From Pirellula sp. (lineage in GTDB: Bacteria > Planctomycetota > Planctomycetia > Pirellulales > Pirellulaceae): a stretch of DNA of 44,949 nucleotides. The translations under genes and the position numbers were made by a program. The notes under the pieces are model-generated. The model was given only the letters and a program-made list of their open reading frames with translations. It was not told the origin of the DNA and ran no database searches. Location of the stretch: assembly GCA_025459245.1 (NCBI GenBank), contig JALOQZ010000002.1:1-44949 (forward strand), written 5' to 3'. Positions 1 through 44,949 of the stretch are shown here, piece after piece (position 1 is the first letter of the stretch; each line of letters begins with the position of its first letter).

Positions 1-672
1 GGCAGCCGCTTGAGCTGCAAAACCTTGTCGCTGTGGCGTGACCTTCTCCGTGTAGTTGGAGAGTTGGGCTACGTCGATTCCAACTAGTTCGAATAGCCAT
101 GGAGATATCGCGATCGCGAGGACCATCCCGCATTTGACGATTGTTGTGATGGCTTGAGTCCAGCCTCCCCACACGACTCCGACGATATTCACGACGGTTA
201 AGCAAGCGACGATCGAAATCGCAGCGACGACAGACGAGACGATGTCGATACTCCAACCACCGAAGTGAGCGACCGATGCGACGCAAACAACAGCGAGCGC
301 ACCGGTGGAGGCTGGGCGGGCGAACAGGAATTCTTGCCATCCAAAGAGAAAGGCTACCCAGCGCCCATAGGCTTGTTTGAGGTAAACATAGAGCCCGCCG
401 GCCTGCGGGTGCATCGACGAGAGTTCGGCCAAGCAGAATCCACCGAGAATGCAAAGGGCGGCACCGATGAGCCAGATGGCGATGATGAGAGGGAATGAGC
501 CTGCATCCGCTGCAATACGACCGGGTTTGACAAAGATTCCTGAGCCGATTGTATTGCCGATCACAACCGCGATGGCCATCCATAGACCCAAATCGCGTTT
601 TAAGGTCGTGGTTGCGATCGGGGCAGGGGAGGGCAGGGGAGGGCGAGCCATATTTGTCGGTCTGGATTCCAT
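1..672 (-). CDS. APC-family amino acid permease, N-terminal part (truncated by window start)
   Basis: Not in the ORF track because it runs off the window. Minus-strand frame from ATG at 672 is open to position 1: MESRPTNMARPPLPSPAPIATTTLKRDLGLWMAIAVVIGNTIGSGIFVKPGRI...; GNTIGSGIF is the APC TM1 motif. Alternative start at 651. Confidence 0.88.
   Translation of the reverse strand, partial: MESRPTNMARPPLPSPAPIATTTLKRDLGLWMAIAVVIGNTIGSGIFVKPGRIAADAGSFPLIIAIWLIGAALCILGGFCLAELSSMHPQAGGLYVYLKQAYGRWVAFLFGWQEFLFARPASTGALAVVCVASVAHFGGWSIDIVSSVVAAISIVACLTVVNIVGVVWGGWTQAITTIVKCGMVLAIAISPWLFELVGIDVAQLSNYTEKVTPQRQGFAAQAAA
621..643 (+). repeat. (GGGNA)n / KOPS-like cluster
   Basis: GGGCAGGGGAGGGCAGGGGAGGG: four overlapping GGGNAGGG octamers inside the permease 5' end. 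Confidence 0.65.
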
Positions 673-698
673 GGTGCAGTCGATTGTTCTGACGAAGG

Positions 699-3600
699 TT
701 AAAGAACCGAGAGACCTTCGTTACGACGCTGAATCCATTGTTTAACCTCTGGCAGTTTGCCGTAGGCATAAGCCATGAGCGCGATGGGGTGGACGGTCGG
801 TTTGTCGGTCCCTTGTTCCATTTGCAATTTGCACGCGGCGCATTCCGTGCTGCCGATTTGTGCCGTGGACGTTTGGGTCGTGCTGATCAAATTCCAACCA
901 ACGCGAAGAGAGGTTCGATACGTTTGACGCCGCATGCCATAAGTGCCTGCCATGCCGCTGCAGCCCGCGTTGGCATTCGTCACTGTGACCCCCGGTATGA
1001 GGTCGAGCAAGCGGAGCCCGGAATGTTCCGAGTCGATCGCTTTGAGGTGGCAGGGCGTATGATACAGGATGGAAGTGGAGAGAGGTTTAAAATCCAGTTC
1101 CAATTCATTTCTTTGATGCAGCTGCCACAGGTACTGCCCCGCCTCCCATGCGTGATTCGCAACGAGTTTGGCGTCGTCGTTGTCGAGTATGCTGACGTAT
1201 TCGTTTTTGAGGCACAGGATCGCCGTTGGTTCCGTACTGACGATTTCATAGCCTTGACGGACCGCTTCCGCGAGCTGCCTGATCTGCGGACCGATCCATT
1301 TTCGAACTTGCTCGATATCCCCCATGGCGATCCGCGTCATCCAAGTCACCGTTTGCCAGGTCGGCACATAGACCTCGACATTTTGATGCTGCATCACGGC
1401 AACAAACGCCATACCGAGGAGTGGATTGTTCCAGTTGGCGTATTGATCAACCAAGTAAAGGATTTTGCGACCGCCCCCTCGATTGGGCCGGGTCAGCCGA
1501 TTCTTTGAAGCCCAACGCAGGAACGGCTGTTTAGCGAATCCGGGTAACCTCCGGCCTTGAGCAATACCAGTCGATTTTTCCAGGAGCCAGCGGGCTGAGC
1601 CATTTTCTAAAGCCCAGTTCGAGATCGCAGGCAGTTTGGATGCGAGCGAGCTCAGCAAATCGATACGGGAAAGGAGTCGATCGCTCCAACGCAATCCATT
1701 CATCGCCGTATATTGCGATTTGAGCTCAAGCACCAGTTTGGGAATGTCGACCGACGCAGGGCACTCGATCCGGCACTGATGGCAATGAAAGCAAAGATCG
1801 GCGATAGCTCGCAAATCATCGCCTTCCAATGCTGTCGACGGAATACCGCCGGTCAAAAGTCCACGTACCAAGTTGGCCTTCGATCTTGGAGAAGCCTCTT
1901 CGCTTCTCGTAGCTCGAAACATGGGGCACATTCGTTCGCTGGGGGCCGTGGTTCGACAACGTCCGCAACCATTGCACGAGTCGGCTACTTCTTGAATCGA
2001 TTCGCTTTCCGAGCCCCAGCGCAAAATGGGAAGCAGGGAAGGGCGTTTCGAAATCGATTCCGGTAGAGAGGCTGGCTCGGACTCGGGTGCACCTATTGGT
2101 TCGCTTTCGGCAGATTCGATCAAAGATGCGTGGTGAGACGCGGAGCCTCGCAAGTTATCGGTAATCTTCTGCGCAGAATCGGTGATGAGTTTGCCTGGGT
2201 TCAAGATCCCGTCTGGATCAAAGATCTGTTTGACTTGCCGGCAAATAGGGTATAGCTCGCCAAGCTGTTGACGCAAGTAATAGCTACGACTGAGCCCGAC
2301 GGCATGCTCGCCTGAAATAACACCACGATACTCAATCACCTTTTCAACCAATCGATCTGCGATGCGTTGCATACGAAGTACGTCATCTGCGGAGTTGGGG
2401 TCGAGAAACGGACGCAGGTGAAGATGGCCATGCGCGGCGTGAGCGAAAAGCGCTCCCGTTACTCTCTCCGCTTTGAGTGCGTTTTGAACATCGACGACAA
2501 ACTCCGGCAACCGGTCAGGGGGCACTGCAAGGTCTTCCACAAAGGGAAGCGGTCTAGCTAAACTTTTCAGGCGATAGAGACGAGGGATGACACGTCGGCT
2601 AAGCTTCCAAATAAAGTCCCGTTCATTGTCGTCCAAGATGATTCGGGATTGAAGCGTGGTGGGGGCTCTCCTGACGATCCGCTGCGTGAGGCTGGTCAAT
2701 CGATTTCTTACTTCGTGAGCATCCTCCCCGTGATGCTCGATCAGGAGCAATGCCTCGGCTCCCCTCGGCAGCATCGACTCGTAACGCGTGTCGATGTCGC
2801 GCGCGATTTCGATCAGCCGCCGATCCATCAAGTCGCAAGCAGCAACCTTGTCTCGACGCGCTTCCGCTGCCGCCTTCACCGCCAACTCGAGCCGATCGAA
2901 GAAAAGGAGCACCACGCCGCGGGACTCCGGCATCGGTTGGACTTGCAAGAGAAGCTCCGTGAGCACGGACAAGGTTCCTTCCGCACCCGATTGTAAACGA
3001 GCGAGGTTTACCGTTTCGTGATCGCTTACATCCAGTCGATATCCGCATCCTCTCGCAACTCCTCGCCAGGGTGGATTTTTGATCGCGGCTCGGTTCGCCC
3101 AAAGCGTCGATCCGACTTCGGCTGCTAGCTGATCCAGACGCGGGTCTCCGGAGTCGGGACGTGACCAGCGATGATTTCCTAGGCGTACTTTTGAGCCATC
3201 AGCAAGGACTGCGGCCGCTTCTAAAAGGGATTCGCCGGCGGTGCCATATCGAAGAAAGTGACTCCCCAGCGAGTCGATGGCGACGACGCTTCCTATTGTG
3301 GTGACCGATCGTGTTGCGGGATCGGGGCCGAACACGAGCCGCTGCTTGGCAAGTGCCCGGTTGAGCTCTGCGAGCGGAAGCCCTGGTTGAACTCTTACCG
3401 TTTCTGTATCGCGATCCAGCTTGATCAACCTGCGCATGAAGCGAGAGAAGTCGATGACAATTCCTGGCCCGATCGCTTGACCCGCATGCCCCGTTCCTCC
3501 CCCGCGCGGCAGGATGGGAAGCGAATTCTCATGCGCATAGCGAACGCACTGCGCGACGTCCTCCTCGTGCCGTGGCCTAACGACGGCGATGGGAGAAATC

Positions 3601-3713
3601 TGGTAAAGGCTCGCGTCGGTCGCATACATGTGCGTATGCAACGGGTTGCAGAAAACTTCGCCGTCCAACGCCCCGCGCAAGTCGGCTTCGATTCTCGTTT
3701 GTTCGGCATCCAT
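699..3713 (-). CDS. FAD-binding oxidase (GlcD/D-lactate dehydrogenase type) fused to Fe-S oxidoreductase domain
   Basis: 1004 aa; N-terminal FAD_binding_4 motif (PRGGGTGHAGQAIGPGIVIDFSRFM), C-terminal 4Fe-4S motifs (CNGCGRCR, CFHCHQCRIECP) and CCG-like cysteines (TPCHLKAID, GCSGMAGTYG). Confidence 0.9.
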   Translation of the reverse strand: MDAEQTRIEADLRGALDGEVFCNPLHTHMYATDASLYQISPIAVVRPRHEEDVAQCVRYAHENSLPILPRGGGTGHAGQAIGPGIVIDFSRFMRRLIKLDRDTETVRVQPGLPLAELNRALAKQRLVFGPDPATRSVTTIGSVVAIDSLGSHFLRYGTAGESLLEAAAVLADGSKVRLGNHRWSRPDSGDPRLDQLAAEVGSTLWANRAAIKNPPWRGVARGCGYRLDVSDHETVNLARLQSGAEGTLSVLTELLLQVQPMPESRGVVLLFFDRLELAVKAAAEARRDKVAACDLMDRRLIEIARDIDTRYESMLPRGAEALLLIEHHGEDAHEVRNRLTSLTQRIVRRAPTTLQSRIILDDNERDFIWKLSRRVIPRLYRLKSLARPLPFVEDLAVPPDRLPEFVVDVQNALKAERVTGALFAHAAHGHLHLRPFLDPNSADDVLRMQRIADRLVEKVIEYRGVISGEHAVGLSRSYYLRQQLGELYPICRQVKQIFDPDGILNPGKLITDSAQKITDNLRGSASHHASLIESAESEPIGAPESEPASLPESISKRPSLLPILRWGSESESIQEVADSCNGCGRCRTTAPSERMCPMFRATRSEEASPRSKANLVRGLLTGGIPSTALEGDDLRAIADLCFHCHQCRIECPASVDIPKLVLELKSQYTAMNGLRWSDRLLSRIDLLSSLASKLPAISNWALENGSARWLLEKSTGIAQGRRLPGFAKQPFLRWASKNRLTRPNRGGGRKILYLVDQYANWNNPLLGMAFVAVMQHQNVEVYVPTWQTVTWMTRIAMGDIEQVRKWIGPQIRQLAEAVRQGYEIVSTEPTAILCLKNEYVSILDNDDAKLVANHAWEAGQYLWQLHQRNELELDFKPLSTSILYHTPCHLKAIDSEHSGLRLLDLIPGVTVTNANAGCSGMAGTYGMRRQTYRTSLRVGWNLISTTQTSTAQIGSTECAACKLQMEQGTDKPTVHPIALMAYAYGKLPEVKQWIQRRNEGLSVL

Positions 3714-3739
3714 TCAGTGACCTGCGACTCGTTTGCCTA

Positions 3740-5410
3740 TCATCCGTGACTGGTTTGGTAGTGGGTGCAGTTGCATGTCCACCACTGGGAAGCCTGTTTC
3801 TGATTCCATTCGTTGGCTTCGGGCAGCTCCTCAAGCGCGCTCAGCAACTCCTGAGCGGACTGGAAACGATCCTTTGGCTCCTTCGCTAAACAACGGAGAA
3901 CCAAGTTATCCAGTTCTAAGGAGATAGGAGCAGCGCCAGGTTTTCGATGCGTCGAAGGTGCAGTCGGTTGTTCATGGATGTGAGACAACAGCACTTTCAG
4001 CGTCGGTCCTGACTGGAAAGGAGGCTTGCCTGTAAGGACAAAGAATGCGACGCCACCAAGGGAGTAAATGTCGGATCGATGGTCGGGTTGCGTTTCCCCC
4101 AACGCTTGTTCCGGTGACATGTAAAGAGGGGAGCCGGTCAAGGAGCCGACGACGGTTAAATCGGGTTCGGCTGGCTCGTTCACAGAGGTGGTCAGCGGTT
4201 TGGCAAGACCGAAGTCAAGCAGCTTTACGACGTCGTAGGCTCCCCCAAGCTCGGTGACCATGATGTTGGCCGGCTTGATGTCGCGGTGAATGAGGCCGAT
4301 TCCATGGGCCTCGATCAACGCATTGCAAACTTGCTTGAGCAGATAGACGGCTCTTCCCGGCGAGAGAGGACCGCGTCGTTTGACTAACTCATGCAAGCTG
4401 AGACCGGTCAAGTACTCCATAACGTAGTAGAACTTGCCATCTGCGGTACGGCCGTAATCGAAAATCGAAACACTGTTCCAGTGAGTCAGTCGCGAGGTGG
4501 TGCGGACCTCGCGTTCAAAGCGAGCGATAGCTTTGGGATCTCCCGCTTTTTCGGGACGAATCACTTTGATCGCACAAGGCCGCTTCATCAATCGATGCTC
4601 GGCCAAGTACACATCACCCATACCTCCCGAGCCTATTTTTTCCTTCAATTTGTAGCGACCAAGCTCCTTCGCTTCGTGGGCTCTCTCGCGCAAGTAGGAA
4701 ATCATGCGAACGCTAGAGACACCGACGAAGATCGTCGCGATAAGCACCAGTACCATCTCGACCATACTCGAGGGGTCAAACCAGATCGCAGCCCGAACGT
4801 CGGGATGCAACACGACTGCCGCGATCGTCGCAAAGACCGGGAACAAGGCCATCGAGACACTGGCCCACAAGATGACCCACCACGAACGCGGTACGAAAAT
4901 GGAATACGTGAAAATGAGGATCAGCCATCCCCCCATCGGCATCTGAGGAATCAGACTGAAGTATTGGGCGATGAAGACGATTTCCAGATAGTGGAGGACT
5001 GCAAAGAAACTAGCAGGAAGTCCAAAAATGGCGAGTTCGCACCAGCGAAGACAACGGCAAGTCGCTGCTGGGACTCGATATAGCCAGATACCCATTCCGA
5101 CCAAGGCGATAGCGGTAAAGATCTCGAGAACGATGAATTCCCATCCCAGATGCTGTTCTGTCGACGTAACTTCGCGGAGCACTGTCCAAACAGCAAAGAT
5201 TGCCGCTCCGAAACCAAGAGCTAGCGCTCCGCCCGCCAAACGAGTTTGAAGCAACCCGTTCGCACCTTGCGTTTCTCCCGTATCCCCTTCTTGGAGCTCG
5301 ATTCCAATGGGCGTCTTCGAATCAACCTCCGGGCGAGAGGGGATCGCAAAAGGACTATTAGCATCCAGGGTGATGTCGTCGTGATCTGTCGGGGCAATCC
5401 AGGTGCTCAA
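3740..5410 (-). CDS. Hanks-type Ser/Thr protein kinase with N-terminal transmembrane region
   Basis: 556 aa; KLKEKIGSGGMGDVYLAEH, HRDIKPANIM, DFGLAK, SPLYMSPEQ; multiple hydrophobic helices before the kinase domain. Confidence 0.92.
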   Translation of the reverse strand: MSTWIAPTDHDDITLDANSPFAIPSRPEVDSKTPIGIELQEGDTGETQGANGLLQTRLAGGALALGFGAAIFAVWTVLREVTSTEQHLGWEFIVLEIFTAIALVGMGIWLYRVPAATCRCLRWCELAIFGLPASFFAVLHYLEIVFIAQYFSLIPQMPMGGWLILIFTYSIFVPRSWWVILWASVSMALFPVFATIAAVVLHPDVRAAIWFDPSSMVEMVLVLIATIFVGVSSVRMISYLRERAHEAKELGRYKLKEKIGSGGMGDVYLAEHRLMKRPCAIKVIRPEKAGDPKAIARFEREVRTTSRLTHWNSVSIFDYGRTADGKFYYVMEYLTGLSLHELVKRRGPLSPGRAVYLLKQVCNALIEAHGIGLIHRDIKPANIMVTELGGAYDVVKLLDFGLAKPLTTSVNEPAEPDLTVVGSLTGSPLYMSPEQALGETQPDHRSDIYSLGGVAFFVLTGKPPFQSGPTLKVLLSHIHEQPTAPSTHRKPGAAPISLELDNLVLRCLAKEPKDRFQSAQELLSALEELPEANEWNQKQASQWWTCNCTHYQTSHG

Positions 5411-5447
5411 GCCTCACCTATCGCAGTGGGGAAATACGGAACTTGAA

Positions 5448-6344
5448 TTAGAGCTGCACTCCCTCTCGCACTGGTTTGGTGTAACCGAGTTGAAGCTCCG
5501 GCAAAAATTGGCTTATACCTGCGGGCATATTGTCGGGCAATTTGATCATTAATTCAACGAGCATATCGCCAGCATTTCCATCACTTCCCTTCAAACCTTG
5601 CCCTTTGAGCCGAAGCTTTTTGCCGCTGCTGCTCATCGGAGGGATCGTGAGCGAGATCACGCCCGATGGTGTTTGTACGTCTATCCTCGCACCTTGGATC
5701 GCTTCCAGAAGCGAAATTGGTAGCTTCAGTTCGATGTTCTTGCCTGCAAGCTTGTAATGCGGATTGGTCTCCGCGTGGACCGTTAGCAGGAGATCGCCCG
5801 GTTTTCCCCCGTGTACCGACTGACCTCGCCCTCGTAGCCGGATCTTTTTTCCAGGCTCGATCCCGGCCGGAATCTTGACGTTGATGGCCTCCGTTTTGCC
5901 ATTGGTGTTGAGGTGAATCTGTGTTTCACCACCTTGTAACAATGTCCGAAGAGGGACAAAGATTTCGGCGGATACATCGGCGCCTTTGGCGGGTCGCCGG
6001 GAACGGCCACCACCGAATTGGCCAAAAATGCTACTGAAATCGACGGGGGTGCCACCGCCACCGAAGATGTCGCCGAAATCGAATCCTTGAGCGCCACCCC
6101 CCCCAAAGGGATTGGGGCCCATTTGTTCATAGCCAGCACCAAACTGATCGTACTTGGCTCGCTTTTCAGGGTCGTTTAGACAGTCGTAAGCGGATTGAAT
6201 CTCTTGAAAACGCTTTTTGGCACCTTTGTCGTCGGGATTCAAGTCCGGGTGGTGCTGGCGCGCGAGCTTCCGGTAGGCCTTGGTGATCTCCTCCGCTGAC
6301 GCTGCTTTTTCGACTCCAAGTATCTTGTAATAATCCTCTGCCAT
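5448..6344 (-). CDS. DnaJ-class (CbpA-like) co-chaperone
   Basis: J-domain MAEDYYKILGVEKAASAEEITKAYRKLARQHHPDLNPDD, G/F region and C-terminal substrate-binding domains. ORF opens at 6518, but the J-domain Met at 6344 is the likely start. Confidence 0.9.
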   Translation of the reverse strand: MAEDYYKILGVEKAASAEEITKAYRKLARQHHPDLNPDDKGAKKRFQEIQSAYDCLNDPEKRAKYDQFGAGYEQMGPNPFGGGGAQGFDFGDIFGGGGTPVDFSSIFGQFGGGRSRRPAKGADVSAEIFVPLRTLLQGGETQIHLNTNGKTEAINVKIPAGIEPGKKIRLRGRGQSVHGGKPGDLLLTVHAETNPHYKLAGKNIELKLPISLLEAIQGARIDVQTPSGVISLTIPPMSSSGKKLRLKGQGLKGSDGNAGDMLVELMIKLPDNMPAGISQFLPELQLGYTKPVREGVQL

Positions 6345-6493
6345 ATCCAATTCCAAGCTGTCAAATCGGCTGTGTATGCAATGATCCGAGCCGCCAGGAG
6401 CAAATTGTCGGCCAAATCTAACCGGTCCATGCAAAAACGAGGGAAGGGCAGGGGGGGCTGCCGAGGATGGAGCCCGCCAGTCAACCGTCTCGT

Positions 6494-7855
6494 CTAGTCG
6501 AGCGGCTCGTCCTGCCAAGTGACGACGTACCCCAACGCGGAGAGTTTCTCAGCCAAAGCCGACTTGGCAGGTTCTTCACCGTGAACAAGCCGGATTTCGC
6601 GAGGCTTTACCGGAATATTTTCGACAAATCGTATCAGATCGCTTTGATCGGCGTGGGCCGAATAGCCGCTGAGGGTGTGAGTCTTGGCTTTGACGTGCAA
6701 ATCCATGTTGTCGAAATGGATGCTGCATTTTCCTTCCGAACATTCCTGGATCGAACGCCCTGGAGTCCCGATCGCTTGATAGCCGACAAAGACGACATCG
6801 GTGTTTTCGCGCCCCAGGAAGGCTTTCAAGTAATCGACTACCCTACCACCTGTGCACATGCCACTGCCGGCGATCACAATGGCCGGTTTCTTGGATTTCA
6901 GCAAGTGGGTGACTGCTTCTCGGTGATCTGCTCCAGAGTCGATTTGAACCAGGTTGTTGAAGACCAACGGCTGGCTGTCGACCGACAAGACTTCCCAAGC
7001 CTCTTCGTCCCAGTATTCCTGCATCGCATCGTAGATATCGGTTAGCTTGATCGCCAACGGAGAGTCGACAATGATGTCGATGTTCTTCAGTAGGGAGCAG
7101 TTCATCTTGTGACCGATCTCTTCCAAGATCTTGTTCAGCTCGTAGAGCAATTCTTGTGTACGCCCCAAACTGAATGCGGGGATTATGGTCACGCCGCTAT
7201 TCGAAATGGTCTCGCATAAAATCGATTCCAACCGTTGAATACGAGTCTCTCGGCCTTCATGAATCCGGTCTCCATATGTGCTCTCCAGGACCAGATAGTC
7301 CGCTCGTTCGGGGCTGACGGGATCCTTCAAAATCGGCGTGCAACGGGAACCGAGATCGCCGCTGAAGACGGTGCGTTCGCCGTCGTGATCGACTTCGATA
7401 TAGGCAGAGCCCAATATGTGGCCTGCTTGCTGAAACCGAATCTTGGTCCCATGTCCAAGCTCGATCCACTCGTGGTAAAGGCAGGGGTGGATGTGGCGTT
7501 TTAAGTCTTCCAAAAAGGATTTGATCACCTGGCGATTGCGCGTGATTCCGAGCCGCATGGCATCTTCAAGCATGATTGGAATCAGCTTGGCGGTCGGGAC
7601 GGTGCAGTAGATTGGTTTATTGAAACCCGCTTCCATTAAGTAAGGGATTCTTCCGATGTGATCGATGTGGACGTGGGTGAGCAGCAAAGCATCGATCCCA
7701 TCCAATGGAAAATCGATCTCCATCGATTCTCTTTTTCGCGCATCTGCTCCCTGGAACATGCCACAATCGACCAGTAACGAGCGATCGTTATTGAAGAACA
7801 ATTGATGGCACGAACCGGTTACACCCGTATGGCCGCCGTGATGGACAATTCGCAT
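6494..7855 (-). CDS. MBL-fold / beta-CASP RNA metallo-hydrolase
   Basis: 453 aa; LLLTHVHIDHIGRIPYL, SGDLGSRCTPIL, SAHADQSDLIRF, VHGE motifs. Confidence 0.93.
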   Translation of the reverse strand: MRIVHHGGHTGVTGSCHQLFFNNDRSLLVDCGMFQGADARKRESMEIDFPLDGIDALLLTHVHIDHIGRIPYLMEAGFNKPIYCTVPTAKLIPIMLEDAMRLGITRNRQVIKSFLEDLKRHIHPCLYHEWIELGHGTKIRFQQAGHILGSAYIEVDHDGERTVFSGDLGSRCTPILKDPVSPERADYLVLESTYGDRIHEGRETRIQRLESILCETISNSGVTIIPAFSLGRTQELLYELNKILEEIGHKMNCSLLKNIDIIVDSPLAIKLTDIYDAMQEYWDEEAWEVLSVDSQPLVFNNLVQIDSGADHREAVTHLLKSKKPAIVIAGSGMCTGGRVVDYLKAFLGRENTDVVFVGYQAIGTPGRSIQECSEGKCSIHFDNMDLHVKAKTHTLSGYSAHADQSDLIRFVENIPVKPREIRLVHGEEPAKSALAEKLSALGYVVTWQDEPLD

Positions 7856-8124
7856 GTTTCTTGCATTTCGGTTGTGGGAGGGAAGAGAGGACAGTGTCCG
7901 TTCTCAGTCTAGTTGGATCGGACGGATTTCGGGGATAGGCACATCTTTTCCCGATTGAAAACGACTTAGTTTGCCCAGTCTGCTCATTTTGTCTTTAGGG
8001 GCAGAGGCTCTCGGGCTATTCTCCCCCCAGCGATTGAAGGTCGCTGAATTACAGTATGTCCGTTTCCTCCACCGGCCCCCATTCCTTTCCCTTCCCCCCA
8101 TCCATCTTCCCATCCAGGTTGTCG

Positions 8125-9003
8125 ATGATACGGTTTGTTCTTGAGAAAGGTCCAAATCGCTATCTGTTTGTTTGGGCATTGCTGCTGGGTCTATTAGAGG
8201 CCGTCGCAGGTTGCGGGACCACCAAATCGTTTACGGCCACGGAACAGCTTTTGATGTCCGACGCGGTCGACTCCACCATTTCCAAGATGGACTTTCGGCC
8301 GTTGACCGGTCACAAGGTCTTTCTCGACACGACCTATGTATCGGCTGCAGGGAAGGTGATTCCTGGTGTTCCGATGCCAGCCAATTTGGTTACCTCGGAT
8401 TATATTATCAGCGGACTGCGGCAGCAGATGACTGCGGCCGGTTGCATGCTGGTCGATTCTCGCGATGCCGCGGAAATTATCTGCGAAGCTCGGTGCGGGG
8501 CGCTCGGAACCGATGGCCACAGCGTCATTTACGGGATGCCGGCCAACAATATCTTCGCGAATGCTTCAAATGTGATTCCAGGTTCGCCGACTTTGCCCAC
8601 CATCCCGGAGATCTCGGTGGCAAAACGAGAGATGAAGAGCGCCGCCGCGAAAGTTTCGGTCTTTGCGTACGATCGCGAAACACGCGAACCGATCTGGCAA
8701 TCGGGTATTGCGCAAGCGGGAAGCAGTGCGCGAGACACTTGGATTCTTGGTGTCGGACCTCTTCAGTACGGAACGATCTATGGTGGGACGCGTTTCGCAG
8801 GGAAGCGAATCAAGCAGCAAGCGGGGGGAGCAGCCAGGTCCGAAGTAGCGATTCATCCCAATGGGGTGGATCATCGGGGTGGCTTTTTGTTCGCAAACCG
8901 AATTTTCGGTCGAAAGTTAGAGGAGCAACCCAAAATGGATGGCTCATCGGGTACCCCCCCGACGATGACTGCAACGACGGACACCAATCCGTCTCTCCGA
9001 TAG
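8125..9003 (+). CDS. DUF6655-like putative lipoprotein
   Basis: Open frame from 8056; MIRFVLEKGPNRYLFVWALLLGLLEAVAGCGTTKSFTATEQLLMSDAVD has a signal peptide and lipobox-like AGCG. Family name from recall, not searched. Confidence 0.7.
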   Translation: MIRFVLEKGPNRYLFVWALLLGLLEAVAGCGTTKSFTATEQLLMSDAVDSTISKMDFRPLTGHKVFLDTTYVSAAGKVIPGVPMPANLVTSDYIISGLRQQMTAAGCMLVDSRDAAEIICEARCGALGTDGHSVIYGMPANNIFANASNVIPGSPTLPTIPEISVAKREMKSAAAKVSVFAYDRETREPIWQSGIAQAGSSARDTWILGVGPLQYGTIYGGTRFAGKRIKQQAGGAARSEVAIHPNGVDHRGGFLFANRIFGRKLEEQPKMDGSSGTPPTMTATTDTNPSLR

Positions 9004-9060
9004 GGCGAGTTCGGTTTTATTTTTACTTGACATGGAGCGCACTTCGTCGTTAAGGTTTCT

Positions 9061-9894
9061 TTGTGTTGGTTAACGCGCCTTTGTTCTCCGCCTCCTCTCA
9101 CTCGAAAACAGCGCCCGTCCCACCCTAATTGGTCGAGGTCAAGAATGGACGTGCCTTTTTTTTCATCCAGCCAAAGTCCACAAGCTGGTTCAGTTCTTAG
9201 CCACCCTGAGATGCTTGTCCCTGGGTTTTTTCATTGCCCTAGCCAAGATCTGGTTCTTTACACGCACGACACCGAAAGACGGGTGACCTTCATCAGTCCG
9301 TCGGCGGCAAAAGTGTTCGAAGTCGATTTGGACCAATGGAGACGTAAGAACTACGAGCTTCTCCTGACAAATCACGCTTGGAACGCTGAGTATGTGCATG
9401 CAGCTGCCGCAGCGGTACCAACCGATGACATTCAAACATTGCGTTGTGAAATATTGAGCGAACGGGGACGGCGGATTCAATTAGAAGTTCGCCGGCAGGG
9501 AATCCTGCGCGAAGGGGCTTGGATCGGGGTGATCGGGCTGACTCGTCGTATCCCCTCCGAAGAATATAGCTGTCAGTTGCTCAGACAGCTTTTCAAGAAG
9601 TCGGAGGATCCCTGCCAATTGATCGCGCGATGGGAGACTTTAACCGCATCGGAAAAGGATGTCGTGCAGTTGGTGGTCGACGGTGCAATGAACAAAATGA
9701 TCGCCCGAAGACTAAACATCGCGGAAAGGACCGTGGAAGCCCGTCGTTCCAAGATCATGAAAAAATTGGACCTCCAATCGGTGCCCGATCTGGTCCGTTT
9801 TCACTTGCTGGTGCAGCACTGGATTGCACCTAGCCTTCATGACAGTCCAGGTCTTCATGACACCCCCGTCAGCAGATCCGCTGAGCAGAATTAG
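9061..9894 (+). CDS. PAS-like domain plus LuxR-type HTH response regulator/transcription factor
   Basis: C-terminal LTASEKDVVQLVVDGAMNKMIARRLNIAERTVEARRSKIMKKLDLQSVPDLVRF is a GerE/LuxR HTH; N-terminal PAS-like LVLYTHDTERRVTFISPSAAKVFE. Start may be the Met at 9145. Confidence 0.85.
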   Translation: MCWLTRLCSPPPLTRKQRPSHPNWSRSRMDVPFFSSSQSPQAGSVLSHPEMLVPGFFHCPSQDLVLYTHDTERRVTFISPSAAKVFEVDLDQWRRKNYELLLTNHAWNAEYVHAAAAAVPTDDIQTLRCEILSERGRRIQLEVRRQGILREGAWIGVIGLTRRIPSEEYSCQLLRQLFKKSEDPCQLIARWETLTASEKDVVQLVVDGAMNKMIARRLNIAERTVEARRSKIMKKLDLQSVPDLVRFHLLVQHWIAPSLHDSPGLHDTPVSRSAEQN

Positions 9895-9965
9895 TTTCAC
9901 AGTATTAGTTTCACAGCGACTACTTCTGTTCTTCATCTCCTGAACACATTTCTGCTCTATCCTTT

Positions 9966-10532
9966 TCACGCAGCGCGGAATTGGCCGACAGACCACGACG
10001 CAGAGAATGGTAATGCTGCGGTGGACTGTGGGCCTTCGCTGGGTTCTGCCTGTTGTTCATTCAGCCAAAGCGGAAGCAATCGGATAGCCTCTACGACCGA
10101 TTCCGCCGTGTCCTTCAGAAAGACATCGATCACAACGAACTGGGTTTCTTTGCATTCCTTCACGCTGGGCCAATAAGCCTCGCTTTTGGCCATTTCCATA
10201 AACGTAAGGAAGCACCGAAGTTTATTGTTGCGATAGGCATGATGGATTGCTGAATAGTGCACGAGATCGACTTCATCCATACTTCGTCGCAATCCGGTTG
10301 GATAGCGAAGCGAGCTTTGGGAGAGGGTGGATGCGATATCCTCCGCGTGGGGAATTCCTCCCGACAGGAATCGCTGAAACTGATCCCAACCCTGCATCGT
10401 CTTGGTCGCGTAACTCTCGGCTCTGATTTCCATACGTGACATCCCTGTTCGTGCGTATCGTACCCGGAACTCATCCTTGAATTCCTTTGCCGCTCTGGAC
10501 AAGCATCGTGGTGGCTCAATCCGCAACCACAA
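9966..10532 (-). CDS. hypothetical protein
   Basis: 188 aa ORF between LuxR and amylase genes; composition plausible but no recognised motif and competing overlapping ORFs exist. Confidence 0.4.
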   Translation of the reverse strand: MWLRIEPPRCLSRAAKEFKDEFRVRYARTGMSRMEIRAESYATKTMQGWDQFQRFLSGGIPHAEDIASTLSQSSLRYPTGLRRSMDEVDLVHYSAIHHAYRNNKLRCFLTFMEMAKSEAYWPSVKECKETQFVVIDVFLKDTAESVVEAIRLLPLWLNEQQAEPSEGPQSTAALPFSASWSVGQFRAA

Positions 10533-10710
10533 TTTCTCAGGGAGTTACTCGCAAATAGAATGCCGGCCGACATTCAGGACAACATTTGGAAGCTTGGGAA
10601 GACTGCGTCGTGAGAGGGAGAGTCTAGGTAAACTTACCGGGAGCCACGCTGCAAAACGACTACGACAGGTCTGCATTAGGCAACGACAAATTGTCGTGGT
10701 GCCGATCGGT

Positions 10711-12174
10711 TTAGGTGTTATCCGTTTCTTCCAAAACGAGGAATTGCCAAGGCTGCAATTTGACAAGCATTCCGGGATTGAAGAGTTCTCCTCGATGAAA
10801 CTCGCGTGACTCGCCGCTCATGCAATCTTCGAAATGCACATGGCTCACACAATTTCGATCGATCGATAGGCGTACTCGCGCTTGCGACTCACAAGAGGAA
10901 TAGTTGACGATCACCAGCAAGTGTCTGAACTCGGGGTCCTTCCAGCGAAATGCCAGAATGTTTTCGAAGGTAGGGTCGCCGTCCCAAGCCGGTTTCGGAT
11001 CGATCAGCATCCATCGCCCTTGCTCAAAGATGTCCTTATTTAGAAGCTTTAGAAGACGCATGTAGAAGCTTTCGATATCAACATCGATAGCCTCCGCCCA
11101 ACGCCTCGTAACATGCGGGGAGATCTTGAGCTGCCTCCCCTCTAACTGGCCTTCGTGGAAAAACTTGAGGCCTTCCGAGAGATAGCAAAGTATCGCTGCC
11201 GCGAAGTGCTGCTGTTTGGAGAGACGGCTGGCAATACGAGGCTCGTCATGATTCTCTAGGAATCGAACAAGCTTTTGCTGATATTGCGAGTCCGCGAGCC
11301 AGTGCAAATGGATTGACCTCGGGGAATCGCGAAGGAGTCGATCGTACAAAATTTTGTCATAGCAATAGTCAAAACCAAGCTGCTGCAGATCCCACTCGCG
11401 ATTCCAGTAGACTTCGGCCATGAAACAAAACTCTGCGTGCGTCTTCTTTGCTTTTTTTATCGCGTCAGGCCAGAAGGGGAGGGCAGGGCGGTTCCACGTC
11501 TGCTGAAAGACATCCGGTAGAATCAGCATTGCCATGTCGCATCGTACGCCATCGCATAACGTGGCGATATGGGTCAACTCGTTCTCCATGCGTTGGATTA
11601 GATCCGGGCAGCTGTAGTCGAGCTGCGCGGTGTCGATCCAGCCAGGAAAATAAGGATCCCGCCCATGGGCGAATACTTGACCGCTAGGATGGCGAAAGAA
11701 GTTCTGGGGTTCCAGTTGAAGCTGCTCTTCTGTCCCTGTGATGAACAGGTTGGGTTCGGTCTCCAGTAGAGGGTGATCCAGGCTGACGTGGTTGGGAACA
11801 AAGTCGAGCATCAAGCGGAGGCCGCGAATTTGAAGTCGACTTCGGAGCCTCGCGAGCGCCTCGTTACCCCCAAGCGTTTCATGCACTCGGTAGCTCGTGA
11901 TCGCAAATCCTGAGCCCTCGATGTCGTCATCTTTCAAGTCCGGCAATGACGCTTGAAACTCTTGCCTCCAAGTCGCTTGCCTTCGTGATACTTGCTTCGA
12001 CGCCTCGCCGGTTTGCCAAACGCTAAGGAGCCAAATCCATTGGAATCCAAGAGATTGCCAGCGATCGAGATACTCGTCGGGCAAGTCATCCAGGGTTGCG
12101 GGACGACTGAGATCTGTTGAAAGCTCTCGTAGCAGCGCTCGTATGTTGACTTGATAAAGTGAGGTCATAGTCAT
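10711..12174 (-). CDS. alpha-amylase family glycoside hydrolase (GH13-like)
   Basis: 487 aa; GLRLMLDFVPNHVSLDHP, CDGVRCDMAMLI, FMAEVYW, RFLENHDEPRIAS correspond to GH13 conserved regions. Confidence 0.9.
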   Translation of the reverse strand: MTMTSLYQVNIRALLRELSTDLSRPATLDDLPDEYLDRWQSLGFQWIWLLSVWQTGEASKQVSRRQATWRQEFQASLPDLKDDDIEGSGFAITSYRVHETLGGNEALARLRSRLQIRGLRLMLDFVPNHVSLDHPLLETEPNLFITGTEEQLQLEPQNFFRHPSGQVFAHGRDPYFPGWIDTAQLDYSCPDLIQRMENELTHIATLCDGVRCDMAMLILPDVFQQTWNRPALPFWPDAIKKAKKTHAEFCFMAEVYWNREWDLQQLGFDYCYDKILYDRLLRDSPRSIHLHWLADSQYQQKLVRFLENHDEPRIASRLSKQQHFAAAILCYLSEGLKFFHEGQLEGRQLKISPHVTRRWAEAIDVDIESFYMRLLKLLNKDIFEQGRWMLIDPKPAWDGDPTFENILAFRWKDPEFRHLLVIVNYSSCESQARVRLSIDRNCVSHVHFEDCMSGESREFHRGELFNPGMLVKLQPWQFLVLEETDNT

Positions 12175-12194
12175 GCGAGGCTAGCAGCGAGGCG

Positions 12195-12917
12195 CTACCT
12201 CGTTAATAAACTTTGTGCGTGGGTGCGGAAATTATGAAACCAATCGAGCGCGGTTTGCGGTGTGTGAGGTACGTAGCCAAACCGCGACATGAGCCCTTCA
12301 TCATAGTAAGCGAGGACGCAAAGAATCGTCAAAAAGGAGTAGCTAAATAGATTAGCGATGCGGCTCTGCCCCCAAAACTTGAGCGCCGTTCCAAAACTGT
12401 GCTTGAACGTGTACCGCCCTCGTCGAAATTCGACCGACCATATTTCGTCGAGCAGGATGTGGGACATGAAACCGATGAAGATGGCCAATGTCTTGAAGAG
12501 CCGCAGGCTCATGTTGTCGCACGAACTGACCAGAAAAGCGAAGAGTGCGGCGGAAAGCGCCGCAGGAACGCTATGCCACATACCGCGGTGGACGGTATAG
12601 CGGCGAAAAAGTTCCGCGATCCCAAAGCGCAAAAAGAAATAGACACAGATCGTCGTCACCAGCATCATCTCGTGGCTCATCCCAATGCGGCGCAAGCGTT
12701 CGACCAAGAGCATAGGAATGACGGCGGAGGCGAATCCAATTGCTTCACGGAGCGGGATTCCAGAATCGCTATCCAAATCGGGAAGCATCCCGCTGACGCT
12801 GCAAAGGGCACCGCCGATGACGCAACTCTCGATCGACAACCCGGATTGGTAGCCACCCAGTCCGTAGAGAATGCCCGCGACCGTGCTTACCGTCATGTGA
12901 GTGCGAAAGTCTGCCAT
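12195..12917 (-). CDS. membrane-bound metal-dependent hydrolase (YdjM/DUF457-like)
   Basis: 240 aa; MADFRTHMTVS, GGALCSVSGMLPDLDSD, HRGMWHSVPAAL, SHILLDEIW with hydrophobic helices. Confidence 0.82.
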   Translation of the reverse strand: MADFRTHMTVSTVAGILYGLGGYQSGLSIESCVIGGALCSVSGMLPDLDSDSGIPLREAIGFASAVIPMLLVERLRRIGMSHEMMLVTTICVYFFLRFGIAELFRRYTVHRGMWHSVPAALSAALFAFLVSSCDNMSLRLFKTLAIFIGFMSHILLDEIWSVEFRRGRYTFKHSFGTALKFWGQSRIANLFSYSFLTILCVLAYYDEGLMSRFGYVPHTPQTALDWFHNFRTHAQSLLTR

Positions 12918-12963
12918 GGCCTTTTGTGCTTTGCTAGCAAAATGAAAACCGAATCCGGAGAGA

Positions 12964-13003
12964 GGGCAGGGGAGGGGAGATGCATATCAAAAGGGGAGGG
13001 GGG
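12964..13003 (+). repeat. KOPS-like GGGNAGGG cluster
   Basis: GGGCAGGGGAGGGG...GGGGAGGGGGG in the divergent intergenic region 12918-13088. Confidence 0.65.
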
Positions 13004-13088
13004 AGCGTAAGGTCGGTCGAGAAATAGAGAATGGGTATTTACGGAGATTGGGCAAAAACGATATAGTCCGCGCTCCCAATCAACAGCA

Positions 13089-13925
13089 GTGCAAAGGAAT
13101 GCGAGCATAATGCAAACGTACGACATCATCATGCTGATCGTGCTGGCAGCAACAACGATCTTCGGTGCAATAAAAGGATTTGCCTGGCAAGTGGCATCGT
13201 TGGCTTCCATCGTAGCAAGCTATTTTGTTGCTTATCATTTTCGCAATGATGTTGCCAAAATGATCAATGCCGATCCGCCTTGGAATTTATTCTTGGCGAT
13301 GTTGCTGCTCTATTTCGGATCTAGTTTCGTAATCTGGATGGCCTTTCGGCTCGTCAGCACTTCGATCGACAAAGTAAAGCTGCGAGAGTTTGACCGGCAC
13401 TTAGGTGCAGGTTTTGGTTTAATAAAAGGAATCCTCTTTTGTTTACTGATCACGATGTTTGCCATGTCGCTGCTTGGTCCTGCCCAGCAGCAGCGGATCG
13501 CTAACTCCAAAAGTGGGCTTTATATCAGTCGCATTTTGGCCAGCGCGGGCGGGTTGCTACCGGTTGAGATTAAGCAAGTCGTTGGGCCTTATATTCAAAA
13601 CGTAGAGCAGAAACTTCAGCAGAACCAATGGCCCGATGGGCAAGTGCCTGCCGGATATCCCGTTTCCGAGGCAGGGCAGGGGGGCTGGGGTGGGGCTTTG
13701 AATCCTAATGCAGGTAACAGCGGTTCCGGTGGATCGTGGTTCCAGCCGAGCGTTTCTGCACCTGAATCCAATGGAAGCTTATGGCCGCCATTAGGGGGGG
13801 CACAGCCAGCAGGGCAGGGGGGTGGGGTAACCTTCCCGAACCTTCCTGGTTTACCTACCGGCAATGCGAGCGGACAAAATTCAAGTGGCCAAACTGGCTG
13901 GCCTACCGACATCTTGCCTCGCTAA
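13089..13925 (+). CDS. CvpA-family membrane protein with Gly/Pro-rich C-terminal tail
   Basis: Start context MQTYDIIMLIVLAATTIFGAIKGFAWQVASLASIVASYFVAYHFRNDVA is typical of CvpA (true start probably the Met at MQTYD, 13110). Confidence 0.85.
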   Translation: MQRNASIMQTYDIIMLIVLAATTIFGAIKGFAWQVASLASIVASYFVAYHFRNDVAKMINADPPWNLFLAMLLLYFGSSFVIWMAFRLVSTSIDKVKLREFDRHLGAGFGLIKGILFCLLITMFAMSLLGPAQQQRIANSKSGLYISRILASAGGLLPVEIKQVVGPYIQNVEQKLQQNQWPDGQVPAGYPVSEAGQGGWGGALNPNAGNSGSGGSWFQPSVSAPESNGSLWPPLGGAQPAGQGGGVTFPNLPGLPTGNASGQNSSGQTGWPTDILPR

Positions 13926-13936
13926 ACGTCATTCCT

Positions 13937-15208
13937 TCATTGGCCATTTCGAAGGCTGGCTGCGAGTGCGAACAAGGCGAATGTTCCGAGCCAGTGCTCA
14001 CCTTCATAGTGGCCGCTAAAAACATATCGAAATCCGACTCTCGCATGATCTCGCGCGGATTCATGAAGCTTCATTCCCAAGGGATCGGAATTGGCGAGGG
14101 ACTTTGCGATCCCAAGCATGCACCACGCGCGAGAGAAATCGAGTCCAGCCAGGTGCACCAATTTGCCATCGGTTACATCGCTGACTTCGACAGGTTGAAG
14201 AAGTTTTGAGCTTCGAGATGCCTCACTTCGGTCGTGGACTTGATCCAGCTCAGGCAGGAATGCGCGAAGCCATGGAGCAAACTCGGCGGGCGTAAGTATG
14301 CGTCGCATCAAATCGGCTTCGTTGAGTGTCGGAGAAAAGAAGTCTTCGCCTGAAGGTTCGAATGCGGCGTTCGCAGCTCGGTCTTGAAGGTAGAACGTGC
14401 GCGCCCGTGTCTGGATCAAGGACAGGAAGCGGTCATCTCGAACGGCTTTGGCATAGTCGACTGCCAGTCCGAGGGCGAAGGCGGTATCGGGATGGACGCC
14501 GGTGCGAATTGGAAACGAGAGGCGAGGCAAGTAGTCGGTGGTGAGTTCGACGATCTTGTTTTCAAGGGGTCGAATCGCTTTGCGCCAAAGGCGAGCGTCC
14601 GCATCGTCGAAGGAGTGGAGTTCCGCGGCGAGTTGCAGCAACCACGCCCAGCCGTACATACGTTCGAACGACCGATTCTCTTTTGAGTCGAAGTACTTTG
14701 CTTCGGCGAGCAAATTCGCTTCGGTGAGACTTGTTGTAAGTTTTTGTCGCGAGAGCGAGACCAAGGGATGGTTTGGATTGTGGCGGAGCAGGTGGACCAA
14801 GACCCAATGGCCGTGGACGCTGCTATGCCAGTCGAAGCATCCGTAGAAGGATGGGTGCATCTGTTTGGGGGACAGGACGTCTTCCGGTCCACGCATGACT
14901 TGGCTCGGTTTATTCGGGTATTCCCGATCAATCCCGGATAGGGCGAGTTGCGCGATTGCGGCGGCTTGCGCGTCTGAGAGCCGGCTTCCCAGTTCCGGAA
15001 GTGGAGGGGAGGGCGGATCATCGGAGGGTAGGGCGGGGGTGTCGAGGATTGTCCCGGCGGAGAGTGCGAGTGCGGTCGTTAGGCAAAAGTGGCGGCGGCT
15101 AGGGTGAGTGGAAGCCAGAAGTTCTTCCCAGCGTTCTCGAGATGACGGTGGCTCGCGGAGATTGGTGACGTGAATCGGTCGTCGTGTGTAGCGTCGATTG
15201 GGGAGCAT
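13937..15208 (-). CDS. DUF2891-like secreted protein
   Basis: LSDAQAAAIAQLALSGIDREYPNKPSQVMRGPEDVLSPKQMHPSFYGCFDWHSSVHGHW. ORF track extends to 15730, but the upstream part crosses the dif-like and repeat region; Met at 15208 followed by a signal peptide is preferred. Confidence 0.8.
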   Translation of the reverse strand: MLPNRRYTRRPIHVTNLREPPSSRERWEELLASTHPSRRHFCLTTALALSAGTILDTPALPSDDPPSPPLPELGSRLSDAQAAAIAQLALSGIDREYPNKPSQVMRGPEDVLSPKQMHPSFYGCFDWHSSVHGHWVLVHLLRHNPNHPLVSLSRQKLTTSLTEANLLAEAKYFDSKENRSFERMYGWAWLLQLAAELHSFDDADARLWRKAIRPLENKIVELTTDYLPRLSFPIRTGVHPDTAFALGLAVDYAKAVRDDRFLSLIQTRARTFYLQDRAANAAFEPSGEDFFSPTLNEADLMRRILTPAEFAPWLRAFLPELDQVHDRSEASRSSKLLQPVEVSDVTDGKLVHLAGLDFSRAWCMLGIAKSLANSDPLGMKLHESARDHARVGFRYVFSGHYEGEHWLGTFALFALAASLRNGQ

Positions 15209-15355
15209 GTATATATAAAGTTTCGGGTTAGAGATTGCGTAATCGATACCGTTTGCCGGTCCGGAGAAGACGACGCAGCCCGGATAGTTTACCGAGAAAT
15301 CGGAATGGCTCGGCCAAGTTGTCCGCAGGGCAAAGGGCTTTTTCCCCACAACCGA

Positions 15356-15383
15356 ACGTCCGATAATGTTTCTTATGTTCGGT
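15356..15383. other. dif: putative chromosomal dif site (XerC/XerD recombination site)
   Basis: ACGTCCGATAA TGTTTC TTATGTTCGGT: 11-bp arm, 6-bp spacer, 11-bp arm. Shares inner ATAATGT and TTATGTT with E. coli dif (GGTGCGCATAATGTATATTATGTTAAAT); sits in a non-coding gap near the GGGNAGGG polarity switch. Confidence 0.75.
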
Positions 15384-15442
15384 TCGAATTGCAGGAATGC
15401 CTGGGTTTTTGAGGGGTTTGAGCGATTGCTACCGCTTTCGCC

Positions 15443-15584
15443 GAGCGAAATGCGACGTTGATTTTCGCGTTGGATCAGGGCTCCAGTTGCCCGCAAGAAT
15501 GCGAAACCGGAGCGGACGCTCCACGGTCGATTCACTATTTCGGCGGAGCGAAATGGGACAAAACCGCCAGAGCGAAATGCGACA
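15443..15584 (-). mobile_element. IS21-family-like multi-repeat end remnant
   Basis: Three same-orientation copies of GAGCGAAATGSGAC(A) at 15443-15456, 15546-15560 and 15570-15584 (the last two spaced 24 bp); reverse complement begins TGTCGCATTTCGCTC. No transposase ORF. Confidence 0.4.
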
Positions 15585-15779
15585 AAGGTGCAGCATGCGA
15601 GCGTAACGTTATGTGACCAAGATGCAGGACGCGGAAGGGAATGGATGGCGCGGTCGCTCCCCTGCTCCGGTTCGCCCCCCCTGCTCTTGCCTGCCCCTCC
15701 CGTCGACCCTACAACGGATACGTCGGTCACCCCTTCCTAATCCGAATTCTCCCCCCAACCCGGAAAGCTTCGCAGCCCC

Positions 15780-16727
15780 ATGCGGCCACTCGTGCTTCCT
15801 GTCGCATCCGCCCTCGTCGCGCTGGGCGCCGCTGGAGCCGCTCTCCGGATCGCCAGTTGGAACGCTCCCGATCTTCCAATCGATCAACTGCCGGGAATGG
15901 TCCTTTTCGCACCTGTATCGATCGTAGCGATTTGGATGGGTTGGCGATCTGTTGCGTGCAAACATGAGACGCTGGTCCTCCTTGCGGTCTTGCTCCTGAC
16001 GTTCGGCCAGTGGAACGCGATCATGCTCTGGGGGTTGCCTTGGTCGGCCATCCCGTCCGCTCTCGGGATCAACGCCATCCACTGGGGGCTATTCCTGATT
16101 GCCGGAGGTACTGCCGCAAGCTTTCTTCGGTCCGTGTTCTGTGTCGGGATTCGCTCCATCGCTGAACGCTCCGAGGACCGTCGAAGACAACCGATGCAGT
16201 TCTCGTTGCGGCAAGTCTTCTGGTTTTCGATTCTCGCTTGCTTGGTCGCCTTGTTTTACAAGTCGCAAGTTCTCGATCGACCTGATCACCTATTTCGCTC
16301 CGCTTGGTATGAGATCTTTCCAAGCGACCAGCGGACGATCGTCTCAGGTGCAGTTGGTGGTTTCCTGGTGCCGGTCTGCTGGCTCGCCGTTTGGGCTTCA
16401 CTCCGTATGAAGAGCTGGCGGCTGGCTTGTTGCGTTCTCTTGGTCCCGCTTTTTGCAGTTCTTCGTGCAGGGGCAGGGGGGCTCTACTGGGATACGCCCG
16501 TCTTCGCCGTTGGAACCGATGTGCTCCAGTCGGATCTCAGGTTGCCAAGTTATGAATCGCTTTGGATGAAGCTTTCCATCCCGGCTGCACTCACGCAACC
16601 AAGTTGGAAGACGTGGTTGCTCGAAGCTTCCGTGCAGTTGCTCTTGATCCTCCTTTCCGTGCGATGGCTGCACATGGCCGGCTATGAACTATCCCGCTCC
16701 CCCCTGCCCTGCCCCAAAGTCGACTGA
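15780..16727 (+). CDS. hypothetical multi-pass membrane protein
   Basis: 315 aa, many hydrophobic helices (MRPLVLPVASALVALGAAGAALRIASW...). Confidence 0.7.
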   Translation: MRPLVLPVASALVALGAAGAALRIASWNAPDLPIDQLPGMVLFAPVSIVAIWMGWRSVACKHETLVLLAVLLLTFGQWNAIMLWGLPWSAIPSALGINAIHWGLFLIAGGTAASFLRSVFCVGIRSIAERSEDRRRQPMQFSLRQVFWFSILACLVALFYKSQVLDRPDHLFRSAWYEIFPSDQRTIVSGAVGGFLVPVCWLAVWASLRMKSWRLACCVLLVPLFAVLRAGAGGLYWDTPVFAVGTDVLQSDLRLPSYESLWMKLSIPAALTQPSWKTWLLEASVQLLLILLSVRWLHMAGYELSRSPLPCPKVD

Positions 16728-16768
16728 GGGTCAGCGTATCGCCTTGTTCTGCCCCCCCTGCCCCGCCC
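16698..16768 (-). repeat. KOPS-like GGGNAGGG cluster (minus strand)
   Basis: CCCCCCTGCCCTGCCCC and CCCCCCCTGCCCCGCCC; CCCTGCCC at 16702, 16707 and 16756. Confidence 0.65.
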
Positions 16769-16820
16769 TTCATTCAGCGATGTTACATTGATCTTCTGTC
16801 AATCCAGCAACTCACTTATC

Positions 16821-16884
16821 GCCTATCCGAAAGCCATCGAGAACCGAGGCTAGCGCCGAGCGGACTTATGGATTTCCGATAGGC
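16821..16884. repeat. interspersed inverted-repeat element, copy A
   Basis: Ends GCCTATCCGAAA / TTTCCGATAGGC; core GAACCGAGGCTAGCGCCGAGCGGACTTATGGA shared with copies at 19221 and 35585. Confidence 0.7.
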
Positions 16885-16904
16885 ACTCAAAAGGAACCAA
16901 AAGA

Positions 16905-18116
16905 ATGCCTCTCCTCAATCGCCGAACCGTCGCAAAGCAACTTGTGCTCGCCGGCATTGCAAGCCGCTGCACCTTGTCTGGCGATCACAGTGTCTCCAGC
17001 TTATTTGCATCCGACAATTCACTTGTACCACACATCCCTTCTGTGCGCGAAGCGATGGAAGGATTTGTGAAGGCCAAAGAGATTCCCGGTGCGGTTACGC
17101 TCGTTGCATCTTCTGAGAAACTCTTGCATCTCGACGCTTCCGGCTATTCGGATCTCGGCAGCGGAAAGGCTTTGCAAACCAGCGATATCTTTTGGATCGC
17201 ATCGATGACCAAGCCGATGACGGGCGTATGTGTCATGATGCTCGTTGAGGCAGGCAAGCTTCGGCTTGATGCCCCGATCAGCGAATACTTGCCCGAGATG
17301 AAGAACCTTGCTTTGAACGATGGTACCCCTGCTCGAATCACGCTCAAGCATCTATTGACGCATACTTCGGGGATGGCAGAGCTGCCCGCTGGCGAAGCTT
17401 ACTCGTCGAAGAATCTTAAAGAGGCTGCGGCTCGCTATGCGAAGGTCAAGGTTCTATTTGAACCAGGTTCGAAATGGCAATACAGTCAAACGTCGATCAA
17501 TACCGCAGCTTGTATTGTGGAAGCCGTTTCGGGCAAGCCGTTCGATGTTTTCCTCGAGGAGAAGATCTGCAAGCCGCTTGGAATGAAGGATACGAGTTTC
17601 TATCTCTCGGAATCCCAGGTGCAACGACTTGCTAAATCCTACCGAAGAACGGAGCAGGGGGAGTTGGTTGAAGCGGCGATTGGTTTGTTGGGGGGAAAGA
17701 AACCAACGGACCGAGATCGCATGCCTGCGGCCAATGGCGGATTATTTTCGACCGCCGAAGATTATGCCCGTTTTGCGCGAATGCTATTGCGCAAGGGAGA
17801 GCTGGAGGGAGTTCGAATCCTTTCACCCGAGAGCGTGGCAACATTCTCAGCTCCCTCAGCTGGCGATGTTGTCACTGGTTTCACACCCGGCAATACTTGG
17901 GGGATTGGCTGCTGTATCGTCCGAGAACCTCAAGGGGTATCGAAGGACTTGTCGCCCGGGAGCTACGGGCATGGTGGGGCGTATGGCACGCAGGCTTGGA
18001 TCGATCCTGTAAAGGACCGATGCTTTGTTTTGATGACGCAGCGAGCCAACTTTCCGAATTCCGATGCGTCGGATGTTCGCAAAGCTTTTCAAGAGAAAGC
18101 GGCGCAAGCTCTCTAG
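16905..18116 (+). CDS. serine hydrolase (class C beta-lactamase / penicillin-binding protein-like)
   Basis: 403 aa; SxxK motif IASMTKPMTG, YxN-like YSQTSIN, HGGAYGTQ. Confidence 0.92.
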   Translation: MPLLNRRTVAKQLVLAGIASRCTLSGDHSVSSLFASDNSLVPHIPSVREAMEGFVKAKEIPGAVTLVASSEKLLHLDASGYSDLGSGKALQTSDIFWIASMTKPMTGVCVMMLVEAGKLRLDAPISEYLPEMKNLALNDGTPARITLKHLLTHTSGMAELPAGEAYSSKNLKEAAARYAKVKVLFEPGSKWQYSQTSINTAACIVEAVSGKPFDVFLEEKICKPLGMKDTSFYLSESQVQRLAKSYRRTEQGELVEAAIGLLGGKKPTDRDRMPAANGGLFSTAEDYARFARMLLRKGELEGVRILSPESVATFSAPSAGDVVTGFTPGNTWGIGCCIVREPQGVSKDLSPGSYGHGGAYGTQAWIDPVKDRCFVLMTQRANFPNSDASDVRKAFQEKAAQAL

Positions 18117-19120
18117 GCGGTTACTGTGTTTCCGTGGGTTTTGACCGAGCCATCTTCGAGCTGCTCGAGGAACGTTCCCATGCGACGGAACTTCTCGTAG
18201 CGATCGGCGGCCAATTGAGCCGCGGGGACTTTCAGAAGGCCGTCGAGAGTCTTGGCCAAATAGCTCTTCAACCGGGAAGCCATCTCGTGGTGATCCCGGT
18301 GGGCCCCACCGAGAGGTTCTTCGATCACATCGTCGACAACGCCTAGCTTGGAAAGATGGGAGGATGTGAATCGGAGTGCATCCGCCGCCTTCGGAGCGAA
18401 TTGATGGCTCTTCCAGAGGATACCCGCGCATCCCTCCGGGCTGATAACAGAATAGTAGGCGTATTGCAGCATCGCGATCTTGTTGCCAACACCGATTCCG
18501 AGCGCACCACCGGAGCCCCCTTCCCCGATCACCACGCAGATGATGGGAACTTCCAACTGGCTCATGAGGAACATGCTCTCCGCGATGACTTGCGCCTGCC
18601 CCCGTTCTTCGGCTCCAACACCGGGATAAGCACCGGGTGTATCGATGAAGCAAATGATCGGCAGACCGTACTTTTCGGCCATCTTCATCTTGGACATCGC
18701 TTTGCGGTAGCCTTCCGGGTGAGCGCAACCGAAGTGGCATGCAGAACGCTCTTTGTAGGTGCGTCCTTTTTGGTGGCCGACCACCATCACCTTGTGACGC
18801 CCGAGTTTGGCGAAACCTGTGAGCATGGCCCGGTCATCGCCGAAGAACTTGTCGCCATGCAATTCGACAAACTCGTCGAACGCGAGGTTCAAGTAATCCT
18901 TGGTGTAAGGGCGGTCTTTGTGCCGTGAGACTTGAACGATTTGCCAAGGGCTTAATTCGCCATAGATCTTTCGGGTTGTCTCCGTCCACTTGCGGCGAAG
19001 AGCGTTGATCTGTTGTTCTTCGTCGGGAGAGTGTGTTGGGGATTGCTCAAGCTGCTTGAGTTGAATCTCAATGTCGAGCATCGGTTGTTCGAATTCAAAG
19101 CCAGGAGGTGTTGTTTCCAT
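18113..19120 (-). CDS. accA: acetyl-CoA carboxylase carboxyltransferase subunit alpha
   Basis: 335 aa; HPEGYRKAMSKMKMAEKYGLPIICFIDTPGAYPGVGAEERGQ, GEGGSGGALGIGVGNKIAMLQYAYYSVISPEGCAGILWK. Confidence 0.97.
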   Translation of the reverse strand: METTPPGFEFEQPMLDIEIQLKQLEQSPTHSPDEEQQINALRRKWTETTRKIYGELSPWQIVQVSRHKDRPYTKDYLNLAFDEFVELHGDKFFGDDRAMLTGFAKLGRHKVMVVGHQKGRTYKERSACHFGCAHPEGYRKAMSKMKMAEKYGLPIICFIDTPGAYPGVGAEERGQAQVIAESMFLMSQLEVPIICVVIGEGGSGGALGIGVGNKIAMLQYAYYSVISPEGCAGILWKSHQFAPKAADALRFTSSHLSKLGVVDDVIEEPLGGAHRDHHEMASRLKSYLAKTLDGLLKVPAAQLAADRYEKFRRMGTFLEQLEDGSVKTHGNTVTA

Positions 19121-19220
19121 GGTGCAACTATTAGTTCGGAAAGGTGTCCATTCAAGAATGGTCGGTTTGGATCGAAGCGTTCGGGTCCGAGCGATGAGGG
19201 ACTTAAGGAATTGATCAAGT

Positions 19221-19286
19221 GCTTATCCGAAAACCATCGGAATCCGCGGCTCACGCCTGAGCGACTAATGGATTTCGGACAGACTC
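19221..19286. repeat. interspersed inverted-repeat element, copy B
   Basis: GCTTATCCGAAAACCATCGGAATCCGCGGCTCACGCCTGAGCGACTAATGGATTTCGGACAGACTC; same layout as copies A and C. Confidence 0.7.
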
Positions 19287-20188
19287 TAAGTCGGATTGTC
19301 GACACGGCCGGCCGACGGCATATCGTCGAAGACAGACACTTCAGGTTTCCTCGGTGGTTTTTTAAAAATAGGGGTAGCGCGAATCGTTTTCAAAACATCC
19401 CACATGGATTGAGGGCGATCTTCGGGCTTCTTTGCCATCATTTTTCGGACGACGTTGTTGAATTCAGGCGTCACGTTGTCGTTGACAACGAGTATGGATG
19501 GAGGCACAGCCGACAGGTGTTTGCTCAGAAGATCGTTTGGGGTGTTTCCTGTAAACGGTGGTTTGCCGACTAGCAATTCGTAGAACATGCAACCGAGCGA
19601 ATAGATATCGCTGCGAGGATCAAGGCCCTGGCCGCGGATCTGCTCGGGGGACATATAGGAGCGAGTCCCTTCCACCTTGCTCTTTCCGCCGAAGAGTTTG
19701 CTAAGTCCGGTTTTCGCTTTCTTCGCGATGGTGAAGTCGATGAGTTTTACCAATCCATCGCGATTGACGAGGATATTGTCGGGCTTGATATCGCAGTGGA
19801 CGTAGCCCTTGCTGTGGAAGTAGTAGAGGGCTTCGCTGATTTGTTCGATGATGGAGGCGAGCATGTACGCGATCGGCTCGGGGCCTTTTCGCATCGCTTG
19901 TTTCAAGTTGATTTCGCTGAAGAGTTCAAGGACGATGAAGGGGGTATCCGCGTCGGTGACGTATTCAACCAGCTTGATGATGTTCTTGTGATGGAGGTTG
20001 CTAGCGATTTCAAATTCGTGTTTGAGGAATGCGATTTCCTCTTTGTTGCCCCGCTGTTCGGGCCGAAGAACTTTGAGGGCGTAGTGATTCCCGTCGTCTT
20101 TGATTCCTTCCCAGACTTGGCAAGTGCTTCCGAGGCGGATCAATCGGGCCAATCGGTATGGCCCCAGAAAGTCTCGAACTTTAACCAT
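19286..20188 (-). CDS. Ser/Thr protein kinase
   Basis: 300 aa; YVHCDIKPDNILV, IDFTIAKK, GTRSYMSPEQIRGQG, SDIYSLGCMFYELL. Confidence 0.92.
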   Translation of the reverse strand: MVKVRDFLGPYRLARLIRLGSTCQVWEGIKDDGNHYALKVLRPEQRGNKEEIAFLKHEFEIASNLHHKNIIKLVEYVTDADTPFIVLELFSEINLKQAMRKGPEPIAYMLASIIEQISEALYYFHSKGYVHCDIKPDNILVNRDGLVKLIDFTIAKKAKTGLSKLFGGKSKVEGTRSYMSPEQIRGQGLDPRSDIYSLGCMFYELLVGKPPFTGNTPNDLLSKHLSAVPPSILVVNDNVTPEFNNVVRKMMAKKPEDRPQSMWDVLKTIRATPIFKKPPRKPEVSVFDDMPSAGRVDNPT

Positions 20189-20190
20189 GA

Positions 20191-20300
20191 AAACCCTGCG
20201 ATTTGCCTGGGGATGGCTCCCCCCTCCCCTGCCCTACCCCGGTCTGGGAAAAGAAAAACCCTGCGATTGGAACACTCCCCGGCCCCCTCCCCTGCCCCGC
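20191..20300. repeat. ~65-bp imperfect tandem duplication carrying two CCCCTCCCCTGCCC clusters
   Basis: AAACCCTGCGATT at 20191 and 20256 (spacing 65), each followed by a CCCCTCCCCTGCCC block (20219-20240, 20283-20300). Confidence 0.65.
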
Positions 20301-20443
20301 AATCGGTAACTGGATGAGTTCCCGGGTGAAGGTCCTACTATAAGCAAAAACCCCCTAGGCGCAAAGGTTTAACCTGTCCGCGAGAAGAACCTTGATGCCG
20401 ATATTCAGCTTGCAAAAAGTCCGAACACGCAATTGTTTGCATC

Positions 20444-23400
20444 TCAGTCGCCCGCCCGCGCCGGGACCGGCGGGGCTTGAATGGTATCGGTGGCTTCCCG
20501 TTGCCAAACTTCGACAAACTGGGCTTGTGGGTAGATGAAGTTCTTTTGCTTCTCCCCTTCCCTTGCCTGCCGGATTTGTTCGTCTGCCTCGGCGCGAAGC
20601 TCATCGGTGAGGCTTTCGCTAGACTCTGTCCGTTTCCCAAGATGCCATAGCGATAGGGCGCGGACGTATCCGTTGCAGCCGCTAGTAAGCGAGTTCTGTT
20701 CAAGAACTTCAATGCAGCGCTCGAATTGACCCGATCGATAAAGCGCCCAAGCGTAGGATTCCTGCCATCGCTTCGAGTCGGGGAATTGTTGGAGACCGAA
20801 CTCCGCAAGCTGGAGCGACAACCTTGGGGCTCGAAGCTCAGGCACGCTTGCGCACAGAACGCCGTTCAATCGATAGGCGTGCTCAAAACATTCACCAACT
20901 AAGAAGTGCTCTTCAATAAGGTAGCGAAACTGATTGCTAAGAAGATCAAGATCAGCCTTTCTTCGCAACTGGCTTGGGGTAAGAACAAAATCTATCTCGG
21001 GATCAGGAACAGAGTCGTGATTCGCCATAAGAACCATAAACGTGCAAAGGAAGTCTTTATTTTTACTTTGCGTCAGGCAGTCGAACCAGATTTTCCAAGC
21101 TTCCTCTTTCCATGACTCAATCTCATTGAGCACCGTGCGAAGTTCTTCTTGAAGCGACTCCACTTGATTCGGTTCGAGATTCGTGTCACTAGACGTGATT
21201 TGCTCAAGTACTATTTTCGCGTAGAAGAAAGGAATATGAGCAAAGCCAATACGATTGGTAAGGCTTCGGTAAATGGAACCAAATTGGTCTGACTGAAGTA
21301 ACTTAGAAGAATCGGGTGATTCCAAGGGATTAAGGGGCTCGAGTCGTGCCAAATTTCGACTGATCCTTTTCAATGCAGGGCCTACTGGCAAGTAGTTGCG
21401 TTCCTCGATGCAGATTTCCATAAGGATCGTGTCAAGTTCCACCAGACGCGTGAGAAAAAAACGGTGGTCTGTTCCGTTTTTCTCCGGCAGTTCTATGTTC
21501 GTATTCTTCGATGCAAACTCGTCGACGAGTTGCAATAAACGATAGTTAGGGATTGTCCCGAGGTTTCGTGCGAAATGGGCCTTAAGTAGCCAGTTCGAGA
21601 CATGGTGTTGTCGGTAATGCAGATTCGTAGGGTAAATCTGCTCAAGTTTCTCATGGATCTTAATTGACTTTTCCAGGCCATCGAGTTTCTCAGAATCAGG
21701 AAGATTCAGGCTTAGGCTTTTGTATCCGATTGCGAGAGAAAACAGATTGTGTTCGTTGTTGGGAAACGAGTCGACCAAGCGTTGGTCGATTTCGAGCGAT
21801 TTTTCCAACAGGCTGTTTGATTTTGCTTGGTCGAAAACACTTTTCCTAGAATCGCCGTATAAAACCGAAAGATTTCTTAAGGCAATCGCGTAGGACCTTA
21901 AAAAGGATTCGTCGTTGATGTTTTCGGTTACCAAAGGTTCGAGAGTAGAAACGGCAAGATTCGCATCACGTTCTTGTTCTTCAATCGATTTCTTTTTGAA
22001 CAAATCTCTCGCAAATTTCGTTGCATAGATTTTCGAAAGTGTTATCTGATCATCCGATCTATCGGGGAATTTCCTTGCGATCCTCTCAGCAACCCTTTCG
22101 ATCTCTGGACACAGCTCCTCGAAAGTCGAATCCAGTTCACGAGTAAAGCTGCTAGCAATGCCCTGGTAGTTCTCTACCCAAAGCCGCTTCTGTTCGTCCG
22201 ACATTGAGTCGGGGCTGGGTAGTTTTTTCATCACTTGCCAGCTCTTTTCAATGCACGATTTCCTCGTTGCTTGATCGCCAATCGTGTTGTAATGAACCGC
22301 CAAAGAGTTGTATGCCGATGCTTGTTCGAGTCTCACATCGATCCAATGAGGATGATCGTCGGAGAGGCTTTCGCATAGTTGGATTGCTTTAAGATTGTTT
22401 GCGATCGATTCGTCTGTCTTCTTGAGAAAGTATTTCGCATCGGCGATTTTGAGAATCGCTCTTATGACTTCAAGCTGCATTTCGGGATCATTCGATTCGG
22501 TCTCTGCGAGCGCCTGGAAGTGCTCCAGCGCTCGATTGAGCACCTGTTCGGTTTGGGGCGTCAATTTTCTATTCGAGTGCATCCAGTTGGATTCGAATTG
22601 TTCATAGAGTTCATCAACGGCGCGGATGGCGACTTGTCCACGTCGGGTTGCCTGTCTTTCTGCTTCGCGCGCGCGAATGGCTTGCGACGTGGTACCGGCC
22701 AACCCCGCGATGACGGCGAGAGCGACAACTGCCGTGGTGGACACCATGACTCGATTTCGCCGCAAGGACTTTCCCAATCGATACCAACGCGTCGGCGGAT
22801 GCGCGAGGACGGGTTCGTCCGAGAGGTAACGTTGGATATCTGCGGCGAACGCGTTTGCCGACTCGTACCGGCGTTCTCGCGATTTCTCCAATGCCTTCAT
22901 GATGATCCAGTCCAACTCACCGCGAAGGGATTGCAGCAAGGCATCGGATCGAATCCTCCTCCGATCGCAAACAGTTGCCGCTTGGTTGGCTTGAAGTGTG
23001 CTGAGTCGCTGGCTAGGGCTGGGGGGATCGACTTCCCGTACGACGCGCTGGAATTCTTCAAAGGAAGATTCGCGGAGCGTTTCCGGAGCGAATGGCAGAT
23101 AACCGGTTAGTAATTCGTAAAGGACGACTCCGAGGGAATAGATATCGCTTCGGGTATCGACATCTCGGGCATTCCACTGGGCTTGCTCAGGGCTCATGTA
23201 CAACGGAGTCCCAATTAGCTGTCCAAACGCCGTATATACTGAATCGGGGGTCAGTGGTTCGATTGTCGCCTTGGCGATACCAAAGTCGATCACTTTGGGA
23301 AGTGGAACGTCATCGTTCATCGCCACCAGAATGTTATTGGGCTTGATGTCTCGATGAATGATTCCTTTTTGATGGGCATGTTGCACTGCATGGCAGACAT

Positions 23401-24001
23401 CGATGAACAGTTTGAGCCGATCCTCAATTACCATCTGAGCATCGTCGCAGAATTGGGTAATCGGTAGCCCCGAAACCAGCTCCATGGCGAAGTAGGGTCT
23501 CCCGTCCTCGAGTAGCCCGCCATCGTAGATCTGGGCGATGTTGGGATGTTCCATGACCGCCAACGCTTGCCGCTCTGCTTCAAAGCGGTGAATGACATCC
23601 TTGCTAACGCACCCCGGCTTCATGACCTTCAATGCTACTTTTCTACGAACGGGAAGAGTTTGCTCGGCGACGTACACCAAACCCATGCCTCCTTCGCCAA
23701 TTTGTTCGCGGATTCTGTAATTGCTCAGGTGGGGCAATGATGGTTCGCCTCGCTGCCGATCGCCCTCCTCCATATTGCGATTACCGATGGAAACAGTAGC
23801 GGTCTCGGCTGGACAGAGATTCTCAATGGCTACGCTAAGGGGATCGTTTCGGGGAGCGTCTAGTGCAGACAGAAGTCTCCGAACCGATTGATATTGTTCG
23901 GAGGATTTGCAAGCACCTTGAAGAAAGAGGTCGCGATCTTCGGGTGACGTAATCTCGAGCGCTTTTTCGAACAGCTCTCGATCGCTTTCAAATGGGGGCA
24001 T
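20444..24001 (-). CDS. Ser/Thr protein kinase with TM segment and long TPR-like C-terminal region (ECF-associated type)
   Basis: NYRIREQIGEGGMGLVYVAEQ, IIHRDIKPNNILV, DFGIAKA, GTPLYMSPEQ; N-terminal FEKALEITSPEDRDLFLQGAC typical of planctomycete ECF-linked kinases. ORF track opens at 24028; Met at 24001 also plausible. Confidence 0.93.
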   Translation of the reverse strand: MPPFESDRELFEKALEITSPEDRDLFLQGACKSSEQYQSVRRLLSALDAPRNDPLSVAIENLCPAETATVSIGNRNMEEGDRQRGEPSLPHLSNYRIREQIGEGGMGLVYVAEQTLPVRRKVALKVMKPGCVSKDVIHRFEAERQALAVMEHPNIAQIYDGGLLEDGRPYFAMELVSGLPITQFCDDAQMVIEDRLKLFIDVCHAVQHAHQKGIIHRDIKPNNILVAMNDDVPLPKVIDFGIAKATIEPLTPDSVYTAFGQLIGTPLYMSPEQAQWNARDVDTRSDIYSLGVVLYELLTGYLPFAPETLRESSFEEFQRVVREVDPPSPSQRLSTLQANQAATVCDRRRIRSDALLQSLRGELDWIIMKALEKSRERRYESANAFAADIQRYLSDEPVLAHPPTRWYRLGKSLRRNRVMVSTTAVVALAVIAGLAGTTSQAIRAREAERQATRRGQVAIRAVDELYEQFESNWMHSNRKLTPQTEQVLNRALEHFQALAETESNDPEMQLEVIRAILKIADAKYFLKKTDESIANNLKAIQLCESLSDDHPHWIDVRLEQASAYNSLAVHYNTIGDQATRKSCIEKSWQVMKKLPSPDSMSDEQKRLWVENYQGIASSFTRELDSTFEELCPEIERVAERIARKFPDRSDDQITLSKIYATKFARDLFKKKSIEEQERDANLAVSTLEPLVTENINDESFLRSYAIALRNLSVLYGDSRKSVFDQAKSNSLLEKSLEIDQRLVDSFPNNEHNLFSLAIGYKSLSLNLPDSEKLDGLEKSIKIHEKLEQIYPTNLHYRQHHVSNWLLKAHFARNLGTIPNYRLLQLVDEFASKNTNIELPEKNGTDHRFFLTRLVELDTILMEICIEERNYLPVGPALKRISRNLARLEPLNPLESPDSSKLLQSDQFGSIYRSLTNRIGFAHIPFFYAKIVLEQITSSDTNLEPNQVESLQEELRTVLNEIESWKEEAWKIWFDCLTQSKNKDFLCTFMVLMANHDSVPDPEIDFVLTPSQLRRKADLDLLSNQFRYLIEEHFLVGECFEHAYRLNGVLCASVPELRAPRLSLQLAEFGLQQFPDSKRWQESYAWALYRSGQFERCIEVLEQNSLTSGCNGYVRALSLWHLGKRTESSESLTDELRAEADEQIRQAREGEKQKNFIYPQAQFVEVWQREATDTIQAPPVPARAGD

Positions 24002-24161
24002 TGTTCTATCCTGGGAAAAACGGCACAACGACTAAATGATTATGCGTAATTCCTGATCCCCATTTTCCGAATTGCCCGGAATTTTCGTTCAGGGAGACCG
24101 TCTCAGTTCACCACTGAGGGCCGTTTAACTTGCGTTGTCTTCTGGCGGCGAGCGGGATTCT

Positions 24162-24740
24162 CTACGAAGGAGACTGAAGATTGGCTGCAGACCAGGCGCG
24201 AGCGTAATCCCAAAGTCGATAGGATGCTTTTCTGGACAGCCCAAGCAGTTCGCCCGCCTCAGAAATGGAAAGGCCCGCGAAGACTCGCAGTTTGATCATC
24301 TCTGCTGCTTGCGGGTCGCTTTGACTAAGCCGATCGATCCCTTCGTCCAAATCTAGAAGCGATTCAATTTCCCAACTGGGGCTAGCAATCCCGTTTGGGT
24401 CCAACTCAATTTTTTGGTGCGTTCCCCCACCTCGTTTGGCCGCGTTTCTTTTGCGAGCGTGATCGATCAAGATGCGTCGCATCGCTTCGGCAGCGGCCGC
24501 GAAGAAGTGTCCTTTGCTGTCCCATTGCGTTGAAGGAGACGACTCGTAGATCCGACAATAGACCTCGTGAACGAGAGCGGTGGAATGCAAAGTATGATTC
24601 CATCGCTCGTGTCGCAGCTTTTCGTCTGCCAATCGTTTAAGTTCGGCGTAAGCCAGAGCAAAAAGCGATTGCGTGTCGCTTTTGCTAGTGGAGGCCAGCG
24701 ACTCTTGATCGTCGTTCTGAGAGGGTCGGCGAGACTCCAC
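24162..24740 (-). CDS. ECF-type RNA polymerase sigma factor
   Basis: 192 aa; LFALAYAELKRLADEKLRHERWNHTLHSTALVHEVYCRI...HFFAAAAEAMRRILIDHARKRNAAKRGG...GLSISEAGELLGLSRKASYRLWDYARAW. Confidence 0.92.
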   Translation of the reverse strand: MESRRPSQNDDQESLASTSKSDTQSLFALAYAELKRLADEKLRHERWNHTLHSTALVHEVYCRIYESSPSTQWDSKGHFFAAAAEAMRRILIDHARKRNAAKRGGGTHQKIELDPNGIASPSWEIESLLDLDEGIDRLSQSDPQAAEMIKLRVFAGLSISEAGELLGLSRKASYRLWDYARAWSAANLQSPS

Positions 24741-24777
24741 GGTGCGTCGTACTCCTAGCGAATTAAGCGAGACAATT

Positions 24778-26694
24778 CTAGCGAGAAGCTAGTTGGGGTT
24801 TGAGGGGATCGGCGGGGAGACCGGGGACTCGCTGGAAAGTGGGAATCAGCTCGCCGGCGTCAAAAGAGAGTAGTCTCTTTTCACCGACGAAATAGTTGTG
24901 GTTGTCCGCCACGACGAGGTTGTAAGTAACTTCGTCCTTAGCGGAAGACAACTCTTTGATCGCCACATTCCCACTCGTCGTTCGGATCGCCATTCCCGGT
25001 TGGAGGTCCTTGGTCTTGGTCCAACCTTTTCCAGTTACCCACCAGGGGTGGCCGAGTGTACTGACGATCGATTCGCCGGATTCAAGCGTCATACTGCGTG
25101 TAGGGGCAGGTGCTCGACGGGTCGTTCGAATCACCGGTTTGAGAGAGAGTTCCCCTGTCAAAATATTCTGCGAAACAACTTGGTCCCCGATTCGAATCGA
25201 TTCGATCGACACCAGACCGGTTTCGGTTTGTATCGCCGTTCCCGCGACAAGGCACTCGCATGCGTTTTCTGGTAGCGTGAACGAAACTTGCACGGGGCGC
25301 GGAGTGTAGACTGGCGAGGAATAATCCTGACCGTATTGGTAGTTGATTTCTTTAGGGCTTAAGACTTCGATTTCTTGCTGTTTCTGCCACCAGCTCCACC
25401 AAGTCTTCGCGTTGTCATCCAGTTTCTGACCGGACGTGGCTCGCAGTACAAACGCGATCTTACTTTGCTTGTCTCGAAGCTCTGCATTGGAGTTCGCAGC
25501 GGCTGCGGTATTCGCATTCGCAGATCTCTGCGCCTCATCCAACGCGATGCTAGCCGCAACCGCATTGGTTGGGGATTGGATCGTGGCGACGTTGCGTCCG
25601 GATCGAAGACCCAGTCGGCGGTTGCTCATCGCCATTCTCGGCGTGATGTTGGGGCCACGACCGGTTGTCAATATCTTGTCGATCTGAATGACTTCATTCG
25701 TGTCTTGTAATTCCTGTCGTCCGATCGTTTGCAACACCAGCGCGCCATTAGGTCGCGTAACGATCTGATTCTGCACTTCGATGTCCGATGCCATCAAGTC
25801 GAGAAGTTCGGGTACATACCATTCGCTTTCGACGTCTTTTAATCCTTTGATCGCGGAGACAGAGACTGGGGAGTTTGGCTCACTGATTGCCAAATTGGCG
25901 AGAGCGGAACATGCCTCTTTTGTCTGGAATCGGCGGATGGCATTGACGAGGTGCACCGCGGTGTCTCCCGAGAATTGCACTGCGCCAGCATGGAGAGCGG
26001 GCACGATTCCTGGGTCCTCTACCTTTTGAAGCCACTCAATTGCCTTGATCGACTCTTTGCCACCGCGATCGAGCTGCGAGGCAACTTCATTCACACGCGG
26101 ATACCATTTCTTAAGGGATGTCAGAGTTTCGGAATTCTGTTCCAGGATGGATTGCCATTCCTCGGCGCTAACCCAGCGATTCCCAATACGGCGAAAGCCG
26201 AGCGCTTTTCGCGCTTCTGCATGGTTGGGCTCGAATGAGAGAACTCCGTACCAATGCGCCTTGGCTTGAGGCATCCAGTTTTGGGAGTTGCAGTAAACAG
26301 CCATCGAGCGATGACCTTCTAGATCAAGAGGCTGATCACCTCGTTGCTTCCTGTATTTTCGAAGACTTGATTTGAGGTCTTCCTCGGTGATCTCTTCTAC
26401 CGCTTTCCAATCTTTATCCAATTGAATGAGACCCGATTGCCACGACAAAGCCGATAAGGTCCGTTTTGATACCTCTTCGCTGTTGCTCTGAAGGGAGGTG
26501 AGCAAGGTCGAACGGTTCAGAGGGACACCTTTCGATTCATCCTGCAAAACATCTTGTAGAGATACATATCGGGATGAGGTACTCGATCCTTGATCGCGCT
26601 CGCCGCCAAAGAGAACGGGAACCATACCGCTATGGATAACCATACCGAGAGCCAATAAACGGCTCATGTGACGACCACTCGAATGCGTTCGCAT
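24778..26694 (-). CDS. secreted HEAT/TPR-like repeat protein with C-terminal HINT (intein/hedgehog-like) domain
   Basis: C-terminal CLVAGTAIQTETGLVSIESIRIGDQVVSQN...STLGHPWWVTGKGWTKTKDLQPGM...YNLVVADNHNYFVG matches HINT blocks. ORF opens at 26952; Met at 26694 followed by a signal peptide-like stretch is the likely start. Confidence 0.85.
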   Translation of the reverse strand: MRTHSSGRHMSRLLALGMVIHSGMVPVLFGGERDQGSSTSSRYVSLQDVLQDESKGVPLNRSTLLTSLQSNSEEVSKRTLSALSWQSGLIQLDKDWKAVEEITEEDLKSSLRKYRKQRGDQPLDLEGHRSMAVYCNSQNWMPQAKAHWYGVLSFEPNHAEARKALGFRRIGNRWVSAEEWQSILEQNSETLTSLKKWYPRVNEVASQLDRGGKESIKAIEWLQKVEDPGIVPALHAGAVQFSGDTAVHLVNAIRRFQTKEACSALANLAISEPNSPVSVSAIKGLKDVESEWYVPELLDLMASDIEVQNQIVTRPNGALVLQTIGRQELQDTNEVIQIDKILTTGRGPNITPRMAMSNRRLGLRSGRNVATIQSPTNAVAASIALDEAQRSANANTAAAANSNAELRDKQSKIAFVLRATSGQKLDDNAKTWWSWWQKQQEIEVLSPKEINYQYGQDYSSPVYTPRPVQVSFTLPENACECLVAGTAIQTETGLVSIESIRIGDQVVSQNILTGELSLKPVIRTTRRAPAPTRSMTLESGESIVSTLGHPWWVTGKGWTKTKDLQPGMAIRTTSGNVAIKELSSAKDEVTYNLVVADNHNYFVGEKRLLSFDAGELIPTFQRVPGLPADPLKPQLASR

Positions 26695-26898
26695 CGCCAA
26701 CTCCTTCGTGCCTTCGGGCAACAGAATACAAGAAGAGTTCAAGCAGTAAACAGCAGCAAGATTCGGCGTGAACTGCTTGAATAGTGAAGCACTGACTCTC
26801 TCGAGTGTATAGAATCGGGAATTGTCGCGCCAACAGCTGGCGGAATAAAATCTGTTTTTTCTGCGGTCGACCATTTTACTGGGAGCTCGACGCACGCC

Positions 26899-28326
26899 AT
26901 GAGCAAGCCAATTTTTTCGTTTGCAGGCTTTTTCGCATTTCCCTATTTCCATTCGTCTGGCTCGTTACAGTGGTACGGCCTGTCACGGCGGCATGGTGCT
27001 ATCTGCCTAGTGGGTTTCTCGATTCTATCGCCCGGAGTCGAAAACTTTGCCTGTGCACAAGATATGCCCGACCGTGCCCAAGTGGCACCTGAAAATGTTC
27101 CCGACGATGACGCCGCCGGTCTCGGCGCCGAATCGTCACCGATCAGTGCATTGGTGCAAACGACGGCGGATGTTCGAGAGCATTTACTGAAACAGGGACT
27201 GATGCAAACGCGGCTTCTACAGCTTCAGACTTCCCTGCAGCAAACAGAAGAAAGTTGGATACGCATCAAACGGGAGCAAAGCCGTCAAATGGCAATGCAA
27301 TTCGCTGCGTTGGAAGCATCCGCATTCTTGGGAAATCTCGCGACGGGCATGAATGACGAAATCAGGGCGTCGAGGAATGATCGAAACAATCGAAATTTCA
27401 ATGCCACAGAAGCACGACAGCAATTGAGAGAAATCACGCTGGCCAAAGCCCAAGCGGACTTGAACGCACTGAGCCGAAGCGAGGAAATACGGCAGCTTGA
27501 CTCGGTCTCTCTCGCAGTTGTCCAACGCCGGATGAAAACCATTCAAGAATTGATCGACCTTCATCAAAAGTGGCTTCAATGGCAGGTCGATTATGCTGGC
27601 TTTCTTTCCCGATATTGGCCTCACACAGACCCCGAACGTCGGTTTTCGGAAGAGGAAATCAGGGAACGCCTCCAAGTATTATTGCAGGCCTCTGAGACGG
27701 ACTACGCCGCAATGATAGCTTGCTCGCTTCTTCACGAACGCCTTGGCGATCTCGACGAAGCCTGGACTTGGTTGGAACGAGCGGCGCAAGGACCTGTGTT
27801 TTTTGAGTCGACCGTGCTTCACATACGACTCTTTTTGCTTTCCTCCATGAAAAAACACCGAGAAGCAAAGACCTTGATGGCGAGGATCGCCAAACTGGAA
27901 TCCCTTTCGCCATGCGATCGTTGGATCAAAGCGAGGTGGTTGGCGGGCGAAAATAATTGGGGCAGCGCGGAAACGGAGTGGAAGAAGCTTACCGCGGAGA
28001 AAGACTTTCGAATCCCCGCCCATCGCACGCTTGCCTTATTGCATTTGAGGAAAGGGGACGCAAATTCGTCGGCCCGAGAGAAAGCTTTCAAGGAGGCGAC
28101 CACCGCGCTGGATCTCACGCCGGAACCCGATTGGTTCTCGTATTTTGTGATGGCGAACGCGTGCGCGGCCATGCATCGAACCGACGATGCAATCGCCTAC
28201 TTGAAGAAAGCGGATGAACTGGTCAACGGTGAAAACAAAACGCTTTGTCAGAATCTATCCGAGGCTATCGACCAGCAAAAGTTTCTTGTATGGGACATGA
28301 CGCGACGCTGCATCCCAGCTCCCTGA
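26899..28326 (+). CDS. hypothetical TPR-like protein with N-terminal signal/anchor
   Basis: 475 aa; helical repeats (AACSLLHERLGDLDEAWTWLERAAQG..., AYLKKADELVNGENKT). Confidence 0.7.
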   Translation: MSKPIFSFAGFFAFPYFHSSGSLQWYGLSRRHGAICLVGFSILSPGVENFACAQDMPDRAQVAPENVPDDDAAGLGAESSPISALVQTTADVREHLLKQGLMQTRLLQLQTSLQQTEESWIRIKREQSRQMAMQFAALEASAFLGNLATGMNDEIRASRNDRNNRNFNATEARQQLREITLAKAQADLNALSRSEEIRQLDSVSLAVVQRRMKTIQELIDLHQKWLQWQVDYAGFLSRYWPHTDPERRFSEEEIRERLQVLLQASETDYAAMIACSLLHERLGDLDEAWTWLERAAQGPVFFESTVLHIRLFLLSSMKKHREAKTLMARIAKLESLSPCDRWIKARWLAGENNWGSAETEWKKLTAEKDFRIPAHRTLALLHLRKGDANSSAREKAFKEATTALDLTPEPDWFSYFVMANACAAMHRTDDAIAYLKKADELVNGENKTLCQNLSEAIDQQKFLVWDMTRRCIPAP

Positions 28327-28429
28327 CTTTGGATCCGAGCCAGGGAGCAAACCAGTTTATGCCAAGCGATTATTGCAACTGGAATTCATCGTTGCGCCAG
28401 TATGGATACGCAAGCATTCGATACGCAAG

Positions 28430-30067
28430 CTACTTCAAATCCCGTATCGCGAAGGCTTCGAGCTGGACGAATTTTCCTTCTGCCATGCTAGCGCCACCGA
28501 TCGATACCAGGATGTTGTCGTCGACTGGTAAGAAGCGATGGAAAAAGCGAGGGGAAATGGAGCGGCCGATGAGGCTCCATTTCTTATTGGGCTCGTCCCA
28601 CTGCAGCATGTCGCCTTCATGCGTACTGACAATCAGGTGGCCGCCGAGGCTCCATCCGGCAGCGCCAAAGCCTGCCATCGATTGATCACCTAGAAGCGGC
28701 GTTGACTCTGTCCAAGATTGCGTTAAGGGATCGTAAATTGTTACCGCCTTGGTCGGGCTATTCTTATCCATGCCACCGATCACAAAGAGCTTGCCATTAT
28801 GTTCGACGGTTGCAACGGCGCGACGAACGAAGGGTGGATTGGGAATGGGCATCCATCTCGGGGTTGGGTGCGCCAAGTTCATCGCCCAAGCGGTTTCGTG
28901 CCACTTGGTTTCTCCCTTGCCTGCCATTGCCCAACCGCCGACGACGTACACATAGTCGCCGATGATCGCAGCGTCATGGCTAGAGCGAGGTTCAGGAAGA
29001 CTGGGGAGCTCCGACCAAGTTTTCGTTTTGCGATCAAATGCCTTCACCGAAGCTTGCGAATGGAGATCTTGTGGTTCCCCTGCTTTGTTCTTAGCGGAAA
29101 AGCCACCAATCAATATCAGCTTCGAGCCGTGAGCGACCATCCCGAGACCTTGAAGCCGATCTCCAGTTGCAATTTCTTTCCACTCGGGTTTTTCTGCTTG
29201 GAGGTCCAGTTCAAGCAGCTTATTCGATTGACCTTCTTCGAAGTAAGAATGGGAGTCGCCGGTGTTGCCTCCATACACATAGAGAAAGTTTTCCTGTCGA
29301 ACTGCACCAAAACTGGTGGTTGCAAAGGGAAGAGCCGGCAGCCGCCCGGAAATATGGCTGGTCGACACTTCGGGGGCTAAAAACGTAGCCGTGAAATAGG
29401 TCGACTCGGTTTCGTAGTTCGTGTCGTTGAATTTGCCTGGTTTGGGTTCCGAGGTTCCAAACACCAATCCCATGATTCCTTGACGAAGCGATTTGTCGTT
29501 GAAGGAGACTTTGCCGACCTCGTTGGTTTCCTCACTTGCAAGCTCTTCACCGGTGCTGCTATAGAGCGTTACCTTTGTCTTGCCAAATGGCTTTCCAGCA
29601 TTCCACGCATAGACATCGATGCCTGACTCCGTATCGATGATCTCGGCGAAAAGCTTTGGCAGTTTGCTCGGATCGGCGATAGGCTGCCTCGCAACATAGG
29701 GGGCGTGGCTTTGGTGCATCGAAATGTATTGAAGCCGTGTCCCTTTGTAGATTCCGTACGTGGCTTCTGCGACGAAGAGGCCATCGCGAGCGACGGGCTT
29801 ATCTGTCGCGCAACCTACCAAGTTCTCGGTTTCAACTTTGTTCAAGGCGAGTTCGCTCGCTTTGCCATCCAAGCTTAGTTCGACGAATTTCCCCTCTGCT
29901 AACGAGTCGGGCATTTTGTAGGTTTGGTCCGCGATGCCCTCGCCGAAGTAATAGATCAACTTACCTTGGTCCCCGCGGACGAGCCACGGAAAGTGCGCTT
30001 GAGCAAGACTGGGGATCGATCCGATGAAGAGTGCGAGCGTTGCCGCCCAAGAGAATGTTCGTTTCAT
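28430..30067 (-). CDS. secreted Kelch-repeat protein with N-terminal DUF4198-like domain
   Basis: Signal peptide MKRTFSWAATLALFIGSIPSLAQA; repeated YVYGGNTGD, LILIGGFSAK, YVVGGWAMA, FVIGGMDKN kelch signatures. Confidence 0.85.
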   Translation of the reverse strand: MKRTFSWAATLALFIGSIPSLAQAHFPWLVRGDQGKLIYYFGEGIADQTYKMPDSLAEGKFVELSLDGKASELALNKVETENLVGCATDKPVARDGLFVAEATYGIYKGTRLQYISMHQSHAPYVARQPIADPSKLPKLFAEIIDTESGIDVYAWNAGKPFGKTKVTLYSSTGEELASEETNEVGKVSFNDKSLRQGIMGLVFGTSEPKPGKFNDTNYETESTYFTATFLAPEVSTSHISGRLPALPFATTSFGAVRQENFLYVYGGNTGDSHSYFEEGQSNKLLELDLQAEKPEWKEIATGDRLQGLGMVAHGSKLILIGGFSAKNKAGEPQDLHSQASVKAFDRKTKTWSELPSLPEPRSSHDAAIIGDYVYVVGGWAMAGKGETKWHETAWAMNLAHPTPRWMPIPNPPFVRRAVATVEHNGKLFVIGGMDKNSPTKAVTIYDPLTQSWTESTPLLGDQSMAGFGAAGWSLGGHLIVSTHEGDMLQWDEPNKKWSLIGRSISPRFFHRFLPVDDNILVSIGGASMAEGKFVQLEAFAIRDLK

Positions 30068-30317
30068 AGCTTGAATTGGTTTCGCTAGAGAAAGAAAGGA
30101 CTCAAACAGTTTAGGGGATCCGGCTCTCTCGGGGGAGCAATAAAATTGTTGCCGTGCAGAACCTACGAGAGAGGCGGAAGCTGTGGCAGTGGGGAGGATT
30201 CACTGTTGGGAGCTTCCCTAGCTGGCTGCAGGCAAAAGAGTTGCCGATGGCTTGCGGGGTACTGCTGAACCGATCGCATTGAAGCCTTTTATGCACGGAA
30301 AGTCAATCCCCGCTATT

Positions 30318-30473
30318 CCCCTATCCTCCCCCCTGCCCTTCTGCGGCGCTCCTCCCCTGCCCTCTCTCACTCGCAACTTGGAATGGGTTATGATCTTAAC
30401 GAGGCAGGTTCTGAGGGACTCGGTCGATTCACCGAAGGCTACCCCCCCTGCCCTGCACCGCACTGCCCTACCC
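30318..30473 (-). repeat. KOPS-like GGGNAGGG cluster upstream of glpK
   Basis: CCCTNCCC on + at 30331, 30355, 30446 and 30466. Confidence 0.6.
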
Positions 30474-30507
30474 TTTCCTCCTCTCCCCCGATGTCGGATT
30501 GCATAGC

Positions 30508-32004
30508 ATGAAGTGGATATTGGCTCTCGATCAAGGTACGACGAGTTCTCGAGCGATTCTGTTCAATGTTCGCGGTGAAGTCGGCGGCGTGGCTCAAAAA
30601 GAATTTACTCAGCACTACCCACAATCGGGTTGGGTCGAGCATGATCCGACCGAGATCTGGAGTTCGCAGATCGAAGTGGCTCGGCGGGTGCTGAGCGAGA
30701 ATCAAATTGCGGCAAAAGATGTGGCTGCCATTGGGATCACCAACCAGCGCGAGACAGCCGTTGTGTGGGATCGAAAAACTGGCAAGCCGATTTATCCAGC
30801 TATTGTTTGGCAAGATCGTAGAACCGCGGGGATCTGCGATCGATTGCGGGCGGACGGGCATTCCGAGCGAATACAGCAAAAGTCAGGACTTGTGATCGAT
30901 GCCTACTTTTCTGGCACCAAGTTCCAATGGATTCTCGACCATGTCGATGGAGCTCGTGCGAAGGCCGAGGCCGGCGAGTTGGCATGTGGAACCATCGATA
31001 CTTGGTTGGTTTGGAATCTTACCAATGGAAAAGCACACTGCACCGATCCTAGCAATGCCTCCCGGACCATGCTCTTTGATTTGCACAGCCAAGATTGGGA
31101 CGACGAGCTCTTGAGTTTGCTAAGAGTTCCAAAAGCGATGCTTCCTGCGATTGTTCCGAGCAGCGGAGCAATCGCGGAGACAGCGGAGGGTATCTTCGAT
31201 GCTGCTATTCCTATTGCAGGTATTGCTGGGGACCAACAAGCTGCTTTGTTCGGGCAGAATTGCCACAAGCACGGCATGGTGAAGAACACCTACGGCACAG
31301 GGTGTTTTATGTTGATGCAAGTGGGAGAAGAAGTGAAGAACTCCAAGCATCAGCTGCTTTCGACTGTCGCTTGGCGAGCAGGTCAGAACAAGCCGATGCA
31401 CTATGCGTTGGAGGGGAGTGTTTTCATCGCAGGAGCTGCGGTGCAGTGGCTGCGAGATGGCTTGGGGCTGATCGAGTCTTCCTCGCAAGTAGAAGAATTG
31501 GCGGCGAGCGTTCCTGATACAGGAGGCGTTTATTTTGTTCCGGCATTGGCTGGATTGGGAGCTCCACACTGGGATTCCTACGCTCGAGGAACCATATGCG
31601 GTTTGACCCGAGGAACCACAAAGGCTCACTTGGCTCGCGCTGCATTAGAGGGGATTGCTTTTCAGGTAGCAGATGTGTTGGACGCAATGCGCCAAGACTC
31701 GGGGCTGCCGATCGAAGAATTGCGATGTGATGGCGGCGCCTCCGTCAATGGGCTTCTAATGCAGTTTCAAGCGGACATGCTGCAGTGCCCTGTGGTTCGC
31801 CCCAGAATTGTCGAGACAACGGCGCTTGGAGCGGCGTTTCTCGCTGGGCTGGGGGTCGGCTACTGGAAAGATATCGATGCCCTCGAAGCGACTTGGAAAT
31901 CGGAACAAGTCTTTGAGCCGAAGATGCCAATCGCTGAGGTAAAACGATTACGTGAACAGTGGGCTGAGGCCGTGCAGCGATCTATGGGTTGGGTGAAACC
32001 ATGA
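30508..32004 (+). CDS. glpK: glycerol kinase
   Basis: [80 protein letters not shown]. Confidence 0.97.
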
Positions 32005-33563
32005 TAATGGGTGAGCCCGCTATCCCGAACCGCGAGTCGCAGTGGGCTCGCGTAGGGGAATCCGAGAAGGTCTGGGATGTTATTGTTATCGGAGGTGGAG
32101 CCACTGGGGCAGGGATTGCCTTGGACGCCGCGATGCGAGGTTACTCGGTGCTTTTGCTGGAAGCATATGACTTCGGCAAGGGAACCTCGAGTCGATCGAC
32201 CAAATTGGTGCATGGTGGGGTTCGGTATCTTGAACAGCTCCAATTTCAAATGGTTCGCGAGTCCTTGCGCGAACGAGGTCGGTTGCTTGTGAACGCTTCG
32301 AATACCGTTCATGAATTGGAGTTCATCATCCCGTGCCAGAGCTATTGGCAGCGATTCTTTTATGGCATCGGACTAAAACTTTACGATTTTTTAGCGATCG
32401 GGTCGAAGGCAAAACGGTCTGGGCAAGTAAGCAAAGGGGAGTTGTATCGGCGGTTGCCAGGTTTGGTGCAAGGCAAATTTGTTGGCGGGGTTTCTTATAG
32501 CGATGGCCAGTTTGATGACACCCGGCTATTGATCGATACAATCCTTGCGGCCGTGGATGCGGAGGCGTGCTGTTTAAACTACGCGAGAGTTGTCTCTCTG
32601 CAAAAGAATGCCGAGGGAAAAGTCTCTGGAGTTGTCGTGCGGGACGAAGAGACAGGGAGCAGTTACAACGTTCGCGGGCGAGTTGTGATCAATGCCACCG
32701 GACCATTCTGTGATGCTGTGCGGCAGATGGATCGACCGAATGCAAATCCATTGGTCGCTGCCAGCCAAGGGGTGCATTTGGTTTTGCCGAGATCGTTTTT
32801 TGGCGAATCCAGTGCGATGATTGTGCCGAAAACATCCGACGGTCGCGTTCTCTTTATGATTCCGTGGCTGGGTCACCTTTTGGTTGGCACCACCGATACA
32901 GCGATTCCTCGAGCAACGGAGGAGCCTGTGCCCTTTCCGGAAGAGATTCGCTTCCTTCTGGATACGATCGAGGAGTATTGTGGGCGGCGTCCGAAGCCGG
33001 AAGAGTGTCTAAGCGTATTCACCGGAATACGCCCTTTGGTGAAAGGGGATCCCAATCAAGCCACCAAGAAGCTGTCCCGCGATCACACGATCGAAGTAAG
33101 CGATACCGGATTGCTCACAATCACCGGTGGAAAGTGGACGACCTACAGGCATATGGCAGAGGATTGCGTGGATCGAATTATTCACGAGTATGGTTTGGAA
33201 AAGAAGGAATGCCATACATACGACCATCCGCTTAACCGAAAACGAGTTGTCGTCGAAATGGATCCGCAGCAGCCACTACCTCCATGGCCTCTGAGCGATA
33301 GCTCCTCTCTCGCATCGATCGTTAGCGCCAGCGATCTTTTGCGAGCCGTTCGTTTTGAGATGGCGAGAACCGTCGAAGATTTGTTGGCGCGACGTACGCG
33401 AGCGTTATTCTTGAATGCGAAGGAGGCTGTCGCGTTAGCTCCGTTTGCTGCCAAGCTTCTTGCATTGGAGCTTGGAAAGGATGGCGAATGGGAACGTCAA
33501 CAGATCGAACAATTTCTCCTTGTTGCCAATAACTATATTCCGCAGCGATTCATGCCTGAGTAG
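32001..33563 (+). CDS. glpD: glycerol-3-phosphate dehydrogenase (FAD-dependent)
   Basis: [58 protein letters not shown] overlap with the glpK stop. Confidence 0.95.
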
Positions 33564-33597
33564 GTCCCTCTCCCCCTATTTGACTTTGAGAACTCTT

Positions 33598-34362
33598 ATG
33601 AACAGTTATGTGGCCGAATTCATCGGCACAATGATCTTGATCCTTTTAGGAAACGGTGTTGTCTGCAATGTGGTGCTGTCCGGCACCAAGGGAAAAGGAG
33701 CCGGGTGGATTGTGATTGCGGTGGGATGGGGGATCGCGGTTTTTTGTGGAGCGACGGTGTCGAAGGAAGGAAGCGGCGCGCATTTGAATCCGGCGTTGAC
33801 CCTTGGGTTGGTTGCTGCAGGAAAATTCTCCGCATCGTTGGCCATCGGTTATGTCTTAGCGCAAATCGCGGGAGCGATGGCGGGTGCAGCCTTGGTGTAT
33901 GGGTTTTATCGATCCCACTTCCAAGCGGAATCATCGGGCGATAGCAAGCTTGCTTGCTTCGCCACCTCCCCTGCCCTGCCCGGTCAAGTACAGGCTTTCG
34001 TTTGTGAAACGATAGCAACGTTTGCCTTGGTATTCACGATCCTGATGTTTCAGTCTGGATCTTTGATTCCAGCATCGGCTGCAAACGAGTCGGTCGGCAA
34101 AGCTGCCCCAGAAACACTCGTCGGTCTCGGTACTGTTGATTTGCTCCCTGTCACATTGCTTGTTATCGGGATCGGCCTCTCGTTAGGGGGGACCACGGGG
34201 TACGCCATCAATCCGGCGCGAGATTTTGGCCCTCGATTGGTACACGCTATTCTCCCAATTCCTGGAAAGAGAGATAGCGATTGGTCCTACGCTTGGGTAC
34301 CCATCCTCGGCCCTATCGCGGGTGGGCTGCTCGCGGCACTTCTTTATCTTGCCATCCAATAA
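33598..34362 (+). CDS. glpF: MIP-family aquaporin / glycerol uptake facilitator
   Basis: MNSYVAEFIGTMILILLGNGVVCNVVL, NPA boxes (GAHLNPALTLG, AINPARDFGPRL), third gene of a glp cluster. Confidence 0.93.
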   Translation: MNSYVAEFIGTMILILLGNGVVCNVVLSGTKGKGAGWIVIAVGWGIAVFCGATVSKEGSGAHLNPALTLGLVAAGKFSASLAIGYVLAQIAGAMAGAALVYGFYRSHFQAESSGDSKLACFATSPALPGQVQAFVCETIATFALVFTILMFQSGSLIPASAANESVGKAAPETLVGLGTVDLLPVTLLVIGIGLSLGGTTGYAINPARDFGPRLVHAILPIPGKRDSDWSYAWVPILGPIAGGLLAALLYLAIQ

Positions 34363-34380
34363 AAGGTCGGAGGAGCGGAA

Positions 34381-35610
34381 ATGTTTTGGATTTGTCTTCT
34401 AACGGCCTTATGCTTTGAATCAGGTTGGCCGGAGTTTCGGGGAGGTGTAGCTGATGGAATTTCCAGACGGGGATCTGTCCCGCTCGAGTGGAACGAAGAA
34501 AAGAACATCGCCTGGCGTGTCGATGTTCCGGGGTTAGGTTGGTCCTCTCCGGTGATTGAGGATGGGTGCATCTTTTTGACAACTGCGGTGCCAAAAGAGA
34601 AAGGGCTCTCGCTGCAAGTCTTGTCCATTTCGGAGAAAGATGGAAGTCAGCTCTGGAGCCGGGAGATTGTGAAGTTGGATAGCGCTCCCGCAATTCATGC
34701 GAAGAACAGCCACGCGAGCCCCACCCCAATCCTTCACGATGGCTTTCTTTATGTTCATTTCGGAACGAACGGAACCGCCAAAGTTTCACAAAAAAGCGGC
34801 GAATTGGTTTGGGTTTGTCGAGAGCTCCAATACACACCCGTTCATGGTTGCGGTGGGTCCCCGGTTCTTCACGACGATAAGCTGTTCATCGTTTGCGATG
34901 GCAGCCAAAACCCTTTTGTCGCAGCGATCGATGCTCGTACAGGCCGAGTGGTATGGAAGACGTCGAGGAGCGAGAGAGCGAGGATCTCGCATTCGTTTGG
35001 GACACCGAGCCTAGCGAAAGTCGGCGAGCAATGGCAACTGCTTGCACCTGGGCCAGATCATATGGCTGCTTACGACGTGAACACCGGGGCGGAGCTTTGG
35101 AAGGTCCGGGCTCCCGGCTGGTCCGTTGTCCCGAAACCGATCATCGGGCATGGTTTGGTGTTCTATAACCACGATTTCGACCATCCAGAACTTATGGCTG
35201 TCCGATTGGGAGGCGCCGGGGATCTGACAGATAGCCACGTGGTTTGGAGGCAAAAGAAGGGAGCTCCGAGCACCCCGACTCCAATCCTGATTGGAGACGA
35301 GCTTTACTATGTGTCGGATGATGGGATTGCATCCTGCGTCGATGCAAAGACCGGACAAAAACATTGGATGGAGCGCCTTGGAGGAAACTTCTCGGCGTCT
35401 CCCGTATGGGTGGGTGGGAATCTGCTCTTTATCGATGAGTCCGGAGTGGCAACTTGGGTTGAGGCCAGCAAGACCTTTCGAGTCGTGGGCAAAAACGAGC
35501 TACCGGGTAGAGCGTTTGCGACGCCCGCATTCAGCGGCGACGCCATGTTCCTGCGGACCGAAAAGTTTCTGTACAAAGTAACTAAGAGCCCATCCGACAA
35601 CCGCGGCTAG
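34381..35610 (+). CDS. PQQ-like beta-propeller repeat protein
   Basis: 409 aa; repeated VWKTSRS, AYDVNTGAELWKV, CVDAKTGQKHWMERL. Confidence 0.88.
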   Translation: MFWICLLTALCFESGWPEFRGGVADGISRRGSVPLEWNEEKNIAWRVDVPGLGWSSPVIEDGCIFLTTAVPKEKGLSLQVLSISEKDGSQLWSREIVKLDSAPAIHAKNSHASPTPILHDGFLYVHFGTNGTAKVSQKSGELVWVCRELQYTPVHGCGGSPVLHDDKLFIVCDGSQNPFVAAIDARTGRVVWKTSRSERARISHSFGTPSLAKVGEQWQLLAPGPDHMAAYDVNTGAELWKVRAPGWSVVPKPIIGHGLVFYNHDFDHPELMAVRLGGAGDLTDSHVVWRQKKGAPSTPTPILIGDELYYVSDDGIASCVDAKTGQKHWMERLGGNFSASPVWVGGNLLFIDESGVATWVEASKTFRVVGKNELPGRAFATPAFSGDAMFLRTEKFLYKVTKSPSDNRG

Positions 35611-35644
35611 CGCCAGAGCGGCTAATGGATTTCCATTAGGCTCT
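35585..35644. repeat. interspersed inverted-repeat element, copy C
   Basis: AGAGCCCATCCGACAACCGCGGCTAGCGCCAGAGCGGCTAATGGATTTCCATTAGGCTCT; outer AGAGCC/GGCTCT and inner CTAATGGA-TT-TCCATTAG dyads. Confidence 0.75.
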
Positions 35645-36500
35645 AGGGGCGATAAAGAGTGAGATTGTCGATCAGCCTCGTCGAACCGAACCTAGCTGCG
35701 ATGATCGCGACCGCGACCTCTTCGATTTGCTGCAAAGGCTCCATCGTTTGCGCATCGACTACTCGGGCGTAGTCGATGGAGTCAACCGGAGCGGCCAGCA
35801 AGACCTGCTGCATAGCCAATTCGATCTTGCCAACATCTCGCTCCCCCTGCTGCACCAATTCTTGGGCGCCCTGCAATGCTCTCCAAAGTCCCAACGCCCT
35901 GGCTCGCTCGGTGGAGCTCAAATATCGATTACGACTGCTCATCGCGAGGCCATCTGATTCTCGAATCGTATCGCACACTTCGATCCTTATCGGGAGATTC
36001 AGATCCTCTACCATGGCCCGTATCACAGCGACTTGCTGATAATCTTTGCGACCGAAGAATGCGACCTGTGCTGGAACCATCATGAATAACTTCAATACCA
36101 CGGTTGCAACTCCGCGGAAATGGCCGGGGCGAATTTCCCCTTCCCATCGCGAAGCCACAGACGGTGGCTCGATAAAGGTGGAATGCCCAGGTGCATATAT
36201 TTGTTCCGATGAAGGAACAAAGACATAATCGCAACCAGCATTATCGAGTTGCTCCAGGTCCCTTTCCAGGGTCCGTGGGTATTTGGAAAAGTCTTCGTTT
36301 GGGCCGAACTGGGTTGGATTGACGAAGATCGTTGCGACGGCAAGTTCGCAGTCTTTCTTCGCTTGCTTGACCAAGGATAGGTGCCCTGCATGCAGAGCAC
36401 CCATGGTGGGAACTAGTCCCACGGTGCGACCTGCGGATCGCTCATGGGCTAGCTGCGAGTAAATCTCGAGAGGGGTGTGAACGACTCGCACGCGATCCAT
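35643..36500 (-). CDS. panC: pantoate--beta-alanine ligase
   Basis: VGLVPTMGALHAGHLSLVKQAKKDCELAVATIFVNPTQFGPNEDFSKYPRTLERDLEQL. Confidence 0.97.
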   Translation of the reverse strand: MDRVRVVHTPLEIYSQLAHERSAGRTVGLVPTMGALHAGHLSLVKQAKKDCELAVATIFVNPTQFGPNEDFSKYPRTLERDLEQLDNAGCDYVFVPSSEQIYAPGHSTFIEPPSVASRWEGEIRPGHFRGVATVVLKLFMMVPAQVAFFGRKDYQQVAVIRAMVEDLNLPIRIEVCDTIRESDGLAMSSRNRYLSSTERARALGLWRALQGAQELVQQGERDVGKIELAMQQVLLAAPVDSIDYARVVDAQTMEPLQQIEEVAVAIIAARFGSTRLIDNLTLYRP

Positions 36501-36561
36501 CTTTCGTAAACGGTGAAAATTTTCGTGAAGACGAAGGGCGCGACTTTATTCGGGCGAGCAG

Positions 36562-37350
36562 TTACTCGCCGAAGTAAGCGACGGCATTTTGGAATAGTTT
36601 CAGGCCTTCACCATGCTCCGGCTGAACATCTCGGCGTGTCCATTGTGGGTGGTTGGTTGGGAACAAGTGCCTTTCAGGGTGAGGCATCAAACCAAAAATG
36701 CGTCCGGATGGATCGCAGATGCCGGCGACGTTCATCTCCGCTCCGTTGGGATTTGTTGGATGAGGAAGGATTGCGTCGTCGGTGAGGCCATCCGGCGAGC
36801 AATATTGAATTGCGATTTGATCGTTCGCGATCAAATGCTTTTTGGACTCGTCGTCTCGGAAGAGAAAGCGGCCTTCTGCATGTGCCATTGGGTAATAGCA
36901 CTTCTCGATACCCTTTAGGAAAACACATTTGGACGATGCTGGTTTTAAGTGAACCCAGCGATCTTCAAATCGCCCTTGTTGGTTCCAGGTCAACGTCGCT
37001 TGAGGGGTGGCGTCATCACTGTCGAAGAAGATTCCCAGGCGCATCATAATTTGGAAGCCGTTGCAGATTCCGAGCGCCAAACGGTCTTCCTGTTTAAACA
37101 TCTCCAAAACATCACCTAAGAAGGTGTGGATTTGCGTCGCCAGAATTCGACCTGCAGAGATGTCGTCGCCGTAGCTGAAGCCACCGGGGAAGCAGAGAAT
37201 CTGGAACTTGGATGCGAGTTTGCTGTTCTCGATCAGTTGGTTGACGTGGAGGCTAACCGGCTCAGCGCCGGCTAGTTCGAAGGCGTAGGCGGTCTCCTGA
37301 TCGCAGTTGGTTCCAGGGGCCCGCAACACAAGGACTCTCGGTTTCGCCAT
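36562..37350 (-). CDS. purQ: phosphoribosylformylglycinamidine synthase, glutaminase subunit
   Basis: PRVLVLRAPGTNCDQETAYAFELAGAEPVSLHVNQL, FPGGFSYGDDISAGRILATQ, LGICNGFQIMMRLG, GLMPHPERHLF. Confidence 0.95.
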   Translation of the reverse strand: MAKPRVLVLRAPGTNCDQETAYAFELAGAEPVSLHVNQLIENSKLASKFQILCFPGGFSYGDDISAGRILATQIHTFLGDVLEMFKQEDRLALGICNGFQIMMRLGIFFDSDDATPQATLTWNQQGRFEDRWVHLKPASSKCVFLKGIEKCYYPMAHAEGRFLFRDDESKKHLIANDQIAIQYCSPDGLTDDAILPHPTNPNGAEMNVAGICDPSGRIFGLMPHPERHLFPTNHPQWTRRDVQPEHGEGLKLFQNAVAYFGE

Positions 37351-37483
37351 GCCTAAATCAATTCTTCTGTCAGGAGGTTGCTGAACTAGTTTCCCGACAA
37401 TTTAACCCATTTGGCCGGCTTTGGCAGTCCAGATACAAGCGTTGTTGGAGGGCATAGCAATTGGCATGCGAGAAGCCAAGTTC

Positions 37484-38524
37484 TTACTCCACTTTCAGTT
37501 CGTCGACGTTGACATATCGGTACTTGCCCCGGTTTCGTTCTGCCAATGCCCGGATCCATCCCCCGTCTGTTTCCGGGGGGCCAGAGCGAAACTGAATCGT
37601 GTGGATCGTCGTTCCAGTGCGAGAGGCCCGTTCTTGAATGTCGTCCATTTCAGACTGGGTGATACCTGGAAGGTCGCCGTCGGTCATGAAGAAGAGGACT
37701 TCCGGTCCGTACGAAAGGCCGGTCCTGAGAGCGGGGATATGCTCCGTCCCGCCACTAGCGATGACATTCCGGACGAATTGGGTGGCCCTCCCCTTCTCCG
37801 TCTTGTCCGCCGACAAAAGCCGGTTCCGCCCTCCCCTCGCACCCGTTAAGGGGCTCGGAGATTCGTTGTAAAAGACCACTTGAAACTGGTTGCCAGGGTT
37901 TAGGCTTTCGATGCTTTGCAGAAGTTCTTTCTTTGCCAAGTAGAGAGGTGCTCCGCTCTGCGTGTTCATCGAGTCGGAGCGATCCAAAACATAGACGAAC
38001 GAAGCTCCCGTCCCTTCGACTCCAAGGAAGGTGGTGGTCGTTTGATTGATCCCTTTGCCGGCTCCGGGCCCGGAGCCTGAAAGGTTTCCTGTGCCTGTCC
38101 CGGCAGTCCCTTCTCCGAGTGCATTTTGTCCCGAACCATCTCCGTTGGCTGTTGTCTCGTTCGGGAGAATGTCGGCGACGAGTTCCTCGAGAGAGGTCGC
38201 GCCGGGGGTATCGACTTCGACCGTAGCCAGCTTTTCAGATGCTTTTGCGGAGTCTTGCGAGGCTGCCGCTGATGCGCCACCCATGAGAAAATAGTCGCTG
38301 CCGCGTCCGGTTTGATGGACGACCGCGATTCCGACGGGTCGATCCAGCTCCCCTTGGGTGCCGCGCGAGACCGGACGATATAACCACGCGATCACCAACA
38401 AAGCGATCGTGTGAAACAGACAGCTGGAGAGCCAAGCTCGGTGATCGTTCCAGTACTTCATAGTGAAGCGAGGAATCGTTCGATCGCGGCGTTGCAATAG
38501 TTCTGGGCCCGAGTTGGCTTTCAT
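37484..38524 (-). CDS. von Willebrand factor A domain protein with N-terminal TM helix
   Basis: SFVYVLDRSDSMNTQSGAPLYLAKKELLQSIESLNPGNQFQVVFYNE...VLFFMTDGDLPGIT; start may be the Met at 38461. Confidence 0.87.
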   Translation of the reverse strand: MKANSGPELLQRRDRTIPRFTMKYWNDHRAWLSSCLFHTIALLVIAWLYRPVSRGTQGELDRPVGIAVVHQTGRGSDYFLMGGASAAASQDSAKASEKLATVEVDTPGATSLEELVADILPNETTANGDGSGQNALGEGTAGTGTGNLSGSGPGAGKGINQTTTTFLGVEGTGASFVYVLDRSDSMNTQSGAPLYLAKKELLQSIESLNPGNQFQVVFYNESPSPLTGARGGRNRLLSADKTEKGRATQFVRNVIASGGTEHIPALRTGLSYGPEVLFFMTDGDLPGITQSEMDDIQERASRTGTTIHTIQFRSGPPETDGGWIRALAERNRGKYRYVNVDELKVE

Positions 38525-38545
38525 TTTTGTTTCGATCGAAGGACG

Positions 38546-39991
38546 CTACGCGATGAGCTCTTGAACCGGTGCGACATGTTCAACGCCGACCAGCTTTTGG
38601 TCCAAGCCACTGTAAAAGTACGATAGCTTGTTCGGATCGAGCCCCATCTGGGTCAATACGGTCGCATGTAAGTTCTTCACATGCAGCGGGCGTTCGACGG
38701 CGGCGGCGCCAAGTTCATCGGTAGTCCCGACCGATTGGCCCCCTTTGATTCCACCGCCGGCCATCCACATAGTGAAGCCGTAGGAATTGTGATCCCGACC
38801 GGTGCTGGCTTGATACTCGGCGACCGGTTGTCGTCCGAATTCGCCACCCCATACCACCAGTGTACTGTCGAGAAGCCCTCGGCGTTTCAGATCTTTGAGC
38901 AAGGCTGCGATGGGTTTATCCGTTCGCCCCGCGTGTAGGTTATGGTTGGTCTCGAGGTCACCGTGTGCATCCCAGTTGGCGTCGTTGTGGGCACCACCCG
39001 AGTAGAGCTGGATGAACCGGACCCCGCGCTCGACCATGCGACGCGCGAGCAAGCAGCGTCTACCAAAGTCATCGGTCTTCGGATCACCGACTCCATAAAG
39101 GCTGAGGGTTTCCTGGGTTTCTTGGGACAAGTCGACCACTTCGGGGGCCGACTGCTGCATCTTGAACGCGAGCTCGTAGCTCTTGATCCGAGCGGCGAGC
39201 TCTGAGTTGTGAACACGCGGCTCCATGTGGGCTGCGTTATTTTCAGAGATCGCATCGATTAGCTCGCGTTGCAGTTCACGCGACACACCCGCCGGTGGCT
39301 GCAAATCGAGCAAAGGAGCTCCCTTGGCTCTCAAAATCGTTCCTTGGTAGTTGGCCGGCATGTAGCCGCTCGACCAGTTTTTCGCACCGCTGATCGGTCC
39401 TCCGGAGGGATCGAGCATCACGACATAGCCAGGCAAGTCTTCGTTGACCGTACCCAAGCCATAATTGATCCACGAACCCAGCGAGGGGGAACCGCTCAGG
39501 ATTTTGCCAGAATTCATCATCAACATTGCCGACCCGTGAATGGGAGAGTCAGCGGTCATGGAATGAAGGAATGCAATGTCGTCGACGCACTGCCCCAAAT
39601 TGGGAAATAGATCGCTTACCCACTTGCCGCACTCCCCGTATTGCTTGAACTTCCACCGAGGTTCAACAATGCGTCCCTCGTTGCGATGCCCACCGCGCCC
39701 GAATGTTTTCACGGCGATGGTTTTGTTGTCCATGCCGATCATGTTGGGTTTGTAATCGAACGTGTCGATCTGGCTGGGGCCACCATACATGAAGAGAAAA
39801 ATAACCGACTTGGCTTTCGCGGCTTCTTTAGGCAAATAAGCCGAGGGGACAGGTCTCTGCTGATCCGCATGCGCTTTCGCAAAGAATCCGTCACCAGAGA
39901 GGAACGATGTCAACGCGACACCACCGAATCCACAACCGGATTGCCAAAGGAATTCGCGACGCGTTCGTCCACAAAAATTTGATTTCGTCAT
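38546..39991 (-). CDS. DUF1501 domain protein
   Basis: RREFLWQSGCGFGGVALTSFLSGDG (Tat-like), VIFLFMYGGPSQIDTFDYKP, RPVAEYQASTGRDHNSYGFTMWMAGGGIKGG. Confidence 0.95.
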   Translation of the reverse strand: MTKSNFCGRTRREFLWQSGCGFGGVALTSFLSGDGFFAKAHADQQRPVPSAYLPKEAAKAKSVIFLFMYGGPSQIDTFDYKPNMIGMDNKTIAVKTFGRGGHRNEGRIVEPRWKFKQYGECGKWVSDLFPNLGQCVDDIAFLHSMTADSPIHGSAMLMMNSGKILSGSPSLGSWINYGLGTVNEDLPGYVVMLDPSGGPISGAKNWSSGYMPANYQGTILRAKGAPLLDLQPPAGVSRELQRELIDAISENNAAHMEPRVHNSELAARIKSYELAFKMQQSAPEVVDLSQETQETLSLYGVGDPKTDDFGRRCLLARRMVERGVRFIQLYSGGAHNDANWDAHGDLETNHNLHAGRTDKPIAALLKDLKRRGLLDSTLVVWGGEFGRQPVAEYQASTGRDHNSYGFTMWMAGGGIKGGQSVGTTDELGAAAVERPLHVKNLHATVLTQMGLDPNKLSYFYSGLDQKLVGVEHVAPVQELIA

Positions 39992-40009
39992 GGCTTAATC
40001 AAGTTTCCT

Positions 40010-42460
40010 TTAGTCCAAGTAGAGGAATTCGTTGCTGTTGAGCAGGACGAGACAATATTCGCGAAACGCATCCGATTCGCTCAATTGAAATTTGTCTCGC
40101 AAGATCTGAATGCGGCGCAAGCCACGTTCAATTTCCGATTGGTGCGCAGGACGCGTGTAAACTGCTTCGATCGCTTGCGCGAGTCGGTCCGCCAACAAGT
40201 CACCCTTTGTGGCCATATAATTGGCAAGCAGCGTTGCGTGCTTCTGAATAAAGGAACCGTTGAGCATGTTTAGAGCCTGTGCAGCCTGCGTTGTTAAAAA
40301 CCGTGCTTCGCAAGTCACATCGGTTTCTGGGAAGTCGAAGACCGAAAGCTCTGGTGGAACCAACGAGCGTTTAATGTGTATGTAGATGCTTCGGCGCGAC
40401 TGCTCTTTGTCGGAGGATTTGTTCCAGCCTTTGCCTGGAACACTTTGTCCCGCCTTCACGTCGTCCGAAACATCGGGATAGATGCTTGGGCCATATTTGG
40501 AGTATTCGATGCGTCCCGAAACCGCCAGCACCGAATCCCGAAGCTCTTCCGCGCTGAGACGCCTCGCATTGAATCTAGCGAAGAGATCGTTTTGCGGGTC
40601 CTTCTCAACATCGCTATCCATACCGATGGAGCTCTGCCGATAGGTCTCGCTCAAGAGCATCATTCGGTGAAGCGGTTTCAATCGCCAATCGTTTCGAACA
40701 AGCTCCTGCACCAAAAAGTCGAGTAGCTCAGGGTGCGTTGGCGGGTCTCCCATCTGCCCAAAGTTGTTTGCTGATCGAACAATCCCCCGCCCAAAATGAT
40801 GCTGCCAAATACGGTTCACAATCACTCTGCCTGTCAAGCGATTGGAATCCGCAGTAAGCCACTTAGCCAAAACAATTCGTCGGCCTGCCGAGCTGGCTCC
40901 CTCCGGTGGTTTGGAGATCTCCGGTGCAGCTTCTTGAAATAGTTCAGGGTAAGCGGGAGCAACCTTGTCCCCTTCGGCTTGCGGGGAGCCGCGAAGTAAA
41001 ATGTGAGTGTCAGGCGGTGAAGCATCTTTTCTTGCCAGTCCCAAACGAAACTCCGTTTGTAAACGTTCAAGCTTTTTTGTGACGTCATCTAATTCTTGTT
41101 TGAGCGACTCGTACTCCTTCCATTTTTCTTCGGAGAGATGGTCCTTTAATTTGGAGGCGATGACTTTGTCTCGGTCCGGACTCTTTGCGGCTGTTTTGTC
41201 TTCCTCGCTCATCGTAGCGATGCCTTCGTTTTCGATCTCACGGCGAAGACGGCGGATGACTTTCACGCGTTCTTTGAACTCAGCCGATTGTTGTCGAACT
41301 TCTTCGCTCGATACATCGATCTGAGAATTGCTTCGCTCGTCTCCTCGTTGGCCATAGGAGGTGACGTCACGGAGAAAGGCTACGAGTTGGTAGTAATCTT
41401 TCTGCGGGATTGGATCGATTTTGTGATCGTGGCATCGAGCGCAGTTTAGGGTAAGTCCCATCACCCCTTGGCCAATGGTGGTGACCAAGTCGTCGAATTC
41501 ATCAAAGCGAGCTTGGAGAGGATCGGCAGGTTCATCGTCCCAGATGCCAAGCCGATAGAAGCCTGTTGCGGTAAGGGATTCCGTTGTGGGAGATTCGACT
41601 TCATCTCCAGCCAACTGCTCGATAAGAAATTGCCGATAGGATTTGTCCTCATTAAACGACTCGATCACATAATCGCGGTAGTGGTACGCATTGGGTTTGG
41701 GGCCGTCGCGTTCAAAGCTGTTGGTTTCGGCGTATCGCACGACATCCAGCCAGTCGCGGGCCATCCTCTCACCGAATCGAGGGTCGGCGAGCAACCCGTC
41801 AACGATGGCTTCGTACGCGGTGTCCGTGGGGTTTGCGGCAAACGATTCCACGACCGAAGGATCGGGGGGGACGCCGAGCAGATCAAAGTAGAGGCGACGG
41901 ATCAAGGCTCTCGGTTCGGCTCGTCCGGCGGTTGCAAGTCCCTTTTCCCGCCAGCTCGCTTGGACAAATGCATCGATAGGGTTCTGGGTTGCGAACTGTT
42001 TCTCGCCCGCAAGCTGAGGGTCGAGCGAACTCGCTGGGATCGAGGGATCGGAAACCGGCAGAAAAGCCCAATGAGCTTTGTACTCGGCTCCCTGTTCGAT
42101 CCATTTGCGAATCAACTCGGCTTGTGAAGGAGTGAGCCCCTCCCCCTCCGGAGGCATGCGTACGGAGGGATCTTGGCTGGTGATCCGTTTGAGGATTTCG
42201 CTCTCGTCGGGGGATTTGGGAACGATCGCCCGACTGCCGCTATCCGCCTCGCGAATGGCCAGGTCGAATTCGTGCAGCGCAAGCCCCGATTCTTTGGTGT
42301 CGGTGCCATGGCAAGAGTAGCAATTCTTTGCCAGCAGCGGTCGAATCTGTTTGGCGAAATCGATGTCCGCCGCGTAGGTAGTTCGGCCCGAGGCTCCAAC
42401 GAAAGAAAGCAGGCAAATCAGTAGGCTGATCGAAGAAAGCAAGCGTCTGTATAAGAGCAT
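40010..42460 (-). CDS. PSCyt1-DUF1549-DUF1553 domain protein
   Basis: CYSCHGTDTKESGLALHEF, RLYFDLLGVPPDPS, NCARCHDHKIDPI, RVIVNRIWQHHFGRGIVRSANNFGQMGDPPTHPELLD. Confidence 0.95.
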   Translation of the reverse strand: MLLYRRLLSSISLLICLLSFVGASGRTTYAADIDFAKQIRPLLAKNCYSCHGTDTKESGLALHEFDLAIREADSGSRAIVPKSPDESEILKRITSQDPSVRMPPEGEGLTPSQAELIRKWIEQGAEYKAHWAFLPVSDPSIPASSLDPQLAGEKQFATQNPIDAFVQASWREKGLATAGRAEPRALIRRLYFDLLGVPPDPSVVESFAANPTDTAYEAIVDGLLADPRFGERMARDWLDVVRYAETNSFERDGPKPNAYHYRDYVIESFNEDKSYRQFLIEQLAGDEVESPTTESLTATGFYRLGIWDDEPADPLQARFDEFDDLVTTIGQGVMGLTLNCARCHDHKIDPIPQKDYYQLVAFLRDVTSYGQRGDERSNSQIDVSSEEVRQQSAEFKERVKVIRRLRREIENEGIATMSEEDKTAAKSPDRDKVIASKLKDHLSEEKWKEYESLKQELDDVTKKLERLQTEFRLGLARKDASPPDTHILLRGSPQAEGDKVAPAYPELFQEAAPEISKPPEGASSAGRRIVLAKWLTADSNRLTGRVIVNRIWQHHFGRGIVRSANNFGQMGDPPTHPELLDFLVQELVRNDWRLKPLHRMMLLSETYRQSSIGMDSDVEKDPQNDLFARFNARRLSAEELRDSVLAVSGRIEYSKYGPSIYPDVSDDVKAGQSVPGKGWNKSSDKEQSRRSIYIHIKRSLVPPELSVFDFPETDVTCEARFLTTQAAQALNMLNGSFIQKHATLLANYMATKGDLLADRLAQAIEAVYTRPAHQSEIERGLRRIQILRDKFQLSESDAFREYCLVLLNSNEFLYLD

Positions 42461-42608
42461 TTTATGCGGGGCTGTAGCAAGGGTGAGCAGGAGGGGAGCC
42501 CGGTGGGGCCGCTCTATTCTACTATTTGGTTCGCTTAGGAGGTATGTGATAGTTTGTCATCCAAGTAGAAAACGGGGCTTGCCGGGGGTGCGTTGGAGGT
42601 AAGACAAT

Positions 42609-42625
42609 TAACCATTTCTTAACAA
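42609..42625. promoter_or_regulatory. possible Pho-box-like direct repeat upstream of pstS
   Basis: TTAACCATTTCTTAACA: two TTAAC[C/A] hexamers with 11-bp period, 115-131 bp before the pstS ATG. Confidence 0.35.
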
Positions 42626-42739
42626 TTAGCTCCTTTAGAATTGACCGAGTTCTGGAACAATTCGCGAGCGAATGAACGTCAGTGGGAACGCTGTCGTTTC
42701 GCAAAGCTCGTGTTTCCTTTCCCCGTGCCGGCGAGAATC

Positions 42740-43720
42740 ATGCGATATCCAAAGACTTTCTACATCTTTTCCGTCCTCATGGCCGGAGCCTTGCTGGTTT
42801 CCCCCCAAGCCCAAGCGCAAAGCGTGGATCCCAAGCTGGCGGCCTACAAACCGAGTCCTGGGCCGTCTGGTCAACTCAAGTCGGTTGGCTCGGACACAAT
42901 GAATACACTGATGATCCAGTGGACCGAGAAATTTAAGACGTACTACAGGGGCGTTCGAACGGAGGTAGAGGGACAAGGGTCGTCGAAAGCGATGCCTGCC
43001 TTGATCGAAGGAGCTGCTAGCTTTGGTCCGATGAGCCGGGACGCGAAGACCAATGAAATCGCCGACTTTGAAAAGAAATTCGGTTACAAGCCTACCTTGT
43101 TGCCGACCGGAATCGATCTTCTGGCGATTTATGTCCACCGCGATTGCCCGCTGGATTCCATCACCCTTGAGCAGGCTGACGCGATCTTCTCGAGCACTCG
43201 GAAGTTGGGCAGCGAGCCCGTTCTGACTTGGGGGCAGCTCGGATTGACGGGGGAGTATGAGAAGCAACCGATCGCTCTGTTTGGCCGTAATGCGGCATCG
43301 GGAACCTACGGCTTTTTCAAAGAGAAGGTCTTGGGGAACGGGGATTTTCTCGATAGCGTGAATGAGCAGCCCGGGAGTACGGCCGTGATTTCGTCGATCG
43401 GGGAGAACAAGTTTGCCATGGGGTACAGCGGTATCGGTTACAAGACGGCCGCCGTAAAAGCTCTCAAGCTCTCTTTGAAGAAAGGCTCGCCAGCTATCGA
43501 GCCAACGGCAGAAAATGCCTACAATGGGTCCTACCCGCTGGCTCGGTACTTGTATTTGGCTGTGAACTACAAGCCGACCAGCAAACTGGAGCCTCTCCGC
43601 CGAGAATTCATCAAGTTCATCTTCAGCAAAGAAGGCCAAGAACTGTTGGTCAAAGATGGGTATTTCCCTGTCGATGCCAAGATTGCGGAAAAGGCTTTCA
43701 AGATGGTTGGCATCCAGTAA
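42740..43720 (+). CDS. pstS: phosphate ABC transporter substrate-binding protein (PstS-like)
   Basis: Signal peptide MRYPKTFYIFSVLMAGALLVSPQAQAQ; VGSDTMNTLMIQWTEKF, GQGSSKAMPALIEGAASFGPMSR, GRNAASGTYGFFKEKVLG. Confidence 0.92.
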   Translation: MRYPKTFYIFSVLMAGALLVSPQAQAQSVDPKLAAYKPSPGPSGQLKSVGSDTMNTLMIQWTEKFKTYYRGVRTEVEGQGSSKAMPALIEGAASFGPMSRDAKTNEIADFEKKFGYKPTLLPTGIDLLAIYVHRDCPLDSITLEQADAIFSSTRKLGSEPVLTWGQLGLTGEYEKQPIALFGRNAASGTYGFFKEKVLGNGDFLDSVNEQPGSTAVISSIGENKFAMGYSGIGYKTAAVKALKLSLKKGSPAIEPTAENAYNGSYPLARYLYLAVNYKPTSKLEPLRREFIKFIFSKEGQELLVKDGYFPVDAKIAEKAFKMVGIQ

Positions 43721-43791
43721 ACGACGGACTGTTTACCCCTATTTGCGACGGAATGATTTTTACGGACTGACCTCGCACTGAAGCGAAACTC

Positions 43792-44949
43792 GTGAATCAA
43801 ACCGAAAACGTAACCATCCGCCCCCATCGGGACCGCAATTCGTCTCGCTGGGTTCGCATGTCGGACAGGATCGCAAAACAGGTCATCACCATTGGGGGAA
43901 TCGGCACGATCTTTGTCGTGATGTTGGTAGTTTTCGTGCTTCTGGGAAACGTGCTCCCACTTTTTCAGTCCAATCGGTCCGAACCTCTCGCGTCCATTAA
44001 AATTTCGAACGCATCTCCAGTTCTTGCCGCTGGGGTGGACGAATACGGCGAAGTTTTGTGGACCATCGACGCGTCGTCGACGATGCGGTTTTATTCCATT
44101 AGCTCGGGACAATCGCTCGGGATCTACACGCCTGGGGACGTCGACGCGAGCGGAAACACTGAATCCAACGAGGAAGCGGAATCGAAAGAGGAGACGAAGC
44201 GGCGAGCCGTTTGTGTCTCGGTCGCCGACGATGATGCCAGTTTGCTGGTCGGCTATGAAGATGGCTCGGTTCGGCCTATCACCTTTGGCTATGACGTATC
44301 GTTTTTGAAAGTGGCCGATCTGCCCGCGGACATCCAATTTCAGGATCGGGACTGGGCTGTTTTCGACAATGCAATTTATCAGCAAACGAATTCGGGTCTC
44401 GTCCGACGCCAACGGGTGGACAGGCTAGTATTCCACCCGACGATTCCCTTGTTCTCGTCACCCGTTGTGGCGGTTGATTGGAAAACGCCTCAAGCGGTTT
44501 CCAGCTTCGACGCCTCGATGACTTGGGTGTGGGCCGCCACCGATGGCAAAGGGGTGGTGCTCAGCAAGACAGAGAACAAGGTCAACCCTATCACCGACGC
44601 TATTTCGCAGGAATCGGTGACTTGGAAGGATGGGGGCGAAGCGGGAAATCGATCGGCTTGGTATGGATTGATGATCGATAGTCGCGGCTCGAGCTTGTCC
44701 GCAATCGATCGAGATGGCAAGATCACCTATTGGAACGCCGAGAGCGATGGAAAACTTTCCGTGTCGAAAACCCATCTCTCTCTTGCTGGTAGTGAAAGTC
44801 AGCTCACCTGCAGTGTTCCGCTGCTGGGACGAACGTCCTTGATGATTGGCGCCCAATCAGGGCATATCGAAGCGGTCGCCATGTCCGCCGTCGATCAAAG
44901 CCAGGAGCTCATGTCGATACATCGGTTTGAAGGTCGACTCGGCGGTGTC
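43792..44949 (+). CDS. phosphate ABC transporter permease (PstC-like), truncated by window end
   Basis: GTG start; MNQTENVTIRPHRDRNSSRWVRMSDRIAKQVITIGGIGTIFVVMLVVFVLLGNVLPLFQSN... frame read as open and absent from the ORF track; follows pstS on the same strand. Confidence 0.75.
   Translation, partial: MNQTENVTIRPHRDRNSSRWVRMSDRIAKQVITIGGIGTIFVVMLVVFVLLGNVLPLFQSNRSEPLASIKISNASPVLAAGVDEYGEVLWTIDASSTMRFYSISSGQSLGIYTPGDVDASGNTESNEEAESKEETKRRAVCVSVADDDASLLVGYEDGSVRPITFGYDVSFLKVADLPADIQFQDRDWAVFDNAIYQQTNSGLVRRQRVDRLVFHPTIPLFSSPVVAVDWKTPQAVSSFDASMTWVWAATDGKGVVLSKTENKVNPITDAISQESVTWKDGGEAGNRSAWYGLMIDSRGSSLSAIDRDGKITYWNAESDGKLSVSKTHLSLAGSESQLTCSVPLLGRTSLMIGAQSGHIEAVAMSAVDQSQELMSIHRFEGRLGGV

Follow-up and report, generated by a model that had tools for sequence, protein, structure and literature searches.

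An aspartate-ending HINT domain at the C-terminus of a family of probably exported TPR/HEAT proteins in Planctomycetia

What can a HINT domain do when it stands near the end of its host protein and lacks the residues with which inteins complete splicing? The question is raised by an open reading frame on the minus strand (24778-26952) of a 44,949-nucleotide stretch of DNA from Pirellula sp. (contig JALOQZ010000002.1), the whole of which we analysed and refer to as "the window". Its first possible start lies at 26952, but comparison with relatives, which also begin near the ATG at 26694, indicates that this ATG is probably the start. The protein then comprises 638 residues, numbered here from the Met at 26694 (24778..26694, minus strand, as are all its parts listed below). 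It begins with a putative signal peptide (residues 1-36, MRTHSSGRHMSRLLALGMVIHSGMVPVLFGGERDQG; 26587..26694), recognized by eye from a basic start and a long hydrophobic stretch, and clearer signal peptides are present in several homologs; from this signal-peptide-like start we regard the protein as probably exported. There follow an alpha-solenoid of the TPR/HEAT type and then a small beta region (about residues 40-345; 25660..26577), a helical segment with a conserved WWxWW motif (about residues 378-440; 25375..25563), the HINT domain (Cys481 to Asp612; 24859..25254), and a C-terminal tail of 26 residues (613-638; 24781..24858). HEAT_2 was found in 18 of 31 family members, and the helices and strands of the N-terminal region are seen in the predicted model. 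The first-pass annotation had placed a HINT domain on a secreted repeat protein, which agrees with the presence of the solenoid and with probable secretion.

The HINT assignment itself is borne out by several lines of evidence. The domain matches the PT-HINT profile (PF07591) with E=2.1e-16 and 60.9 bits, against the Pfam cut-off of 27.7, and its sequence matches a solved BIL domain from Clostridium thermocellum (PDB 2lwy) with E=2.5e-16. Structure prediction, which had been proposed as a check, returned a HINT fold with a pLDDT of about 96, and a Foldseek search with this model retrieved 2lwy (E 6.2e-12, TM 0.91), while lower ranks were taken by inteins and by hedgehog Hint domains (e.g. 1at0, TM 0.78 by target length, 14% identity). 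Since profile, sequence match, predicted fold and Foldseek agree, the resemblance is not due to chance, and the C-terminal domain, with its fold as predicted, belongs to the HINT superfamily. In a fold search with the full-length model the best 50 matches were all to HINT domains, so that the matches listed are uninformative on the N-terminal part. NCBIfam gave no match for the HINT protein, Rfam gave none anywhere in the window, and models of defence systems matched neither the HINT protein nor its TPR neighbor (26899-28326).

All the motifs quoted in the first-pass annotation were found in the open reading frame: CECLVAGT, STLGHPWW, YNLVVADNHNYFVG, and the tail LLSFDAGELIPTFQRVPGLPADPLKPQLASR, which extends up to the stop. 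The first of them contains Cys481 (25252..25254), i.e. Cys1 of the HINT domain and the predicted nucleophile, while STLGHPWW contains His549 (25048..25050), the block-B His (B:10), which together with Thr546 forms the block-B pair. Asn592 (24919..24921) corresponds to position 4 of block F. The terminal His-Asn of inteins and the nucleophile after it are indeed replaced, as had been noticed, and Phe-Asp-Ala stands in their place: Phe611-Asp612 (24859..24864) occupies the His-Asn position, and the +1 residue is Ala613 instead of Cys, Ser or Thr (in the family it is mostly Asn, Val, Ala or Ile). The description of the domain as lacking a C-extein is only partly right, because a conserved short extension follows Asp612; what is absent is the splicing end.

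Matches to the HINT protein were obtained in 40 of 60 related genomes searched, many of them full length, and the full-length relatives have a common architecture of a signal-peptide-like start, a TPR/HEAT solenoid, the WWxWW segment, HINT, and a short tail. Such a HINT (E<=1e-40) is carried by 77 of 297 genomes of the order Pirellulales, and in a sample of the phylum matches of this strength came from the same class and from none of the other classes, with the reservation that the genome sets are drawn samples and the family counts are not complete. Among the best 80 of 449 loci, the names include Pirellula, Rhodopirellula, Rubripirellula, Stieleria, Adhaeretor, Lacipirellula, Aeoliella and Thalassoglobus. 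Judged by these sequence matches, the HINT protein is a member of a widespread family in Planctomycetia. No description of this planctomycete family was found in a literature search that reached few subscription papers, and a search on Rhodopirellula and intein returned no paper. At some loci two to three members of the family lie in tandem, all in the same direction (L037:5511-11337, L219:8349-14122, G367:C129 and G376:C186).

Residue conservation was counted over 122 distinct members, two of which run off the contig before their end, so that the end residues were read in 120. Cys1 is kept in 121 members (with Ser in the remaining one), and the block-B His and the F:4 Asn in 120 each; position B:7 is Thr in 92 and Ser in 29 (121 of 122 together). 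The position of the intein Asn is occupied by Asp in 118 of the 120 readable members and by Gly in two (L056 and L058), and the residue before it is His in 101 of 120. Block G is recognizable in the family as Leu-x-His-Asp, and in the window protein it is degraded to Leu-Ser-Phe-Asp. On the other side of the domain, 114 of 122 members carry Ser, Glu or Asp directly before Cys1 (-1). A Cys at -2, which would form a CxC redox switch, was rejected as a family feature because only 21 of 122 members possess it. Tail length ranges over 7-44 residues, with a median of 19 in 120 members. The tail has a VPGL-like motif, whose Pro is kept by 108 and whose Gly by 110 of the 122 members and which is represented in the window protein by Pro624-Gly625 (24820..24825). 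Two members, L167 and L172, have a shortened tail Asp-Asn-Thr-Asp-Gly-Lys-Thr-Asp devoid of Pro-Gly; the record of L172 bears the name Candidatus Kuenenia, which probably reflects a mixed bin.

Conservation of this kind shows that the residues matter and is silent on which reaction they perform. One may ask whether they perform any, i.e. whether the HINT is non-catalytic and serves only as a fold, e.g. as a binding module. The Asp in place of Asn and the loss of the penultimate His in the clade of the window protein would be in line with this, as would two clearly decayed members: L023, which has lost the block-B His, and L109, the sole member with Cys1 replaced (by Ser), which lacks that His as well. 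The retention of Cys1, the block-B His and the F:4 Asn, each in at least 120 of 122 members, argues in the opposite direction, and so does the dN/dS of the HINT domain in comparison with the ortholog from a sister genome (G006), which is 0.06 (0.12 overall, and 0.16 for the tail, where it is based on 26 codons only). We therefore regard a purely structural role as unlikely.

We consider it moderately probable that the HINT domain cleaves at Cys1 without splicing and that HINT together with the tail forms the second fragment, the activity being a prediction. In the probably exported protein, the C-terminal HINT would fold into an intein-like active site, in which Cys481, aided by Thr546 and His549, would attack the preceding peptide bond, giving rise to a thioester; residue conservation and known HINT chemistry suggest that either water or a small thiol would then cleave it. 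After the single cut, the TPR/HEAT part would measure about 49 kDa and HINT with the tail about 17 kDa. N-terminal cleavage, one of the outcomes envisaged at the outset, remains the likely predicted reaction: almost all of the 122 relatives retain Cys1, the block-B Thr/His and the F:4 Asn. The low dN/dS of HINT speaks for this reading as well, as does the combined loss of Cys1 and the block-B His in L109. In inteins, C-terminal cleavage is driven by cyclization of the terminal Asn and assisted by the penultimate His. With Asp in place of the cyclizing Asn and no nucleophile at +1, the domain is not expected to splice, and the tail would remain attached to HINT; C-terminal cleavage is even less likely because the penultimate residue is Phe. 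N-terminal cleavage of this kind has precedents: it occurs in B-type BILs, where the C-terminal motif is lacking (PMC7765530), and persists in an intein variant whose alteration prevents splicing (PMC11842431).

The known ability of Asp-ending inteins to splice (PMC4031507, PMC7664689) speaks against this reading and for a different scheme, in which Asp612 would cyclize or hydrolyze and free the tail, whose amine would then attack the Cys481 thioester; the tail would become joined to the TPR/HEAT part and HINT would be cut out, in the manner of A-type BIL splicing with the tail as a tiny C-extein. Ligation through a free amine has been proposed for A-type BILs (PMC4031507), and conservation of the tail and its apparent packing against the N-terminal part are in line with the scheme. 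Yet the penultimate His is Phe here and is missing throughout the clade, and the Asn is kept in toxin-type relatives of the domain, whereas Asp is fixed in the window family, so that we find this scheme quite improbable. The packing of the tail is suggested by two models made with the same set of 31 sequences: the tail is predicted as disordered, with a pLDDT of about 57, when HINT is modeled alone, and has a pLDDT of 85-87 in the full-length model; as the added N-terminal part is the sole difference, this rise in pLDDT indicates that the tail probably packs against it. If HINT makes a single cut at Cys1, as we favor, such packing could hold both fragments together afterwards.

The thioester might also be handed to an external nucleophile (a sterol, an amine or a sugar) in a hedgehog-like manner, whereby the TPR/HEAT part would be tethered to the cell surface. 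The probable export and the fold, which is the same as that of the hedgehog Hint 1at0 by the TM score given above, are compatible with this. Nevertheless, HINT is followed by 26 residues only and by no sterol-recognition region, no partner enzyme or acceptor was found, and the sequence names no acceptor; we consider such tethering very unlikely.

The clade of the window protein comprises thirteen members in which Phe, Tyr, Trp or Asn takes the place of the penultimate His. They form one side of a branch with a support of 99 in a FastTree tree, which was built without the penultimate residue and the tail. In eleven distinct genomic places members of this clade adjoin a divergently transcribed gene for a TPR protein, located in the window at 26899..28326 on the plus strand; its putative link with the HINT protein comes from synteny only. 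The product is a secreted-looking coiled-coil/TPR protein. At one of these places, in genome G510, the Phe-Asp ending led us to expect this neighbor, which was indeed there, and the compared loci of His-Asp members contained no clear homolog of the TPR gene, with weak TPR-level matches in a few. Two genomes (G026 and G033) possess one copy of each kind, i.e. one from the clade and one His-Asp form. Given the single origin of the clade, the association of the altered ending with the TPR neighbor counts as one event.

On the opposite side of the HINT gene, the first-pass annotation had drawn attention to an ECF sigma factor and a kinase as possible partners. The window contains there an ECF sigma factor of the Sig-70_X6 type (24162-24740), a large TPR Ser/Thr kinase (20444-24028) and a small kinase (19286-20188). 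In the sister genome the HINT protein is 86% identical, and the TPR gene and further genes on both sides are retained in the same order, but the ECF factor and the large kinase are both absent: HINT is followed by the ortholog of the small kinase and by accA, with nothing else between HINT and accA. Relatives of the ECF factor were found in none of the other loci compared. The proposed linkage is therefore rejected, and the ECF/large-kinase pair represents a local indel outside the HINT system; the conserved neighbor in this clade is the TPR gene. Relative to the sister genome, the segment 20444-24740, which here separates the HINT gene from the small kinase, is a 4.3-kb insertion or loss. At the corresponding place in L080 the small kinase is on the plus strand.

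A wider and decidedly speculative picture, which we find rather doubtful, is that these proteins form a distinct HINT class, in which the change of the terminal Asn to Asp has turned a splicing domain into a one-cut autoprotease, with the tail docking on the solenoid and so keeping the fragments of the self-cleaved protein together as a non-covalent, receptor-like pair, either periplasmic or at the planctomycete cell surface, one clade having in addition a TPR partner dedicated to it. The family is of interest because a single active-site substitution, Asn to Asp, has become fixed in it across a whole bacterial class, while the -1 residue and the short tail are constrained too. It offers a natural test of the roles of the terminal residue and the penultimate His in HINT chemistry, as well as a handle on this planctomycete family of probably secreted proteins.

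Comparison with known HINT systems begins with the pretoxin HINT (PF07591), which belongs to the same Pfam family and occurs in the same phylum. Toxin-type copies from this phylum end with His-Asn in 28 of 29 cases and with His-Asp in one, as found by a text pattern for these two endings that left out five cases and may miss other endings, and most have more than 100 residues after HINT. Their -1 residue is Ser in one of 25 copies with a readable start, and Glu or Asp in none. Pretoxin HINTs thus have His-Asn and mostly a toxin-sized domain behind it, whereas the window family has Asp and a short conserved tail. That the best Pfam match is PT-HINT could hint at a polymorphic toxin minus its toxin domain, but the architecture is fixed, the short conserved tail is present in 120 members across the class, Asp replaces Asn, and selection is purifying, which leaves such a remnant extremely improbable; with a family-wide tail of 7-44 residues, and 26 residues and no toxin domain here, we discarded it.

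BIL domains (A- and B-type, 2lwy) are the best match in both sequence and fold, and have in common with the window HINT the Cys1, the block-B Thr/His, the F:4 Asn and the lack of a +1 nucleophile. A-type BILs end with His-Asn, whereas the window HINT ends with Phe-Asp (and the family has Asp in 118 of 120 members). B-type BILs are said to lack the C-terminal motif (block G), while the window family mostly keeps an altered form of it; a third BIL type, from Bdellovibrio, was reportedly described by Dori-Bachash in 2009. Unlike BILs in general, the window family has a fixed host protein and a fixed C-terminal position. The hedgehog Hog domain is likewise a C-terminal HINT in a precursor destined for export and does not splice, but has a sterol-recognition region after Hint, where the window protein has only its 26-residue tail. 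With class 1 inteins ending in Asp, the window HINT has in common this residue and Cys1; in contrast to them it has no Cys, Ser or Thr at +1, is not inserted in a conserved host gene, and shows nothing indicating excision. On the evidence of sequence and architecture, the window HINT is neither a pretoxin HINT, from which its architecture sets it apart, nor an A-type BIL.
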